64,000 bases of DNA from an uncultured Methylococcaceae bacterium (GCA_903934875.1 CAIZPP010000067.1:1-64000), one strand, 5' to 3'; counted from the first letter of the stretch, positions 1-64,000 are shown. Notes: generated by a model from the letters alone, not told the origin. A program made the numbers and translations.

Positions 1-11
1 AGCCCGGATGT

Positions 12-113
12 TGTGGAGTGCGGCGACTCGTCGCCGCCTTTTGCGTCCAGCGGCGACGAGTCGCCGCACTCCACAAGTTGCCATCCTCTAGCGATGACTG
101 CGTAACATCAGTT
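12..113. repeat. Palindromic repeat cluster at the window start
   Basis: Two inverted arms, at about 12-37 and 51-76, read GTGGAGTGCGGCGACTCG and its complement and can form a strong hairpin. A fragment of the same arm is at 4004-4035. At 101-113 stands TGCGTAACATCAG, which is also the right end of the inserted element at 60190-60317. The rest of 1-337 shows no gene. Positions 112-130 look like a decayed CAGC-box tail, followed by a 32-bp stretch that recurs after the copy at 39644-39767. Confidence 0.7.
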
Positions 114-337
114 AAGAAAAAACACTGTACATAAATGCAAACCGGGACTCCTAGCGATGTAGTGGCACATAGGCCGTTTTTTGTCGAGCAACAAAATGAC
201 CTTTGCAGAACTACGGCTTTCGCCTGTTACACCTTAACGCGTTGAGAGAAGCCAATAAGTTCATTATTCTACGCGTTTAAATGATTGGTTGGCATACATT
301 TCTGAAAAGAGTATGTAAAGTTGGAGAAATATTTATG

Positions 338-459
338 TACAGCATTTTCATCTTAAAAATATACCTAAAACAGACATTCCGTTAACCCTTCGGGTTAACC
401 GAATAACCTGTCTTATAATACCAACTATCAAGTAACTCTTTGATGTTGAAAATGCTGTA
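338..459 (-). repeat. CAGC-box element, full copy 1
   Basis: This is a complete copy of the main interspersed repeat, about 122 bp. The left end reads TACAGCATTTTCATCTTA and the right end reads TTTGATGTTGAAAATGCTG followed by TA, so the two ends are inverted copies. The centre holds a second inverted repeat, GTTAACCCTTCGGGTTAAC. The element ends 1 nt from the stop codon of the CoA-transferase gene, so it forms that gene's immediate 3' trailer. Confidence 0.85.
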
Positions 460-460
460 T

Positions 461-1738
461 CTAGGTTTGCGCCCTCAGGGCGTTGCGGAAATCGGGGTGG
501 GCGATGCCGGTCAGCGCCTCGGCCCGCTGCCTTAGGCTCTTGCCCCGCAGGTCGGCGATTCCGTATTCGGTCACGACATAATGCACATCATTGCGCGAGG
601 TGGTGACACAGGCCCCGGCGGATAGATTGTGCACAATCCGCGAGATTGAGCCATTCTTGCCCGTGGAGGGGAAGGCAATGATTGACTTTCCACCAGGGGA
701 GGCACTGGAAGCGCGCACGAAATCGACTTGGCCACCTACCGCCGAAAACTGCTTCGGGCCGATCATTTCCGAACACACCTGACCGTTCAGATCAACCTCC
801 AACGCGGAGTTGATGGAGATCAAGTTTACCACCCGGCCTGCGACTAGCAAGTTATTGGTATGGTCCACAGCCCGCATGTCGATGCTCGGATTGTCATGCG
901 CGAAATCATAAAGCCTCTGCGTACCCATCAAGAATGTTGCGGTGAACTTACCGGGGTTCATGTTGTTGTAGCGGTTGGTGATCACGCCCTGCTCGAAAAG
1001 CTCCACTACCCCGTCGGAGAACATCTCCGTGTGGATGCCCAAATCTTTCTTGTCGCCTAGAAATTTGAGCACGGCATCGGGAATGGCGCCGATGCCTAGT
1101 TGCAGCGTCGCCCTGTCCGGGATCAGCGAGGCGATGTGGGCACCAATCCTTTCCTCCACCTCGCTGATTGCAGGCAGGGGTATCTCGGGGAGAGGGTGGT
1201 CCACTTCGACAAAGGCATCGACTTGGGACACATGGATGCAATTGCCGTGGGTGCGGGGCATTTGCGGGTTGATTTCGGCGATGGTGAATTTGGCCGACTG
1301 GGCGGCTTGCTGGGTGTAGTCCACGGACACGCCAAAACTCATATAGCCGTGGCTGTCCGGCGGTGTCAGTTGGATCAGCGCCACGTCAACCGGGAGAATC
1401 CCGTCGCGGAACAAGCGCGGTATTTCCGAGAAAAAGCAGGGCGTGTAGTCGGCACGCCCCGAGTTCACCGCCTCGCGGCTGGTCGGGCCGACGAACAGGG
1501 CGTTATGCCGGAAATTCTGGCTGTATTGGGGCTTGGCGTATTCACAGGCGTACAGGGAGACCATGTGGACAATTTCCACATCGGTCAGCCTGCCGGCCTG
1601 GCGTACCAACTCTTCCACTAGAACCTTCGGCTCACCGGCGGCGTGACCCAACACAACCCGGTTGCCAGACCGAACCGCCGCGAGTGCCTGGGCGGCATCC
1701 ACGCATTTTCCGCTGAATGTTTCTTGCCAAGTGGCCAT
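461..1738 (-). CDS. abfT: 4-hydroxybutyrate CoA-transferase (acetyl-CoA hydrolase/transferase family)
   Basis: Cytoplasmic enzyme predicted to move CoA from an acyl-CoA such as acetyl-CoA onto 4-hydroxybutyrate. The 425-residue protein has the two-domain layout of class I CoA-transferases. The catalytic glutamate lies in GIHTEMFSDG; by my count it is residue 238, the position I recall for the Clostridium aminobutyricum enzyme. The glycine-rich QLGIGAIPDA and the C-terminal VTEYGIADLRGK are family hallmarks. The ATG overlaps the stop of the upstream dehydratase gene (TAATG), and AGAGG sits 6 nt upstream, so translational coupling is likely. The neighbouring 4-hydroxybutyryl-CoA dehydratase makes the substrate assignment stronger than family membership alone. 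A broader acyl specificity cannot be excluded. Confidence 0.88.
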   Translation of the reverse strand: MATWQETFSGKCVDAAQALAAVRSGNRVVLGHAAGEPKVLVEELVRQAGRLTDVEIVHMVSLYACEYAKPQYSQNFRHNALFVGPTSREAVNSGRADYTPCFFSEIPRLFRDGILPVDVALIQLTPPDSHGYMSFGVSVDYTQQAAQSAKFTIAEINPQMPRTHGNCIHVSQVDAFVEVDHPLPEIPLPAISEVEERIGAHIASLIPDRATLQLGIGAIPDAVLKFLGDKKDLGIHTEMFSDGVVELFEQGVITNRYNNMNPGKFTATFLMGTQRLYDFAHDNPSIDMRAVDHTNNLLVAGRVVNLISINSALEVDLNGQVCSEMIGPKQFSAVGGQVDFVRASSASPGGKSIIAFPSTGKNGSISRIVHNLSAGACVTTSRNDVHYVVTEYGIADLRGKSLRQRAEALTGIAHPDFRNALRAQT

Positions 1739-3186
1739 TAGACCTCTATCCGTGCGATTCGCTTGGCCAAGTCCTTCTTCTTGCCGATATCGGCAAGCCT
1801 ACTGATCATGATCCGCTGCGCCTGGGGCGAACCGGCCCCGTGCATGGATTCGGTCAGGTAGCCTACGGCAGCGCGCCCTAGGGTGAGGTTTTCAATCAGG
1901 CGCAGCAGCTTGAAGCGGTTAATCGCTGTGCCTTCGCCCGCCCCGTTGAGGTAAAGCTCTATATACTTCTGTGTTTCCGGGTTGTCGAACTCCTTCGCCC
2001 CCGGCATCGTCACCATCAAGCCCCCGGCGATGTCCTGCAACAGACGGGCTATCTCATAGGGGAAGCGGGTCACGTTGTGCTTGGCGACATTGGCGAGCAA
2101 GAGGTCCACCAAGAAATTGCCTGCCGGGGTTTCCGTACCCTTATAGCAACAGGCGACGCAACTCGACCAAATGGTTTCGTTCAGGTGGATCATTTCCACA
2201 ATCTTATCCTTGACATGGCTAGCTTTGGCTGTGCCGTTATAATCGGCGATTAGCGCTGCCGCACCGATGGCCACATCCCCGACGCCAGTTTTGCAGGCGT
2301 AGCTGGAGCGGTGGTAGCCGGCGAAGGTGTCCACCAGCCGCCCGGAGAAGTCAGTCTCGCCGTTCATGAAGATACGCTCATGGGGGACAAACACGTCATC
2401 AAAGACGATGATGCATTCCTGTCCGCCGTAGATGCTGCCGATGTCCAGGCTCTCGCCCGGCGGGTCTTCGGTCAGGCGGGTGTCGCAAGACTGGCGACCG
2501 TAGATGTAGACGATGCCATCCGCATCCGCCGGAATGGCGCAGCAAATGGCGAAATCGCGCTCGTCTTCCTTCAAAGCGAGGGTCGGCATGACCATGATCT
2601 CGTGCGAGTTGATCGCGCCAGTCTGGTGCATTTTGGCCCCGCGAATCACCACGCCGTCGTCTGTCCGTTCCACGACGCGGACATAGGCATCCGGCTGTTG
2701 TGCCGGGCGGAGTGAGCGGTCGATCTTCGGATCGGTCATGGCCCCGTCCACCACCCAGTCGTTTTCTTCGGCAATTTTCAAGTAGTTGACGAAGCGTTTG
2801 TGGTAGTCGGTGCCGTAGCGCTGATCTATTTCAAATGAGGTGATGTTAGTCGCGTTGAAAGCGTCCATGCCGACGCAACGCTGGAAGCAGGTTCCGCATT
2901 TCTGCCCCAGCAAGCGCTGCATTCCGACTTTTTGGTACAAATCCTCGGGACTGTTGTGCAGATGGCAAAAACGGTTGATGGTTTTCCCGGTCAACGCGCT
3001 GGTCGCCGTCAGAGTGCTGCGGTATTTGGGGTCTTCGGCCAGTTCGTAGGTCAGCGCGATGGAATTGATGGAGGCGGCGACCAGCGGGTGTTCGGTCGGC
3101 TCTCCCTCTAAGCGTTCGCCATTCATAAACACTACTAGCGGTTTCCGAGCCTTCAGGCTTTGCCTGTATTCAGAACCTGTCATCAT
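1738..3186 (-). CDS. abfD: 4-hydroxybutyryl-CoA dehydratase / vinylacetyl-CoA isomerase
   Basis: Predicted [4Fe-4S]/FAD enzyme converting 4-hydroxybutyryl-CoA to crotonyl-CoA by a ketyl-radical route. The reading frame is open to 3225, but I place the start at the ATG ending at 3186, with GAGGAG 10 nt upstream, giving 482 residues. Cluster ligands are visible as GQKCGTCFQRC. Counting from the second ATG of the ATGATG pair, the last two cysteines become C99 and C103, as in the Clostridium enzyme. The second ligand pair is in YHRSSYACK, where the gap between Tyr and Cys is one residue shorter than I recall for the characterised enzyme. The C-terminal TESMHGAGSPQAQR is typical of the family. It is the first gene of a two-gene operon with the CoA-transferase. 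The Shine-Dalgarno region looks derived from a decayed CAGC-box half at 3194-3214. Confidence 0.9.
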   Translation of the reverse strand: MMTGSEYRQSLKARKPLVVFMNGERLEGEPTEHPLVAASINSIALTYELAEDPKYRSTLTATSALTGKTINRFCHLHNSPEDLYQKVGMQRLLGQKCGTCFQRCVGMDAFNATNITSFEIDQRYGTDYHKRFVNYLKIAEENDWVVDGAMTDPKIDRSLRPAQQPDAYVRVVERTDDGVVIRGAKMHQTGAINSHEIMVMPTLALKEDERDFAICCAIPADADGIVYIYGRQSCDTRLTEDPPGESLDIGSIYGGQECIIVFDDVFVPHERIFMNGETDFSGRLVDTFAGYHRSSYACKTGVGDVAIGAAALIADYNGTAKASHVKDKIVEMIHLNETIWSSCVACCYKGTETPAGNFLVDLLLANVAKHNVTRFPYEIARLLQDIAGGLMVTMPGAKEFDNPETQKYIELYLNGAGEGTAINRFKLLRLIENLTLGRAAVGYLTESMHGAGSPQAQRIMISRLADIGKKKDLAKRIARIEV

Positions 3187-3193
3187 GGTATTT

Positions 3194-3214
3194 GTACTCC
3201 TCGATATTAAAAAC
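3194..3214 (-). repeat. Degenerate CAGC-box half upstream of abfD
   Basis: GTACTCCTCGATATTAAAAAC resembles the half element GTAACTCTTCGATATTAAAAAC found at 62607-62637. On the coding strand of abfD it includes CGAGGAG, which serves as the ribosome binding site. Similarity is short, so descent from the repeat is an inference. Confidence 0.45.
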
Positions 3215-3836
3215 TTGAGGCTCAAGTTTTTATTTGTGTTGAAACGTAAAAACTGGCATGAGAATTAATTGCACTACTACACTTTTTAGGGGCAATGGCA
3301 CGAGGCGGCGCGAAGGTTTCGTAACACCGTACGTTGCCAATCAGATGCTTTTAGATAAATAGCGGCTTGTTCATTGCGTAAGATTACACGATCAAGTCAC
3401 TTGAATCCATATTGAGTCTAATATTTAATAGGAAACAATAAATTCGTTGCATAAGTTGAATTTTACCGCAAAATCCCCTACAGATAACTTATTTTCCCTA
3501 TTTTGAACAGGAAATACTAAGTGAAACAGTACAGAAATATAATTACAAGCAATTGAAAGTTATATAAAATATCCAAAGCATATCGCGTCAAATTGTGCTA
3601 CCTGTTAAAACTGCCCTTTCGCTTCATATTCTCATGGGGTGACTGGACGGTTGTCTATGGCAAAGTGTTACAAACTTGTGATCTTTCAGGATAAGTCTAA
3701 GCATTTCAATGGGTAATAATACCTATATGCAAACGCATATCTGCGCCAGTGCCATGTTACATTACGTCTATACATCATCCTGCTTTTCGCCTAAACGTTC
3801 CCCCCCTATAGCCAATTTTGATTAATTGTTACACAA
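3215..3836. other. Gene-free divergent intergenic region
   Basis: This AT-rich region lies between the divergent abfD and alcohol dehydrogenase genes. No convincing reading frame is present. It should hold both promoters, but I could not pick boxes with confidence. Confidence 0.4.
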
Positions 3837-3907
3837 TAGACTTTATCGGAAACCTTCCAGCAATGCAGCAAAAGCAGAGTCAAGCAGTGGGTTTCTGATA
3901 AAGTCTA
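3837..3907. mobile_element. MITE-like palindrome, TAGACTTTATCGG family, copy 1
   Basis: 71 bp starting TAGACTTTATCGGAAACC and ending GGTTTCTGATAAAGTCTA, so the ends are inverted copies bounded by TA. Other copies are at 46866-46935 and 59473-59545 with different interiors. TA-bounded short palindromes are typical of non-autonomous IS630/Tc1-type elements; no transposase is in the window. Confidence 0.75.
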
Positions 3908-4182
3908 ATGGAAGCAACATTCTGAACTTATCCGCTTCCATGCAACGGCCTTGGTCATCTTTCAGCCCAACTGCAAGGGGTAGCAGTTTGCACTTTTTGG
4001 AGTTCGGCGACGAGTCGCCGCAGTCCACAAGCTACCACAGTTCGTTGCCACCAGAGCCGGAAAGCGCCGTGGTAGGACTTAAGCAAAACGTCTGCCAACA
4101 CTGTTCGCCCTGAACCTGTCACAGCTGGAAAACGACCCAACTACTTATTTTATAAAATATACCCTACATCGGTGGATTTAAG

Positions 4183-5322
4183 ATGATGAAATTATTACCC
4201 ATGCCGGAAATTCTGATTGGCGAGTCCGCGCTGGAAAAAACGGTCCCGATTCTTGACGGGCTTAGGGCAGGCAAAGTACTGGTTGTTACCGATCCAGGCA
4301 TTGTCAAAGCGGGGATATATGATCAACTGAAAACGCTACTGGAAGCGGCAGGCAAAACCATTGTTCTGTTTGACCGGGTTCTACCGGACCCGGAAATAGC
4401 CTTAGTTCGGGAGGCTGTCGAGTTGGCCAGGAAGGCGGGTGTCGATGCCGTTATCGGACTCGGCGGCGGAAGTTCGTTGGACACCGCCAAGGTGGCGGCG
4501 GCCCTCGTCACCAACCCCAAGGATATAAACGCCTACCTTGGGGTAGACCTCTTGGAGGAAAGCGCACTGCCCACCATTGCCATACCCACCACCGCCGGGA
4601 CCGGCAGCGAAGTCACCCATATCGCCATTTTGTCGGATGAAAGCCAGCAACTGAAAAAAGGGCTGGTTTCCGCAAAGATGATGCCCCGCTATGCCATCCT
4701 CGACCCTAAGCTGACCGTTGGCCTCCCGCCCTATGCCACTGCGGTTACCGGCATGGATGCGCTGATCCACGCCTTGGAGTCATTCACCTCAATTCATGCC
4801 AATGACTATTCCGAAGCGCTTGGGCTAAGAGCCATTGAATTGATTTCCAAAAACATACGCATAGCCTTCAACCACGGCCGCGACCTAAAAGCCAGGGAAG
4901 GCATGTTGCTTGGAAGTTTGCTGGCCGGGATGGCGTTTGCCAACGTGGGAGTCGCGGCAGCCCATGCTTTTGCCTACCCCTTGGGAGGGATGTTTCATGT
5001 CCCGCATGGGCTTTCCACCAGCTTGATGCTGCTCCCGGTCATGGCGTTCAATATGACTGGGAACGAAGAGAAATATAAGATAATTGCAAGAAGCCTCACC
5101 GGTAGAAAAGACGTGACCGCACAAACCGCGCTGGACGAAATCGAAAGACTGGTTGCGGACTTAAAGCTGCCGCGAAACCTTGCGGCGGTGAATGTTCCTG
5201 AAAGCGCCCTTCCGATTATGGCTGAAAAGGTCATGGACGTGACCCGGCTGTTGGGGAACAACCCCCGCCAAGTCAAACAGGAAGATGCCCTTGCCATCTA
5301 TAGGTCTGCTTATGACAGGTGA
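4183..5322 (+). CDS. Iron-containing alcohol dehydrogenase, probable 4-hydroxybutyrate dehydrogenase
   Basis: Predicted cytoplasmic NAD(P)-dependent group III (Fe-dependent) alcohol dehydrogenase of 379 residues. GLGGGSSLDTAK is the nucleotide-binding motif and IPTTAGTGSEVTH the family signature. Metal ligands are visible as Asp and His in GMDALIHALES and two His in AAHAFAYPLGGMFHVPHG. The family acts on many substrates. I propose interconversion of succinate semialdehyde and 4-hydroxybutyrate because the gene diverges from a 4-hydroxybutyryl-CoA dehydratase/CoA-transferase operon and sits directly before frdABCD, whose product is succinate. Upstream GGTGGA about 7 nt from the ATGATG supports the start. 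Butanol or 1,3-propanediol dehydrogenase activity remains possible. Confidence 0.8.
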   Translation: MMKLLPMPEILIGESALEKTVPILDGLRAGKVLVVTDPGIVKAGIYDQLKTLLEAAGKTIVLFDRVLPDPEIALVREAVELARKAGVDAVIGLGGGSSLDTAKVAAALVTNPKDINAYLGVDLLEESALPTIAIPTTAGTGSEVTHIAILSDESQQLKKGLVSAKMMPRYAILDPKLTVGLPPYATAVTGMDALIHALESFTSIHANDYSEALGLRAIELISKNIRIAFNHGRDLKAREGMLLGSLLAGMAFANVGVAAAHAFAYPLGGMFHVPHGLSTSLMLLPVMAFNMTGNEEKYKIIARSLTGRKDVTAQTALDEIERLVADLKLPRNLAAVNVPESALPIMAEKVMDVTRLLGNNPRQVKQEDALAIYRSAYDR

Positions 5323-5398
5323 GTGTTTCCCGGCAAAGCGGTTCAATTCCCGTTTGGAACAAACTTAAAAAACAACACAAGGGTTCTATAAAACAAAT

Positions 5399-7162
5399 AT
5401 GGAAACGATACAAGCAGACATTGCCATCATCGGGGCGGGCGGCGCGGGGCTGAGGGCAGCGATTGCTGCCGCTGAAGCCGACCCGCACCTTACCATCGCA
5501 CTCGTATCAAAGGTTTATCCAATGCGCAGCCACACCTGCGCAGCCGAGGGGGGGGCAGCCGGCGCGGTCAAGGCCGACGACAGCCTTGAACACCATTTCA
5601 ACGACACCGTGGGCGGCGGCGATTGGCTCAGTGACCAAGACGCGGTCGAGTATTTTGTCAAAGAGGCACCGCGTGAACTGGTCCAACTTGAACATTGGGG
5701 ATGCCCTTGGAACCGTGAACCGGATGGATCGGTCGCAGTGCGTCCGTTCGGCGGCATGGAAATCAAACGTACTTGGTTCGCCGCAGACAAGTCTGGTTTT
5801 CACATTTTGCACACACTGTACCAGACCTCACTAAAGTATCCGTCGATCAAGTTCTACGACGAGTTCTATGCGACCGATCTGCTGGTTGATGACGGTCATT
5901 GTCGGGGCTTGACCGCAATCGAAATGCGTTCGGGGCGCATGTATCAGTTCCGTGCGCGGGCTGTAATCATCGCAGGCGGTGGTGCCGGGCGCATGTTCCC
6001 ATTCAGCACCAATGGGTCGATCAAGACGGGCGACGGCATGGCCTTAGCCTACCGCGCAGGGGTGCCGCTCAAGGATATGGAGTTCGTCCAGTACCACCCA
6101 ACGGGCCTGCCGAACACGGGGATATTATTGACCGAGGGCTGCCGCGGCGAGGGTGGCATACTCGTCAATGCGCACGGTCGCCGTTACCTGCAAGATTATG
6201 GCTTGGGGCCAGAAACGGCGGTGGGCAAACTAGTCCTCAAGACTATGGAGCTTGGCCCGCGTGACCGTTTGAGCCAAGCGTTTTGGCACGAGCAGCAGAA
6301 AGGCAACACCATTCCTACCCCTTGGGGCGACTGCGTCTATCTCGACATGCGGCATTTGGGCGAAAAACTCATAGACGAGCGCCTGCCTTTCGTGCGCGAG
6401 CTGGCGACGAGCTACCTCGGTGTGGACCCCGTCAAGGATATGGTTCCCATCCGCCCTGTGGTGCACTACATGATGGGCGGCATTCACACCGACATCCGTG
6501 CGGCGACCCCGCTCGGCGGTTTGTTCGCGGCGGGCGAGTGTGCCTGTGTAAGCATCAACGGCGCCAATCGGCTAGGCTCTAACTCGCTCACTGAGCTACT
6601 CGTATTCGGCAGGCGCGCCGCGCTGAGCGCCATCGAACATCTCAACTCGGATGCGCAGGCGGGCAATGATGCAGCGCTGTCGGCACAGGCACAAGCTGCG
6701 CAGGACCGCATCCGGGCACTGTTCATGAGGCCCGTAGGCACCGAATCAATCTCCGGCTTGCGCCGGGAAATGATGGACACGATGGAATTGAATGCCGGCA
6801 TCTATCGAACCGAGAAAGGACTCGCCGAGGCGGCCATGAAGCTTGCCGAACTGCGCCGCCGCTACGCAGCAGGGGTCTCCCTGCACGATAAGACGAACGT
6901 CTACAACACGGATTTGTTGCAGGCATTGGAACTGGGTTCCATGCTCGATTGCGCGGAAGCACTGGTCTTGAGCGGACTGGCACGCAAGGAGTCGCGGGGT
7001 GCGCATCAGCGCCTTGACTTCACCGGGCGGGACGACATGAACTATCTTAAACATTCCTTGGCATACTATCATCCTTCCGAGCCACCCCGCATCGATTACT
7101 GCAAGGTGGTGGTGACGAAGTCTCAGCCGGGTGTGCGCAATTACTCAGGGGATAAGAAATGA
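5399..7162 (+). CDS. frdA: Fumarate reductase flavoprotein subunit FrdA
   Basis: Catalytic subunit of membrane-bound quinol:fumarate reductase, facing the cytoplasm and reducing fumarate to succinate. It has 587 residues. The FAD dinucleotide motif [12 protein letters not shown] is at residues 10-21, and [10 protein letters not shown] carries the FAD-linking histidine (H45 by count). The active-site segments [20 protein letters not shown] and [10 protein letters not shown] are present. These segments, along with [16 protein letters not shown], resemble Escherichia FrdA rather than SdhA, which favours fumarate reductase over succinate dehydrogenase. It is first in a tightly packed frdABCD operon and overlaps frdB by ATGA. 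Running in the succinate dehydrogenase direction in vivo cannot be excluded. Confidence 0.93.
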
Positions 7163-7899
7163 CTGACCGCAGCATTGAACTTGAGGTTCTGCGCTACAAT
7201 CCAGAGACCGACAGCGAGCCTTACTGGCAGCGTTATTCGGTGCCTCATCACCACGAATGGGTGGTGCTTGACGCGCTTAACCACATCAAAGAGAACATTG
7301 ACCCAACGCTAAACTACCGCTGGTCTTGCCACATGGCCGTCTGCGGAAGTTGCGGCATGATGATCAACGGCAGCCCCAAGCTCGCCTGCAAGTCGTTCAT
7401 GCGCGATTACGAGAACCTAATCCGCGTGGAGCCACTCGCGCACTTCCCGATTGAGCGTGACCTCGTCACCGGTATGGACGACTTCGTATCCAAGCTCGCC
7501 CGCGTCAAACCCTATCTGATCCCCAAGCAGGACAAGCCTGTTGAAGAGGGCGAGTACCGCCAGACACCGGCCGAACTCAAGCGCTACAAGCAGTATTCTA
7601 TGTGCATCAACTGCATGATCTGCTACTCGGCCTGCCCCGAGTACGGCCTGATCCCAAAGTTCCTCGGCCCGGCGGCGATCACGCTGGCGCACCGTTACAA
7701 CCTGGACTCGCGTGATGGCGGTCGGGAGCAGAGGCAGGAGGAGGTGGCATCCGGCGAGGGTGTCTGGGAATGTACGTTCGTCGGTGCCTGTTCCGAGGCA
7801 TGTCCCAAGCATGTGGACCCGGCGGGTGCGTTACAGCAAGTCAAAATAGCAAGTACCATAGACTGGTTTAAGGAGCAGTTATCGTCATGGCTAAAGTAA
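7159..7899 (+). CDS. frdB: Fumarate reductase iron-sulfur subunit FrdB
   Basis: 246-residue electron-transfer subunit linking quinol oxidation at FrdCD to FrdA. The N-terminal plant-type ferredoxin domain has the [2Fe-2S] cysteines in [22 protein letters not shown]. The C-terminal domain carries the [4Fe-4S] motif [12 protein letters not shown] and further cysteines in [17 protein letters not shown] for the [3Fe-4S] cluster. The start overlaps frdA by four bases and the end overlaps frdC by 13 bases, so the subunits are probably translationally coupled. Confidence 0.94.
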
Positions 7900-8288
7900 A
7901 CAGCAAGCCTTATCAACGCGAAATATCCAATACGCGGTGGTATTGGCGCAACGAAACCTATATGCGCTACATTGCGCGCGAATTGACCTGTGTTTTCATC
8001 GGCATTTACACGGTGGTCCTGCTGGTGGGTATCTGGCGTCTGTCACAGGGCCAAGTGGCTTATGAGACATTCCTGCAGGCATTGCGTTCGCCAATGAGCA
8101 TCGTTTTCCACCTCGTGGCACTCGCTTTTTCTGTTTACCACAGTGTGACATGGTTCAATCTCACCCCGAAGGCCTTGCCCATTCAGATCGGTGAGCAGTT
8201 CGTTGCAGACCGCGTGATCATCGGTGCCCATTACCTAGGTTGGGCGGTCGTCTCAGTGGTGTTCATATTCCTAGCGGGAGTTTTCTAA
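7887..8288 (+). CDS. frdC: Fumarate reductase membrane anchor FrdC
   Basis: 133-residue membrane anchor that with FrdD holds the quinone site. Three hydrophobic segments are visible at about residues 31-50, 71-88 and 112-132. The RNETYMRYIARELTC region before the first helix resembles Escherichia FrdC. Its ATG lies inside the end of frdB with AAGGAG 11 nt upstream. Two-subunit anchors of this kind without clear haem ligands are typical of the Escherichia-type enzyme. Confidence 0.88.
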   Translation: MAKVNSKPYQREISNTRWYWRNETYMRYIARELTCVFIGIYTVVLLVGIWRLSQGQVAYETFLQALRSPMSIVFHLVALAFSVYHSVTWFNLTPKALPIQIGEQFVADRVIIGAHYLGWAVVSVVFIFLAGVF

Positions 8289-8630
8289 ATGGCCAAATCA
8301 AACAAACCCATCGTATGGGGGCCGTTTGCCGCTGGTGGCACGGTCACTGCGTTCGTGACCCCGGTACTCATTCTACTCACACTGCTCGCTGCCTTGGGTC
8401 ATGTCCCTGATGGGCTGACTTACGAGGGCATGCATGGGTTTGCCAGTCATTGGTTAGCCAAGCTGGCGATCTTCGCGGTCATCACACTGTCCTTGTGGAG
8501 TTCGGCGCACCGTTTGCGGAGCACGTTCTTCGATTTCGGGCTACGCCGAGATAAGCAGATAGCCACTATAGTCTACTTCATGGCGATCATTGGAGCCTTG
8601 GCAAGCCTCATGTTCCTGTACTGCATCTGA
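8289..8630 (+). CDS. frdD: Fumarate reductase membrane anchor FrdD
   Basis: 113-residue second membrane anchor. The ATG follows the frdC stop with no gap, and GGGAG sits about 9 nt upstream. Three hydrophobic segments are visible, and NKPIVWGPFAAGGTVTAFVTP matches the start of FrdD proteins. The HRLRSTFFDFGLRRD stretch is the conserved cytoplasmic loop. It is the last gene of frdABCD; no obvious terminator hairpin follows before alanine dehydrogenase. Confidence 0.88.
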   Translation: MAKSNKPIVWGPFAAGGTVTAFVTPVLILLTLLAALGHVPDGLTYEGMHGFASHWLAKLAIFAVITLSLWSSAHRLRSTFFDFGLRRDKQIATIVYFMAIIGALASLMFLYCI

Positions 8631-8734
8631 AGGCTGCTCCCTCCAAATGCTTTAGACTATGTATTCTCAAACCATTGGGGTTCATCAAGTAATTATCTGA
8701 TATAGAGAACGCCATCACTGGAGAACAATGAACC

Positions 8735-9850
8735 ATGAAGATCGGCATACCAAAAGAAATTAAGACTAATGAAAATCGCATCTCCCTAGTACCAGCGGGT
8801 GCCGAGGCGCTAGTGGCCGCAGGCCACCAAGTGTTGGTGGAAAAAGGGGCTGGCCTAGGCAGCGGTTTCACTGACGAACAATACACCGCCGTAGGCGCAA
8901 GCATCGCCGCCGATGCGGATGCGACTTGGGCGGAAGCCGACCTCATCGTCAAGGTCAAGGAACCCATCGAACCCGAGTGGGCGCGGATTAAGCCGGGCCA
9001 GACCATATTCACCTATTTCCACTTTGCCGCCGACGAGCGCCTGACCCAGGCGCACATCGGCTCCGGTGCAATCTGCATTGCCTACGAAACCGTCGAATTG
9101 CCATCGCACGAACTGCCCCTGCTGACACCCATGTCGGAAGTGGCGGGCCGGATGGCCGTGCATGAAGGCGCGAAATATCTGGAAAAGCTACACGGCGGGC
9201 GCGGCCTGCTGTTAGGCGGTGTCCCTGGTGTCGCGCCCGCCAAGGTTGTCATCCTAGGCGGCGGGGTGGTGGGAACCAATGCGGCGAAGATAGCGGCGGG
9301 GATGGGGGCGCAGGTGGTGATACTGGATCTGTCGCTGGAACGCTTGCGTTACCTGAGCGATGTGATGCCGGCCAATGTGCAGTTGATTTTCTCCAACCGG
9401 CACAATCTGTTGGAACAAATCGCCACGGCTGATTTGGTCATCGGCGGTGTGCTCATCCACGGTGCGACGGCACCTAGGCTGATTCGCCGGGAAGACTTGA
9501 AAATCATGCAAGCAGGAGCGGTGATTGTGGATGTCGCCATAGACCAGGGCGGGTGCGTGGAAACCATACATGCGACTACCCATGAGGATCCCATCTATGT
9601 GGTGGATGGGATCATCCATTACGGTGTGGCGAATATGCCCGGCGGCGTTCCGCGCACCTCCACGCTGGCGCTGACCAATGCCACTTTCCCTTATGTGATG
9701 CAACTGGCCAACAAGGGCTGGCATCAGGCACTCAAAGACAATGCGGCTTTGCGGAAAGGACTCAATATTGTCAACGGCAAAGTGACCTACCGGGGTGTGG
9801 CCCAGGCTTTTGGGCTGCAATACCATGCCCCTGATGCGGCTATTGACTGA
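8735..9850 (+). CDS. ald: Alanine dehydrogenase
   Basis: 371-residue NAD-dependent enzyme interconverting L-alanine and pyruvate plus ammonium. The N-terminal KEIKTNENRISLVP is a family signature, and VVILGGGVVGTNAAKIAAGMGA is the Rossmann nucleotide-binding motif. VANMPGGVPRTSTLALTNAT is the conserved C-terminal signature. GGAG 10 nt upstream supports the start. The gene is preceded by 104 bp of non-coding DNA and is followed directly by a CAGC-box half, whose first base abuts the TGA stop. In low-oxygen or ammonium-rich conditions the enzyme can assimilate ammonium or recycle NADH; which applies here is not visible. Confidence 0.94.
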   Translation: MKIGIPKEIKTNENRISLVPAGAEALVAAGHQVLVEKGAGLGSGFTDEQYTAVGASIAADADATWAEADLIVKVKEPIEPEWARIKPGQTIFTYFHFAADERLTQAHIGSGAICIAYETVELPSHELPLLTPMSEVAGRMAVHEGAKYLEKLHGGRGLLLGGVPGVAPAKVVILGGGVVGTNAAKIAAGMGAQVVILDLSLERLRYLSDVMPANVQLIFSNRHNLLEQIATADLVIGGVLIHGATAPRLIRREDLKIMQAGAVIVDVAIDQGGCVETIHATTHEDPIYVVDGIIHYGVANMPGGVPRTSTLALTNATFPYVMQLANKGWHQALKDNAALRKGLNIVNGKVTYRGVAQAFGLQYHAPDAAID

Positions 9851-9947
9851 TGCAGCGTTTTCAACATCAAAGAGTTACTTGATAGTGGATATGATGGCGC
9901 AGGTTATTCGGCCGCCCATTCAGCGGGCGATACGCCCGCGCTCCCAA
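9851..9947 (+). repeat. Truncated CAGC-box element joined to a GC-rich palindrome
   Basis: Starts TGCAGCGTTTTCAACATC directly at the ald stop codon and runs into the element core (GCGCAGGTTATTCGG). It then switches at about 9911 to a different palindrome, AGCGGGCGATACGCCCGCGCT. The tail half is missing. It forms the space between the convergent ald and GT2 genes. Confidence 0.75.
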
Positions 9948-9956
9948 TGGGTGTGC

Positions 9957-10919
9957 TTATGCTAGTTTTTCATCTGCAATCCCCACCGTGGACTTGACCA
10001 AATAAGGCGGGCGGGCTTTGATTTCCTCGTAAATCTTGGCGATGTACTCGCCGATGATGCCTAAGCTGATCATAATGAAACTGCCGATCAGCAGCAGCGT
10101 AATGATGATGGTGGCAAAGCCGGAAACCGCTTGCCCGTGATACCAAGACCATAGCGCCTCACTCGCCACGGCGAAACCCAGCACCAGCGTCAACAAGCCT
10201 AAAAAAGTGACGATGCGCAAGGGCACACTGGTAAACGAAGTCAAGGCGGTGATGCTCAACTCCACCAAGGACCAGAACGACCATTTGCTTTCATTCTCAA
10301 TGCGGTTGGACACATCGAATTCTATATATTCCTCGTTGAAGCCTATCCAACTGGACAGCCCCCGGAAAAACCGCTCCCTCTCGGGCAATTGCCCAACCAG
10401 TATATCCACGATTTCACGGTCCAGCAGTTTGTAGTCGGAGGAATTATGGATGTTGATGCCGCCCATCCGGGAAATGATTTGATTCACCGCCAAGGCGGCC
10501 AAGCGCTTGCCCACGCTGTCGGTTTTCCGGCTGCGCTTCACCGCATGGACGATCTTTGCCCCCTCACGCCATTTCGCTATCATGTCAGGAATCAATTCGG
10601 GAGGATGTTGCAGGTCTGCGTCAATGGCGACAACCGCCCTGCCTCGCGAATATTTCAAACCTGCCAACAACGCCGCCTCCTTGCCGAAATTGCGGCTGAA
10701 AGACACCCCCCTGACCCTGGATTCGGTTTGGGCGTAGCGGCAAACCCGTGCATAGGTATTGTCACGGCTGCCATCATCAATCACGAGGATTTCCCAAGCG
10801 GCGGAAACCGTTTGCAAAATCCCGGCGATGGTTGCCAAGGCACGATCCACGCCCTCCCCCTCGTTATAGGCGGGAATGACGACACTGATTTCAGGCAACA
10901 GGCTTAGTGGTGTATTCAC
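9957..10919 (-). CDS. GT2 undecaprenyl-phosphate glycosyltransferase (ArnC/FlmF2-like)
   Basis: 320-residue family 2 glycosyltransferase with two C-terminal membrane helices (about residues 233-255 and 266-291), the layout of ArnC, GtrB and DPM-type enzymes. SVVIPAYNEGEG starts the GT-A fold, and AIDADLQHPPELI carries the DXD-type metal site. The start is a GTG inside the end of the deacetylase gene (29-bp overlap). It is the last gene of an operon with a GT87-like protein, an ArnT-like transferase and a YdjC-family deacetylase. By analogy with Francisella FlmF2 it could load an N-acetylated hexosamine onto undecaprenyl phosphate; the sugar is not visible from sequence. Confidence 0.83.
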   Translation of the reverse strand: MNTPLSLLPEISVVIPAYNEGEGVDRALATIAGILQTVSAAWEILVIDDGSRDNTYARVCRYAQTESRVRGVSFSRNFGKEAALLAGLKYSRGRAVVAIDADLQHPPELIPDMIAKWREGAKIVHAVKRSRKTDSVGKRLAALAVNQIISRMGGINIHNSSDYKLLDREIVDILVGQLPERERFFRGLSSWIGFNEEYIEFDVSNRIENESKWSFWSLVELSITALTSFTSVPLRIVTFLGLLTLVLGFAVASEALWSWYHGQAVSGFATIIITLLLIGSFIMISLGIIGEYIAKIYEEIKARPPYLVKSTVGIADEKLA

Positions 10920-11754
10920 GGTAGTTTATCAAACGAATATTAAGGGCCTCGAACAATGCCTTGACGCCGGGGCCGGTCAACAAGGCCAATTCGTCTTCCC
11001 AAGCATGATAGGACAACAGGCGCGGATCGGCAATTTCGGCGGGGTCGAAATGGCCGGGATGGCACATTAGTTCATAGGTCGCACCCGGCTTCAGGGTGGC
11101 AAGCCGCTTGTGCAGATAAGCCAAATCGAGTTTGCCGCTACGTCCCAAACCGATGAAAATTGGAAGCTCCGCGACCATCCGCAAACCGTTGACCGTTGCC
11201 AACGCTTGCAGCAGAACATTCCTTAACACGGCAGAAAAACCCAATGGCGGCACCCACTCGGCGCGGGTCAACCTCACATGGGGAATCTGGTATTTCCCGG
11301 CGAGTTCCTTGGTCAACAGGTGCAAGTTGGGCAACATGTGGATGTGCTCGTGAGAATTCAGGAACTGGGGCTTTATGCCATAATTGATGACTGTTTCAAT
11401 CTGGGCACTCCATTCCTCCCTGACGCTGTCCAAACCGACACGTCCAGCAACAAGCTCTCCCGTCATCGCAAAAACCCCTGGAAACTGCCCTTCCCACTTG
11501 CCGAGTTGTTCTGCCATCCTGTAGGTCAAGGGATTGCGCGAAGTCAAATTAAGGTGTACGCCTAAATCAAGGTTTTCATACTCGCAAGTCCAGGCGATTT
11601 GCTTCTCCAACTGCGGCCCGTTAGCGAGTATGCCTGTGGCTGTGACCGTGCCCGCAGCCACGGCCTCAAGTATGCCTCGGGTGACACAGGGATAATAGCC
11701 GTAATCATCGGCGTTGATAATCAATTGTATGGGTAGGCTCGCCATCTCAAGCAC
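10891..11754 (-). CDS. YdjC/ChbG/NaxD-family carbohydrate deacetylase
   Basis: Predicted metal-dependent deacetylase of about 284-287 residues. The metal site is visible as INADDYG (D16/D17), GVHLNLTS (H67) and NSHEHIHM. YELMCHPGH supplies a further conserved His. Family members include ChbG (chitooligosaccharides), HpnK (hopanoid clusters) and NaxD (undecaprenyl-linked GalNAc in Francisella). Its position between an ArnT-like and an ArnC-like gene favours the NaxD role. The frame opens with GTG at 11754; ATG at 11745 (MASLPIQ) is an equally good start. HpnK remains possible, since no other hopanoid gene is visible to decide. Confidence 0.85.
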   Translation of the reverse strand: MLEMASLPIQLIINADDYGYYPCVTRGILEAVAAGTVTATGILANGPQLEKQIAWTCEYENLDLGVHLNLTSRNPLTYRMAEQLGKWEGQFPGVFAMTGELVAGRVGLDSVREEWSAQIETVINYGIKPQFLNSHEHIHMLPNLHLLTKELAGKYQIPHVRLTRAEWVPPLGFSAVLRNVLLQALATVNGLRMVAELPIFIGLGRSGKLDLAYLHKRLATLKPGATYELMCHPGHFDPAEIADPRLLSYHAWEDELALLTGPGVKALFEALNIRLINYREYTTKPVA

Positions 11755-11781
11755 CCGGCTTTAAGGATATGGCCACAGACA

Positions 11782-13329
11782 TCATTGCCCCTCTGGCCGG
11801 GAGAAACGATACAGCAGCAAATAACCGTTATGGGCACCGACTGGCTGCAAACGTCTTTTGATGGCTTCGGGGAGATCGGCCCAACTCCTACGGGGGCATG
11901 CGAAAAAATTCTGCTTGGGATTGTCCATCGCCGCCTGGAATTCTTCGACATTGGATAGTTCGCCCACTTTGCCACGGGTGTAAAACTGAGCGGAGTAGGG
12001 GTTTTCCCACAGATAAACCAACTTGTCCTCACTGCCCTTGCGCAGTTCCAAATACTGTACCACTAGGGCCTTTTGAGTGCGGACAAACTTGAAAGGCGCG
12101 ACTTGCCAAGCCATCACCGCAACTAAAAACAAGGCGGGGGACAAGATGCCGATTGCAAATGCAATCCGGTCATTGGCAAACCAGCCTAAGCTGCCATCCC
12201 TCCGCCATTCGGCAAGCAGCAAGGCGCAACCCGGCAACCCGGGCATGACATAGGTCCAGATGGCATTCGCAGCCAGCGTAAAAAACATCAGCGGCGCGAG
12301 CATCCACAACAGGCAATACAAGCGCCAGCCATCGGGGCAATCCAACAAATGGCTGACATTTCTGCGCCAGATCGCTGTGCCTAGCACGGCGAGAAAAACC
12401 GGCGACCACGGCAGCGCCGCAAACAGCCAATAGAGCCATATACTGCCGGGGGCATGGGCACGGCCACTACCGTAGAGATCGCCCTGCCAGCCCTTCTCAG
12501 TGAAACGCTTCCAATGTTCACCGACAATGAAGTATTCCAAAAAACCTGGTGTGCGATGCTCGGCAAGCAAATACCAAGGGACACTGACGGCCAGCATCAA
12601 CAAAGTGCCCTTGACCCAAGGCAAACCGCGCCAGACAGCGTTCCATTCGTTACGAACCAGTGTCCACAACCCAAGCGGAAGGCCAACCAAAACCAGTGCC
12701 ACCGGCCCTTTAGACAACAGCCCAATGGACAGGCCGATGAAAAAGAGGTAGCCGTAATAGGGCTTGCCTTTGTGCAATGCCAGCCAGAACGAGACCATAG
12801 ACAGCGTGACCCCTAAGGTGAGGCACTGGTCCATTGCGACACTTCCGGCCATGATGAAAAACAACACCATACCAGCGAGAATCGCCACAGCAGTAAAATC
12901 TTGCTCTCTTCCATGCCGGACGGCGGCGCGGCCAACGAGCCAAACCGTTCCCACGCACAGCAGCAGGGCCGACAGGCGCGCAGCAAACTCGTTGATGCCA
13001 AAAATGCCAAGTGAGAATGCGTTCAACCAAACAGCCAAAGGCGGCTTGCCCCAAAACGGAATGCCGTAACCGATTTGCGGAGTGACCCAAACACCTGTTT
13101 CTAGCATCTTGCGGGCCATTTCCGCATAGCGGCTTTCGGTCGGGTCTACCAACGGGTAAAGACCGAGTGTGACCAAGCGGATAGCCAACACCAACAGCAG
13201 AAACACGGGACCTAGCCTGAATAGGGTCAGGGGTTTATCCCGCCAGTTTTTTCCCAAACTCAGCACGTTCGCCGCAAATTGTTTGCCGACCTGCTTCCAA
13301 ATCGGATTTTCATGGCCAGTGGCACTCAT
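11782..13329 (-). CDS. ArnT-like membrane glycosyltransferase (PMT/GT83 family)
   Basis: 515-residue multi-spanning protein with about 11-12 hydrophobic segments and a C-terminal periplasmic domain. The first periplasmic loop DPTESRYAEMARKMLETG matches the acidic active-site loop of ArnT enzymes, followed by the conserved PFWGKPPL. ArnT enzymes move an amino sugar from undecaprenyl phosphate to lipid A phosphate on the periplasmic side. Its ATG overlaps the stop of the upstream GT87-like gene (ATGA), and 27 bp separate it from the deacetylase. With those neighbours it is a candidate FlmK-type amino-hexose transferase. The specific sugar is inference. Confidence 0.85.
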   Translation of the reverse strand: MSATGHENPIWKQVGKQFAANVLSLGKNWRDKPLTLFRLGPVFLLLVLAIRLVTLGLYPLVDPTESRYAEMARKMLETGVWVTPQIGYGIPFWGKPPLAVWLNAFSLGIFGINEFAARLSALLLCVGTVWLVGRAAVRHGREQDFTAVAILAGMVLFFIMAGSVAMDQCLTLGVTLSMVSFWLALHKGKPYYGYLFFIGLSIGLLSKGPVALVLVGLPLGLWTLVRNEWNAVWRGLPWVKGTLLMLAVSVPWYLLAEHRTPGFLEYFIVGEHWKRFTEKGWQGDLYGSGRAHAPGSIWLYWLFAALPWSPVFLAVLGTAIWRRNVSHLLDCPDGWRLYCLLWMLAPLMFFTLAANAIWTYVMPGLPGCALLLAEWRRDGSLGWFANDRIAFAIGILSPALFLVAVMAWQVAPFKFVRTQKALVVQYLELRKGSEDKLVYLWENPYSAQFYTRGKVGELSNVEEFQAAMDNPKQNFFACPRRSWADLPEAIKRRLQPVGAHNGYLLLYRFSRPEGQ

Positions 13330-14675
13330 TCTGCGAGACTATCGGCGGTGGGCTTAGCACCAAACCTACGCTGGGCCACGACGAGCAGAACTGACCAAAC
13401 ACCCAAGCTGGCCCAACACAACAAGCGCTGCAACTCCATGCTCTTGTCCAGGTTGGTCCACAAGGAAAAGACGAAACACAGGAGCAATGCCCCCAAAGCC
13501 AGCCTACGGGAAAATAGGTCATTATCGTGTAGAAGAATGGCCGTCAGCACGGCAAAGGGCAAAACCAGCAAACCGAAATAATGGGTTTCCGAGATGGGTG
13601 GAATCAACAGATTCCACATAACAAAGGCCGAAACCACCACAAGCTGGGTTTTGCCTGCGGATTTTTTCGCCGTCCAAGCCATGACGGCGAACATCCCCAA
13701 GGCAATAACCGCCAGTAACGGTTTGGTCTGTTGCGGTGGTGTCTTCAAACTGAGCAATAGCGCTTCCAGGGATTGATTGCGCGGCTTCTGGCTGTCCAGC
13801 AATTGGGCGTAAAGGAAATTACCCTCTCGCGTCTGGTTGGCGGATAGTGCCGGTCCTGCGACTATCTGCCCCCATTGCTGCCAATAGTCCAAGTTTTTTT
13901 GCCAACCGTATACCGCAGAGGGCAGTATCAAGCCACCCACGCTTAAAAAAAATAAAAACGCAGCGACGAAACGCCATTGCCTTTGCCATGCAAAATAAGC
14001 CAAGAGGGCGATGGGGAAAGCCTTGATCAAGGTCGCCGCCGCCAAAGCCATGCCGCCCCAGGCATGGTGACCGCGCCACCAAAAATAGATTGCCGCAATC
14101 ATCAGCCAGATCATAAATTCCGAAGCCTGGCAACGCATCAAACCGGAAACCAGCCAAGGAGATGCCAATAGGACGGGCACTTGCCACAAGGTCCAAGCGT
14201 CTGCCAGAGGCATTTGCCACACACACCCTGCGTTATTTTTGCCGACTGCGCTTGGTGCGACTTCACCTGCCAGCTTGACTGCCATGATGGTGGCGGAGAT
14301 CAAACCCGCCAGTGAAATCAGATACCAGAGTCCACTCCCCCAAGCCAGCGGGAGCTTAGCGAACGGCACCGTCAAAATGGCAAACGGCGGGGGATAGACA
14401 TAAAGCCAGCCATGTATATTTTGTGCCTTATAGATATTTGTACCATCAATGACGGCTTGGCCCGCCGCACGATAAACGGTGAAATCGCCACGCTCCACAT
14501 CGTTCCAAGCCACGTTATAGATCGTCCGGTAACCCACAGCGAGTAAAAAAATCGCCATTAAAGCAAGGAACAACCAGCGTCCCCAGTCGATTGATGGCTT
14601 GGGGGATTTGTTGCCCGGTGTGCCAACAAGATTATCAGCCTTGCCTGGCCGAACATTTTCCTGTGAATAATTCAT
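13326..14675 (-). CDS. GT87/DUF2029-family membrane glycosyltransferase
   Basis: About 449 residues if translation starts at the ATG ending at 14675; the longer frame to 14735 would need a TTG. About ten hydrophobic segments are present. The loop YVYPPPFAILTVPFAKLP is the hallmark of the DUF2029/GT87 polyprenol-phosphate mannosyltransferase-like family. It is first in the four-gene operon with ArnT-like, deacetylase and GT2 genes and probably adds another sugar from a polyprenyl carrier. No clear Shine-Dalgarno sequence is seen at either start. Confidence 0.75.
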   Translation of the reverse strand: MNYSQENVRPGKADNLVGTPGNKSPKPSIDWGRWLFLALMAIFLLAVGYRTIYNVAWNDVERGDFTVYRAAGQAVIDGTNIYKAQNIHGWLYVYPPPFAILTVPFAKLPLAWGSGLWYLISLAGLISATIMAVKLAGEVAPSAVGKNNAGCVWQMPLADAWTLWQVPVLLASPWLVSGLMRCQASEFMIWLMIAAIYFWWRGHHAWGGMALAAATLIKAFPIALLAYFAWQRQWRFVAAFLFFLSVGGLILPSAVYGWQKNLDYWQQWGQIVAGPALSANQTREGNFLYAQLLDSQKPRNQSLEALLLSLKTPPQQTKPLLAVIALGMFAVMAWTAKKSAGKTQLVVVSAFVMWNLLIPPISETHYFGLLVLPFAVLTAILLHDNDLFSRRLALGALLLCFVFSLWTNLDKSMELQRLLCWASLGVWSVLLVVAQRRFGAKPTADSLAE

Positions 14676-14792
14676 GTTTCTGGGGTGTTTAAAAATATTA
14701 AGGGCACTGTTGCTTGGGTTTGGCATCCATCCCAAGCCGTTAGTTTAACGGAGAATTCTAACCCAAAAAGGATATTAGCTGTATATTCACTT

Positions 14793-16457
14793 TCAACCGT
14801 GCCAGCCACTCCCATTTTGGATTTCCTCCTTCGGTATTATCCGCTCCATCATGGAGTGTTCGTGAGCCTGACGAAAACTCACTGGACGCAATAAACTGCG
14901 ACCCTCCCGCAGGCAGGTGCCCAACTCGGAAGAATAAGCCGCCAATGCCTCATCCGCCAGCATCTGAATTCGTGCAAATCCGGCATTGACCCCGTTGCGC
15001 AGGCCTCTGCGGGCGGTACGCTCATGGGAAGGTTTGATTTGCTGATTGATAAAAAAAGGCAGCAGCCATGCCATGGACACAATCAACACACTGTGGACGG
15101 CAAAATCAGCCCCTAAAAAACCTGCATGGGTCAGAGCACTTTGATAATAAGCGGTGAACGCCTGCCACGAAACCCAAGCCATCGCGGCCACCGGAAAAAG
15201 CGCCGCGCACAATGCGGTGAGTTTGAGCAACAGCCGCTGCATCCTGTTGCCAGGATTGGCCAAGGCCAAGCGCAACCCCTTTTGGGCCTCGTCTAGCATC
15301 AGTTTTGGGGCTGATTTTGCCACCCTAGCCAATTTGGATTGCAATGGCCTGATGGGCAGTTGGCGCTCGCTGGCCTCCACCAACAATCGGTCTAGGGCAT
15401 CTTGCAATTGCATTTGCGCCCATTCATCCCAAAGGATGGAAGCTGTAGTCGACGATGGGCTTTCTGGCTCTTTTTGCTCCAGCTTAATGGAACGCCGCAA
15501 TGGGCTGGCATCATGGTGTACAAATGCCGAAGCCACCTCAGCCATAGGCCATTGCAGGCCTTCCAACAAGCCCGCCACGCCTACGCCCCAAATCTCCTCC
15601 CATCGCCCCGGCAATCCCTCGATTGCCCCTGCTTCCCCTTCCAAACGACCTAGGCAGGCTATGACTGCGGCCTGCAGTTCATCCCTGCGGGCGTTCAAAG
15701 CCCGCTTTTCCAGTTGCTCCACCAAGTGGGTCTCGGACAAAACTTGAATCGCAGACTCCAGCCCGATGAATTCGTCGGGCTTGCGTTTATCCAACTCTTC
15801 CCGGCAATCCGTGCGAAACACCAATGGACTGGTAAAGCCTCCCTGGCGCAATAGTTTGATGAAATCCGCCACTTGCGCCTCCTGCCCACGGTCCCACTGG
15901 TTCATCACGAACAGCCACGCGTGCTTGCTCACATGCTCGCGTAACAGGCGCCAGCCCTTGTCGTCGCGGTAACGCTCGGGGCTTACCACATAAATAAGCA
16001 CATCGATATGCGGTAGCCAGTCGGCAACCAAATCCCGGTTGCTGGCTTCGGTGCTATCAATGTCGGGCATGTCTATCCACAATACTTGGCGACGGCTGTC
16101 ATCGCTATGGCGGGCAACACGCACCCGGTCCACCGGAAAGCTCTCCGGCAATTGGCGTATATGCAGAGATTCGTGCAGAAAAATCGACAGTTCCCGCGAA
16201 GTGGGCCGCTCCACCCCCACCTTGGCAATGGCCTGCCCCGCCAGCCGGTTTAGCAGGGTGCTTTTCCCCACGCCTGTGCCGCCAAAGAATGCCGCCACCA
16301 AGGGCCGGTGTGCGCCGGGTTCAAACAATCCGCTGGGGCTGCGGTTTTCCAAACCTTGGAGCCGGGCTATGTCGGCCTCCGCCAGCCAGCCGCCATCCCG
16401 TGCCTCTAGGACCCAGCGTTTGGCGGCTTGCAATTGGTGGTCGAATTCGTCGCTCAT
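14793..16457 (-). CDS. Dynamin/YfjP-like membrane-associated GTPase
   Basis: 554-residue protein with an N-terminal GTPase domain: P-loop FGGTGVGKSTLLNRL at about residues 54-68, switch II motif WIDMPDIDS, and the base-recognition motif NQWD. A helical middle region is followed by two hydrophobic segments near residues 420-440 and 455-475, suggesting membrane anchoring. Family members of this type are poorly characterised; some remodel membranes. No operon partner is visible. The start codon lies 2 nt from a degenerate CAGC-box half (16459-16485), which occupies the place of the ribosome binding site. Confidence 0.75.
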   Translation of the reverse strand: MSDEFDHQLQAAKRWVLEARDGGWLAEADIARLQGLENRSPSGLFEPGAHRPLVAAFFGGTGVGKSTLLNRLAGQAIAKVGVERPTSRELSIFLHESLHIRQLPESFPVDRVRVARHSDDSRRQVLWIDMPDIDSTEASNRDLVADWLPHIDVLIYVVSPERYRDDKGWRLLREHVSKHAWLFVMNQWDRGQEAQVADFIKLLRQGGFTSPLVFRTDCREELDKRKPDEFIGLESAIQVLSETHLVEQLEKRALNARRDELQAAVIACLGRLEGEAGAIEGLPGRWEEIWGVGVAGLLEGLQWPMAEVASAFVHHDASPLRRSIKLEQKEPESPSSTTASILWDEWAQMQLQDALDRLLVEASERQLPIRPLQSKLARVAKSAPKLMLDEAQKGLRLALANPGNRMQRLLLKLTALCAALFPVAAMAWVSWQAFTAYYQSALTHAGFLGADFAVHSVLIVSMAWLLPFFINQQIKPSHERTARRGLRNGVNAGFARIQMLADEALAAYSSELGTCLREGRSLLRPVSFRQAHEHSMMERIIPKEEIQNGSGWHG

Positions 16458-16458
16458 G

Positions 16459-16485
16459 ACAGCGTTCTCAACATCGAATACTATC
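16459..16485 (-). repeat. Degenerate CAGC-box half at the GTPase gene start
   Basis: ACAGCGTTCTCAACATCGAA differs slightly from the consensus ACAGCGTTTTCAACATCAAA. On the coding strand it reads GATGTTGAGAACGCTGTC and then the ATG, as at six other genes in the window. Confidence 0.65.
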
Positions 16486-16582
16486 GTCCATTAAAACAGC
16501 ACAGTTCATTGCTTCGAATCATGACAACAACCAAAGTCCGCCCCTGTCTTTAGTATCATGGAGGATTGCATCGAAAATCCGC

Positions 16583-17179
16583 CTACGAGTTGCATGTTAA
16601 AAAATTCGCAATATGAATTACTCTGACTCTTTCACACATTTCATTAGGTATAGCCGTTGTGATATTATCTTTTAGGCGATCCAGAAATCTAACCAAATCT
16701 TGTTTTTTATCCTCGGCTATTTCAGGGTGAAATGGTGCATAAACAATACGATACTCTTGAGATTGATTTTGTAAATTTTCTGGAATATCTGAAATATGAT
16801 TATGCAGCTTACTTATTATTGTCAATGTATCTTTGAATTTTTGAACTAGTTCAGATAGAATTTTTTTATGCCTTTCCTTGACAAGATCGGTTCTTAATGA
16901 TCTGGACAGGTCACAACTTTTTAATTGATCTATTTCTGCTAATATAGCATTCTGTTGCCTATAAATATCGCTAAATTCGATCAAAGGAAATTTGTTATTT
17001 TCTTTGTAAATATAATCGACAGACTTCAGTTTATTAAGATTGCAATGTTGTTTCAATCCATTGTTATCGCCATCAACTTTGAGGCCATAAACGCCTAGTT
17101 CGATGCCAATTTCTCCAAACTCATGATCCATCAACTCAAGAAAGTCATTAAGTGATTTCATGCTTATTTTCATTTCCAT
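16583..17179 (-). CDS. Uncharacterised protein paired with an AAA ATPase
   Basis: 198-residue soluble, lysine-rich protein not assignable to a family by eye. The middle (about residues 65-140) is heptad-like and probably coiled coil. No nuclease motif such as HNH or a PD-ExK core is evident. It starts 9 nt after the ATPase stop, so the two genes are almost certainly one transcript. Both are markedly AT-rich compared with genes on either side and use A/T-ending codons, which suggests recent transfer. The pairing of an overcoming-lysogenization-like ATPase with a small unknown partner is common in phage defence; that role is inference here. Confidence 0.6.
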   Translation of the reverse strand: MEMKISMKSLNDFLELMDHEFGEIGIELGVYGLKVDGDNNGLKQHCNLNKLKSVDYIYKENNKFPLIEFSDIYRQQNAILAEIDQLKSCDLSRSLRTDLVKERHKKILSELVQKFKDTLTIISKLHNHISDIPENLQNQSQEYRIVYAPFHPEIAEDKKQDLVRFLDRLKDNITTAIPNEMCERVRVIHIANFLTCNS

Positions 17180-17188
17180 ATTGTATTG

Positions 17189-18586
17189 TCACTTGCTATC
17201 TAAGAACATATCATAAAATGACTTCCCTAAATCGTTCTTTATTGATGAAATTCTTTTGAATACGTCATCACTGATGTTTATTGATTCGCCTTTAGCAGAT
17301 AGCTGATTTATGCCAAAATGATCCTCTAAAATAAGAGATTCTTCTTTTTCCATGATATTCTGAATGCATTTCATCATATCAATACTATGACTAGCTATAA
17401 CAATATTAATACCTTTTTTACTCAACTCAAATAGAGTATTAATCATTATCTTTTGCCATGCCGGGTGCAGGTGAACCTCTGGTTCATCGACAAAAATATA
17501 GCTCCCATTTGCAAGAATGCCTCTTTCAATTAATAACAAAATGATCCCTAAATTAGTAATACCTAATGCTGTAGAGTGAAGATTGATGTTTTTAGCATAG
17601 CCTTCTTCTTTAAAATATAAATCACCAGATTTCGATATTATGATCTCACCACCGATTTCTTTTTTAATTGCTCCTTGCTCAAAACTAATACTGTCACTGC
17701 TTTTGATTTTATTTTTTAACAAATCAACAAGATCATAAAAATGCTTTGGGACACCTGAAAGATAATCGGTCTGCCTAAGTCGTCTTAACCTTAGAAACTG
17801 ATTACTTTCTCTAACAGAATTTAAAGCATCTATCATTTTCCAATAAACGGGTGACTCTAGGTATACAACATTATAAAGTTTTTGGAATTCATCAATACTG
17901 CTTGCATTTAAACTAAAAACTAATACTTCTTTTTTTATTTCTATTTTCCCAAGCTTATCTAAATTAAAGCTAGAAAACTCTTCATCACCAGAATGGTAAT
18001 TTTTAAGGTCAGTTAGATTGGATACTTGAAAGTTTTCTTTTAAAGCATTAATAACTCCATCTCTGATTCCTGCTACAAGACATTCGCTAGGGTTGTCAGC
18101 AATTTTTTTAAGCCGATTAATATTTTGCTTAATAGGGTCTGAATGCTCTCTAATCTTTGAGTATTTACGAGCTACTGTGGCTGACATTAGATTATTGAAT
18201 GAGCGTTCTAATTTGTCAATTGCTTCTTTTAACAAAAATGATCGAGATACTTGATTGGAAAAAGTATTCTTTACAAAAGTATCCTCAATTTTTTCTTCGA
18301 TTAGATTTATGCTTGATACAAAATCATTAAGGGCATAATTTACGGCCCAACTTGGATTTTGAAAAGTTGAACCTAATACTTCGGCAATCCTTTTAATCTG
18401 AGTAGTTCGTTTTAGCGTTTCAATTGTTACATGATCCGCATTGATTGTGCTAAAGAAACTATACAACGCTTTTGTAATGAAGCTTTTTCCAGACGAATTA
18501 GGCCCTGCTAATACAGTGAAAGGACGTAATTTTATGGTTGCATTATCAATTTTGCCAAAATTTTTAATGCTTATATCAAATTTCAT
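17189..18586 (-). CDS. AAA family ATPase (ABC-like, OLD/SMC-type fold), island gene
   Basis: 465-residue ATPase with Walker A AGPNSSGKSFITKAL at residues 27-41 and Walker B YIFVDEPEVHLHP near residue 360. An H-loop-like IVIASHS follows. The long middle region is helical and probably a coiled coil. No TOPRIM nuclease domain is visible at the C terminus, so it differs from classical OLD nucleases. The AT content is clearly higher than in the flanking GTPase and sigma-54 activator genes. It leads a two-gene operon, and a candidate promoter lies at 18640-18663. It may be a defence or toxin-type ATPase; no function is demonstrated by sequence. Confidence 0.75.
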   Translation of the reverse strand: MKFDISIKNFGKIDNATIKLRPFTVLAGPNSSGKSFITKALYSFFSTINADHVTIETLKRTTQIKRIAEVLGSTFQNPSWAVNYALNDFVSSINLIEEKIEDTFVKNTFSNQVSRSFLLKEAIDKLERSFNNLMSATVARKYSKIREHSDPIKQNINRLKKIADNPSECLVAGIRDGVINALKENFQVSNLTDLKNYHSGDEEFSSFNLDKLGKIEIKKEVLVFSLNASSIDEFQKLYNVVYLESPVYWKMIDALNSVRESNQFLRLRRLRQTDYLSGVPKHFYDLVDLLKNKIKSSDSISFEQGAIKKEIGGEIIISKSGDLYFKEEGYAKNINLHSTALGITNLGIILLLIERGILANGSYIFVDEPEVHLHPAWQKIMINTLFELSKKGINIVIASHSIDMMKCIQNIMEKEESLILEDHFGINQLSAKGESINISDDVFKRISSIKNDLGKSFYDMFLDSK

Positions 18587-18639
18587 TTTTATCTAAAGCC
18601 CAGTGGATAAATATCAAAAAACACAAGCTTTCGCGAAAG

Positions 18640-18663
18640 ACTACACGTTATTATAGCGTGTAA
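18640..18663 (-). promoter_or_regulatory. Candidate promoter with short palindrome
   Basis: On the minus strand TATAAT is at 18650-18655, inside an inverted repeat ACACG-N9-CGTGT. It lies 55-75 bp before the AAA ATPase start. No good -35 box is obvious, so either activation or overlap with an operator is possible. Confidence 0.3.
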
Positions 18664-18865
18664 TGGGTCTGTTCTGCGACATCTATTCATGCGAATCGGC
18701 AAGCGCTGGCGGTGCATATGCAAACCACAGAATTCTGCAATGAGAATTGCCGGGAAACATGAAAGTTGCGTGAAAAAATTCAGGTTTTTCGTGTAATATA
18801 GTGATGTTTTTTGTCAAAAAAGCTGATTTGAATCTTCCCACCCCGGCCAATAAAATTGCAAGCCC

Positions 18866-19807
18866 ATGTTTGATGCATTGATTGGGCAGTCGCCTAATTT
18901 CGAGGCAATGCTTAGAAGCGCGAAAATGGTGGCGGCAACCGATGTTACCGTACTGATCTGTGGCGAAACAGGCACAGGCAAAGAACTGTTGGCCAACGCC
19001 TTGCAAAACCACGGCCCACGCGCCAAGAAGCCCTACATCACGCTCAATTGTGCCGCCCTGCCCGAGCCTCTAGTCGAATCAGAACTGTTTGGCCATCGCC
19101 GGGGGGCATTCACCGGTGCGGTGGCAAACCAGACCGGGCGCTTGCAAGCCGCAGACGGCGGCACCCTGTTCATGGACGAAGCAGATTCGCTGCCCATTCC
19201 CGTCCAGGCCAAACTGTTGCGTTTTCTTGAAACCGGAGACATTCAACCGGTTGGCGACAGCCTTGCTCTTCGCGTCGATGTGCGCATCATCGCCGCCACG
19301 AATTCTAATTTGGAGGAAAAGATAGCCAAGGGCGAGTTCCGCAAAGATCTCTACTACCGCCTGAATGTCGTGCCACTGGAAATACCGCCGTTGCGCGAAC
19401 GCATGGGCGACATTCAACTGTTACTGCATCATTTCCTGCGTCATTTCGCCGCTCTGCACAAGCTTCCGCCACCCACGCTGTCCAATAGCACCCTCTCCCG
19501 TTTGCAAGAACACGGCTGGCCGGGCAATGTGCGGGAATTGCGCAACGTCTGCGAGCGGCTTTGCATTCTGTTGGCAGGCCGTCATATCGAAGAGGAACAC
19601 CTGCCTGAAGACATTGCCCGCACTCCCCGCGCCCATTGGGGTGAGTTCGTCCTCCCCGAAGAGGGTATTGAACTGGAACAAGTGGAAATGCATTTGATCA
19701 GGCAAGCCCTGCAACGCACCCATGACAACCGCAGCCGCGCAGCCCGCCTACTGGGCATCTCCCGCGACACCCTGCTTTATCGAATGCAAAAATATAATAT
19801 GCGTTGA
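18866..19807 (+). CDS. Sigma-54-dependent transcriptional activator without receiver domain
   Basis: 313 residues consisting of an AAA+ sigma-54 interaction domain and a C-terminal Fis-type helix-turn-helix. Visible motifs are Walker A GETGTGKE, the sigma-54 contact loop GAFTGA at about residue 80, Walker B GGTLFMDEAD, and NVRELRN. The HTH is in NRSRAARLLGISRDTLLYRM. There is no N-terminal regulatory domain and an in-frame TAA precedes the ATG, so activity must be set by expression or a partner protein, as for PspF. The target is unknown; it is convergent to msbA and downstream of the AT-rich island. Confidence 0.88.
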   Translation: MFDALIGQSPNFEAMLRSAKMVAATDVTVLICGETGTGKELLANALQNHGPRAKKPYITLNCAALPEPLVESELFGHRRGAFTGAVANQTGRLQAADGGTLFMDEADSLPIPVQAKLLRFLETGDIQPVGDSLALRVDVRIIAATNSNLEEKIAKGEFRKDLYYRLNVVPLEIPPLRERMGDIQLLLHHFLRHFAALHKLPPPTLSNSTLSRLQEHGWPGNVRELRNVCERLCILLAGRHIEEEHLPEDIARTPRAHWGEFVLPEEGIELEQVEMHLIRQALQRTHDNRSRAARLLGISRDTLLYRMQKYNMR

Positions 19808-19863
19808 TTGCAATGAATCCGTAAGGGCAGTGGTGCTGATTTTAAACACACGTTGGCAACACC

Positions 19864-19990
19864 GTAGGGTGCGCACTGCGCACCAAAGCCAACACACGTG
19901 ACAGGCGGGATAAAATAACAGCCAACCGCCGATGTCGGCAGAAGGGCCGTGTATGGATGCCGGGGCAGTGGTGCGCAATGCGCACCCAAC
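19864..19990. repeat. GGTGCGCA palindromes between convergent genes
   Basis: Two palindromic units, GTAGGGTGCGCACTGCGCACC at 19864-19884 and GTGGTGCGCAATGCGCACCC at 19968-19987, are inverted to each other. They fill the space between the convergent sigma-54 activator gene and msbA and could act as a two-way terminator. Confidence 0.55.
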
Positions 19991-19993
19991 AAC

Positions 19994-21766
19994 TTACCCT
20001 TCAAGCGGATGGTTGAATTGCATCCGATTCAATTCCGCATAGAACGAATCGCGTGCCATCAACTCGTCGTGGGTGCCGGACTCCAAAATGCTCCCCGCCC
20101 GCAAGACATAGATCACATCGGCATTCTGGATGGTGGATAGCCGGTGCGCCACAATCAGCGTAGTGCGGTTGCGCATCAACACTTCCAGGGCATCCTGGAC
20201 GTAACGCTCCGATTCGGCATCCAAGGCCGAAGTGGCCTCGTCCAAAATGAGGATAGGGGCGTTTTTCAACAGAGCGCGGGCTATGGCGATGCGCTGCCGT
20301 TGCCCGCCGGACAGCACAATGCCTTGCTGGCCTACCTGGGTATCAAATCCCTGCGGCAATTCTTCGATGAACTCCAAGGCGTGGGCCGCCCTCGCGGCCT
20401 CTCTTATGGCATCCGCTGAGATTTCCACGCGGTTGCTGCCGTAGGCGATGTTGTTGGCTACGGTGTCGTTGAACAAGGTGACTTCCTGCCCGACATAGGC
20501 GATATGTTTGCGCAGATTGTCCAGCGTCAAATCACGGATGTTGTGCCCATCTATCAAAATCTGCCCTGCGGTCGCATCGTACAGCCTAGGCAATAGGCGG
20601 ATCAGCGAAGTTTTGCCACTGCCCGACTGGCCGACTAAGGCGATGGTCTTGCCTGAGGGAACGGTGAGGCAGATGTCGTCCAAAGCATTTTCCAGGCGGT
20701 CTTGATAACCTAGGCTGACATGGCGGTACTCGATCCGCCCTTCCACTTTGTCCAACTCTATGCTGCCTACATCCTTTTCCCGTTCCATATCCACCATCTC
20801 GAAAATGCTCTCGCTGGCGGCGACACCTTTTTGCACTATGCCTATCGCCTGGGTAAACCGTTTAATGGGGCTTTGCATCATCGCCATAGCGGCGATGAAG
20901 GCAATCAAACTGCCGGGGGTGATGGACTGGCGCACGGAATCCAAGGACACCGCATAGAGAATCGCCGAAAAGCCACTCACATAGATCAACTGGATCACCG
21001 ACCCGCTCATGGCGTTGGTGAAGATCAACTTCATCTGCTGCTTTTGGTTGTGTTCGTTCTCTTTGCCAAACTTGACGGTTTCATAAGCCTTGCCGTTGAA
21101 CACCTTGACGATGCGCTGGGCTTCGATGACTTCCTGGGTCACATGGCCCACGCTGCCCATGGAATCTTGGATGCGCGAACTGATTTTGCGGAAGCGCTGG
21201 GTGATTTTGCGCACACTGACGGCCAAAATCGGCGCGACGACCAGGAAGATCATCGACAACTGGATGTTTTCGTACAACATCAACGCGGTCAGCCCGATCA
21301 TGCTCAGGCCGTCCTTGACTATATTGACTGCGCCCTCGGTCATGGCCTGTGCCACTTGTTCGGTGTTGTACAGCAGTTTGGAAAGCAATTCGCCGGAGGA
21401 GGCACGGTCATAATACCCGCAAGGCAGGTTTAGAAATTGATCGAAAAGCTGGCGGCGCATATCGGCTATGATGCGGCGGCCGACCCAGCCGGAGCAATAA
21501 TCACCCAAAAAACCGGTAACACCCCGGATCAACGAAAGGCCTAGCAATATCCAAGGCGCTTGGCGCAGGAATGACGGATCGTGCTCGATAAAGCTGCCGT
21601 CAATCAAGGGTTGGATCAGCTTGGCGAAAGCCGGCCCGAGCATGGCGTAGATCGACATGGAAACCACCGACACCGTAAACATTTTCCAATGCGGCAAGCC
21701 ATAGCCGATTAGGCGGCGGTAGATCGAAAAGCTACTTTTCTTATTTTTTTGCGGGTATTTTTTCAT
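19994..21766 (-). CDS. msbA: Lipid A export ABC transporter MsbA
   Basis: 590-residue half-transporter with an N-terminal six-helix membrane domain and a C-terminal ATPase domain. Walker A is GQSGSGKTSLIRLL, the ABC signature LSGGQRQRIAIARAL, and Walker B ILILDEATSALD, followed by the H-loop His in IVAHRLST. Length and domain order match MsbA, which flips lipid A-core or related glycolipids across the inner membrane. It lies downstream of an O-antigen ligase gene in an envelope cluster. The ATG follows a CAGC-box end by about 2 nt, and no Shine-Dalgarno sequence fits between them. Export of another polyprenyl glycolipid is possible. Confidence 0.88.
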   Translation of the reverse strand: MKKYPQKNKKSSFSIYRRLIGYGLPHWKMFTVSVVSMSIYAMLGPAFAKLIQPLIDGSFIEHDPSFLRQAPWILLGLSLIRGVTGFLGDYCSGWVGRRIIADMRRQLFDQFLNLPCGYYDRASSGELLSKLLYNTEQVAQAMTEGAVNIVKDGLSMIGLTALMLYENIQLSMIFLVVAPILAVSVRKITQRFRKISSRIQDSMGSVGHVTQEVIEAQRIVKVFNGKAYETVKFGKENEHNQKQQMKLIFTNAMSGSVIQLIYVSGFSAILYAVSLDSVRQSITPGSLIAFIAAMAMMQSPIKRFTQAIGIVQKGVAASESIFEMVDMEREKDVGSIELDKVEGRIEYRHVSLGYQDRLENALDDICLTVPSGKTIALVGQSGSGKTSLIRLLPRLYDATAGQILIDGHNIRDLTLDNLRKHIAYVGQEVTLFNDTVANNIAYGSNRVEISADAIREAARAAHALEFIEELPQGFDTQVGQQGIVLSGGQRQRIAIARALLKNAPILILDEATSALDAESERYVQDALEVLMRNRTTLIVAHRLSTIQNADVIYVLRAGSILESGTHDELMARDSFYAELNRMQFNHPLEG

Positions 21767-21767
21767 G

Positions 21768-22039
21768 TACAGCGTTTTTATCTTAAAAATATACCTACTC
21801 CCGTATCACTCTAAAAATGGTTGATTGGTAGGATGGGCAAAGGCCGTCAGGCCGTGCCCGTCAAACAGCGCCGACCAAGATGGGCACGGCCCTAGGGGCC
21901 TTTGCCCATCATACACTTTGTCCAATTTTGTAGTGATTAGGGAGTAATGAAGGATATTCAGCTAATGGTCCAAGTTAACTGAATACCTTGCCCTTTCATT
22001 CCAGCTATCAAGTAACTCTTCGATATTAAAAGCGCTGTA
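21768..22039 (-). repeat. CAGC-box element, copy split by a nested insertion
   Basis: The left part starts TACAGCGTTTTTATCTTA beside the msbA ATG. The right part ends TCGATATTAAAAGCGCTGTA inside the 3' end of the O-antigen ligase gene. A 151-bp second element (21796-21946) separates the halves; the core GTTAACTGAATACCTTG continues after it. The element fills the whole junction between the two genes. Confidence 0.8.
21796..21946. mobile_element. TA-bounded MITE nested in a CAGC-box element
   Basis: Left end TACTCCCGTATCACTCTA, right end TTGTAGTGATTAGGGAGTA; these are imperfect inverted copies ending in TA. Inside is a long palindrome based on GATGGGCAAAGGCC. A fragment with the same left end, ACTCCCTTATCACTCTAA, is at 46736-46763. 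The insertion separates two parts of an otherwise recognisable CAGC-box element, so it came later. Confidence 0.7.
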
Positions 22040-23405
22040 AATCCCGTTGATTTTCAAGATGCACGGCATAGGTGAGGGCCGCCCATATCAGGGAATAGTT
22101 ACGCCAAGCATACTTGTATATCTGGAAATCAAAAAAAACCATAATCGCCATAAAAATCCAACCGGCAAACAGAAAGCATGCATAATCCCATCCAATACTT
22201 CCATTGGCTTGGGCTTTCCACACACCTGCCAAAAGCAACAAGGGCAAGGCCAAAAACGGCAAAGAGCCAAGCACACCGAAGCGCACTAGGAATTCGAGAT
22301 ACAGATTATGCAAGTGATACAAGTGCAGGGTTTCAATGCTGCCATCCTTGCGGGTTACGGATTGTGACAATAGGGGATTATTCTCTTGTTTAACCAATGC
22401 CTCAGTTGTTCCCGGACCCCACCCCAAGAAAGCCCTTTCCTTCCATTTCCGCCAGCCGATTTCCCACAGTATTTTACGGTAGCCAACGCTGCTGGTCATC
22501 AGAACCTCCTGTCCCTCAACCTGCATTTTGACCACTTCAGGTTCGGAACGCACTTGTTCGGCATTGATACGATTGAAAATGGTTGCATAATTTTCATGAA
22601 GAAAAAAAGCGGCCAATCCAACTATGATTGCCAAAATGACCAGGCTTTTGCTTGATATTTTCGCAGCGCCAATTAACGAGCCTTTATAGCGGACAATCAA
22701 AGCCACAGGCAATACCAAGGCCAAAGCCAGCCAAGCCCCACGCGTTTGATTTAACACGATGGATTCGAGTAAGATCAACAGGCAGACTAGCCAGACACTC
22801 GCTTTCAACCCTACTAGCCATCTTGCGCTAGCGGGCTGTTGACTCATCATGCTGGGCACAAGCAATAACAGGCCCAATACCGTGCCGCCTGCGATAGGCG
22901 CAAATACTGTTAGCGCCAATCCAAACCCAGTTCTTTCAACTTTTGCTAGATTCCATACATCAGCCCAATCAAAATTGACGATAATCCTGATCAGCAGGCT
23001 TGCGGCAAGGACCAGCAGCATACTGTTGATATGCTTTCTGTGCCGGAATTGCTGCCAAGCGACTGGAATGAAAAATAGCCAGTGCATAAAATTAAATGCC
23101 GCAATCCGTTGATCCTCGGCTGTTGCGGGAAACTCACAACTGGCCCAGACGGAATAACACAGGATGTAGAGGACGATCAATAGGAAAACCTGTGCCACAG
23201 GGTCTTGTTTTAACACTGGCATCCATGTTTTTGTCTGGAACACAAAAACGAGCCCCACAACCGCCAAACCGACATAGGCGACGGTGGCGTTAAGCTGGAA
23301 GAAGAGCAGAAAAAGGAAAAGCCCAAAGCCGCCAATAGTGTCAAGCCTGCTCAAGCCGGCATCACTGGCGTTTTCGTTGTGACTATTAAATGAGGCTATC
23401 AGCAT
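22026..23405 (-). CDS. O-antigen ligase/polymerase-like membrane protein (Wzy/WaaL superfamily)
   Basis: About 459 residues with 11-12 hydrophobic segments and the large periplasmic loop that defines the O-antigen ligase family. That loop includes RKILWEIGWRKWKERAFLGWGPGT and the LHLYHLHNLYLEFLVRFG His-rich motif. The longer frame to 23513 is unlikely: the ATG ending at 23405 lies within the end of the upstream GT4 gene (20-bp overlap) and begins a normal first helix. The enzyme would attach or polymerise polysaccharide on the periplasmic side. The last codons and the TAA stop are contributed by the CAGC-box element (QRF then stop). Confidence 0.82.
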   Translation of the reverse strand: MLIASFNSHNENASDAGLSRLDTIGGFGLFLFLLFFQLNATVAYVGLAVVGLVFVFQTKTWMPVLKQDPVAQVFLLIVLYILCYSVWASCEFPATAEDQRIAAFNFMHWLFFIPVAWQQFRHRKHINSMLLVLAASLLIRIIVNFDWADVWNLAKVERTGFGLALTVFAPIAGGTVLGLLLLVPSMMSQQPASARWLVGLKASVWLVCLLILLESIVLNQTRGAWLALALVLPVALIVRYKGSLIGAAKISSKSLVILAIIVGLAAFFLHENYATIFNRINAEQVRSEPEVVKMQVEGQEVLMTSSVGYRKILWEIGWRKWKERAFLGWGPGTTEALVKQENNPLLSQSVTRKDGSIETLHLYHLHNLYLEFLVRFGVLGSLPFLALPLLLLAGVWKAQANGSIGWDYACFLFAGWIFMAIMVFFDFQIYKYAWRNYSLIWAALTYAVHLENQRDLQRF

Positions 23406-24519
23406 AGGCGAAACCCAATACCTCCAAATAGCGTTGCGTGCTACTTTCAACGAAAAATGGCGCAACCGCCTCTCGCAATGCTGTGCCCGAAAGCGGGTTG
23501 GACAGGGTATCAAGCATAGCCTTGGCCATGCTTTGCGGGTCGCCTACGGGAACCAAGGCACCGAACTTGCCGCCTGCCAAGGTTTCACTCGGCCCGTACG
23601 GGCAATCGGTGGACATGGACGGAACGCCTAAGGCCATCGCTTCAATGAGTACATTACCGGAACCTTCCCAAGCCGAGGATAAAACGAATAATGCGGATTT
23701 CTTCATCCACGCGTAAGGGTTGGCGGCATATCCCGGCAATGCGACGCTTCCGGTCAAATCAAGTTCCGCCACTAGGTTTTCCAAATCTTGCCGCAGCGGC
23801 CCCTCGCCAATGATGACCAGTTTACAGCCTTCCCTTTGCCGCCGCACGATGTTAAACGCCCTAATCAGGGTGGCAAAGTCTTTTTCCTTGGTCAGCCGGC
23901 CGGCGCCTAGAATGACAGGAATGGATGGGTTGTTGAGCCAGGGGTGGTCTACCGGTTCTTCGCTTTTGCGGAATACATCCGGTGTGATAATTGGGTTGGG
24001 CAGGGCGACCAGACGCTCGCGAGGGTATCCAGCCACTTTGATGGTATCCTCAATAACACCCTCGGATACGGTGATGATCATGTCCACTAGTGGAAACAGC
24101 CAGCGCATGGGGGCACAGCGCACCCAGCGTTGAAAAGGGGTTTTGGTTTCCAAATAGCCCGATATATTATTGTGCAACTGCCCCACTAAACGCGTATCGA
24201 CACGGGCAAACAGACGGGCAAGCACTGCAATGCGAACTGCCCGGTCCTTGGCCGCCACCAACACATCAGGGCGTTCTTTCCGCAAATAGCGGGTCAATGC
24301 CGGCAAGGCAAGGTGCGTATGTTTGACTTTGAGGTCGATTACGCGAATGTTTGGCCAAGGGATTTCCGGCAACCAGCCTTTTTTGCCAACCACCGCCAAC
24401 AAATCAACATCGATATCATGGGTGGCCAAGCCTTGCAACAGATGATGCACTACCCGTTCGACACCGCCCGTGCCTGAGAATGCTACAAAAATTGCCAAAT
24501 GGGGACGTTTTGTGTTCAT
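23386..24519 (-). CDS. Glycosyltransferase family 4 protein
   Basis: 377-residue cytoplasmic GT-B glycosyltransferase. The N-terminal SGTGGVERVVHHLLQGLA is a donor/acceptor loop typical of GT4. The C-terminal half has VILGAGRLTKEKDF and the EX7E-type motif in SAWEGSGNVLIEAMALGVPS. It probably extends an LPS or exopolysaccharide chain. It is downstream of another GT4 gene and overlaps the O-antigen ligase gene. The ATG lies 3 nt from a full CAGC-box element, which leaves no room for a separate ribosome binding site. Confidence 0.87.
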   Translation of the reverse strand: MNTKRPHLAIFVAFSGTGGVERVVHHLLQGLATHDIDVDLLAVVGKKGWLPEIPWPNIRVIDLKVKHTHLALPALTRYLRKERPDVLVAAKDRAVRIAVLARLFARVDTRLVGQLHNNISGYLETKTPFQRWVRCAPMRWLFPLVDMIITVSEGVIEDTIKVAGYPRERLVALPNPIITPDVFRKSEEPVDHPWLNNPSIPVILGAGRLTKEKDFATLIRAFNIVRRQREGCKLVIIGEGPLRQDLENLVAELDLTGSVALPGYAANPYAWMKKSALFVLSSAWEGSGNVLIEAMALGVPSMSTDCPYGPSETLAGGKFGALVPVGDPQSMAKAMLDTLSNPLSGTALREAVAPFFVESSTQRYLEVLGFAYADSLI

Positions 24520-24522
24520 ACT

Positions 24523-24645
24523 TACAGCGTTTTCAACATCAAAGAATTACTTGATAGATGGAATGAATGGGCAAGATATTCAGTTAACTTGAAATGATAG
24601 CTGAATATGCTTTGTTATGCTTATTTTAAAGATGAAAATGCTGTA
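24523..24645 (+). repeat. CAGC-box element, full copy at a GT4 gene start
   Basis: Starts TACAGCGTTTTCAACATC and ends AAAGATGAAAATGCTGTA, 123 bp, with the AGTTAACTTGAAATG core. It is one of the best-preserved copies. It lies 3 nt upstream of the GT4 start codon (gene on the minus strand), so the transcript from the upstream GT4 gene must read through it. Confidence 0.85.
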
Positions 24646-24653
24646 TGGCTCAA

Positions 24654-24720
24654 CAAGTAACTCTTCAATATTAAAAACGCTGTAACTGAATAACCTGCGC
24701 TATCATATCCACTGAAGACG
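24654..24720 (-). repeat. CAGC-box half plus core fragment
   Basis: AAGTAACTCTTCAATATTAA followed by AACGCTGTA (to 24684) is an inverted half element. It is followed by ACCTGCGCTATCATATCC, which is the inner core of the family in reverse order. This arrangement suggests a rearranged second copy next to the full one. Confidence 0.65.
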
Positions 24721-24750
24721 TTTTTGCGTACGTCCTACTAGTGACAAATC

Positions 24751-24785
24751 AGACCGACTCGGTTTCTAAAACCGAGCCGGTCTTA
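24751..24785 (-). terminator. Strong hairpin after GT4 gene
   Basis: AGACCGACTCGGTTT and AACCGAGCCGGTCT form a stem of about 14 bp just downstream of the GT4 stop at 24791. No run of T follows on the coding strand, so termination may be weak or the hairpin may only stabilise the transcript. Confidence 0.5.
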
Positions 24786-24790
24786 GTGGC

Positions 24791-25882
24791 TCATCGACCA
24801 CCTTCCAGCGTTTCGACATAAACGCGGTGATTGTCTCTGACCATTCTGTCAATTGAAAAGCTCTCCAATACCAACTCCCGTCCAGCCAAGCTGAATTGCC
24901 GCAATTGGTCTGGATCATCCAGCAACGCGATGATATGTCTTGCCAAGCTTTTGCTGTCGCCGGGCTTGACCAGAAATCCGTTTAACTTATCCTGGACAAT
25001 CTCTGGTATGCCTCCGGCCCGGCAAGCGACGATGGGGACGCCACAAGCAGCCGCTTCCAGCAAAGCGACCCCGAGACCTTCCATGAACGCAGGATGCACC
25101 ACCATATCCACATAGGGAATGACTTTTTCAAGATCGGTTCGATAACCCTCAAAGCGGACGAACCTGTCCAAACCCTGCTTCTGGATGCTACGCTCCAACT
25201 CGTCCTTGAGCGGCCCCCGCCCAAAGATCAGCACACGGGCGCGTGGGTGTTTTGCCAGTATGGACGGCAGCGCCTCGAAAAAAACCGCATGTCCCTTGCG
25301 TGGGATCAGTTGCGCGATCATGGCCAACACCGGCCCGTCGCCAGTCAGGCCAAACTCCTCCAGAAACCCCTCTCGGTCTGCTTTAACCGGGCTGAACCGT
25401 TCCGTATCCACCGCGCTGGGAATGCAGATGACGCGCTCCTTCGCCACCCCCGCTTCCAACAACACCTCTCTGATGCCCCTTGAGATGGTAATGATTTTAT
25501 GGAATAGCGGAAATTTGAAGTGCAGGTCAAAAAAACTGGGAGGATTATCCACCCTGCGGCTGTGGACCATAGGAATTTTTTCCAATCGGCCCGCCAATGC
25601 CGTCAGCATATCGCCTCGCCGACTGTGGACATGCAACAAATCCGGTTTTTCATGGCGGATGACCTTGCGCAGACGGCCTATGAAGTTCAGGTCCACATCG
25701 CCTTTGGTTTTGATGCGGTGGATTTTCACATCCGGGTTGCTTATCGCACCGGCAATTTCCGCGCCTGCGGCGCAAACCAAGCCATATTCGCCGGAAAACT
25801 TTTGCAGGCCATTCAGCAAGTAGGCGACTTGTCTAGCACCGCCATAAAGGTGGCGGCCCATTTCCACATGCAGGATTTTCAA
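24791..25882 (-). CDS. Glycosyltransferase family 4 protein
   Basis: 363-residue GT-B glycosyltransferase. The N-terminal MGRHLYGGARQVAYLLNGL is the GT4 glycine-rich loop. The C-terminal half has MIAQLIPRKGHAVF and the EX7E motif in FMEGLGVALLEAAACGVPIV. The start is a TTG with GGAG 8 nt upstream. It follows the asparagine synthase-like gene by 26 bp and is likely in the same envelope polysaccharide operon. The sugar is unknown. Confidence 0.87.
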   Translation of the reverse strand: MKILHVEMGRHLYGGARQVAYLLNGLQKFSGEYGLVCAAGAEIAGAISNPDVKIHRIKTKGDVDLNFIGRLRKVIRHEKPDLLHVHSRRGDMLTALAGRLEKIPMVHSRRVDNPPSFFDLHFKFPLFHKIITISRGIREVLLEAGVAKERVICIPSAVDTERFSPVKADREGFLEEFGLTGDGPVLAMIAQLIPRKGHAVFFEALPSILAKHPRARVLIFGRGPLKDELERSIQKQGLDRFVRFEGYRTDLEKVIPYVDMVVHPAFMEGLGVALLEAAACGVPIVACRAGGIPEIVQDKLNGFLVKPGDSKSLARHIIALLDDPDQLRQFSLAGRELVLESFSIDRMVRDNHRVYVETLEGGR

Positions 25883-25908
25883 AACCCAACTCCAATTTTA
25901 TTTATTTT

Positions 25909-27729
25909 TCAGGCGATGAACTCAATGGGATTGGCGCAAACGTCAGGCTTCTCGCCATTGCCCTCGATAAAAATGCGATGCCAAACGGCAAACTGCAATA
26001 GTGCCCAGAGAATATCATGCACATCCTGTTTGGCTGATTGCCTGCTGACCAGCGCGGCGATGCCGGATGGTTGGAAAAGGCCGGAAAAAGCCCTATGCCC
26101 CGGCAAAATTTGCCGAAGTTTTAGCAGGTTCTCCCCTTGCATGCACAATCCCACCGGTACCGTAAACCCGCTCTTCCGACGCCGGACCAACTCGCTGCCG
26201 AAAATGGGTTCCGCCCAACGCTTCAGAAAGAGCTTGCCTTCGCGCCCGCGTACTTTGAGGTCATCGGGCAGGCGCATGGCGAATTCCAGCAAGCGGTGGT
26301 CCAACAGCGGGACGCGGCCTTCCAATCCCCATGCCATCAACATCCGGTCAACCTTGACCAATAGCTGGTCGGTCAATTCCGTAGCCATGTCAGTATATTG
26401 CATACGCTGCAAATCGCTCCAAACTTCAGGTGAGGAACCCCAGGCATTGGCAATCCCAAGGCGTCCGGCGGGAAAGCGTTCCCGCAACGCCGGACTCAGC
26501 AGGCGGTTCCGCCATTCTGCGCCGAGCATTCCACGGGTGCGGAACCCCCCAGAACCCGGCCTGCGCAGATTGGCCAGCCAACGCTGTAGCTTTGTCCGCC
26601 GGTAACGCCCGTAACCGGCGAATAATTCATCGCCCCCCTCGCCGCTGAACACGACTTTGAAGTCCTGCGCAACCACCCGCGCCAGCAACGAAGTGGGCAG
26701 GATGGCAGGGTCGATGATGAAATCGTCAGCAGCCCAGACCGCAAAAGGCATGTGGTTGAACAGCGTCTGCCAGTCCAGTTCAACGATGTTATGGCGCAAT
26801 CCGAAGCGTCTGGCGATGGTTTTTGCGGCCTCAGCATCCTCGTTTTTTGCCGCATCGGCAAAAGCGACGGTATAGGAGGCCAGTTCGCGCGTGCCTTCCT
26901 CCCGGCGCAACCATTCTAACACGACAGAGGAATCCACCCCCCCAGAGAGGAAAAGGGCGAATGGCACATCGCTACGCATGTGTTCTAGCATGACCTGCCG
27001 CATCAAGACCTCAAACGATTCCGCCGCTTCTTCATAATGTACAGGCGTAATGCTGAGGTCGAAGGGCGACCAGTAACGCTGCCGGGACACCAGCCTGCCC
27101 GACTGAAACGTAGCCACCTCACCCGGTTGCAGGCGCTCGATTCCTGCGACAATGGTAGCGGCCCCAGTGTTGAAGCGTGTTTCCAAACTTTGTATCAGGG
27201 CATCAGGCTGGATAGCCGGACCACCCGGCAGGATAGGGAAAAGCGCCTTCTGTTCTGACGCAAAATAAACCCCGCCGTTGGTTTCTGCAAAAAACAACGG
27301 TTTTATACCCAGACGGTCCCGCGCCAGAAGCAATTTTCCGGCCAGCCTATCGTATAGTGCGAAGGCAAACATGCCGTTAAGCCTTGCCAAAAATTCCTCG
27401 CCATAATACTGGTAGGCGTGGAGTATCGTCTCACAATCCGAATGCGTGGCAAAGACCGCGCCGAGTGCTTCCAACTCACGGCGCAGTTCAACAAAGTTGT
27501 AGACCTCACCGTTGGCAATCAATGCCAAACGTCCATTATCGGCGAACAGGGGTTGGTCGCCACCCGCCAAATCAATGATGGAAAGCCGGGTGTGGGCCAG
27601 CCCCAATGCCCCGTCCAAGTGCGTTTTTATCTTATCCGGCCCACGGTGGTCTAAGCGGCGAGCCAGACTGTCGAGGTCTGCACCTGCCGCAGCGTGTTGA
27701 CGCATATATATACCGGCTATGCCGCACAT
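25909..27729 (-). CDS. asnB: Asparagine synthase (glutamine-hydrolysing)-like amidotransferase
   Basis: 606 residues. The N-terminal class II glutaminase begins MCGIAG with the nucleophilic Cys2; GEVYNFVELR and the HSDCE segment are conserved. The C-terminal synthase domain has the PP-loop LSGGVDSSVVLEW. Cytoplasmic asparagine synthesis from aspartate, glutamine and ATP is the family reaction. Its placement between a VTT membrane protein and two GT4 genes, however, matches AsnB-like enzymes in polysaccharide clusters that may amidate a sugar acid. Which of the two applies cannot be read from sequence. Confidence 0.87.
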   Translation of the reverse strand: MCGIAGIYMRQHAAAGADLDSLARRLDHRGPDKIKTHLDGALGLAHTRLSIIDLAGGDQPLFADNGRLALIANGEVYNFVELRRELEALGAVFATHSDCETILHAYQYYGEEFLARLNGMFAFALYDRLAGKLLLARDRLGIKPLFFAETNGGVYFASEQKALFPILPGGPAIQPDALIQSLETRFNTGAATIVAGIERLQPGEVATFQSGRLVSRQRYWSPFDLSITPVHYEEAAESFEVLMRQVMLEHMRSDVPFALFLSGGVDSSVVLEWLRREEGTRELASYTVAFADAAKNEDAEAAKTIARRFGLRHNIVELDWQTLFNHMPFAVWAADDFIIDPAILPTSLLARVVAQDFKVVFSGEGGDELFAGYGRYRRTKLQRWLANLRRPGSGGFRTRGMLGAEWRNRLLSPALRERFPAGRLGIANAWGSSPEVWSDLQRMQYTDMATELTDQLLVKVDRMLMAWGLEGRVPLLDHRLLEFAMRLPDDLKVRGREGKLFLKRWAEPIFGSELVRRRKSGFTVPVGLCMQGENLLKLRQILPGHRAFSGLFQPSGIAALVSRQSAKQDVHDILWALLQFAVWHRIFIEGNGEKPDVCANPIEFIA

Positions 27730-27763
27730 GCCACGGACTCCAAATCAAGTAAAGTCATAATCC

Positions 27764-28483
27764 TTAGTTTACAGATAGTTTATTGAATAAGCGTTTGAGG
27801 ATAAATCCGAGCACGACCGAACAGGCCAAGCCTAAGGCGAGGTACTCCACACCTTGAAGCAAATTTCTCTGGATCAGCCCCGCGCCCAGAAGGCAAGCGG
27901 CAATTCCCAGCGGCAAGAAGCCCACTAGACTGCCCAACAGAAAATCGCCATGACCCACCGGGGCCAGCCCAAGTAACACATTGTTGTAGAAGCCGTGGAT
28001 TGGCAATTGCCGAATCAACACCACCGACATGAACCCACGCGTTGCCATGCGCTGGGAAAACCCGCGTAGATGCGAGCAGTGGCGCAGGACATAATCCCTC
28101 CCGAACCAGCGGATGGACAAGAAAATAACATAGGAACCTAATAGTGTGCCAAGTTGCGTCCAGATTAAGCCCCATGCGAATCCAAACACCATTCCACCGA
28201 GCGAGCATAGCAGCAGGCGGGGGGTGCCAACAACAGTAAGCAATGCGGAGCCAAAAGTAAACACCAGCGGCGCGGAAAGACCGAACAAAGCCAATCGCTG
28301 CTTTACCCATAGGCCATCAGTCAGAAAGCCCTGCAAGGGGCTAAGATAAACCGCCACGACTAGCCCGGTCACGGCAAGAAACACAGCGGCGTTAATGATG
28401 CCAGCCATGCACTTGGAGCGGGCTTTTCTTGGCACTTGCAAGTTGCCGCTAGCGGTGTGGGAAGACTTGATGCCTGATGCCAA
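27764..28483 (-). CDS. TVP38/TMEM64 (VTT/DedA-like) membrane protein
   Basis: About 214-239 residues with five to six hydrophobic segments. The conserved core is visible as GMVFGFAWGLIWTQLGTLLGSY and MSVVLIRQLPIHGFYNNVLLG, which match the VTT domain of inner-membrane proteins implicated in lipid carrier handling. The frame opens with TTG at 28483; ATG ending at 28408 (MAGIINAAVF) is an alternative start nearer the first helix. It heads the minus-strand polysaccharide cluster. Confidence 0.78.
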   Translation of the reverse strand: MASGIKSSHTASGNLQVPRKARSKCMAGIINAAVFLAVTGLVVAVYLSPLQGFLTDGLWVKQRLALFGLSAPLVFTFGSALLTVVGTPRLLLCSLGGMVFGFAWGLIWTQLGTLLGSYVIFLSIRWFGRDYVLRHCSHLRGFSQRMATRGFMSVVLIRQLPIHGFYNNVLLGLAPVGHGDFLLGSLVGFLPLGIAACLLGAGLIQRNLLQGVEYLALGLACSVVLGFILKRLFNKLSVN

Positions 28484-28674
28484 CTTAATAGATTCTCAAC
28501 GGGATAATCAAGCGTCTGATTTTATTGAATCCTGATCATCAAAGCCAGTCCAGAAGCTTAAATTTATGCCATGAGAATAACGCTTGATGTTAAAGCTGGC
28601 AAGGAAACTGTATTGGCGGGGTGCGATTAGAAATGTTCGGGTCGGGATAACAAATCCCGACCCGCGTGAGAGTT
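28484..28674. repeat. Intergenic DNA with CGGGTCGGGATT palindrome
   Basis: At 28638-28664 CGGGTCGGGA and TCCCGACCCG form a perfect 10-bp stem. A near-identical sequence is at 39926-39956. At 28617-28629 GGGGTGCGATTAG matches an end of the element at 44440-44570. No gene is seen. Confidence 0.55.
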
Positions 28675-28805
28675 TACAGCGTTTTCATTTTCAACATGAA
28701 ACTAATACCGGATTTTCAATCAAGCTTTGATTGAGCTGTATGCCTGATGCAATCAGATACATTTCAAGTAACTATTTGATGCTGAAAACGCTGGAAAACA
28801 CTGTA
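28675..28805. repeat. CAGC-box element, divergent full-length copy
   Basis: Starts TACAGCGTTTTCATTTTC and ends near TTTGATGCTGAAAACGCTG followed by AAAACACTGTA. Core sequence is poorly conserved. It lies 4 bp downstream of the stop of the DUF2780 gene. Confidence 0.65.
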
Positions 28806-28809
28806 TATA

Positions 28810-29436
28810 TCAATGCAACAAAGCACTCCGCAGCAAACCCATCGTAGTGGAGCCGCCGGTAGTCTGGACGTACTGCAATACTATAGGAATGAATTGGCCC
28901 ACCATGCCGGAATTCAAGCCTAGGCTCTGAAATGAACCTGCCAGTGAGGCTGCCGTGCCCAAGGTGCTGTTTGATCCACCTAGGGCTCCGCTAGCGGCAT
29001 TTAATAGGCCTGCCGTGCCGGAGGTGGGAGCGGCTTGGGCGGGTGCCGCAGCCAAGTATTGGCTCATCCCCGGTATGGCGCTGCTGACTTGGGCGAAATC
29101 GCTAGGATTCATAGTCTGCTTAGCCGTGGAAAAGAGGGAGCCAGCCCCGCCTGTGGCCTGCGCTGGCGTAACACCTAACTGTTGAACCAAAATATTCGTC
29201 AGGTTGAGTCCAGAACCCGGCACCGTGCCTGCGACGCTACCCGGAACGCCTGCCGCAGCGCCAGAGACCACCGGAACTTGCCCGCTTAGCGTACTGGCTG
29301 CTGGTATTTGGCCTGCCGCTGTTCCAGTCGACGGCATACCGAATCCACCGGATTGTGCAATACCCTGGGGCGGGGGTGCGCAACCTGCCCAAGTGGCGAT
29401 CACCACGATGTACATCACGTTTATAAATGCTTTCAT
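28810..29436 (-). CDS. DUF2780-family probable lipoprotein
   Basis: 208 residues. The N-terminal hydrophobic stretch ending WAGC resembles a lipobox, so lipid attachment at residue 19 is likely. Residues 20-75 are low-complexity Ala/Gly/Pro/Ser. The core TNILVQQLGVTPAQATGGAG and PSDFAQVSSAIPGMSQYLAAAP matches the DUF2780 family (VcgC/VcgE type), which has no settled function. GGAG lies about 14 nt upstream. A hairpin CCATAAAA-N6-TTTTATGG at 29450-29471 sits in the presumed leader. Confidence 0.75.
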   Translation of the reverse strand: MKAFINVMYIVVIATWAGCAPPPQGIAQSGGFGMPSTGTAAGQIPAASTLSGQVPVVSGAAAGVPGSVAGTVPGSGLNLTNILVQQLGVTPAQATGGAGSLFSTAKQTMNPSDFAQVSSAIPGMSQYLAAAPAQAAPTSGTAGLLNAASGALGGSNSTLGTAASLAGSFQSLGLNSGMVGQFIPIVLQYVQTTGGSTTMGLLRSALLH

Positions 29437-29449
29437 TAAGATAATACTC

Positions 29450-29639
29450 CATAAAATATTGGTTTTATGGGGCGTTGCGGAACTAAAGCAACTTATAGGT
29501 TTGCCCGCACCTGTGGGGCGAGGGAACCCTATGTATCTTTCTTTCCTAGAGCGCCCTATATCTTAAGGTAAACCAACATCAACTGGTATAGGTTTGGCCG
29601 ACTCGATGGCCCGAGGCATAATGCACAGAACCATCGAGT
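29450..29639. other. Leader region with two inverted repeats
   Basis: The gap between the DUF2780 and H-NS genes holds no reading frame. CCATAAAATATTGGTTTTATGG-type symmetry is at 29450-29471, and ACTCGATGG/CCATCGAGT arms are at 29601-29639. The second pair could terminate transcription from the H-NS gene. Confidence 0.4.
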
Positions 29640-29750
29640 GGGTTTATTGAAGCCCTGCCTGATGCAGCCCTAGCGCAATGGGTATGCACCCATAAGCGTG
29701 AAGGTAACCATTCCTATTGGCTTTTGATCGGCTAGGCTTGCGGCAGGGTT

Positions 29751-30083
29751 TTAGGCAACACCGAACTCATCCAAAGACCTTCCTTGCTCAAGCAGTTCAC
29801 GCAGCCATTTCGGCTGCATGCCGCGCCCGGTCCATTGATGTTTGGGATTTTCTGGGTTACGGTATTTCACCGGTACTTTGGAACCCTTTCTGGAACTTCC
29901 GACAGTCTTTTCCGATGAAATTTCGGTTAACTCCACGGCGTATCCAATTGAAGCGGCCAATTCCTTAATTTGGGTGACTACTTCTTTGCGCTTTCCTATT
30001 TGCCTTTCGCGCAGGGTTTTCTGTGCGGTATCAATCAAGTGGGCCAGTTCGGTTTCGGACAATTCATTTAGTTTTTCGTTCAT
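29751..30083 (-). CDS. H-NS family nucleoid-associated protein
   Basis: 110-residue DNA-binding protein. The N-terminal half (residues 1-50) is helical and should mediate oligomerisation. The C-terminal KYRNPENPKHQWTGRGMQPK contains the H-NS AT-hook-like loop TGRGMQP. GGAG 8 nt upstream of the ATG supports the start. It may silence AT-rich acquired DNA such as the island at 16.6-18.6 kb; that link is inference. Confidence 0.92.
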   Translation of the reverse strand: MNEKLNELSETELAHLIDTAQKTLRERQIGKRKEVVTQIKELAASIGYAVELTEISSEKTVGSSRKGSKVPVKYRNPENPKHQWTGRGMQPKWLRELLEQGRSLDEFGVA

Positions 30084-30416
30084 GAGAGCTCCAAAGCATT
30101 GGTTGTGAATAGTGCTATATATATTACCCTAGTATAGCTTAAAAAATCTAGAGTTTAGAAACAACTAAAGCTATTTTTTTTAATCGCACTGGTTAGAGCT
30201 AACGGATAACACCGAAGCTAAAAGGAGGATGACGTGTAAAATCACGCCGCACTCTCAGTATTGTGGATTCTTAAGTTGAATTCCGCTATGCGTTCGATTA
30301 GGTTTTTTGCAGGAAAATCACTGTCGAATAAACTAACAATTATCCCTCAAATTGATTTCAAAACCTGCCAACGATGCGATAATTGAGGTGTAGAATGGTC
30401 TGGTGACGGTGCGTTG
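30084..30416. other. Intergenic region, no gene found
   Basis: AT-rich gap upstream of the H-NS gene and before a MITE. A GGAGG directly abuts an ATG at 30229 that would encode only 16 residues; the spacing makes translation unlikely. Confidence 0.4.
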
Positions 30417-30596
30417 AGTTTTTTGGCTACCGACTTCAGGCGGGACAGTTTAAGATTAAGCCGTTCGTGGTGAGCCCTGAGCTTGTCGAAGGGTCGAACC
30501 ATGAACGGCTTAACCGTCCACCCTTCGACAAGCTCGGGGCGAACGGTTAAGCCTTTGGTAATAAGTGTCCCGCCTTAAGTAGGTAGCCAGTTTTTT
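30417..30596. mobile_element. MITE with 8-bp target duplication
   Basis: The element spans 30425-30588 (164 bp). The ends GGCTACCGACTTCAGGCG and CGCCTTAAGTAGGTAGCC are inverted with few mismatches. The 8-bp direct repeat AGTTTTTT flanks it on both sides (30417-30424 and 30589-30596). The interior is a second long palindrome carrying CCTTCGACAAGCTC, a repeat widespread in proteobacteria. No coding capacity is seen. Confidence 0.8.
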
Positions 30597-30662
30597 CCAC
30601 CTGCCGCATCAAGATCCGTTCAAACTATATCCGTCGTTTTGCTATTTTTATCTAGTAACCTA

Positions 30663-31604
30663 ATGAAATACAAAGATTATTACAAGACCATGGGGGTGGA
30701 CAGGAAGGCCAGCCCGGAGGAGATCAAGAAGGCTTACCGCAAGCTGGCGCGGAAATACCATCCTGACGTATCCAAGGAGCCTGGTGCTGAAGAGAAATTC
30801 AAAGAAGTCGCAGAGGCTTATGAGACTCTCCATGACCCGGAAAAGCGCGGTGTCTACGACCAGTTAGGCACTTTTCAGCCAGGCCAGGATTTCCGTCCGC
30901 CCCCCGGCTGGGAGCAGCACTTTGGCGGCGCTCCCTTTTCCGCCGAGGAAGTCGACTTGTCAGACCTGTTTGCTGCGTTCACTGGCAAGGGGCGCGGAGC
31001 GGGTCGGGGCACAAAAATGCCCACCCCCGGACAGAACTATGAAGTCACCGCCCACATTACCTTGGAGGAAGCCTACCACGGCACCGAATTGGAACTTAGC
31101 CTGACGGCGACCGAGGCCGACGGCAAGGGCCGCCTACGCAAAGTGCCGAGGACACTTAAGGTCCGCATCCCTAAGGGCACGACGGACGGTCAGCGCTTAC
31201 GCCTTTCCGGGCGGGGTGGAAAAGGGCAAAATGGTGGCCCTGAAGGTGACTTGTTTCTTAATATCACCTTGCACCCGCATCCCTTTTTCCGTGTGAGCGG
31301 GCACGATCTGTACCTGGACCTGCCTTTGGCGCCTTGGGAGGCGGTGTTGGGTGCCACGGTGCAAGTGCCTACCTTGGGGGGGGATGTGCGCCTAAAAGTT
31401 CCACCGGGAACCCATGCCGGACAGCAACTGCGCATCGCTGACCGTGGATTACCCACGCCCCACAAGGGAGCGGGAAATCTTTTCGCGATAGTGCAGATTG
31501 CGGTGCCAACCGTATTGGGAGACCATGAGCGCGAGCTGTTCCAATCGCTTGCCGATGCCTCGACCTTTAACCCACGCGGACATTTCCAACGCAGTCAAAT
31601 ATAA
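30663..31604 (+). CDS. cbpA: Curved DNA-binding protein CbpA (DnaJ-type co-chaperone)
   Basis: About 313 residues from the ATG at 30663, which starts directly at the J domain. The J domain (residues 1-70) has the HPD motif in [20 protein letters not shown] Gly/Phe-rich linker follows, with no zinc-finger cysteines. The DnaJ C-terminal substrate-binding domains include [20 protein letters not shown] and [20 protein letters not shown]. Lack of the zinc finger assigns it to the CbpA class rather than DnaJ. It would stimulate DnaK and may bind DNA. The upstream MITE lies 74 bp away. Confidence 0.9.
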
Positions 31605-31711
31605 CTAGGTGACCATTTATTTTTTAACTTTCCGGCTGGTAGGTGGTTAAGCCTTATTTTCTAGTTGTTAAAAAACGTATGAGCTCCTACTTACTTTTGC
31701 GCGGACTTGAA

Positions 31712-31748
31712 GTTCAACAAGCAACCCATTGATGTTGAAAACGCTGTA
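31712..31748 (-). repeat. CAGC-box half at the SGNH gene start
   Basis: Ends CATTGATGTTGAAAACGCTG then TATG, so the last A of the repeat is the first base of the ATG at 31748. Only one half of the element is present. Confidence 0.75.
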
Positions 31749-32809
31749 TGTTGATGAAAAGTAATGAATTGAATATAAAGCCCTGGATAATGTGGCTAGT
31801 CATGTTTCTATTGATGGCCTTGCTGGCGCACACTATTATCGAAAGCACGGTCCAGTTGTTTTTCGCCAAACGCTCCGGTATTTGGCGTTACCTTTCGGAA
31901 TTTCGCAACAACGCCCAAAAGGACGGGCTATCGCTAGACCAATATGGAAAAAAAATGGGGCTAGACCCTTATCTTGGCTGGGGCAAGACTGATGTCAGAA
32001 TACATGAGCCATCGTCAGGCGCAACCCATATTAAGACTATCTTGTTTATCGGCGATTCTGTCACCGCTGGGCACGATGTCCGCGCCGGCGAGGAGGACTA
32101 CCCTGCTCGAATCGCCGCAATGCTGGGGGATAAAGGTGTCAGGATCGTCAATCTGGCGGTTAGGGGGTATGGTGTGGATCAGATGTGGCTCAAATTATTG
32201 ACCACCGCAGTTAAGTATCATCCTGACGCGATTGTTTTTGCCTATATTGCACATGACTTGATCCGACCGGCTAATGATTTCAATTTTGGGTTGCCCAAAC
32301 CTAGGTTCCGTTTCTCCGGTTCGCGCGGCAAGCTTGCTTTGGCAGAAGAAATAGCTGGTTTTAATCAGGATTATGATGATGCCCGCAGTAGCTTCCGGGT
32401 GAGTTGGTGGTATGCCTCGCACTACTGGAGAAACAAAGAATATTATGCCCCTAAACTGTTCACGGATTACTATATGCGTCTCTATCGCCACATTGGCGAT
32501 GGCTTGGCGCAACTGTCCCAAGAATGGGGAATTCCTATCATGGTGGTAAAGCTGACCAATATCGACGATTTCAATGGTGCCCGCAAACTCGTCCAATTGG
32601 CTGCCACTGGCTTGGTCCATCCAACGGGTTGGCAATCGGCTAGAGTAAACTATCTGGACTTGGACCCTTGCGTCAAACCCAAGGCGATAGCCCAAGAAGT
32701 GGATATTGATAAGGAATTCTATCATCACCCAGGGCCTGTTGGGCACGCGTTAATGGCTGAATGCCTTGGCGACTACATTGATTCCACGCTGATTAACCCG
32801 AACCGATAG
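31748..32809 (+). CDS. SGNH/GDSL-type hydrolase-like protein with N-terminal membrane anchor
   Basis: 353 residues. One hydrophobic segment at about residues 13-35 suggests an inner-membrane anchor with the rest in the periplasm. ILFIGDSVTAGHDV at about residue 100 is the block I GDS motif with the nucleophilic serine. NLAVRGYGVDQM supplies the block II Gly, and VFAYIAHDLIRP may be a variant block III. The C-terminal YHHPGPVGHALMAECL carries a plausible catalytic His. Such proteins often O-acetylate or de-acetylate polysaccharide; the substrate is unknown. The start ATG overlaps a CAGC-box end; ATG at 31754 is an alternative. Confidence 0.72.
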   Translation: MLMKSNELNIKPWIMWLVMFLLMALLAHTIIESTVQLFFAKRSGIWRYLSEFRNNAQKDGLSLDQYGKKMGLDPYLGWGKTDVRIHEPSSGATHIKTILFIGDSVTAGHDVRAGEEDYPARIAAMLGDKGVRIVNLAVRGYGVDQMWLKLLTTAVKYHPDAIVFAYIAHDLIRPANDFNFGLPKPRFRFSGSRGKLALAEEIAGFNQDYDDARSSFRVSWWYASHYWRNKEYYAPKLFTDYYMRLYRHIGDGLAQLSQEWGIPIMVVKLTNIDDFNGARKLVQLAATGLVHPTGWQSARVNYLDLDPCVKPKAIAQEVDIDKEFYHHPGPVGHALMAECLGDYIDSTLINPNR

Positions 32810-32908
32810 ACCATTTAAGGTGATTTCCAATAATGCATACAGCAAAACCATGTAGGCCGGGTGCGTCTCTTTGCATTGCGCCCGACATTTGGGCTTTCGG
32901 ACAGGAAA

Positions 32909-32938
32909 GTCGGGCAACGGATAAAGATGTTGCCCGAC
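32909..32938. terminator. Hairpin between convergent genes
   Basis: GTCGGGCAAC and GTTGCCCGAC form a perfect 10-bp stem with a 10-nt loop between the convergent SGNH and flavin-binding-fold genes. It is a likely two-way terminator or transcript-end structure, without a clear T run. Confidence 0.45.
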
Positions 32939-32952
32939 ATGCTGATTTAGGC

Positions 32953-33456
32953 TCATTTCTCCTGTTCCGGCGGTCCTTGGATGCGCCCATCGAGCAGCCG
33001 GATGCAATAGCGCGTCCCAAAACCTAGCGAATTGTCCACATAAAGGATGCGCGATGGCCGCAACACATACATCGTTGCTTTATTAAAGGTATGTGTTGTT
33101 GCGTTTGGATTTGCGATGAGTTCGCGGGCGAAAGGGAACTTGCCGAGGTAGGCGGCTAATCCCCGCGCCTTGCTTCCCACCGTGGCGGCGGGTTCAGCGA
33201 CACCTTCTATTTGCAGCCCTTTGATTTCTCTCCACGAATTGGCCGTAGGGTGGATCGTGGCGGCACAGGCCGGGTTGGCCGCCAAATTGCAGCAATGCCT
33301 GGAACTTGGCGAAGAAAAAAAGATGAGTTCAAAATCGTCACCGGCGAAATAGACATCGGCGGCCCAAGGAACCCCCCCGTCACAAGTGGCCAGGGTCATA
33401 GCCGCAACCCCGTCTATGATGCGCTTGGCGGCTTCGCCGAACGCCTCAGGTGTCAT
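32953..33456 (-). CDS. Pyridoxamine 5'-phosphate oxidase-fold protein
   Basis: About 167 residues from the ATG ending at 33456, which overlaps the ubiX stop by 11 bp; the longer frame to 33489 is less likely. It shows the split-barrel flavin-binding pattern: MTLATCDGGVPWAADVYFAGDDFELIFFSS, then HCCNLAANPACAATIHP, then IEGVAEPA. Such proteins bind FMN or F420 or are inactive relatives. Coupling to UbiX, which makes prenylated FMN, suggests flavin chemistry, but the reaction is unknown. Confidence 0.75.
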   Translation of the reverse strand: MTPEAFGEAAKRIIDGVAAMTLATCDGGVPWAADVYFAGDDFELIFFSSPSSRHCCNLAANPACAATIHPTANSWREIKGLQIEGVAEPAATVGSKARGLAAYLGKFPFARELIANPNATTHTFNKATMYVLRPSRILYVDNSLGFGTRYCIRLLDGRIQGPPEQEK

Positions 33457-34015
33457 CGCCGCCCCAGCGCCGAAACAGATGATGCTCAATGCCGAACTGG
33501 TCCAATACTTTTCCCACTGTCTGGTCGATCAAGTCCATGATAGTTTTTGGGGCATGGTAAAACGAAGGCACAGGCGGTAGGATTATCCCGCCCATCTCGG
33601 TCACTGCCGTCATGTGTCGCAGATGGCCTAGATGTAATGGCGTTTCCCGTGGGACCAGCACCAATTTGCGGCGCTCTTTAAGGGTCACGTCGGCAGCGCG
33701 AGTGAGCAGATTGTCATTTAGCGACAATGCGATTTGGGCCAGGCTCTTCATGGAGCAGGGAATCACAACCATCCCGGAAACCTGAAACGATCCGCTGGAG
33801 ACAGAAGCAGCTAGATTTTCGGGATTGTGGACCACATTGGCCAAAGATTTTACCTCATCGACTCCATGTTGCGTTTCAAACCGCAAAGTCAGCTCGGCCC
33901 CCTTGCTGAGGATCAAATGAGTTTCGACATCGGGGATGCCATGCAGAACCTCCAGAAGGCGGATGCCGTAGATAACACCGCTGGACCCAGACAGTCCGAC
34001 GATCAGTCGTTGCAT
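33446..34015 (-). CDS. ubiX: Flavin prenyltransferase UbiX/Pad1
   Basis: 189-residue enzyme that attaches a dimethylallyl group to FMN to make the prenylated flavin cofactor of UbiD decarboxylases, used in ubiquinone synthesis. The N-terminal GLSGSSGVIYGIRLLEVL is the FMN-binding signature, VVIPCSMKSLAQIA the second conserved block, and LVLVPRETPLHLGHLRHM the third. The gene is divergent from uvrB and overlaps the downstream flavin-fold gene. Only UbiX, not UbiD, is in the window. Confidence 0.92.
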   Translation of the reverse strand: MQRLIVGLSGSSGVIYGIRLLEVLHGIPDVETHLILSKGAELTLRFETQHGVDEVKSLANVVHNPENLAASVSSGSFQVSGMVVIPCSMKSLAQIALSLNDNLLTRAADVTLKERRKLVLVPRETPLHLGHLRHMTAVTEMGGIILPPVPSFYHAPKTIMDLIDQTVGKVLDQFGIEHHLFRRWGGDDT

Positions 34016-34085
34016 GTCGATGCTCTGAGAAAATGATGCTGCTTCAAGGCTGGCCCAGAAGATGGCTTGGTTTCAAATCCCATAA

Positions 34086-34105
34086 ATTGGGTATTATTGC
34101 CCAAT
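34086..34105. promoter_or_regulatory. Palindrome in the ubiX-uvrB divergent region
   Basis: ATTGGGTATTATTGCCCAAT is a near-perfect palindrome midway between the divergent genes. It could be an operator; no LexA-type box was recognised. Confidence 0.3.
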
Positions 34106-34221
34106 AAATACGGGGACAACAGGTATATACTATCATAGACGGCTTGTGCATGTGTGCAAGCCTGCCCAGTTGGGCAGTCTCTTAAAGTAAGCGATGAATT
34201 TGGCAGGTTGATGTTAGAATT

Positions 34222-36309
34222 ATGAAAGAACTGGCCCATAAATGGCAGCAGTCGCATATGAATGATGTGGGCAATTCCCAAGGGGACGAGCCGGTTAAAG
34301 AAAAGCAGTTCCGCTTGCATAGCCGTTACCAACCTGCCGGCGACCAACCCCAGGCGATTGCCAAGCTAGTAGAGGGAATTAAAGACGGTGAGCTGCACCA
34401 GACCTTGCTGGGGGTGACGGGATCGGGGAAAACCTACACGGTGGCCAACGTCATCAGCCAAATTCAGCGGCCCACACTGATCATGGCCCACAACAAAACC
34501 CTAGCCGCCCAACTATTCGGGGAGATGAAGGATTTTTTCCCGGAAAACGCCGTGGAGTATTTCGTCAGTTACTATGATTACTACCAACCGGAAGCGTATG
34601 TGCCATCATCCGACACATACATACAGAAGGATGCATCACTCAACGAGCATATAGAACAAATGCGACTGTCCGCCACCAAAGCGTTGATCGAACGGCGCGA
34701 TGTGGTGATTGTGGCGACGGTGTCCGCCATCTACGGTTTGGGCGAACCCGCCTCTTATTTCGAAATGGTGCTGCATCTAGTGCGCGGCGATCTAATGGAC
34801 CAGCGCAAATTGTTGCGCCGCTTGGCCGAGTTGCAATACACCCGCAATGACGTGGAACTGCGCAGAGCCACTTACCGGGTACGCGGGGAGGTGGTTGACA
34901 TCTTCCCGGCCGAGTCGGAGAAAGAAGCGTTGCGGGTGGAATTGTTCGATGATGAGATTGAGCGGCTGTCATTGTTCGATCCGCTGACCGGTGAAATCTT
35001 GACTCGCATAGCCCGCTACACGGTCTACCCGAAAAACCATTATGTCACCCCTAGGGATAAAATTCTCGCCGCAGCGGAAGAAATCAAAGTGGAATTGAGG
35101 GAGCGCCTGGAGCAGTTACGTTCCACAAGCAAGCTGGTGGAGGCGCAAAGGCTGGAGCAACGCACAATTTTCGACCTTGAAATCATATTGGAAGTCGGCT
35201 ATTGTCCGGGCATAGAAAACTATTCCCGTCACTTGTCCGGGCAACAGCCCGGCGAGCCACCGCCCACGCTGTTCGACTATTTGCCGCCTGACTCCATGAT
35301 AGTGATCGACGAAAGTCATCAGACTATCCCGCAAATCGGCGGCATGTACCGGGGGGACCGTTCGCGCAAGGAAACTTTGGTTGAATATGGCTTTCGCCTG
35401 CCTTCGGCCTTGGACAACCGCCCGCTCAAATTCGAGGAGTTCGAACAGCGCGCACCGCAGCGAATCTATATCTCAGCCACGCCGGGGCCTTACGAGTTGG
35501 AACATTCCGGGGCAGTGGTGGAGCAGGTGGTGCGGCCTACCGGGCTGGTCGACCCGGAAGTGGAAATCCGCCCAGCCGCCACCCAAGTGGACGACTTGCT
35601 TTCTGAAATCCGCCTGCGCAGCGAAAAAAAGGAGCGTGTGTTGGTGACGACGCTGACCAAGCGCATGGCGGAAGACCTAACTGAATATTTGCTGGAACAC
35701 GATATTGCTGTGCGCTATCTTCATTCCGATGTCGATACGGTGGAAAGGGTGGAAATTATCCGCGATTTGCGGCTGGGTAAATTCGACGTGCTAGTGGGCA
35801 TCAACTTATTGCGCGAGGGCTTGGATATTCCAGAGGTTTCTCTAGTAGCCATCCTTGACGCGGACAAAGAGGGCTTCCTGCGCTCCGCAGTCTCACTGAT
35901 TCAGACCATAGGCCGCGCAGCCCGCAACATCCACGGCAAGGCGATTCTATATGCGGACAAAAGCACCAAGTCCATTGAGAAAGCGCTGGAGGAAACCAAC
36001 CGCCGCCGTGCCAAGCAAACGGCACACAACGAAAAAATGGGCATCACCCCGGTTAGCGCCACCCGCAACGTCAACGACATTCTGGAAGTTCCAATCCCAG
36101 GTGGAGGCGGCAGCTATGCATACAAGCCAAAACACAAGGCGGCGGAGAAATCTGCGGATTATCATGCGTTGAAACCCGCCGAGGCGGCCAAACTTGTCAA
36201 ACAATTGGAGGATAAAATGTACGCCCTGGCTCGTGAGTTGGAATTTGAGGAGGCCGCGAAAGTCAGGGATGAAATTAAGAAGGTTCAAGCAATGGCATTT
36301 GTGGATTAA
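34222..36309 (+). CDS. uvrB: Excinuclease ABC subunit B
   Basis: 695-residue damage-verification helicase of nucleotide excision repair. [15 protein letters not shown] is Walker A, the beta-hairpin region includes [17 protein letters not shown] is motif II, and the C-terminal helicase motifs include [16 protein letters not shown] and QTIGRAARN. The C-terminal UVR domain [16 protein letters not shown] contacts UvrC. The N terminus is about 25 residues longer than usual; an internal ATG at 34258 could be the true start. It is followed at 57 bp by an HD-GYP gene. Confidence 0.96.
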
Positions 36310-36366
36310 ACTAGAGCGAATGCGCTGTGAAAACATTTAGCTTTTTTTTAGAGTTTTGAGTCAACC

Positions 36367-37605
36367 ATGCTGCCAGACAAACCACGAATTATAGACTATG
36401 TGGAAAAGATCAGATTGCGGGCATGCGATCTTAGGCCGGGGATGTTCGTTTGCGAATTGGACCGCCCTTGGTTGGAAACGCCGTTCTTGCTGCAAGGCTT
36501 CGAGGTGGAAAACGACTCCGATATTGAAGCGGTGATGCAATATTGCGAATATGTCTATATAGACCTAATGCGCACCAAGGTGGTCAGGGTGACCATAGAC
36601 GAACTGCCGGGTTCCTTCGTCACCGAAAAGAAAAGGGCCTTCAATGAAAAAGACATGGAGGCTGCCGCTACAACGCGCAAGCAAACATCCAAGCTAATCA
36701 AGAGTTTTATCGAGGAAATCCGCTTCGGCCAAAGCCTGGATATCCAATTGGCCAAAACCGCGGTTTCCGATTGCGTGGCCAATCTGATCAAAAATCCAGA
36801 GGCCATGATGTTTGTGACCCGAATGCGCAATAAGGACGAAACGCTTAACCAACACGCTTTCAATGTTTGCGTTTATTCCATTGTCCTCGGGCGTTTGCTC
36901 AATTATGACAGCACCCAGTTGCTGCAAATCGGTACTTGCGGCTTGTTGCACGATATGGGCAAGGTGAACATCCCTGACAGCATACTCAACAAACCCGGCC
37001 CCCTCACTGATGAAGAAACCGCCATTATCCAAACCCATGCCAAGGAAGGGCGGGATATATTAATGTCTGGGCGCGATATTTTCAGCGGAACCGTGGACGT
37101 AGCTTATGGGCACCATGAAAATCTCGACGGAACAGGATACCCGCGAGGCTTGCAAGGGCATCAGATGAACCAGAACTGTAAGATAGTTTCGGTGGTAGAT
37201 AAGTATGAAGCCATTGTCAGCCCCAAGCCGTACCGGCCAGCCGGAGACCACCTGAGCGCGGTGGCCATCCTGAACCAATTGGCCAGAGATAATAAAATCG
37301 ACAGGAACCTCACCGCAGCCTTTGTTTCCTATTTGGGGATTTACCCTCCGGGAAGCATCGTCGAATTGAGTTCGGGTGAAGTGGGCATCGTCCTCGAATC
37401 CAACCCTAACCAAAGGCTGCGCCCTCAACTCTTGGTAGTGCGAGATGCCCTTAAAGCCCCGACACAGATATTTGTCGATATGACCGAGAAGACGGTCGAT
37501 GACAAGGGACGCCCTTACCGCATAGTGACCGTGCGCCGTCCGGGTGATTTTGGCATCGACTTGAACCAATATTATGATGTCATCATGCAAGCCTTCAATA
37601 ATTGA
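36367..37605 (+). CDS. HD-GYP domain cyclic-di-GMP phosphodiesterase with DUF3391
   Basis: 412-residue cytoplasmic protein. The N terminus (about residues 10-140) is DUF3391, with LRPGMFVCELDRPWLETPFL. The HD-GYP domain follows: catalytic LLHDMGKVNIPDSILNKPG, GHHENLDGTGYPRGL with the diagnostic GYP, and VVDKYEAIVS. All expected metal ligands appear present, so hydrolysis of cyclic-di-GMP is likely. It sits 57 bp after uvrB and 9 bp before prlC, probably in one transcript. Confidence 0.92.
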   Translation: MLPDKPRIIDYVEKIRLRACDLRPGMFVCELDRPWLETPFLLQGFEVENDSDIEAVMQYCEYVYIDLMRTKVVRVTIDELPGSFVTEKKRAFNEKDMEAAATTRKQTSKLIKSFIEEIRFGQSLDIQLAKTAVSDCVANLIKNPEAMMFVTRMRNKDETLNQHAFNVCVYSIVLGRLLNYDSTQLLQIGTCGLLHDMGKVNIPDSILNKPGPLTDEETAIIQTHAKEGRDILMSGRDIFSGTVDVAYGHHENLDGTGYPRGLQGHQMNQNCKIVSVVDKYEAIVSPKPYRPAGDHLSAVAILNQLARDNKIDRNLTAAFVSYLGIYPPGSIVELSSGEVGIVLESNPNQRLRPQLLVVRDALKAPTQIFVDMTEKTVDDKGRPYRIVTVRRPGDFGIDLNQYYDVIMQAFNN

Positions 37606-37614
37606 AATCCACTT

Positions 37615-39657
37615 ATGACCAATCCCTTGTTGAAAACCTACGATCTGCCGCCTTTTTCGCAAATCAAACCCGAACATGCCGTCCCCGCCATTACGGAAAT
37701 ATTGTCGGACAACCGGCAAGCCATCGCCGACCTGCTGCAAGCTGGCAAAACTTACACCTGGGACACTCTAGCTGGGCCGCTGGAAAATCTGGAGGACCGG
37801 ATCAACCTAGCCTTCTCGCCCGTTGGCCATCTCAACTCCGTGCTCAGTAGCGACGAGCTGCGAGAGGCTTACAACGCCTGCTTGCCCTTGTTGACCGATT
37901 ATGCCACCGAATTCGGCCAGAACGAAAATCTGTACCAAGCCTTCCAAGCGTTGGCAGACGGGCCGGAGTACCCCACACTGAACGAAGCCCAGCGCAAAAT
38001 CATTGACAATGACTTGCGCGACTTCCGCCTGTCCGGGGTAGCCCTGCCGCCTGAACAAAAGGAGCGCTTCAAAGCCGTTGCCTTGGAACTCTCGCGCCTA
38101 AGCAGCCAATTTCAAGACAACTTGATGGATGCCAGCAATGGCTGGAGCAAGCACATCGAAGACGAGGCTGTGCTGGCAGGCATACCCGAAAACGCCCGCA
38201 GCGCTGCCCGTGAACGGGCCGAGAGGGACGGCAAAGCCGGCTGGGTGTTCAATTTGGAATTCCCATCTTATCACGCTGTCATCACCTACGCGGATGACCG
38301 GGAATTGCGGCGGGAATTTTACACCGCCTACGCTACCCGCGCCTCTGAGCAAGGGCCGAATGCCGGCAAGTGGGACAACACCGAACTGATGGAGCAAATC
38401 CTCGCCCTGCGCCACGAGGAAGCCCAATTGTTGGGCTTCGCCAACTTTGCCGAGTTGTCCCTGGCCACCAAAATGGCCCGGTCCACCGACGAAGTCATCC
38501 ACTTCCTTGAAGACCTGTCCCGCCGCTCCCTGCCCGTCGCACAGAGGGACTTGGACGATTTGCGTACTTTTGCCTTAAGCTACCATGCTGAGGAAAAGCT
38601 AGAATCCTGGGATTTGGACTATTATGCGGAAAAGCTGCGCCAACAGGCCTATTCCCTGTCGGAAGAGGAAATCAAACCTTATTTTCCGGCGACTAAAGTG
38701 ATACCCGGCATGTTTGAAGTCGTGAAGAGGCTCTACGGCTTGAATATCCGTGAAGTCGAAGGGGTGGATGTGTGGCATCAAGATGTGACGTTTTATGAGA
38801 TTCGCGACCAGGCCGATGACATACGAGGCTATTTCTACCTTGATCTGTATGCACGACCCAAGAAGCGTGGCGGTGCATGGATGGACAACTGTGCGGGCCG
38901 GCGAAAATTGAACGGGCATATCCAATTGCCCGTGGCCTTCCTGACCTGCAACTTCACCCCGCCCACTGCCAATACCCCGGCCCTGCTGCGCCATGAGGAG
39001 GTGCTGACCCTGTTCCATGAGTTCGGCCACGGACTGCACCACATGCTGACCCGTGTGGATTACCTTGGCGTCTCCGGCATCCATGGCGTGCAGTGGGATG
39101 CGGTGGAGCTGCCCAGCCAGTTTATGGAGAACTTCTGCTGGGAACGGGAGGCGCTGGACCTGATTTCCGGCCATTACCAAACCGGCGAGCCACTGCCTGA
39201 AGCGCTATTCAATAAAATGCTGGCGGCGCGCAATTTCCAGTCTGGAAGGCAAATGGTGCGGCAATTGGAATTCAGCCTGTTCGATTTCCGCATCCATCGC
39301 GACTACGACCCCGCGCTTGGAGGCCGGGTCTATGCGATACTCGACGAAGTCCGCAAACAGACGGCGGTGTTCATCCCCCCGGCTTTCAATCGCTTCGCCC
39401 ATAGTTTTTCGCATATCTTCGCCGGCGGTTATGGCGCGGGTTATTACAGCTACAAATGGGCGGAAGTGTTGTCCAGCGACGCTTATTCCTTGTTTGAACA
39501 AAACGGCGTGTTCGATGCGCAGACCGGGCAGGCGTTCTTGGAGAAAATCCTCGAACGCGGCGGAAGCCGGGATGCGATGGAATTGTTTGTCGATTTCCGT
39601 GGGCGGGAGCCGGAAATCGACGCATTGCTGCGGCATAATGGCATACAGCATTTTTAA
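37615..39657 (+). CDS. prlC: Oligopeptidase A (M3 metallopeptidase)
   Basis: 680-residue cytoplasmic zinc peptidase that degrades short peptides, including cleaved signal peptides; the length equals Escherichia OpdA. The zinc motif is in LFHEFGHGLHHML. The start is 9 bp after the HD-GYP stop. The last codons are CAG CAT TTT TAA, from a CAGC-box element that begins one base into the preceding ATA codon. The C terminus therefore reads NGIQHF, where family members end near HYGI. Loss of a residue or two at this end is probably harmless. Confidence 0.95.
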   Translation: MTNPLLKTYDLPPFSQIKPEHAVPAITEILSDNRQAIADLLQAGKTYTWDTLAGPLENLEDRINLAFSPVGHLNSVLSSDELREAYNACLPLLTDYATEFGQNENLYQAFQALADGPEYPTLNEAQRKIIDNDLRDFRLSGVALPPEQKERFKAVALELSRLSSQFQDNLMDASNGWSKHIEDEAVLAGIPENARSAARERAERDGKAGWVFNLEFPSYHAVITYADDRELRREFYTAYATRASEQGPNAGKWDNTELMEQILALRHEEAQLLGFANFAELSLATKMARSTDEVIHFLEDLSRRSLPVAQRDLDDLRTFALSYHAEEKLESWDLDYYAEKLRQQAYSLSEEEIKPYFPATKVIPGMFEVVKRLYGLNIREVEGVDVWHQDVTFYEIRDQADDIRGYFYLDLYARPKKRGGAWMDNCAGRRKLNGHIQLPVAFLTCNFTPPTANTPALLRHEEVLTLFHEFGHGLHHMLTRVDYLGVSGIHGVQWDAVELPSQFMENFCWEREALDLISGHYQTGEPLPEALFNKMLAARNFQSGRQMVRQLEFSLFDFRIHRDYDPALGGRVYAILDEVRKQTAVFIPPAFNRFAHSFSHIFAGGYGAGYYSYKWAEVLSSDAYSLFEQNGVFDAQTGQAFLEKILERGGSRDAMELFVDFRGREPEIDALLRHNGIQHF

Positions 39658-39767
39658 TATCAAGGAGTTACTAGATAGCTGGTATAAAAGGGTAGGAAAT
39701 CCAGTTAACTCGAAGCGTTAACTGAATATCCATTTTTTAGGTATATTTTAAAGATGAAAATGCTGTA
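39644..39767 (+). repeat. CAGC-box element, full copy overlapping the prlC 3' end
   Basis: 124 bp from TACAGCATTTTTAATATC to AAGATGAAAATGCTGTA, with core CAGTTAACTCGAAGCGTTAACTG split here by its loop. It provides the stop codon of prlC. The following 32 bp (CATAAATACAAACCGTGACT onward) match 131-162, where they also follow a decayed element tail. Confidence 0.85.
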
Positions 39768-39807
39768 CATAAATACAAACCGTGACTCCTAGCGATGTAT
39801 TAGTGTC

Positions 39808-39957
39808 GTAGCCCGGATGTAGGCGCTTGGCGAGCGAAAATCCGGGCTACAACTCCGCCGCATGGGATTTGTAATCCCGTCCGTAACGTTTTGTGCAACG
39901 GCAGGACTGTGGTCCGTGGACATAACGTTCGGGGCGGGATTACAAATCCCGACCCGC
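39808..39957. repeat. GTAGCCCGGAT and CGGGATTTGTAATCCCG palindromes
   Basis: 39808-39850 is the hairpin GTAGCCCGGAT...ATCCGGGCTAC, related to 43069-43155. 39862-39957 holds two copies of a GGGATTTGTAATCCCG-type palindrome, the second matching 28637-28664. No gene is seen between prlC and the convergent NTPase gene. Confidence 0.6.
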
Positions 39958-40045
39958 GTCAGCCAGAATAAGCCCGCTTGCGGGCGTTTCTGGCAAGCGG
40001 CGATTTGTGCCCGGAACGGTCGCGGTGCGACCTTATCCCGGCCTT

Positions 40046-43000
40046 CTACAACTCTTCTTCCTGCACCAAGCCGGGGGCGATGGCCTTCAGAATGTCCAAG
40101 GCCGGACGGCGGACTTCCGGTGCGACGCGGCTCAGGTACGCCGCCGTGCCGGCCTGCACCGCTTCCAATGCCTCATACAAGGGTCGCCAACGCTGGTCCA
40201 GGCCGGTTTGTTCCAATTGGTTCAATAAGTCAGCCACATGGCCCACTTGCAGCAAATTGCGAAACAAGCCCATCGCATCCCCCAAACCCTGCCAACCATC
40301 CGCCGCATCGTCCTGTGCTGCCTTCAGGCTTAGCCAGCGATTCAGGTCGGACAAGGCTTGCTCCGTATTGTTTTGTTTAGTTTCGACATCGGCCAGCAAC
40401 AACCAGCCGTGGGCATCTTCTGGGAAGGTTTCGGTTAGGCGGCGGGAGAGGGATTCGGCTTGGACGTATTCCTTCTCACGACATAAAGTTTCGCCTAAAA
40501 ACTCAAGACTACGCTTTGCCCAGTAGCGTTTCCTATCAATTTCAATAACTCGCCAATAAGCCTGCTCCGCTTCCTCGTAGCGTTTAAATTGAGTAAAGTT
40601 CAAGCCGGCTAATCTATGCCAAGCATTTGCATATTCTGGCTCAATTGAGGTAGCTTGTCTATATGCAATCTCGGCTTCCTTATAACGACTAAAATCAAGT
40701 TGCAACAAACTTCCTAGATTAAACCAAGGATAGGCATCTTTAGGATCAAGATATATTGCTTGCTTATACGCCTGTTCCGACTCATCATAACGCTTCAAAT
40801 GGTTTCTTAATAGATTCCCTAGGCTATTCCAAGGTGCGGAATATCTCTGGTCGAGAGCTATCGCCTGACGGTAAGCCTGCTCGGCCTCATCATAGCGTTG
40901 TAATTGATATTGCAGCAAGTCGCCCAAGTTATTCCAAGGGTGGACATATTGCGGGTTTAGGGCTATCGCTTGCCGGTAAGCCTGCTCGGCTTCGTCGTAA
41001 CGCTGTTTATGGTCTTGCAGCAAGTTGCCTAGGCCATTCAAAGAGTAGGCTAATTGCGGATCTAGGGCTATCGCCTGCCGGTAGGCCAGTTCAGCTTCGT
41101 CGTAGCGTCGCAATTGATATTGCAGCAGGTTGGCTAAGCCATGCCATCCATAAGCCGCTAACACCTTGTCCTCGCTCATTGCCTGAAAAATGTTTTCAAT
41201 TTTGCTGAGTTCTTCAGGCTTTAAGCGCGTTTTAGAATTGTACAACCGCGCATAGGCGTTCACAGCGATATAAGGCAACATGTGGCAATGGCTATCCACC
41301 GTCACTAGTGCTTGGGCGCTTCTCCAGTCCAAGGCATCGGCCATGTCACCCCGCGCCAAGGCTTGATAAAGTTTATAAACCATAGCTTTTTCACTACGAT
41401 AAATTTGCAAGAGCTCAAATTCCTGCCTCTGCAAATCCGCCCATAATTGCGCCAAATCCTCCGCCGACGGCCCCGCCAACCCGTCAACAATCCGCTGCTT
41501 TTCATTCAAAGCCAAAAACGGCGACCCACCCAGCAAGCGCCAAAACTCCTGAGGGGGTATCCCTTGCCAATCCCGCTGCAAGCTTAAAACCTTATTCTTC
41601 AATTCCGCCAACAAAATCATCCGATCCTTTTTATCCTTCAACTCCGGTGGCAAGTCGCTGAAATCGATCAGCCGGTGCAGCTTGCCATCGTCAATCAAAG
41701 CATGGAGTCCGTCGAGTTCCAAGGCGGTGCGCAGGGGCGCATGGCGCAGGGCTTGGGCTAGGGCGAAACTGTATTCGGCATGGCGTTCGCGTCCGCCGTC
41801 GTCGGGGGCATGGTTGATATGCGTTTGCGCGTGTTCGCTCAACTCGCTTTCGTCATACCAAGTCTCCATGAAACGCACCAGCCACACCAAGCGGCGGCGG
41901 ACGCGACGGCTGGCCCGCATCAGATACCAGATATTGAAAAACCGCTCGGCGATCTGGAAGCCTTGTTTTTTCTCATCGTACAGCGACACTTTTTCGACCA
42001 TGCCGAGTTGTTCCAAGCGGTTTAACTGCGCCGAAGCGGCGTTGACTGCCAAATGCGTGGCTTCGGCCAGATCGCCGGCCAGCATCGGGTCCCAGTGGAT
42101 GGCGAGTGCGTCAATGACTTGCTGGGCTTGCGGGGCAAACTCCTCAAAGCGGGCTTTGTACAACGGGGTGTAGAGGTCGAGCAGGCGTTCCAAATCGTGG
42201 CGGGCATCGCCATCGAAGCCGGATTCCAGCACTTCGTACAACAACACGACGGTGCGCGGGTTGCCGCCGCTTAAGGAATGCAAGGCGCGGATGCGGCCCG
42301 GCGCGGTGTCTAAAATTTTCGCCACTTGCGGCTGGCCGCGTAATTCGGACAAGGTGCGCAACACCTGCGAAGTTTCTTTCTCCGTCAAGCCCTTCAATTC
42401 ATGGACGCGGAAGAAGTCGTAAAAAGCGCGGCCATATTCATAAGCCGTGGCGATGGCGCGGCTGGTCGCGCCAACTAGCAATAAACGCGGCTCGGAACTA
42501 ATGATGCGGCGAATTTCCCAGTCTTGCGCAGACAGCCGTTCCAGTACGATGTCGAGGTTGTCGATCAGCAGAATCAAGCGTTTGTGTAAAATTATCGATT
42601 GTTCCAGCAGCAGCCCCAAGGCGGCGGTGCTGCGTAGGCTTTCGTCCTTGGGCAAAGCGTCGCGTTGCGCGTCCAGTTGTTCGGCTTGGCTTTCTTGGCC
42701 TTGGGCTTCCAGCGCATCGCCCAAGGCATCTAGGCAATTAAGCCAGAAATCCGACAGCCGGGCGATGTTGTATTGTTCTTCGGGGAAGATCAACGGCAGC
42801 CAGATGGAACCCAATTCCGCGTCATCCTCCACCGCGTGGCTGAAGCGGCGCAGCAGGGTGGTTTTGCCCATGCCGCGCTGGCCGACGATCAGCTTGTGTT
42901 GCGGCGCGGAGGCCACGGTTTCCCGGCGTAGATCATCCAGCAGCCTATTCAACAGGCTTTGCCGGGCAATGAAGCCGCGCTTCATGTCCTCTTTGCTTTG

Positions 43001-43048
43001 CAAATCGGGGTTGAAGTGGGCCAGACGGAGCGTTGGTGTGGTATTCAT
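40046..43048 (-). CDS. STAND-like NTPase with C-terminal TPR array
   Basis: 1000-residue protein. The N-terminal P-loop NTPase has VGQRGMGKTTLLRRFSHAV near residue 55 and Walker B RLILLIDNLDIVLERL near residue 170. A winged-helix-like region follows, then at about residues 640-870 at least six 35-residue TPR units, each ending RYDEAEQA or similar. This NTPase-plus-repeat layout is that of signal-transducing STAND proteins, several of which act in phage defence or regulation. No effector domain (nuclease, protease, TIR) is obvious. It lies downstream of, and in line with, a second NTPase gene, separated by a 119-bp gap holding a palindrome. Confidence 0.72.
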   Translation of the reverse strand: MNTTPTLRLAHFNPDLQSKEDMKRGFIARQSLLNRLLDDLRRETVASAPQHKLIVGQRGMGKTTLLRRFSHAVEDDAELGSIWLPLIFPEEQYNIARLSDFWLNCLDALGDALEAQGQESQAEQLDAQRDALPKDESLRSTAALGLLLEQSIILHKRLILLIDNLDIVLERLSAQDWEIRRIISSEPRLLLVGATSRAIATAYEYGRAFYDFFRVHELKGLTEKETSQVLRTLSELRGQPQVAKILDTAPGRIRALHSLSGGNPRTVVLLYEVLESGFDGDARHDLERLLDLYTPLYKARFEEFAPQAQQVIDALAIHWDPMLAGDLAEATHLAVNAASAQLNRLEQLGMVEKVSLYDEKKQGFQIAERFFNIWYLMRASRRVRRRLVWLVRFMETWYDESELSEHAQTHINHAPDDGGRERHAEYSFALAQALRHAPLRTALELDGLHALIDDGKLHRLIDFSDLPPELKDKKDRMILLAELKNKVLSLQRDWQGIPPQEFWRLLGGSPFLALNEKQRIVDGLAGPSAEDLAQLWADLQRQEFELLQIYRSEKAMVYKLYQALARGDMADALDWRSAQALVTVDSHCHMLPYIAVNAYARLYNSKTRLKPEELSKIENIFQAMSEDKVLAAYGWHGLANLLQYQLRRYDEAELAYRQAIALDPQLAYSLNGLGNLLQDHKQRYDEAEQAYRQAIALNPQYVHPWNNLGDLLQYQLQRYDEAEQAYRQAIALDQRYSAPWNSLGNLLRNHLKRYDESEQAYKQAIYLDPKDAYPWFNLGSLLQLDFSRYKEAEIAYRQATSIEPEYANAWHRLAGLNFTQFKRYEEAEQAYWRVIEIDRKRYWAKRSLEFLGETLCREKEYVQAESLSRRLTETFPEDAHGWLLLADVETKQNNTEQALSDLNRWLSLKAAQDDAADGWQGLGDAMGLFRNLLQVGHVADLLNQLEQTGLDQRWRPLYEALEAVQAGTAAYLSRVAPEVRRPALDILKAIAPGLVQEEEL
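40530..41150 (-). repeat. In-frame 105-bp TPR-coding repeats
   Basis: Successive 35-codon units share stretches such as GCTATCGCCTGCCGGTAAGC. High DNA identity between neighbours suggests recent duplication or gene conversion, so the number of units may vary between strains. Confidence 0.75.
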
Positions 43049-43068
43049 GGCTTTAGCTTATGCAGTGG

Positions 43069-43155
43069 GTAGCCCGGATGAAGCGAAACGGAATCCGGGT
43101 TTTGCGCCCCTGTTCCCCCGAATTTTCGCTCGCCAAGCGGCTGCATCCGGGTTAC
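43069..43155. repeat. GTAGCCCGGAT palindrome between the NTPase genes
   Basis: Outer arms GTAGCCCGGATG and CATCCGGGTTAC enclose CGAAAATTCGGG-type inner symmetry. It is related to 39808-39850. It occupies most of the 119-bp gap between the two NTPase genes. Confidence 0.6.
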
Positions 43156-43167
43156 ATTCTGTCTGAG

Positions 43168-44355
43168 TCATGCCGCCACCCTTCGTCGCCAGTATTCGCG
43201 CAATAGGAAGGAGCGGAAGCGGTAGCGGCCTTTATCTTCGATCAAATAGCCGTCGCCATCCAACACATTGAGCAAATAGCGCAGCTTGTAGTCCTTGGCT
43301 TCCGGGTCGTTGAGCTTAGCACCTAGCCACAGGCCCAGCGTGTCGCGGCTGACACCCGCCGGGTCTAGGCAGACTGCATTCAGCAAACCCAAGGCGTAAT
43401 CACTATCTGGCCTGCCCAATTCGTCTTGCAGGCGTTGCCGCCAAGTGTCGAAATAACTGGAATGAGCCGGTTGCAGCAAATTCTCGAATACCGCGTCCAC
43501 ATCTTCCCGCGTCGCGCTGGTCCGTCCGTCGCAATGGTCGCGCAGGCCGGCATAGAACAATTGCAAATGGTAGGGTATCGGCCAGCCGACCCGATCAATG
43601 ATATAAGCGCGTACCTCTAGCGGCAGCGCAAGCGGATAACTTTGCGCCAAAGCTTGCAAAAAATGGTCGGCGATGGGTTCATCGTAAGCTTGCAGATGGA
43701 AAATAGTCAGATCGTTGACGGCATCACTGAGGCGGTAACGTTCGGCGACGGCATCCAAACCGATGGAACCGGCAACTATCCATTGTATTTGCGTGTAGTC
43801 GCCGCGCAGCCGCCGCAGCCAATACAAAAACTCCCGCGCCCGCTGCCGCGCCGCATCGCTTTCCGGTTGTAATAGCTTGAGCAGAAACACCGGCAATTCG
43901 TCGATTTGCACCAGCCAGCGGCCATCCGTCGCGTCCAGTGCGGCCAGCAAGCTTTGCCCCAGCTTGTCCCAACGGGCTTGTTGTTGCTGCTCCTTCTCCA
44001 CGGAAAAGCCAAAACCGCCGATTTTCTTAATGTTCTTGAAATATTGCAGCAATGGGTTGCCTTCCAGCTTTTGCAGGATCAACTCATTACCCGCCTCGGC
44101 CAGCACGGCTTGCGACAAGCGTTCGACAAACGCCCATTCGTCGGCGGCATCGCCGACATCCAAATACACAGCGCGGTAGCCGTGGTGGTTTGCTGTGGCC
44201 TTCAGCCGTTTCAACAGCGAAGTCTTGCCGACCCGGCGCGGGGCCAGCAGGGCAAGGTTGGCGTTATCCTGCAATTTGCTCCACATTTGCCGCTGCTCTT
44301 TATCCCGGCCAAAGAAATCCTCGCCCTCGGCAACGGTGCCAGTAATGTTTCTCAT
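43168..44355 (-). CDS. AAA/STAND-like ATPase with winged-helix C terminus
   Basis: 395-residue P-loop ATPase. GRDKEQRQMWSKL precedes Walker A LLAPRRVGKTSLLKRL at residues 35-50. Walker B is WLVQIDELPVFLLKLL near residue 148, and IVAGSIGLDAVAE is a sensor-like segment. The C-terminal 100 residues look like a winged helix. This matches the archaeal/bacterial ATPase_2-type family, often of unknown function. It is upstream of the TPR NTPase gene and in the same direction. Two matching inverted repeats directly before its ATG suggest autoregulation. Confidence 0.7.
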   Translation of the reverse strand: MRNITGTVAEGEDFFGRDKEQRQMWSKLQDNANLALLAPRRVGKTSLLKRLKATANHHGYRAVYLDVGDAADEWAFVERLSQAVLAEAGNELILQKLEGNPLLQYFKNIKKIGGFGFSVEKEQQQQARWDKLGQSLLAALDATDGRWLVQIDELPVFLLKLLQPESDAARQRAREFLYWLRRLRGDYTQIQWIVAGSIGLDAVAERYRLSDAVNDLTIFHLQAYDEPIADHFLQALAQSYPLALPLEVRAYIIDRVGWPIPYHLQLFYAGLRDHCDGRTSATREDVDAVFENLLQPAHSSYFDTWRQRLQDELGRPDSDYALGLLNAVCLDPAGVSRDTLGLWLGAKLNDPEAKDYKLRYLLNVLDGDGYLIEDKGRYRFRSFLLREYWRRRVAA

Positions 44356-44366
44356 ACGTCACCCTC

Positions 44367-44419
44367 ACAATAAATCTGTTGTACGACAAAAATATTGTAC
44401 AACAAATCTATTGTGCAAT
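44367..44419 (-). promoter_or_regulatory. Paired ACAA-N8-TTGT operator-like sites
   Basis: ACAATAAATCTGTTGT (44367-44382) and ACAACAAATCTATTGT (44399-44414) are near-identical direct copies 32 bp apart, and each is itself a palindrome (ACAA-N8-TTGT). Between them TTGTAC and GTACAA add another inverted pair. They lie 11-60 bp before the ATPase gene start, the position of a promoter/operator. Confidence 0.6.
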
Positions 44420-44430
44420 TCAAGCCGGCT

Positions 44431-44579
44431 GGTGCGTGAGGGTGCGATTAAACGTGATGCAGACGAATCGGGCAGTCTTTGAATTTACACTGGGAGTGCA
44501 AGGCCTGCCTTGCCTTTAGATGCCTGCGCAAGGCAGGCCTTGCACTCCCGCATCACTTTTAATCGCACCCGGTGCGTGA
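44431..44579. mobile_element. MITE with 9-bp target duplication
   Basis: The element spans 44440-44570 (131 bp). The ends GGGTGCGATTAAACGTGATG and CATCACTTTTAATCGCACCC are inverted with one mismatch. The direct repeat GGTGCGTGA flanks it at 44431-44439 and 44571-44579. The interior hairpin GGGAGTGCAAGGCCTGCC/GGCAGGCCTTGCACTCCC is a second inverted repeat. It ends just past the response regulator stop codon. Confidence 0.82.
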
Positions 44580-44580
44580 C

Positions 44581-45228
44581 TCAGTCCTTGACTATCCCCT
44601 GCTGCAAGGCCAATCTTGCCATCTCCGCTGTCGTGTTAACGCCCAGCTTGCTTTTGATCAAGGTGCTGTAATTGGACGCGGTTTTATAGCTGAGGCGAAG
44701 CTCCAAAGCAATTTCACGCGGGGTGCGGCCTTGGGCCAACAGGCAAAAAACATCAAACTCGCGCGCGGACAGGGTTTGCAAGTTTGCGCTCGCGTCTAGC
44801 CCCGCCCCCTTTTTCAGCACTAGGCGCTGGGCGATTTCCCGTTCTATGTAGCGCTCGTCGCGGGCGACAGCCAATACGGCTTCCACCAAGATTTCCGGTG
44901 CGCAACTTTTCATGATGTAGCCGGAAGCACCGGCTTCCAATGCCCGCTCGGCGTAGACGGTTTCGTCATGGATGCTGAAAGCGAGGATGCGGGCCTCGGG
45001 GTCGCGGGCGCGAATGCGCCGGATCGCGGCCAAGCCGCCCATGCCCGGCATGGACAAATCCATAACCACCACATCCGGTTGGCACTCGGCATAAAACTGG
45101 CAGGCTTCCTCACCGCGCTCGGCTTCGCGCACGATTTCAATCTGGCTAGACTGGCTTAGCAATAAGCGATAACCGGCACGAACCACCGCGTGGTCGTCCA
45201 CCAGCATGACGGTAATTTTTCTATTCAT
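44581..45228 (-). CDS. NarL/FixJ-type response regulator
   Basis: 215 residues. The N-terminal receiver has the phosphorylation site VVMDLSMPGMGG (Asp near residue 55) and the conserved Lys in SGYIMKSCAP. The C-terminal LuxR-type HTH is LSAREFDVFCLLAQGRTPREI and the following recognition helix. The partner is the upstream histidine kinase. The ATG lies 5 nt from a full CAGC-box element, which fills the junction with the kinase gene. No separate Shine-Dalgarno sequence is visible. The regulated genes are unknown; the cus operon diverges about 1.8 kb away. Confidence 0.92.
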   Translation of the reverse strand: MNRKITVMLVDDHAVVRAGYRLLLSQSSQIEIVREAERGEEACQFYAECQPDVVVMDLSMPGMGGLAAIRRIRARDPEARILAFSIHDETVYAERALEAGASGYIMKSCAPEILVEAVLAVARDERYIEREIAQRLVLKKGAGLDASANLQTLSAREFDVFCLLAQGRTPREIALELRLSYKTASNYSTLIKSKLGVNTTAEMARLALQQGIVKD

Positions 45229-45233
45229 CCAGC

Positions 45234-45355
45234 TACAGCGTTTTCAACATCAAAGAGTTACTTGATAGTAGGTATGGTAGCGCAGGTTATTCGATTAACC
45301 TGAAGGGTTCACTGAATATCAGTTTTAGGAATTTTTTAAGGATGAAAACGCTGTA
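45234..45355 (+). repeat. CAGC-box element, full copy inside the kinase-regulator operon
   Basis: 122 bp from TACAGCGTTTTCAACATC to AAGGATGAAAACGCTGTA, with core GGTTATTCGATTAACCTG. It overlaps the last ten codons of the kinase gene, including its stop, and ends 5 nt before the regulator ATG. It is therefore the whole intercistronic region of the operon. Confidence 0.87.
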
Positions 45356-46656
45356 ATTTGCAGGCTGACACCCTGGCCCGGTGCGGTTTGCAAACTCAAG
45401 CGGCCATTCATGCTAGCCACCCGCTCATGGATGCCGTGCAGGCCGAAACCCGTCCTAGGCAATGCCGGATCGAAACCTATGCCATCATCAGCGATTGCCA
45501 ACAGTAGGCAACCGACTTCCGTTAGGCCTAGTTCAATGCGGACAGTTTTGGCCTCGGAGTGTTTGGAAACATTCGTCAAACTTTCCTGCACGATGCGGAA
45601 CAGATGTATCTTCGCACTGCCAATGCACTCCTCCACCCTGTCGTCGAGCCTGAAATGTATACCAATCTCCGGGTGGCGGGCTTGCCAATTTTCAATCAGG
45701 TCTTGCAGTGAAGGAATCAAACCCAATTCATCCAGCATCAGGGGGTGTAAGCGGCGCATCATCCCACGTACCACGCCAAACAAGCGGTCACATTGGTCCA
45801 TGATGATTTGGGCGGCCAGATTGCCCGGTTCCCCTTCTTTACCTATATTACGCAGAACCGCAGCCATCGCCTTGATGGCGCTGAGCGATTGGCCTAGTTC
45901 ATCGTGCAATTCCTGGGCAAGATAGCGTCGCTCGTCTTCCTGTACCCTTAGGGAATGGCTGGTGAGTGCGTGGTTTTCGTCGCGTGACTTCGCCAAAGCC
46001 TGGGCCATGTGGTTGAACGCGGCGGAAATGCGGTTAAATTCCGACAGATCGAAATGCGGCAAACGCTTGCCGTAGTCGCCTTGCTCGATATCCTCCATGC
46101 CCGCTAGGATATGGCCCACGGATTTGAAGGCCCGCCCCAACGTGATGTGGACCAAGGCAGAGACCGCTGCCGCCAAGGCCAGCATGAACATCAGAAAACT
46201 CCGTGCCTCAATCCAAGCCTCGGAGATTTCATCCGCTGGATTGGCTTCGATGACGATGCGGACAGGCTCGCCTTCGCTACCCGCCACTACTTTTTCCCCC
46301 ACCGTCAAGGCCGGTGTCACCGCCCAAGCGAACCAAGCCGGAGCAAGGCTTGCGGCTTGCTTGGGCGCATCACGGGACACGTCGATCAGTGATTGCGGTG
46401 ACTGCCGCACCTGTATGCGCAAATGGCGGATTTTCTCCATCCGCCCCAGTTCGGTGAGCCAAATCTGCAATGCCTGCTGTCGGCCCGCACCGTGGGCAAA
46501 GCCCGCATCCACCAGTTGCAGCGCCATATTGACGGAAGCACGCACGTCTTCCAGCACTGACCGGCGGGCGTTGTGGACGACAAATAAGGTGCCCACGCCG
46601 ACGATAATCAGCACAGTTAGCGCAATCATTAAATTCAGGCGGAATCGCAAACTCAA
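45325..46656 (-). CDS. Membrane histidine kinase (HisKA_3/NarX-like class)
   Basis: 443 residues. Membrane helices at about residues 8-30 and 155-180 flank a short periplasmic sensor region. A HAMP segment follows, then the HisKA_3 phosphoacceptor site LAQELHDELGQSLSAIKAM. The ATP-binding domain ends with DDGIGFDPALP and GFGLHGIHERV. It pairs with the downstream NarL-type regulator. The last residues TAFSSLKNS and the TAA stop are encoded by the CAGC-box element, so the native C terminus has been replaced or extended after the conserved LQI strand. Confidence 0.9.
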   Translation of the reverse strand: MSLRFRLNLMIALTVLIIVGVGTLFVVHNARRSVLEDVRASVNMALQLVDAGFAHGAGRQQALQIWLTELGRMEKIRHLRIQVRQSPQSLIDVSRDAPKQAASLAPAWFAWAVTPALTVGEKVVAGSEGEPVRIVIEANPADEISEAWIEARSFLMFMLALAAAVSALVHITLGRAFKSVGHILAGMEDIEQGDYGKRLPHFDLSEFNRISAAFNHMAQALAKSRDENHALTSHSLRVQEDERRYLAQELHDELGQSLSAIKAMAAVLRNIGKEGEPGNLAAQIIMDQCDRLFGVVRGMMRRLHPLMLDELGLIPSLQDLIENWQARHPEIGIHFRLDDRVEECIGSAKIHLFRIVQESLTNVSKHSEAKTVRIELGLTEVGCLLLAIADDGIGFDPALPRTGFGLHGIHERVASMNGRLSLQTAPGQGVSLQITAFSSLKNS

Positions 46657-46732
46657 GGCCGGTCAGAATAAACGAGAGTAATAATTTCCAGCATTGTAGC
46701 CAAACTTGCGCGGATTCCCTATCATCATGACA

Positions 46733-46840
46733 ACTTACTCCCTTATCACTCTAAAAATGGTTGTTAAAGATGAAAACGCTTTAGATAAAGATTTTACCAT
46801 GCTGAATACATAGTAACTCTTTGATGTTGCGAACGCTGTA
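46733..46840. repeat. Composite of MITE fragment and CAGC-box parts
   Basis: ACTCCCTTATCACTCTAA at 46736-46754 is the end of the nested element family of 21796-21946. It is followed by TTAAAGATGAAAACGCTTTA (tail) and at 46811-46840 by TAACTCTTTGATGTTGCGAA then CGCTGTA (head). The order suggests successive insertion and deletion. It lies between the kinase gene start and the cus operon. Confidence 0.65.
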
Positions 46841-46865
46841 TGCTAAAATCGACTCAAGTGTTGAT

Positions 46866-46935
46866 TAGACTTTATCGGAAAACTTCCATTGAATCAGCGC
46901 TCGTGCGGCCAGCAACTTGGTTTCCGATCAAGGGG
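46866..46935. mobile_element. MITE-like palindrome, TAGACTTTATCGG family, copy 2
   Basis: Left end TAGACTTTATCGGAAAAC is well conserved. The right end GGTTTCCGATCAAGGGGTTT is decayed and has lost its terminal TA. It sits about 125 bp before cusC. Confidence 0.65.
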
Positions 46936-47061
46936 TTTTAATATGTTACCGCTTCTGCACCCTTCTGAGCTTGCCGCCTCTTTATGGCCGTGCGTCCTCT
47001 GACGCGACTAAAAAGAACTTCCTCGCCTTGCGGAAGTGTTCCCATTGAGAGGAGAAACTGA

Positions 47062-48363
47062 ATGCCTTCCCGCCATCATCTTCCGCGATGCGCCTTGTCC
47101 GCATCGGTGGCCTTGCTTTATTGCCTTGCGCTGTATCCGGTTAGCCCGCTAGCCGATGAGCCGTGGCTGACGCTACAACAATCCGTCGAACAAGCTTTGG
47201 CTGGCAATCCAAGCATTGCCGAAATCAAATCCCGGGCCGATTCCTTGGCCGCCATTACTTCACAGGAAGGCGCACTGCCTGATCCAACCCTGAGCTTCGG
47301 CATGCTCAATGTGCCAACGCGCAGTTTCAATCTGCAGAAAGAGGACATGACCATGGTCGAAGTGGGCCTCAGCCAGACAATTCCATTCCCTGGCAAACTT
47401 GCCTTAAAGGAAAAAGCGGCTGAGCATGCGGCCTTGGCTGCCGCCTCCTCAGTGGAACAAGTGCGCTTGCGTTTGGCGCGGGATGTCAAAAAAGCATGGT
47501 GGAGGCTGTTTTACTATGATCGCGCATTGGACATCATTGATGAAACCGGGAATTATCTCCAACAACTGGTTGACGCCGCCCAAGCCAAATACAAGACCGG
47601 GCAAGGCGCTCAGCAAGATGTCTTGCTGGCTCAATTGGAACTATCCAAATTGAAGGACGAGAAACTGGAATTGACCGGCATGCGCCATCAGGAAAATATC
47701 CAACTCAATGTCCTGCTTAACCGCAACCTTGATGCCCAGGCTAGGATACCCCGGCAAGTGGAAACAAAGCTGCCCGAGCTTGCCGGTGCGGCGTTGCAAG
47801 AAAAGGCGACGCGATCCAGCCCGCTGTTCGCGCAGCACCAAAATATGCTGGATGCGGCCAGAACCAGAGTCGAACTGGCAAATAAGGACTTTTTTCCCGA
47901 CCTGACTGTCGGCAGTAGCTATGCCTTTAGACAAAATTCGCCTGATGGATTGACACGCAGTGATTTCCTCAGCGTCAATCTAAGTATCAATCTACCCATT
48001 TATGCACAGCAGAAACAGGCGAAGGCAGTCGACCAACGGCGTAGCGAACTCCTGCAAGAACAGTATTCCTTGCAAGACGAGCACAACAAGATGCACGGTG
48101 AAATTGCTGCCAAAACTGCCGAATACAGGCATTCTCGGGACAGGCTAGCCTTGTTTGAACATGAAATCATCCCACAGGCAGAGCAGACCATCCGTTCGCT
48201 GACGGCAGGCTATCAGCTTGGCAAAACGGATTTCTCCGACTTGTTGCGGGCACAAATGACGCTGTTCCAGTATCAAAGCCAATACTGGCAAGCGTTGACC
48301 CGAACCCAACAACTATTGGCTGAATTGTCCGTCATGGTTGGCGAGGAAGTCGGGGATGACTAG
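47062..48363 (+). CDS. cusC: TolC-family outer membrane efflux protein (CusC-like)
   Basis: 433-residue outer membrane channel with a signal peptide (about residues 1-31, cleavage near LADEP). The two repeated helical-hairpin regions of the OEP family are seen, for example KEKAAEHAALAAASSVEQVRLRLARD and RRSELLQEQYSLQDEHNKMH. No lipobox cysteine is seen, unlike Escherichia CusC. A good ribosome binding site, GAGAGGAGA, lies 7 nt upstream. It is first of three genes of a heavy-metal RND efflux operon and ends 8 bp inside cusB. Confidence 0.88.
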   Translation: MPSRHHLPRCALSASVALLYCLALYPVSPLADEPWLTLQQSVEQALAGNPSIAEIKSRADSLAAITSQEGALPDPTLSFGMLNVPTRSFNLQKEDMTMVEVGLSQTIPFPGKLALKEKAAEHAALAAASSVEQVRLRLARDVKKAWWRLFYYDRALDIIDETGNYLQQLVDAAQAKYKTGQGAQQDVLLAQLELSKLKDEKLELTGMRHQENIQLNVLLNRNLDAQARIPRQVETKLPELAGAALQEKATRSSPLFAQHQNMLDAARTRVELANKDFFPDLTVGSSYAFRQNSPDGLTRSDFLSVNLSINLPIYAQQKQAKAVDQRRSELLQEQYSLQDEHNKMHGEIAAKTAEYRHSRDRLALFEHEIIPQAEQTIRSLTAGYQLGKTDFSDLLRAQMTLFQYQSQYWQALTRTQQLLAELSVMVGEEVGDD

Positions 48364-49798
48364 GCAAATAGTGCTGCTCTTGGCACTAGCCCTAGTTTTT
48401 GGCATGGGTGCCGGATACTGGCTCGCGCCCAGGCTAACACCACAGGCAAGCAGTGCTAGCCAACAGGACAATAAAAAGCCACTGTACTATCGCCACCCGA
48501 TGAACCCTAAAGTAACCTCGCCGGTACCATCCAAAGACGAGATGGGGATGGATTATCTGCCGGTATACGCGGAAGACTTGTCTCCATCCACACCAGTGAA
48601 CAAAGGCAAAATTCTGTATTACCGCCACCCGATGGGGGCTGCGGACACCTCGACTGTACCCAAAAAGGATGAGATGGGCATGGATTACCTACCCGTCTAC
48701 GAAAGTGAAGTGTCCAGTCAGCGGCAGATCAGCATCAGCCCGGAGAAGATTCAGAAACTTGGGGTCAAGACCGAAAAGGTGGGTATGCGCAAACTGGACC
48801 GCACCATCCGCGCACTCGGCAGCATCCAAGTCGATGAACGCCGCGTCCATGTGGTGACGGCGAAGTTCGAGGGCTGGATTCAGCGGCTGTATGTCAATGC
48901 CACCGGGCTTGCGCTTAAGCGCGGCCAGCCTTTAATGGAAGTTTTTAGCCCGGATTTGATTACCGCCCAACAGGAGTATCTCATTGCCAGGCAGGGTGAG
49001 GCCGCGCTAGGCACAGCGTCCTCCCAAGCCCAGGCGACAGCGCAGCAATTGTCCCGAAACGCCTTGCAACGCCTGCATTTTTGGGATATAGCGCCCGCCC
49101 AATTGGAACAACTGCAAGCACGGGGCACCGCGTTGGACACCCTGCCGCTGCTGTCAGCAGTGGACGGAGTGGTGTTGGAAAAACCGGCAGTGGAAGGGAT
49201 GCGCTTCATGCCGGGGGAACTGCTATTCCGCATCGCCGACTTGGACACGGTTTGGTTGTTAGTCGATGTCTACGAGCTGGATTTGGACGGGATCAAGACC
49301 GGGCAGACCGTCGCAGTGCATATCAACGCTTACCCCAAGCTAGTGTTTAAAGGACAGGTCAGCTTCATCTACCCTACCCTGTCCACGGAAACCCGGACTG
49401 CCAAGGTTCGCGTTGACTTGCCCAATGTCCACGGCCTGTTGAAACCGGGAATTTACGGCAGCGTCGCAATGACTGCGGTTGACGGGGCTGGCGAACGGCT
49501 GGCGGTGCCGGATTCGGCGGTAATCGATAGCGGAACCCAGCAAGTGGTGCTGGTGCAATTGAACGAGGGACGTTTTGAGCCGCGAGTGGTGATGCTCGGT
49601 CGCCAGGCCGATGGCTATGTCGAGGTTCTGGGTGGAGTTGGGAACGGTGAGAGCGTGGTGACCAGCGCCAATTTTCTGATTGATGCCGAGAGCAACCTCA
49701 AAGGTGCCTTAGACGGGCTGGGTTCGCCCAAACCCCAAAAGGAGAGCGGCAAAGCCTTAGCTGAACCGCTGCCGCCGCAACATCAGCACAGGGAATAG
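48356..49798 (+). CDS. cusB: Heavy-metal RND periplasmic adaptor (CusB-like) with two metal-binding domains
   Basis: About 480 residues from the ATG at 48356 with GAGGAAG upstream; a TTG at 48338 is less likely. An N-terminal signal-anchor helix is followed by two tandem heavy-metal binding domains. Each shows YYRHPM at its start and KDEMGMDYLPVY at its end. Barrel-sandwich and beta-barrel adaptor domains follow (ALGSIQVDERRVHVVTAKF, LLVDVYELDLDGIKTGQTV). The C terminus is Gln/His-rich (PPQHQHRE). The adaptor passes Cu(I) or Ag(I) to CusA. Tandem rather than single domains may raise binding capacity. Confidence 0.9.
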   Translation: MTRQIVLLLALALVFGMGAGYWLAPRLTPQASSASQQDNKKPLYYRHPMNPKVTSPVPSKDEMGMDYLPVYAEDLSPSTPVNKGKILYYRHPMGAADTSTVPKKDEMGMDYLPVYESEVSSQRQISISPEKIQKLGVKTEKVGMRKLDRTIRALGSIQVDERRVHVVTAKFEGWIQRLYVNATGLALKRGQPLMEVFSPDLITAQQEYLIARQGEAALGTASSQAQATAQQLSRNALQRLHFWDIAPAQLEQLQARGTALDTLPLLSAVDGVVLEKPAVEGMRFMPGELLFRIADLDTVWLLVDVYELDLDGIKTGQTVAVHINAYPKLVFKGQVSFIYPTLSTETRTAKVRVDLPNVHGLLKPGIYGSVAMTAVDGAGERLAVPDSAVIDSGTQQVVLVQLNEGRFEPRVVMLGRQADGYVEVLGGVGNGESVVTSANFLIDAESNLKGALDGLGSPKPQKESGKALAEPLPPQHQHRE

Positions 49799-49803
49799 TT
49801 CGC

Positions 49804-52800
49804 ATGTTGGACCGTGTCATTGCGTGGTCGTTGCGAAACGTGTTTCTGGTTTTATTAATGACCTTGTCTGTCGTTGGCGGCGGCATTTACGCAGTGTTAA
49901 AGATGCCGCTGGATGCGCTGCCGGATTTGTCCGATGCCCAAGTGATCGTCTACACCGAATACCCAGGGCAAGCCCCCCAAGTGGTCGAGGACCAGGTTAC
50001 CTATCCCTTGACGACGGCGATGCTCAGTGTGCCGCGCTCCAAGGTGGTGCGCGGATTTTCCTTCTTCGGCGCATCTTTCGTTTATGTGATATTTGAGGAC
50101 GGCACAGATATTTACTGGGCGCGGTCGCGGGTGTTGGAGTATCTTAATTTTGCATCGGGCAGGTTGCCGCGTGGTGTGACACCGCAATTGGGACCGGATG
50201 CCACTGGGGTCGGCTGGGTGTACCAATATGTCATCCTCGGGCGGGATTTTTCCTTGGCCGAGCTGCGCACACTGCAAGACTGGTTCGTCCGTTATCAACT
50301 GACCAAGGCCCAAGGCGTGTCCGAGGTCGCCAGTATCGGCGGCTTTGTCCAACAGTATCAAGTGACCATTGATCCGCACAAGATGCAAGCGTATGGGGTT
50401 TCCCTAAAAACCTTGACGGAAGCCCTGCGCAACGGCAATCGTGACGTGGGCGGACGGGTCGTGGAACTGGCGGAAACCGAATACATGGTGCGCGGGCGCG
50501 GCTATCTGCGCGGCAAGTCCGATTTGGAGCGCTTGGTGCTGAAGGCCGAAAAGGGCATACCGGTCTTGGTGCGGGATGTGGCAAGGGTGGAATTGGTGCC
50601 CGATGAGCGGCGGGGCATCACCGAATTGAATGGCGAGGGCGAAGCCGTATCCGGCATTGCCATTGCCCGTTATGGGCAAAACGCCTTGGATGTTATCCAA
50701 AACATCAAGTCCAGGCTAGAGGAGATTACCGCCGGGCTGCCTGCCGGGGTTCAAATCCAATCGGTCTATGACCGTTCTGAGTTGATCCTCCGCGCCATAG
50801 ACAACCTGCGCCGCACCCTGTTGGAGGAGTGCGCGGTCGTCGCGGCAATCTGTGTGATTTTCCTGCTGCACCTGCGCAGCGCCTTGGTGGCGATCATCAT
50901 GTTGCCGGTCGGCGTGTTGATTGCCTTCATCGTCATGCATCTGTTAGGGATGAACTCCAACATCATGAGCCTAGGCGGCATTGCCATTGCCATCGGCGCG
51001 ATGGTGGATGCCGCCATCGTGATGATCGAGAATGCCCATAAGCATTTGGAACGCCACAACTCCCCTCTCCCCTCGGGAGAGGGGGTGGGTGTGAGGGCTT
51101 TATCACGCTTCGACATCTTGCTGAAAGCCTGCCAAGAGGTAGGCCCGCCTTTATTTTTCAGCCTGCTCATCATCACCGTGTCTTTCCTGCCGGTCTTCAC
51201 CTTGGAAGCGCAGGAGGGCAGGATGTTCCAACCGCTGGCCTATACCAAGACCTTTGCGATGGCCGGCGCGGCGCTGTTGTCGCTGACTTTGGTTCCGGTG
51301 TTGATGTTGCTATTTGTGCGCGGCAAGATACTCGCCGAGCAACAAAACCCCGTCAACCAGATATTGCTATGGTTCTACCGGCCAGTCATCGCCTGGGTCA
51401 TGCGCTGGAAGACGCTCACGCTTGCGCTGGCCCTGCTGGCAGTCGGGCTGACTTGGTATCCTGCCTCCCGCTTGGGTGGCGAATTTATGCCCACCCTGAA
51501 CGAAGGCACCCTGCTGTTCATGCCGCAAACCCTGCCGGGGCTTTCGGTGACTAAGGCCGCGCAGTTGCTACAAACCCAAGACCGGATCATTAAGCGCTTC
51601 CCCGAGGTGGAGTCGGTGTTTGGCAAAGCCGGACGGGCGTTGACCGCGACCGACCCGGCCCCGTTGGAAATGTCGGAAACCATCGTCAACCTCAAGCCGG
51701 AATCAGCCTGGCGGCCAGGCATGACGGTGGACAAGCTGATCGCCGAAATGGACTTGGCCTTGCAAATCCCCGGTGTCAGCAACGCCTGGACCATGCCGAT
51801 TAAAAACCGCATCGACATGTTGGCGACCGGGATACGCACACCCATAGGCATCAAACTGTTCGGCAAGGATTTGGCGGAAATGGAGCGTTTGGCCCAACAG
51901 ATCGAGCAGGCGGTCAAAAACGTCCCCGGCACGACCAGCGCCTATGCCGAGCGTATCACCGGAGGTTATTATCTAAATATCGACCCGGATTATGATGCCC
52001 TTGCCCGCTATGGCTTGCCCATCGGTGACGTGCAAGACCTCATTGCCAGCGCCATAGGCGGGGAGACGGTGACCACCATGGTCGAGGGTCGCGAGCGGTT
52101 CGGGGTGATCGTGCGCTACCCCAGAGAACTGCGTGACGACCCGCAAGGCATTGCAGCGCATGTGCTAGTGCCGACACCGCTAGGGCCTATGATCCCGCTC
52201 GGCCAACTGGCCCGCATTTCTTTAAGCAAGGGTCCGCCGGGGATACGCACGGAAAACGCGCTATTGTCTGCTTATATATTCGTCGATATGCGGGGCCGGG
52301 ATATCGCAGGCTATGTGGAGGATGCAAAACAGGCGGTAGGCCGGGAAGTCAAAATCCCTCCAGGTTACTTCATCACCTGGAGCGGCCAATTCGAGTATAT
52401 GGAACGGGCGAAACAGCGCTTGCAACTAGTCATACCGCTGACTTTATCCACTATTTTCATTCTGCTTTACCTCAACTTCGGACGTTTGACCGAGGCATTG
52501 ATCGTCATGCTGTCCGTGCCATTCGCACTGGTCGGCGGCATCTGGCTGCTGTGGTGGCTAAATTACAATATCAGCGTTGCCGTCGGAGTCGGCTTCATCG
52601 CACTGGCCGGGGTCGCCGCCGAAACCGGTGTGGTGATGCTGATTTATCTGGATCAGGCTTACCAAACCCACTGCCAGCGCTGCCAGTTGGAAGGGCGGGA
52701 GTTTACCCAAAGTGACCTTTATGCCGCGTTGATGGCCGGGGCGGCGGAACGCTTGCGCCCGAAGATGATGACCGTGGCGGCGATCATGGCAGGCTTATTG

Positions 52801-52980
52801 CCCATCCTATGGAGCCACGGCACGGGTTCGGAAGTCATGCGCCGCATCGCCGCGCCTATGGTGGGCGGGATGGTCTCATCCACCTTGCTGACCTTGATTG
52901 TGATTCCGGCGATTTATGCGTTGGTGAAGGGGTATTCTCTGAAAAAAGCTCAACGTTTCAGCGTCTTCAATTCAAAATAG
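49804..52980 (+). CDS. cusA: CusA/CzcA-family heavy-metal RND efflux pump
   Basis: 1058-residue proton-driven inner-membrane pump with 12 expected membrane helices. Family signatures include GVGWVYQYVILGR, GGIAIAIGAMVDAAIVMIENAHKHLE in helix 4, and AALMAGAAERLRPKMMTV near the end. The neighbours, particularly the adaptor with two YHS-like metal domains, favour Cu/Ag over Zn/Co/Ni. A 39-bp intergenic-type hairpin repeat lies in frame at about 51058-51100. It encodes SPLPSGEGVGVRA in the cytoplasmic loop after helix 4, where length varies between relatives, so the pump is probably still functional. It is 5 bp after cusB. Confidence 0.92.
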   Translation: MLDRVIAWSLRNVFLVLLMTLSVVGGGIYAVLKMPLDALPDLSDAQVIVYTEYPGQAPQVVEDQVTYPLTTAMLSVPRSKVVRGFSFFGASFVYVIFEDGTDIYWARSRVLEYLNFASGRLPRGVTPQLGPDATGVGWVYQYVILGRDFSLAELRTLQDWFVRYQLTKAQGVSEVASIGGFVQQYQVTIDPHKMQAYGVSLKTLTEALRNGNRDVGGRVVELAETEYMVRGRGYLRGKSDLERLVLKAEKGIPVLVRDVARVELVPDERRGITELNGEGEAVSGIAIARYGQNALDVIQNIKSRLEEITAGLPAGVQIQSVYDRSELILRAIDNLRRTLLEECAVVAAICVIFLLHLRSALVAIIMLPVGVLIAFIVMHLLGMNSNIMSLGGIAIAIGAMVDAAIVMIENAHKHLERHNSPLPSGEGVGVRALSRFDILLKACQEVGPPLFFSLLIITVSFLPVFTLEAQEGRMFQPLAYTKTFAMAGAALLSLTLVPVLMLLFVRGKILAEQQNPVNQILLWFYRPVIAWVMRWKTLTLALALLAVGLTWYPASRLGGEFMPTLNEGTLLFMPQTLPGLSVTKAAQLLQTQDRIIKRFPEVESVFGKAGRALTATDPAPLEMSETIVNLKPESAWRPGMTVDKLIAEMDLALQIPGVSNAWTMPIKNRIDMLATGIRTPIGIKLFGKDLAEMERLAQQIEQAVKNVPGTTSAYAERITGGYYLNIDPDYDALARYGLPIGDVQDLIASAIGGETVTTMVEGRERFGVIVRYPRELRDDPQGIAAHVLVPTPLGPMIPLGQLARISLSKGPPGIRTENALLSAYIFVDMRGRDIAGYVEDAKQAVGREVKIPPGYFITWSGQFEYMERAKQRLQLVIPLTLSTIFILLYLNFGRLTEALIVMLSVPFALVGGIWLLWWLNYNISVAVGVGFIALAGVAAETGVVMLIYLDQAYQTHCQRCQLEGREFTQSDLYAALMAGAAERLRPKMMTVAAIMAGLLPILWSHGTGSEVMRRIAAPMVGGMVSSTLLTLIVIPAIYALVKGYSLKKAQRFSVFNSK
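51058..51102 (+). repeat. REP-like hairpin inserted in the cusA reading frame
   Basis: CCCCTCTCCCCTCGGGAGAG and the following GGGGTGGGTGTGAGGG form the type of hairpin normally found between genes. A CCTCTCCC-based hairpin occurs between genes at 56001-56028. Here it is translated without a stop. Confidence 0.8.
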
Positions 52981-53107
52981 TGTACTTGAAAGATTAGGCA
53001 GTCTACAGTCCCTCCGGGCTGGCCCAGATTATGAAGGCAAGCCATAACTGGTAATCGCCTATAGATGCTGCCTCGTTCGTGTTAGAATTGTGTGGGTTTC
53101 ATGTAAT

Positions 53108-53497
53108 TTACAATACACAAATTTCTGGGGCCATACCCTCGCGTCTTGCCACTTTACAAAAACTTCGATCAAACGTGTGCATGACTGCCGTACCGCAGAC
53201 CGATAGATGCAGAGCATCGGCCAAATCAGCGCCGCGGGCATACCACTTGAGCGCTTGGGCAACGGCTGCGTGATTTTCAATGACAGCGTTATCAGTATCC
53301 AGTAGTGCGGAAAAATAAAGGCCGATCTCGACCCTTGACTTGTGGTAAACCGTCCGCAAGACCCATTCAGTTTCCAGCAATACGGTTCTAGAAATAAATA
53401 CGCTGTTCAGCGCAAGCAATTGCCTGACCACGGCGACTTGGGCCGGGTCGTCGTTTGCAGCGACACGGACGAGAAAGTTAGTATCGAAAGCAATCAT
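53108..53497 (-). CDS. vapC: PIN-domain toxin VapC
   Basis: 129-residue probable ribonuclease. The N-terminal FDTNFLVRVAAND carries the first catalytic Asp. LLETEWVLRTVY supplies the conserved Glu, GADLADALHLSV the central Asp residues, and HTFDRSFCKVAR the last Asp. The start overlaps the antitoxin stop (ATGA), the usual arrangement of vapBC. The pair sits after the cus operon as an accessory module. Confidence 0.92.
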   Translation of the reverse strand: MIAFDTNFLVRVAANDDPAQVAVVRQLLALNSVFISRTVLLETEWVLRTVYHKSRVEIGLYFSALLDTDNAVIENHAAVAQALKWYARGADLADALHLSVCGTAVMHTFDRSFCKVARREGMAPEICVL

Positions 53498-53766
53498 GGC
53501 CCATCTGCCTCATTGGCCCAGTCGGCGGAATAATCCACGGGCTTGCATAACTCTTCGATGGGTATTGGTGGGCCATCATGTTGCAAAAAGCCAATCAAAT
53601 CCTCAAGCCGTTTTCCGCGTGGCTTCGGTTTGGCTTCCAGCACCACCCCGTTTTCGGTCGTGGTCATTGTTAATTCAAGGCCTGTGTCCCAATGTAAGGT
53701 TTGACGGATTTCCGGCGGAATTAGAATATGCCCGGTAGCGGACAAGACGGTCGTCGTGGATGCCAT
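53494..53766 (-). CDS. vapB: AbrB/SpoVT-type antitoxin VapB
   Basis: About 90 residues from the ATG ending at 53766; the frame to 53784 would need a TTG. The N-terminal swapped-hairpin DNA-binding domain is visible as TVLSATGHILIPPEIRQTLHW and LELTMTTTENGVVLEAKP. The C-terminal part would bind VapC. It probably represses its own promoter. A CAGC-box half lies about 13 nt upstream of the ATG. Confidence 0.88.
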   Translation of the reverse strand: MASTTTVLSATGHILIPPEIRQTLHWDTGLELTMTTTENGVVLEAKPKPRGKRLEDLIGFLQHDGPPIPIEELCKPVDYSADWANEADGP

Positions 53767-53778
53767 AGCGGTAAGCCT

Positions 53779-53812
53779 GATCAAGTAACCGATTGATGTT
53801 GAAAACGCTGTA
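53779..53812 (-). repeat. CAGC-box half upstream of vapB
   Basis: GATCAAGTAACCGATTGATG then TTGAAAACGCTGTA is an inverted half element. In contrast to most other copies, the downstream gene reads from the core side of this half. Confidence 0.7.
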
Positions 53813-54050
53813 AGTCAGATTCGTTGGCTTTTACAAAATATGGAAGTGCTATTTATCAGCGGATGTTGTTATGGAAATTACTCCTTTTTTTCATGAAGGT
53901 AAAGTAACGTAAAAGCAGGTGGCAATATAAAAGCACTCACTGCAAAAAATGAGAGCTGTGATAGAATCGCCGGCAATATTTTGGGTCTGGCCGACGCTCA
54001 AGGCATCCTGCCTTGCCACTCTAACATAACTACTCATTAAGAAAAAACCT
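53813..54050. other. Intergenic region before agmatinase
   Basis: No gene is seen. The region is AT-rich and must contain the promoters of the divergent vapBC and agmatinase genes; a convincing pair of boxes was not identified. Confidence 0.3.
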
Positions 54051-54914
54051 ATGGACACAGGGGATTGCCCGAACTTTGGCGGATTGTCCAGCCAGTACAG
54101 TTCATTTGAAAATGCAAAAATAGTGGTCATTCCTGTTCCTTACGACGGGACCAGCACCTGGGTCAAGGGCGCAGATAAGGGGCCATCAGCCATCCTAGAA
54201 GCCTCGGCCAACATGGAGCTGTACGATATCGCGACGGACAGCCAGGTTTACAAGCTTGGCATACACACCGCGCCGCCCATTGATGTCGCCGACTCTCCCG
54301 AAGCGATGGTGCAGGCGGTGTATCAGGCCAGTCTGCATTACCTCAAAGCAAATAAACTGCCGGTGGTGCTAGGCGGCGAACACTCGGTCAGCATAGGTGC
54401 GATACAGGCCAGTTTTGAGACGTTTGCAAACCTCACGGTCTTGCAACTTGATGCCCATGCCGATATGCGCGACGAATACTTGGGGTCAAAATTCAATCAT
54501 GCCTGTGTCATGGCCAGGGTCAAGGAAATGGGCCCTTTTGTCCAAGTTGGCATCCGCAGCATGAGCCGCCGGGAAACGGCGATGATTGAGCGTTCGCGCA
54601 TCTTTTATGCGGAGGAAATGGCGGACAACTCCACATGGATGGCGCGTGTCCTCGAACAACTCACCGACAATGTCTACCTTACCATCGATCTTGATGCCTT
54701 CGACCCGTCGATCATGCCATCGACAGGAACCCCCGAGCCGGGCGGGCTATTGTGGTATCCCGTCATGAAATTATTGGAAATGGTCGTACGGCATAAGCGG
54801 GTCGTCGGTGTTGACGTGGTGGAGTTGTGCCCGAACGAAAACAACAAAGCTCCCGATTTTTTAGCCGCCAAAATGATTTACCAGATTTTGTCGAATATTT
54901 TCAGCCAACCGTAA
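54051..54914 (+). CDS. speB: Agmatinase/ureohydrolase family protein
   Basis: 287-residue dimanganese ureohydrolase that would convert agmatine to putrescine and urea. Metal-binding motifs are present: GGEHSVS, QLDAHADMRDEY and TIDLDAFDPS. GVDVVELCPNEN matches the C-terminal signature. The TAA stop overlaps the ATG of the next gene (TAATG), a deoxyhypusine synthase-like protein, so the two act in one pathway. A guanidino substrate other than agmatine is possible. Confidence 0.85.
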   Translation: MDTGDCPNFGGLSSQYSSFENAKIVVIPVPYDGTSTWVKGADKGPSAILEASANMELYDIATDSQVYKLGIHTAPPIDVADSPEAMVQAVYQASLHYLKANKLPVVLGGEHSVSIGAIQASFETFANLTVLQLDAHADMRDEYLGSKFNHACVMARVKEMGPFVQVGIRSMSRRETAMIERSRIFYAEEMADNSTWMARVLEQLTDNVYLTIDLDAFDPSIMPSTGTPEPGGLLWYPVMKLLEMVVRHKRVVGVDVVELCPNENNKAPDFLAAKMIYQILSNIFSQP

Positions 54915-55960
54915 TGAATGGGAAAACAATGGATAAAAAGGCTTTATTGCAAGACACCATAGAACACATTGATATCACCTCTTTTGATTCTACGCCTATC
55001 ATCAAGGCCATGCGCAACATGGCTTTTTCATCTAGGGATACCGCAATGGCGGCGGACATTTTCTTGCGCATGATACAGGATGTGGATTGCAGCAATATCT
55101 TGACCCTGGCAGGCAGCACCAGCGCGGCCGGTTGTATGCAAGTGTATGTCGACATGGTCAAATATGGGATGGTCGATGCCATCGTGGCAACCGGCGCGTC
55201 CACTGTCGATATGGATTTTTTCGAGGCTTTGGGGTTCAAACACTACAAAGGCAGCCCCCAGGTAGACGATGTCATGCTAAGGGAATGCTACATCGACCGC
55301 ATTTACGATGTCTATATCGACGAGGAGGAGTTGCAGCAATGCGATATGACGGTGAAACTGATCGCCGACGGCTTGCCGCCGAAGGCCTATTCGTCCAGGG
55401 AGTTCATCCGCGAAATGGGCAGATACTTGACTAGCCATGCGGTGAAGAAAAACTCGCTGGTGCAAACCGCGTTTGAGCATGACGTGCCTATTTTCTGCCC
55501 CGCCTTCACCGACAGCAGCGCTGGGTTCGGGCTGGTCAAGCACCAAGTGGACAATCCCGGAAACCACCTCACCTTGGACTCAATCAAAGATTTTCTGGAA
55601 CTGACCAAGATCAAAATAGCCGCTGAAAGGACGGGGCTTTTCATGGTGGGTGGCGGCGTTCCGAAAAACTTTGCCCAAGATACTGTCATCTGCGCGGAAA
55701 TGCTCGGCCATGAAGTGCCCATGCACCAATACGCCGTGCAAATTACGGTTGCCGATGTGCGGGACGGGGCTTGTTCAAGTTCCACCCTGAAGGAAGCGGC
55801 ATCGTGGGGGAAAGTGGACACCGTCCATGAGCAAATGGTTTATGCCGAGGCCAGCACCGTCATCCCCCTGATCGCCAGCTATGTCTATCACCAGGGGAGT
55901 TGGCGCAACCGTGCGCCTAGGGCTTGGAGCCGTTATTTGGATGAGCAAGGCCAGTTATAG
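54914..55960 (+). CDS. Deoxyhypusine synthase-like protein
   Basis: About 348 residues from the ATG that overlaps the speB stop; ATG at 54929 is an alternative. The NAD-binding and active-site patterns of the deoxyhypusine synthase fold are visible: LAGSTSAAGCMQVYVDMVKYG, FCPAFTDSSAGFGLV, VGGGVPKNFAQD, and EAASWGKVDTVHE, whose Lys corresponds to the enzyme-intermediate lysine. Bacteria lack the eIF5A substrate. Bacterial relatives may act on polyamines, for example making homospermidine from putrescine and spermidine, and the coupling to agmatinase supports that reading. Confidence 0.85.
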   Translation: MNGKTMDKKALLQDTIEHIDITSFDSTPIIKAMRNMAFSSRDTAMAADIFLRMIQDVDCSNILTLAGSTSAAGCMQVYVDMVKYGMVDAIVATGASTVDMDFFEALGFKHYKGSPQVDDVMLRECYIDRIYDVYIDEEELQQCDMTVKLIADGLPPKAYSSREFIREMGRYLTSHAVKKNSLVQTAFEHDVPIFCPAFTDSSAGFGLVKHQVDNPGNHLTLDSIKDFLELTKIKIAAERTGLFMVGGGVPKNFAQDTVICAEMLGHEVPMHQYAVQITVADVRDGACSSSTLKEAASWGKVDTVHEQMVYAEASTVIPLIASYVYHQGSWRNRAPRAWSRYLDEQGQL

Positions 55961-55964
55961 ATGA

Positions 55965-56056
55965 CTGCGGTAGTAAAGCTACATTCGATTTGCCCTGACC
56001 CCAATCCTCTCCCGGAGGAAGAGGGAGTGTAATGTCGCTTTGCTTTACTGCCGCAG
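55965..56056. mobile_element. Palindromic element between convergent genes
   Basis: Ends CTGCGGTAGTAAAGC and GCTTTACTGCCGCAG form a long inverted repeat with few mismatches. Inside is the hairpin CCTCTCCCGGAGGAAGAGG. It begins 5 bp after the deoxyhypusine synthase-like stop and lies 24 bp before the convergent gene's stop, so it may also terminate both transcripts. Confidence 0.7.
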
Positions 56057-56080
56057 CGCCCTATAATCGCCCAGCAACGG

Positions 56081-57166
56081 TCAGTTTTTTGCGAATTTCT
56101 GAAACAGACGACACCAGTGTGTAGGATTTTCGTAGCCGGTGATGCCCCATTGACTGCGATGCCGTTCACCGCAGACTAATGGGGCGAGTTGTCCGAATTC
56201 AATTTGATCGTAACTAACGCCCCACAAACAATCTTTGCCATTGTAGGATGCACAGGCTGGATTGCCATCCGGCATGATGGTGAAAGCGACCTGTCCTTCG
56301 TGGAGTGGGGCGAAATTGTAGGCTATCCAGCTTCCAGCGGGAAATTTGTCGATTACCGGCAAGGTGGAGCTTGGCGCTAAAATGACATCATCAAGGTAAC
56401 CACCCACACCATCGTCATCACCGACAGCGCGAAATTCGATAATATTAGTATTCTTGGTTGGAGTGACTTCAAAAATATATTTTGTAAACTTTGTATCGGA
56501 TAAACCACAGCCATTTTGCTGAACCGTCCCTAGTGGCTCACCGTCAAATAAAACCTGTATTCCATTGGATCGAAGTGGTACGCCAGGACGTGGTGAATAC
56601 GCAACACTGAGTAGATATTGAGTGCCAGGAACTGTCGAGACGGTTTGGCTCATGCTGCTATTATTGTTGCTATCCAACTCTACATATTGGTTGCCATCGA
56701 ATGGTGTACCCGCCACATTATGCTGAATCTCGATTCCAGCGCCTGAAGTGCTTACCCAGCTAGGAATATTCTTGAAAACTGCCCATGAGTGATCGGTAAG
56801 AAGTGGTTGCTCAAAACTACCATTAAAAATCAAATTGGCAAACACGGGCTTGGTGACCGTATCAAGCATTAGAATACGTTGGCGATAGGCATTTTCAAGA
56901 CAAGTGCTATCTGGGCATTGGTTACGGACAGCGGTTAACCAAGTTTTTTGTTCTGCTTTTAGTTCTTGCAGGTTCAATGTATTGGCAAAGGCTTTTTGGT
57001 AAGCTAGGGCTAAAAGATCATCAAGAGATGAGAGATGTTTCTCTGAACAAATCGCTTTCTCCACGAAAGTTATTGCTTTTGCGCAATCAAAGCTGACCGA
57101 GACGGCGGTTTTGTTGAATAATAACAACAAAATGGAAATTGCTGCTAGGTTGAGTCTTTTCATCAT
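56081..57166 (-). CDS. Secreted LprI-like/DUF642 two-domain protein
   Basis: 361 residues with a signal peptide (about residues 1-25). Residues 26-100 resemble the LprI/DUF1311 domain: FDCAKAITFVEKAICSE and EQKTWLTAVRNQC, with four cysteines in typical positions. Residues 110-265 match DUF642: LIFNGSFEQPLL, NQYVELDSNNNSSMSQTVST and YSPRPGVPLRSNGI. A third region of about 90 residues follows without recognised similarity. LprI domains include lysozyme inhibitors and DUF642 may bind polysaccharide, so a cell-surface glycan role is plausible but unproven. Confidence 0.7.
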   Translation of the reverse strand: MMKRLNLAAISILLLLFNKTAVSVSFDCAKAITFVEKAICSEKHLSSLDDLLALAYQKAFANTLNLQELKAEQKTWLTAVRNQCPDSTCLENAYRQRILMLDTVTKPVFANLIFNGSFEQPLLTDHSWAVFKNIPSWVSTSGAGIEIQHNVAGTPFDGNQYVELDSNNNSSMSQTVSTVPGTQYLLSVAYSPRPGVPLRSNGIQVLFDGEPLGTVQQNGCGLSDTKFTKYIFEVTPTKNTNIIEFRAVGDDDGVGGYLDDVILAPSSTLPVIDKFPAGSWIAYNFAPLHEGQVAFTIMPDGNPACASYNGKDCLWGVSYDQIEFGQLAPLVCGERHRSQWGITGYENPTHWCRLFQKFAKN

Positions 57167-57228
57167 GAATTCAGTTTAAGCTTATATTATGCATCTGTGC
57201 GATTTTTTCGCCACAATGAGAATTGTTA

Positions 57229-57250
57229 GGCGGCAATCCCTTTGCCGCCA
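57229..57250 (-). terminator. Hairpin downstream of the chitinase gene
   Basis: GGCGGCAA and TTGCCGCC form a stem with a 4-5-nt loop, about 20 bp past the chitinase stop. A T run is lacking on the coding strand. Confidence 0.4.
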
Positions 57251-57270
57251 ACGGTTTAAGAGTCCGTGGG

Positions 57271-59208
57271 TTAATATCCAAGGTCGCTTGCAAAGCGCTG
57301 GGTGTAGCCCCAGGCCGGCACACCGGGCAGCGAACTGCAAATCGCCGATGCCGAGGTTTGACTGCAAGGCGTGTCCCGGTCAACTGACCAGAAGTGAACG
57401 CCAGCCAGCTTATTGTTCAGTGCCCAAAGGCTCAGGGTATCGGCATTTTGCAGGGAAAAAGTCTCACTCGCCACATCGTTCAGACCGATCATCGGGGTGA
57501 GTTCAATGCGGTTCAGCGGAACGCCATATCGGGCCTTGAGATTGTTAGCCGCTTGTATGGCTGTTTTTCCCATGTCACACACCCCGTTGGCCACGACACA
57601 AACCGACGAGGAAGCGGCCCCAAAATCCATCACCATCAGATTAATCGTGTAGTTGTTGATCCCGTACAGTTGAATCGCCTTGATGACGCTGTCACCCAAG
57701 GCATTCAGATCACCGTATGGGCTGGACGTGGCCAGACCATTGCTTGAACCCAAGGTCGCCAGTGTGAAACTGAAACGCAGTTGAGGATAATCGGCCTGCA
57801 CTGCGGCCACTTGCTGGACTAGGCTATTGATCTCTGCTTGGCTTTGATTCCCTTCTATATCGAAATCAATGCCGACTAGATTGGCCGATGCGTAGCGGTT
57901 GATGAAGGTTCGCATACCCGTTTCTGTAGAACAGGTAAATATCCCCGCCGCACCGCCGGTTGAAATGACATAGTTGACCTTGGCAGTGACAAAGTTTTGC
58001 ACATTGGCGAGGGCCAAATCATCAGGCTTGATTCCCGCCCAATTTTCAGACCCACATTCGCCGGTGGCGAAAGCCCAAGTCACAGCGGGTACGTTTTTTG
58101 GTAAAACGCCCAGCAGCGGAGACAAGGCCCCGGTAACATTAGTCGAAATAACATTGGTATTCCAGTTCATGCTAAGCGTCACGTCCTTGTAGGGGCTGAA
58201 CAGCAAGCCTTGAGCACTTCCTGTAGGTTGGGGAGTGATCGGCACTGGGCTAGGTGTAGGCGTGGGTGTCGGTGTCGGTGTCGGTGTCGGAGAATTAGGC
58301 ACCGAGGATGAAAAAACAACACTCACCAATTGATTGGCACTGGCCGCTGTTTGCAAATTGGCTACATTACCGCCGCCAAAACCGCTGACCGCCACCCCCC
58401 CTGGTGCCAGTGCTGCGGCCCATGATTCCGGCGATAAGGTCGCTGTGCCGTCACTGGCAATTGAGACTTGAAAATTCCACGGGCCATTCAGAAAAACATC
58501 TCTTGCCGTATTGGCATCGGGGAACTTGATCGCCGCCTGCCATCCGCTGGCACCGGCGGGCAACGGGCTTGATGACAGGTTTTTAACCGCGACCATGCCG
58601 CTGTAACCTCCGGTCCAAGTACTGCTGACGGATAATTGAACTTGCAAAGCCGCATTGCCTGTTGCCGGTGTTCCGCCAGAATTGCCGCCTGAAGACTGTC
58701 CGCCGCCTTGATAACTAGCTTGCAAATTACTTAATGTTTGCTGGGCCGTCTGCGCATCCATTGTTGCAATAACGCAAGCTTGTCCATTGAATTTACAATT
58801 AGACAAATCAATGACCGAGCTAAGCACCCCCGTTGCGTTGAATCCAATATTGAGCACACTATTGGCAGGCACATTGCCACCCCAAGAGGGCGATGTAATC
58901 GTGTAAGTGTTGCTTGCCGGGTCAAAGGTAGCACTGGCATTCCAAAAAGACGAAGCCTGTGCATGCTTTCCTAGGCTTGCCGATTGGAAGCTTAGCGTCC
59001 ACCCGCCGCTTACCGGCACTGGCACCCAGACCTCAAGCGCGCCGGTATACCCGGCCCATGAATCAGCCGCCGTGCCCCATGAGGACGCTGCGCTAATAAT
59101 AGCGTTAGGTACCGGTGCTGGAAGGGTATTGGCAAGCACGGCTTGCCCTTGCACAAGAACGACTGACAACACGAGTATTGGAAGAGAACAGAAACACTTC
59201 TTGTCCAT
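57271..59208 (-). CDS. Secreted GH18-like chitinase with two CBM2-type domains
   Basis: 645 residues with a signal peptide (about residues 1-26). Two carbohydrate-binding modules of family 2 type follow (about 40-150 and 180-300; each has a Trp-containing WTGGYSG- or WAGYTGA-like start). A Pro-Thr linker is at about 306-325, and the C-terminal GH18 domain carries the catalytic motif GIDFDIEG, with the Asp, Asp and Glu present. HFWSVDRDTPC near the end matches the GH18 barrel. AGAGG 11 nt upstream supports the start. The enzyme would bind and hydrolyse chitin or a related glucan outside the cell. Confidence 0.87.
   Translation of the reverse strand: MDKKCFCSLPILVLSVVLVQGQAVLANTLPAPVPNAIISAASSWGTAADSWAGYTGALEVWVPVPVSGGWTLSFQSASLGKHAQASSFWNASATFDPASNTYTITSPSWGGNVPANSVLNIGFNATGVLSSVIDLSNCKFNGQACVIATMDAQTAQQTLSNLQASYQGGGQSSGGNSGGTPATGNAALQVQLSVSSTWTGGYSGMVAVKNLSSSPLPAGASGWQAAIKFPDANTARDVFLNGPWNFQVSIASDGTATLSPESWAAALAPGGVAVSGFGGGNVANLQTAASANQLVSVVFSSSVPNSPTPTPTPTPTPTPSPVPITPQPTGSAQGLLFSPYKDVTLSMNWNTNVISTNVTGALSPLLGVLPKNVPAVTWAFATGECGSENWAGIKPDDLALANVQNFVTAKVNYVISTGGAAGIFTCSTETGMRTFINRYASANLVGIDFDIEGNQSQAEINSLVQQVAAVQADYPQLRFSFTLATLGSSNGLATSSPYGDLNALGDSVIKAIQLYGINNYTINLMVMDFGAASSSVCVVANGVCDMGKTAIQAANNLKARYGVPLNRIELTPMIGLNDVASETFSLQNADTLSLWALNNKLAGVHFWSVDRDTPCSQTSASAICSSLPGVPAWGYTQRFASDLGY
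58250..58291 (-). repeat. In-frame 6-bp microsatellite coding the PT linker
   Basis: About six GGTGTC units, encoding Pro-Thr repeats between the carbohydrate-binding and catalytic domains. Unit gain or loss would keep the frame and change only linker length. Confidence 0.8.
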
Positions 59209-59333
59209 TTCACTTAACCTCTATATTAACCATCAAAATCAGAAAACACTTTAACAGCCATCCATAACACCACAGGAAAGACGGATGTCTGCCGCTCATC
59301 GTTATACACAAGTCCAATCAAGCCAAGAATAGC

Positions 59334-59363
59334 CGTCATTTCGGCATCCACGCCGAAATGACG
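59334..59363. repeat. Hairpin CGTCATTTCGGC upstream of the chitinase gene
   Basis: CGTCATTTCGGC and GCCGAAATGACG are perfect 12-bp arms around 6 bp. It is in the gap upstream of the chitinase gene. The motif is of the type widely dispersed between genes. Confidence 0.65.
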
Positions 59364-59472
59364 AGCCTCCAATATTTGTGTAACGACGTGTGCTTGCCGT
59401 GGGTGCCGATGAAATGCTGGCGGGGATAGTTAACGATTTTAATAGGCATGGCACAAGTAAATATTCACATAT

Positions 59473-59545
59473 TAGACTTTATCGGAAACCTTCCACATGA
59501 CACAGCATAAGGGGCGCCCACTCATGTGGTTTCCGATAAAGTCTA
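59473..59545. mobile_element. MITE-like palindrome, TAGACTTTATCGG family, copy 3
   Basis: Starts TAGACTTTATCGGAAACC and ends GGTTTCCGATAAAGTCTA, 73 bp, with perfect 18-bp ends bounded by TA. It is the best-preserved copy of the family and is likely recent. Confidence 0.82.
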
Positions 59546-59567
59546 CTAGCTTGCAACTCGATAGCCT

Positions 59568-59586
59568 TTGGTTCTTTGGGAATTTG
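59568..59586. repeat. Single end of the TTGGTTCTTTGGGAA family
   Basis: TTGGTTCTTTGGGAATTTG matches both ends of 60037-60152. No matching inverted end is seen nearby. The following stretch to about 59990 contains no convincing gene. Confidence 0.65.
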
Positions 59587-59999
59587 TCACCATTAAAAAT
59601 TGTGGGGGGGGGCCTGAACGGTTATCGGTTTCCCGTTGCCAGACACTCCGACGACAAACACCCCATTGACAGACGTTTGTTGCCAAATGGTTTTTCCCAA
59701 TCTACCACACTCCAAACACAGGTCAAGCCCCGCAGTGTTGATGCTAGTCAGTTCGTTGGCAGACCAGCAGAGTATGGAAGCATAGCCAGCCTCCCCTTCG
59801 ATTCCACCCACAAGACTCCATAGGCACGGCATCCTAGGTGGCGGAGGCGGCAACGGCGCTGGGAATGCGGTTCCATGAGGGGTTGGTGGGTGGCGGCATG
59901 GGATGGTAAACTGATGGATGGTTGACGCAGTGGCAGGTTTGGTGGGTAGAGTTCCTTAGGTTTTTCGACCAATAGCCTATGGTTTAACTGCTCTGGCCA

Positions 60000-60020
60000 T
60001 TTGATGTTGAAAACGCTGTG
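60000..60020 (-). repeat. CAGC-box fragment
   Basis: TTTGATGTTGAAAACGCTGTG is a half end of the main family. Only a few bases separate it from the next element at 60037. Confidence 0.6.
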
Positions 60021-60036
60021 TAAGTATGGAAAAATC

Positions 60037-60152
60037 TTGGTTCTTTGGGAATTTGAGTGGAAAGTGGCCTTGCTGAACTAGCTATACACTTTGAAAACAG
60101 GGATTTGCTTTTAGGCTGTAACGGGGCACCATTCAAATTCCCAAAGAACCAA
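60037..60152. mobile_element. MITE-like element, TTGGTTCTTTGGGAA family
   Basis: 116 bp with 19-bp perfect inverted ends TTGGTTCTTTGGGAATTTG / CAAATTCCCAAAGAACCAA. The direct repeat AAATCT flanks the inner boundary on both sides, suggesting a target duplication of about 6 bp. A relative is at 62386-62499. Confidence 0.78.
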
Positions 60153-60161
60153 AATCTTTAT

Positions 60162-60419
60162 GCACAGCGTTTTCATCTTATAAAAATAACTGATGTTACG
60201 CAGAGGCCCCTGCGCTGTTACCGGCAAAGGATTGCTGACCTGAGGCGTTTCGTTTTGGAGTGTCAAGGCCTGCCTTGACAGGCAAAGCAGGCTTTGCCAC
60301 TCCATGCGTAACATCAGAAAATAACTAAAAATGGATGTTCATTCAGCCTTAAAGTCAACCGAATGCCCTTCACTTACATACCAAATATCAATTAACTCTC
60401 TGATGTTGAAAACGCTGTA
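60162..60419 (-). repeat. CAGC-box element split by a nested insertion, upstream of a gene start
   Basis: The left end CACAGCGTTTTCATCTTA and right end CTGATGTTGAAAACGCTGTA are 258 bp apart because a 128-bp element (60190-60317) sits inside. Core pieces TTCAGCCTTAAAGTCAACCG and CATACCAAATATCAATTAAC follow the insertion. The right end lies 3 nt before the ATG at 60423. Confidence 0.8.
60190..60317. mobile_element. Nested MITE with CTGATGTTACGCA ends
   Basis: 128 bp with 13-bp perfect inverted ends CTGATGTTACGCA/TGCGTAACATCAG. AAAATAA is repeated directly on both sides, consistent with a 7-8-bp target duplication. The interior includes a GGAGTGTCAAGGCCTGCC-type hairpin related to those at 44492-44549. 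A single right end is at 101-113. Confidence 0.75.
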
Positions 60420-60422
60420 ATT

Positions 60423-62306
60423 ATGGTCAAAGAATACGAAATTCAAGTAATTCCAACCGTCCAAGCTGCGCTTGAACAGTTGACCGTCGATATATTGAAG
60501 GGACTGTTAAATCTACTGCCGTGCGAAAGCAAAGCCACTCGCAAAGCAGATTTAATCAGCGTCATCGAACAACATCTCCAGGGCGCAAAGCTGAAGGCAC
60601 TGTGGGAGAAGCTGGACGAAACGCAAAAAAATGCTGTCGCGGAAACCATATATTCCGACATTGGTTTTTTTAATGGGAGCCGTTTCCAAGCCAAGTATGG
60701 TGTCTTACCGGTGTTTGGAACCAAGAGCGATAGCTGGGGCCAGGCGAAGCCGACGGTATTGCGCTTGTTCATATACCCAGTAGAGCATTATGGTGGCATC
60801 GGTTGCGTTCCCGAAGACTTGCGGAAATCGCTAATTAAATTTGTGGTCAAACCGCTCGCCGCCGGACTGCCTGTGGTTGATGAGTTGCCGGACTGCTTCG
60901 AGCGGGAGGATACACCCTACCGGTGGCAAAATGGCGGCGATAGCATGACCGTGCAAAAGTCCGTGATCAATACCGTCCAAATTCCACTGGTCCAACGCGA
61001 CACCGAGGGGGATGCGCTAGCCGAGGCGGTAATCATGTTGCGTCTGGTCGATCAGGGCAAGATTGCCGTCAGCGACAAGACCAATCTCCCCGGCACTGTG
61101 GTACTGCGGGAACTCGGCAATGCATTGAGCCGTGGCGACTATTATCCACCCAGCGCGACTTCTCCCGACGGCGAGGATGGCATAGGCCCGATCAAAGCCT
61201 TTGCCTGGCCGCTGTTAATCCAGTCTGCGGGACTGGTGGAACTGCATGGTAAAAAACTCGCCCTCACCAAAACGGGCCGGAACGCCATAGGCAAGAACGG
61301 TTCCGAGATTTTGCGGGGGATTTGGCAGCGTTGGATAAAGGGCAAGCAATTCGACGAATTCAACCGCATCGACACCATCAAAGGACAGACCGGCAAGGGC
61401 AAGCGCTCCATGACCGCCGCCACAAGCCGGCGCGTCGTGATTGAGAAGGCCCTGCGGCAGTGCCCACAGGGTGCGTGGATTAAATTCGACGACTTTTCGC
61501 GCTACCTGAAGGCATCGGGTCATGACTTCGAAATCACCAGTGAACCTTGGAGCCTGTACATCGCCGACTCGAACTACGGTAGCTTAGGCCATGCGGGCTT
61601 TCACGGTTGGGCCATCTTGCAGAAGCGTTATCTGGCATGCTTGTTGTTTGAGTATGCAGCCACCTTGGGGCTGGTCGATATTGCCTATGTCGATCCTTGG
61701 GAGGCAACCTGCGACTTCAGCCATTTGTGGGGCATCGACGACCTGAATTTCCTCAGTCGCTACGACGGCTTACTCTATTTCCGCCTCAACCCCTTAGGTG
61801 CCTTTTGCCTAGGACTAGCGGACAAATACCAGCCAACTCGCCTCGAGACTAAGACCTTATTGCAAGTTCTGCCCAACCTGCACATTAGCGTTGTGTCAGA
61901 GGGACTTTCTTTAGAAGAGTCCTTATTCTTAGATACTTGGGCGGAGCGAAGTTCGGGTACTTTCTGGCGGCTGGATCGGGGCAAAATTCTTCAGGCCATA
62001 GAACGCGGGCAGCGGATTGCCGAACTGCGCGACTTTCTCGCCGCACGCGACGGACAAGGTTTGCCCGATGCCGTCGAATCCTTCCTAAACACCACCGCCA
62101 GGCAAGCCGAAGCGCTGAAAAACATCGGCACTGTATTGTTGATCGAATGTGCCGATGACGATGTCGCCGAACTGATCGCCAGGCACGAACAAACCAAGTC
62201 TTTATGTCAATGGGTAGGGCCAAGGCGTTTGGCCGTCAAACTTGATGCCGAGGAGCGTTTCCGGCAGGCGGTGCGCGATTTGGGATATGGGATGGCTAGA
62301 GGGTGA
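60423..62306 (+). CDS. Uncharacterised protein resembling helicase-associated (PF13625-type) proteins
   Basis: 627-residue soluble protein without P-loop or nuclease motifs that I can see. The C-terminal third (LEESLFLDTWAERSSGTFWR, IERGQRIAELRDFLAARDGQ, LPDAVESFLNTTARQAEALK) resembles the XPB/helicase-associated domain proteins common in Actinobacteria, where it accompanies winged-helix regions. The middle part looks like stacked winged helices. No helicase gene is adjacent. Both ends are bounded by repeats: a CAGC-box end 3 nt before the ATG and another 19 nt after the stop. Function is unknown. Confidence 0.55.
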   Translation: MVKEYEIQVIPTVQAALEQLTVDILKGLLNLLPCESKATRKADLISVIEQHLQGAKLKALWEKLDETQKNAVAETIYSDIGFFNGSRFQAKYGVLPVFGTKSDSWGQAKPTVLRLFIYPVEHYGGIGCVPEDLRKSLIKFVVKPLAAGLPVVDELPDCFEREDTPYRWQNGGDSMTVQKSVINTVQIPLVQRDTEGDALAEAVIMLRLVDQGKIAVSDKTNLPGTVVLRELGNALSRGDYYPPSATSPDGEDGIGPIKAFAWPLLIQSAGLVELHGKKLALTKTGRNAIGKNGSEILRGIWQRWIKGKQFDEFNRIDTIKGQTGKGKRSMTAATSRRVVIEKALRQCPQGAWIKFDDFSRYLKASGHDFEITSEPWSLYIADSNYGSLGHAGFHGWAILQKRYLACLLFEYAATLGLVDIAYVDPWEATCDFSHLWGIDDLNFLSRYDGLLYFRLNPLGAFCLGLADKYQPTRLETKTLLQVLPNLHISVVSEGLSLEESLFLDTWAERSSGTFWRLDRGKILQAIERGQRIAELRDFLAARDGQGLPDAVESFLNTTARQAEALKNIGTVLLIECADDDVAELIARHEQTKSLCQWVGPRRLAVKLDAEERFRQAVRDLGYGMARG

Positions 62307-62325
62307 ACGGAGTGGCTGTTTGCAA

Positions 62326-62360
62326 TACAGCGTTTTCAACATCAATCGGTTACTTGATAA
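62326..62360 (+). repeat. CAGC-box half after the PF13625-type gene
   Basis: TACAGCGTTTTCAACATCAA followed by CGGTTACTTGATAAG is a half element in direct orientation, 19 bp after the stop. Its continuation is replaced by the element at 62386. Confidence 0.75.
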
Positions 62361-62385
62361 GGCTTGTGGCTGTTGCTAGATATTT

Positions 62386-62499
62386 TTGGCTCTTTGGGAA
62401 TCCGCATGGTGACCAGCGGCGGGCATATACAGGCCATTATTTTTACAGTGTATCGCTATTTCCCAGAGCCGTTTACCATGCGAATTCCCAAAGAACCAG
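62386..62499. mobile_element. MITE-like element, TTGGTTCTTTGGGAA family
   Basis: 114 bp with ends TTGGCTCTTTGGGAATCCGC and GCGAATTCCCAAAGAACCA, inverted with few mismatches. Between the ends is GGTGACCAGC-rich DNA unlike the 60037 copy, so only the ends are conserved. Confidence 0.72.
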
Positions 62500-62573
62500 A
62501 TTCTAAGGATAATAATAAAGGACGCCCAATTAGACCCTATTGTGTGTATGTGCCTTGGAAAATGATATAACCT

Positions 62574-62637
62574 AAAAGTAACTCTTTGATGTTAAGAAGG
62601 CTGTAACAAGTAACTCTTCGATATTAAAAACGCTGTA
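62574..62637 (-). repeat. Tandem CAGC-box halves forming the metH leader
   Basis: Two half elements in a row: TAACTCTTTGATGTTAAGAA ending GGCTGTA at 62605, and AAGTAACTCTTCGATATTAA ending CGCTGTA at 62637. The second ends 8 nt before the metH ATG. The pair suggests tandem duplication with divergence. Confidence 0.78.
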
Positions 62638-62645
62638 TTTCAAAT

Positions 62646-64000
62646 ATGAACGACTCAACCCAACGCACCGAATTATTCAAAAAAAGCTTGGCGGAACGTA
62701 TTTTGTTCTTGGATGGGGCCATGGGCACCATGATCCAAACCTACAAGCTGGAGGAAAAGGATTACCGGGGTGTACGCTTCGCCGATTGGCCACGCGACCT
62801 GAAAGGCAACAACGACCTGCTGTCGCTGACCCAGCCCCACATCATCCAGGCTATAGAGCGGGCTTATTTGGAGGCGGGTTCGGATATTCTGGAAACCAAT
62901 ACATTCAATGCCACCCGCATTGCCATGGCTGATTACGGCATGGAAGAACTCGCCTATGAAATCAATGTCGCCTCCGCCCGGCTGGCCCGGCAAGTGGCCG
63001 ACGAGGCAGAGGCCAAAAACCCCGCCAAACCGCGCTTCGTCGCCGGGGTCATAGGGCCGACCAACCGCACCGCGTCGATGTCCCCCGATGTCAACGATCC
63101 GGGCTTTCGCAATGTCAGTTTTGCCGAACTAGTGGATGCCTATTACGAAGCCACTCGCGGTCTGGTGGATGGCGGCGCAAACCTATTGATGATTGAGACG
63201 ATTTTTGACACCCTGAACGCCAAAGCGGCCATTTTTGCGGTGGAGAAATACTTCGATGACTTTAGGGTAAAACTGCCGGTGATGATCTCGGGAACGATCA
63301 CCGACGCTTCGGGCCGCACTCTGTCTGGACAGACCACCGAGGCTTTTTGGAATTCGCTGCGCCATGTCGAACCCATTTCCTTTGGTTTCAATTGCGCCCT
63401 AGGACCGGACAAGCTGCGCCCCTATATCGAAGAGCTTGCCCGGATTGCCAACACCCATGTCTCGGCCCATCCCAACGCAGGGCTACCCAATGAATTTGGC
63501 GAATATGACCTGACCCCGGAGGCCATGGCCAAGGAGGTCGCCGACTGGGCGAAAAACGGCTACTTGAATATCATTGGCGGTTGCTGCGGGTCATCCCCCC
63601 GGCACATCAAAGCCATCCACGATGCCGTCGAGCATTTGCCTCCGCGCCGCATCCCCGATATCCAGCCACAGCTACGTCTGGCCGGGCTGGAGCCGACCAA
63701 CATCGGGCCGGATTCGCTGTTTGCCAATATCGGCGAGCGCACCAATGTCACCGGCTCGGCGCTGTTCCGCCGTTTGATCCGCGAGGAGCAATACGAACAG
63801 GCCTTAGACGTGGCTAGGCAGCAAGTGGAAAACGGCGCGCAAGTCATCGACATCAATATGGACGAAGGCATGTTGGACTCGAAAGCGGCGATGGTGCGGT
63901 TTCTCAACCTGATTGCAGCCGAACCCGACATCGCCCGTGTGCCGGTCATGCTGGATTCTTCCAAATGGGATATCCTCGAAGCCGGTTTGCAGTGCATCCA
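62646..64000 (+). CDS. metH: Cobalamin-dependent methionine synthase, 5' part
   Basis: The frame starts at ATG 62646 and runs off the window end with 451 codons visible. It begins [20 protein letters not shown], the start of the homocysteine-binding domain. The zinc-binding cysteines are in SFGFNCALG and GGCCGSSP. The pterin-binding domain starts at about residue 355 with [18 protein letters not shown] and continues [17 protein letters not shown]. The enzyme methylates homocysteine using methyltetrahydrofolate and cobalamin. No cobalamin riboswitch is recognisable upstream; that space holds two CAGC-box halves and a MITE. Confidence 0.95.

Follow-up and report, generated by a model that had tools for sequence, protein, structure and literature searches.

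The Operon and Its Host

The window, by which we mean the whole stretch of 64,000 nucleotides that was analyzed, comes from an uncultured Methylococcaceae bacterium. On its minus strand four genes form one operon in the order GT87, ArnT-like GT-C, YdjC deacetylase and GT2:

13326..14675, minus strand: GT87, membrane glycosyltransferase, first gene of the operon (Pfam PF09594, E = 1.1e-19)
11782..13329, minus strand: ArnT-like GT-C of the 'PFWGKPP' clade (Pfam PMT PF02366, E = 1.1e-21)
10891..11754, minus strand: YdjC-family deacetylase (Pfam PF04794, E = 6.9e-51)
9957..10919, minus strand: GT2, ArnC/GtrB-like, with C-terminal membrane helices (Pfam PF00535, E = 3.7e-29)

The GT87 reading frame opens at 14735 and has an alternative ATG at 14675, which is the better start because relatives start there; the YdjC frame opens at 11754, with the ATG at 11745 as the probable start. 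The GT87 and ArnT-like genes overlap by 4 bases (ATGA) and the YdjC and GT2 genes by 29 bases, and a gap of 27-36 bases separates the ArnT-like gene from the YdjC gene. None of the four proteins reached the cut-off of an NCBIfam model; the sole NCBIfam match of the ArnT-like protein was the ArnT model, under that model's cut-off. In promoter and terminator scans the values were near those obtained with shuffled sequence; such repeats as were detected are short or weak.

The host is a methanotroph belonging to the genus of Candidatus Methylumidiphilus in the Methylococcaceae (assembly of 5.4 Mb in 344 contigs). Five further genomes of this genus have kept the order and strand of the four genes, and the arrangement is therefore not a matter of chance. 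An earlier note on this DNA had placed a four-gene operon between positions 9957 and 14675, which the open reading frames, the Pfam matches and the gene order in these five genomes bear out. In another member of the genus, G026, only the YdjC-GT2 pair is present, behind two GTPase genes. At the thresholds used, neither a close ArnT-like protein nor a close GT87 was found in the G026 genome, so that the pair may work without either of them.

The GT2 and the Proposed Lipid Carrier and Flippase

The GT2 matches in the PDB sll0501 (1.1e-77) and ArnC (about 2e-44). The YdjC and GT2 genes lie side by side (no more than 600 bp apart) in 44 of the 49 loci of the window YdjC clade, loci that come from Methylococcales, other Gammaproteobacteria, Nitrotoga, Desulfosarcina and a Nitrospirae MAG. 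In Plasticicumulans acidivorans and Desulfosarcina widdelii the pair is present with no ArnT-like gene next to it in the sequence stretch covered. The GT2s adjoining this YdjC clade themselves form one clade (support 100/100), distinct from the GT2s whose neighbors are NaxD-like genes or transferase-clade members without YdjC; in the tree the window GT2 does not group with the Francisella/NaxD-adjacent enzymes.

In 15 relatives an N-terminal GtrA flippase domain, detected with Pfam and with our own profile, is fused to the ArnT-like protein; five Methylococcales have GtrA as a protein of its own, encoded together with a PMT_2 protein ahead of the YdjC-GT2 pair. GtrA is the proposed flippase of undecaprenyl phosphate-linked sugars (Und-P-sugars) in three-component systems (PMC11127046), and its presence in relatives, fused or adjacent, fits an Und-P-sugar that would need to be flipped. 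The window operon itself has no flippase gene, which we count against our best explanation; outside the operon, the host genome yields four matches to the GtrA domain, so that a flippase acting in trans is possible. A vestigial GtrA N-terminus was sought in the window ArnT-like protein and nothing was found (shuffle p 0.56), and the signal was marginal for the ArnT-like proteins of G025 and G028 (shuffle p 0.008-0.015). All six ArnT-like proteins of the Methylumidiphilus genus are without a GtrA domain and have GT87 upstream instead.

The GT87 Protein

Profile PF09594 and the GT-C fold of a low-confidence model (pLDDT 60) assign the first protein of the operon to the PimE-like GT87 family. The top structural match of this model is PimE (9dm5, 1.6e-6), to be read as supportive only; PimE is a polyprenyl-P-mannose-dependent enzyme. 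Close homologues within the Methylococcaceae were found in six genomes, all of this genus, and just in those loci that are without a GtrA domain. Since the absence of GtrA and the presence of GT87 probably go back to a single evolutionary event, this correlation amounts to one data point. No GT87 relatives at E<1e-8 were found in 368 other gammaproteobacterial genomes. At seven other loci the GT-C that accompanies YdjC-GT2 is a distant GT87 protein, and the three of these that were aligned are 21-23% identical to the window protein.

The ArnT-Like Transferase

The ArnT-like protein matches ArnT in the PDB (5ezm, 1.3e-26). A search of 369 gammaproteobacterial genomes revealed a sharp gap between its close relatives at E<1e-75 and all others at E>1e-38, and in the transferase tree it belongs to a clade of 23 rows (100/99), with ArnT/FlmK in another (100/99). 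The roles of the ArnT residues are described, Asp55 and Glu84 being critical among them (PMC8306577, PMC5377068). Compared with, and numbered after, the Cupriavidus ArnT structure, the window protein differs in two motifs:

13120..13143, minus strand: PTESRYAE motif (ArnT PDExRYAE), Asp55 replaced by Thr, Arg58/Tyr59 kept
13039..13059, minus strand: PFWGKPP motif (ArnT YFEKPP), Glu84 replaced by Gly, Lys85 kept

The replacements run through the transferase clade, with Thr or Ser at position 55 and Gly or Ala at position 84 in 26/26 members, so that acceptor and mechanism cannot be taken for granted. The 12 classical members all have Asp at position 55 and Glu or Asp at position 84. The ArnT residues Arg58, Tyr59, Lys85, Lys203, Arg270 and Tyr345 are kept in all 26 and Asp158 in 25 of them. 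By its sequence the transferase is ArnT-like in build and is not an ArnT or FlmK by clade or full residue set.

The Deacetylase

By profile, fold and Asp/His metal motifs the third protein belongs to the YdjC / ChbG-HpnK superfamily. It matches ChbG-type proteins in the PDB, and the nearest structures to its AF2 model (pLDDT 88.6) are EF3048, ChbG and CmCBDA, all of the ChbG fold. The catalytic Asp/His motifs are invariant in an alignment (A1) with 10 homologues:

11698..11715, minus strand: NADDYG motif with the metal/base Asp, invariant
11335..11358, minus strand: NSHEHIHM motif with the metal-ligand His, the His residues invariant
11053..11064, minus strand: CHPG motif, invariant

It is the only YdjC protein in the host genome. 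Close relatives were not found in 31 other genomes sampled from the Methylococcaceae (the genus aside), and a search of plasmids yielded only matches of <30% identity, mostly annotated as ChbG or HpnK. In a tree of 59 rows the protein falls into a clade of 23 (support 100/100) that is separate from the NaxD-like proteins (100/99), from HpnK (100/98) and from ChbG. We know of no member of the clades of the window enzymes whose chemistry is known.

Proposed Pathway

We consider it rather likely that the operon encodes an extracytoplasmic hexosamine-transfer system, in which an Und-P-hexosamine is made, flipped and moved to an acceptor in the envelope. The GT2 would load in the cytoplasm HexNAc (GlcNAc or GalNAc) onto undecaprenyl phosphate, the YdjC enzyme would N-deacetylate Und-P-HexNAc to Und-P-HexN, and the carrier would be turned over by a flippase encoded elsewhere, perhaps one of the four GtrA-domain proteins of the host. 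In the periplasm the ArnT-like GT-C would pass the hexosamine on to an acceptor in the envelope, for which a lipid A/LPS phosphate is the likeliest candidate. The GT87 protein would be a second GT-C, serving a different acceptor; as judged from sequence it probably takes its sugar from the same lipid-linked donor, and the further modification ascribed to it in the earlier note is plausible.

The predicted three-step logic of loading HexNAc onto Und-P, deacetylating it and transferring it outside is well supported, and so far as the sequences can tell undecaprenyl phosphate is supported as the carrier. Both were already part of the earlier note, and they have gained from the pairing of YdjC with GT2 in 44/49 loci and from the fusion of GtrA to the transferase in 15 relatives. 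The operon would probably decorate the envelope with a positively charged sugar.

The Acceptor

Lipid A is a plausible acceptor, and what points to it is indirect. On an Alteromonas plasmid a gene of the transferase clade lies among PAP2, two EptA-type, GtrA and DgkA genes, and in genome G374 (L089) another lies beside a NaxD-clade deacetylase, a GT2 and GtrA; these neighbors link the clade to the remodelling of lipid A phosphates. Other plasmids carry members of the clade together with GtrA, GT2 and two-component systems, in the vicinity of genes for metal resistance. Within 5-9 kb of the window operon lie msbA (TIGR02203, over cut-off) and an O-antigen ligase; since the neighbors beyond the four genes vary among members of the genus, the proximity of msbA may be accidental. 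Among the papers listed by a literature search, none dealt with the structure of methanotroph lipid A.

The hexosamine, made on the same carrier, might go not to lipid A but to an exopolysaccharide, O-antigen, S-layer glycoprotein or other envelope glycan of the methanotroph, which we regard as a serious possibility without holding it to be probable. Such an acceptor is favored by the variety of GT-C proteins that accompany YdjC-GT2 in relatives (ArnT-like, PMT_2 with GtrA, GT87, DUF6056), by the absence of Asp55 and Glu84 from the transferase, and by the three-component GtrA/GtrB/GT-C systems, for which O-antigens and teichoic acids are common targets (PMC11127046; PMC7389260). It is at odds with the occurrence of the ArnT-like clade together with EptA, DgkA and PAP2 and beside NaxD-clade deacetylases, and with the retention of most ArnT donor and acceptor residues in the transferase.

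Other Explanations of the Operon

GpgSDF, a glycosyltransferase, a deacetylase and a flippase that decorate a membrane lipid, makes GlcN-PG in Pseudomonas aeruginosa (PMC12713373). In a similar manner the GT2 and the deacetylase of the window could put an amino sugar straight onto a phospholipid and so form an aminoglycolipid, the GT-C genes then serving another target, and the YdjC-GT2 pair of G026, which is accompanied by neither a close ArnT-like protein nor GT87, would be in keeping with this. We think it quite unlikely: GpgS belongs to GT4 and GpgD to the COG3233 deacetylases (PMC12713373), whereas the window GT2 is of the polyprenyl-phosphate synthase kind, and relatives have GtrA fused to the GT-C.

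A close precedent for the proposed hexosamine transfer is in Francisella, for which FlmF2, FlmK and the galactosamine of lipid A have been described (PMC4688374, PMC8306577). The window operon has the gene content of that pathway, with an ArnC-like GT2, a YdjC protein and an ArnT-like GT-C together, and the three enzyme kinds are identical, so that one could see in it the Francisella FlmF2-NaxD-FlmK pathway by descent, yielding galactosamine-modified lipid A. Our Francisella reference was genome G329, which carries a YdjC/GT2/FlmK-like locus (L134) and was assigned by gene content and the Francisella 16S primer site F11 rather than taken from a named record. In AU tests, the groups of which were in part picked after the alignment had been seen, a sister position of NaxD and the clade of the window deacetylase was not rejected (p = 0.24), but nesting of the window deacetylase in NaxD was (p = 5e-4). 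Moreover, transferase (100/99) and GT2 (100/100) belong to separate clades, and the FlmK-type Asp55 and acidic residue 84 are missing. Descent from the Francisella pathway is thus largely refuted, and we give it very little credence; the term Francisella-type in the earlier note does not apply in the sense of ancestry, since deacetylase, GT2 and transferase lie outside the NaxD, Francisella GT2 and FlmK clades.

The earlier note had named, as an outcome that would refute its reading, a deacetylase that groups with HpnK and co-occurs with hopanoid genes. In that case the enzyme would, together with an HpnI-like GT2, make glucosaminyl-bacteriohopanetetrol in the HpnI-HpnJ-HpnK pathway (PMC12583986). 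The host does have a hopanoid cluster, on another contig (L046), with a squalene-hopene cyclase and an HpnN-like transporter (gene names mostly read from the open reading frames by the analyst), and it has no second YdjC protein. However, hpnI, hpnJ and hpnK were not seen in this cluster, nor hpnI or hpnJ beside the operon, and a search of the whole host genome gave no HpnJ over the cut-off. The AU test rejected a grouping of the window deacetylase clade with HpnK (p = 0.017), so that the refuting outcome named in the earlier note did not arise, and the window GT2 is ArnC/GtrB-like. As a control, genome G001 of the same family (L042) contains true hpnI-hpnJ-hpnK clusters, whose HpnK is only about 25% identical to the window deacetylase. 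Tree, genome content and same-family control rule out this assignment, to which we give next to no chance.

Lastly, a ChbG-like deacetylase acting on free chito-oligosaccharides with accidental gene neighbors would agree with the nearest folds, with the best NCBIfam match (chitin disaccharide deacetylase, 119.9 of 227 bits and far below cut-off) and with an AU test that left kinship with ChbG unrejected (p = 0.087), but the gene context, with a membrane GT2 tightly linked in 44/49 loci and chitobiose genes not seen beside the deacetylase, rules it out, and its probability is practically nil.

A Possible Module with Exchangeable Transferases

Only tentatively do we extend the proposed hexosamine-transfer system to a more general one, which we would not yet call probable. 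An Und-P-hexosamine module with its own YdjC and GT2 clades, previously undescribed, may be the constant core into which GT-C transferases of different families (ArnT-like, PMT_2, GT87, DUF6056) plug in, sending the same charged sugar to different acceptors, lipid A or not, in methanotrophs and other bacteria; in Methylumidiphilus two transferases would share the module.

If this is true, the decoration of the envelope with a free-amine hexosamine, known mainly from pathogens, extends to environmental methanotrophs with enzymes of separate lineages, and the same order of reactions would have been put together repeatedly from members of a single YdjC superfamily. A testable rule would follow, namely that YdjC-GT2 makes the donor and the neighboring GT-C sets the acceptor. 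It would also be a warning that an ArnT-like protein plus YdjC alone does not identify the Francisella pathway.

Comparison with Known Systems

HpnI/HpnK resembles the window system in that a glycosyltransferase and a YdjC-family deacetylase give a free amino sugar on a lipid, but the GT2 and the YdjC clade are different ones, and HpnK and HpnJ were not found in the host genome. GpgSDF likewise combines glycosyltransferase, deacetylase and flippase to form a cationic lipid, with enzymes of the GT4 and COG3233 families, a bulk phospholipid as acceptor and no GT-C step.

In Bordetella the ArnT-like LgmB adds glucosamine to the phosphates of lipid A (PMC11401268, PMC11895810); lgmA-D is, as described, likewise a multi-gene locus with an ArnT-like protein. 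The three-component GtrA/GtrB/GT-C systems (PMC11127046) share with the window system the polyprenyl-P-sugar GT2 and the GT-C, and GtrA is present or fused in relatives; unlike them, the window system has a built-in deacetylase, and GtrA is absent from the operon of the genus.

The arnBCADTEF system of E. coli, which puts Ara4N on lipid A, is alike in its ArnC-like GT2, lipid-linked deacylation and ArnT-like GT-C. It differs in that ArnD is from another deacylase family and that the window operon is without ArnA and ArnB, and E. coli ArnC and ArnT fall into clades distant from the window GT2 and transferase.

From FlmF2-NaxD-FlmK of Francisella the window system is set apart by proteins that all belong to separate supported clades, by the extra GT87 in the operon and by a transferase without the Asp55 and acidic residue 84 of FlmK. 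Common to both are an Und-P-loading GT2, a YdjC deacetylase, an ArnT-like GT-C and the proposed order of reactions; judged by its predicted enzymes, the operon resembles the Francisella pathway in how its initial steps work and is, on the tests run, not a member of it by descent.

Gene neighborhood of the operon

Three features neighbor the operon in the window:
14793-16457, minus strand, Dynamin/Era-like GTPase, immediately upstream of the operon
16583-18586, minus strand, gene pair (low GC content, 39%) for an AAA_15/AAA_21 ATPase and a 198-aa partner
19994-27729, minus strand, MsbA, O-antigen ligase family protein, two GT4 glycosyltransferases and a glutamine-dependent asparagine synthase

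MsbA scores above the TIGR02203 cut-off, and by its gene content the group from 19994 to 27729 is a predicted cluster for LPS or polysaccharide. The ATPase and its partner, located between the operon and msbA, weakly match the defence models HEC-02A/HEC-02B and are a candidate anti-phage island. In G028 and G030 the GTPase does not adjoin the operon; in G026, a member of the genus, it is accompanied by a second GTPase (L037:3346-5175).

Deacetylases and hopanoid genes

The host genome harbors on contig C142 (L046) a hopanoid cluster with a squalene-hopene cyclase and an HpnN-like transporter, in which none of the glucosamine-route genes hpnI, hpnJ and hpnK (the last for a YdjC-family deacetylase) was seen. 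A second cyclase homologue on C277 (L014) scored under the cut-off. A further YdjC clade, of the HGDDLG/NADDFGIS type (L081, L082, L083, L084, L190-L195), is consistently adjoined by a GT2 gene, with GtrA, the proposed flippase domain, also present at several loci. At L081 and L082 the deacetylase adjoins a protein of approximately 1240 aa.

The transferase clade in other genomes

GT-C proteins of the clade of the window's ArnT-like transferase also occur in plasmid-borne GtrA-GT2-GT39 cassettes (L243, L244, L246, L248); two of the plasmids are conjugative. Nearby lie two-component systems or metal efflux genes or, in L248, EptA/DgkA genes. An operon closely similar to the Methylumidiphilus version (YdjC 65%, GT2 82%) is found on a contig filed as uncultured Geobacter (L143, CAIWTU010000026.1), which may reflect mis-binning or lateral transfer; it differs in having a GtrA fusion. 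An ArnT-like GT-C with the GtrA domain fused N-terminally is encoded at this locus and at L146, L148, L152, L153, L155-L159, L162, L167, L177, L183 and L207, and the fusion is predicted to be flippase and transferase in one chain.
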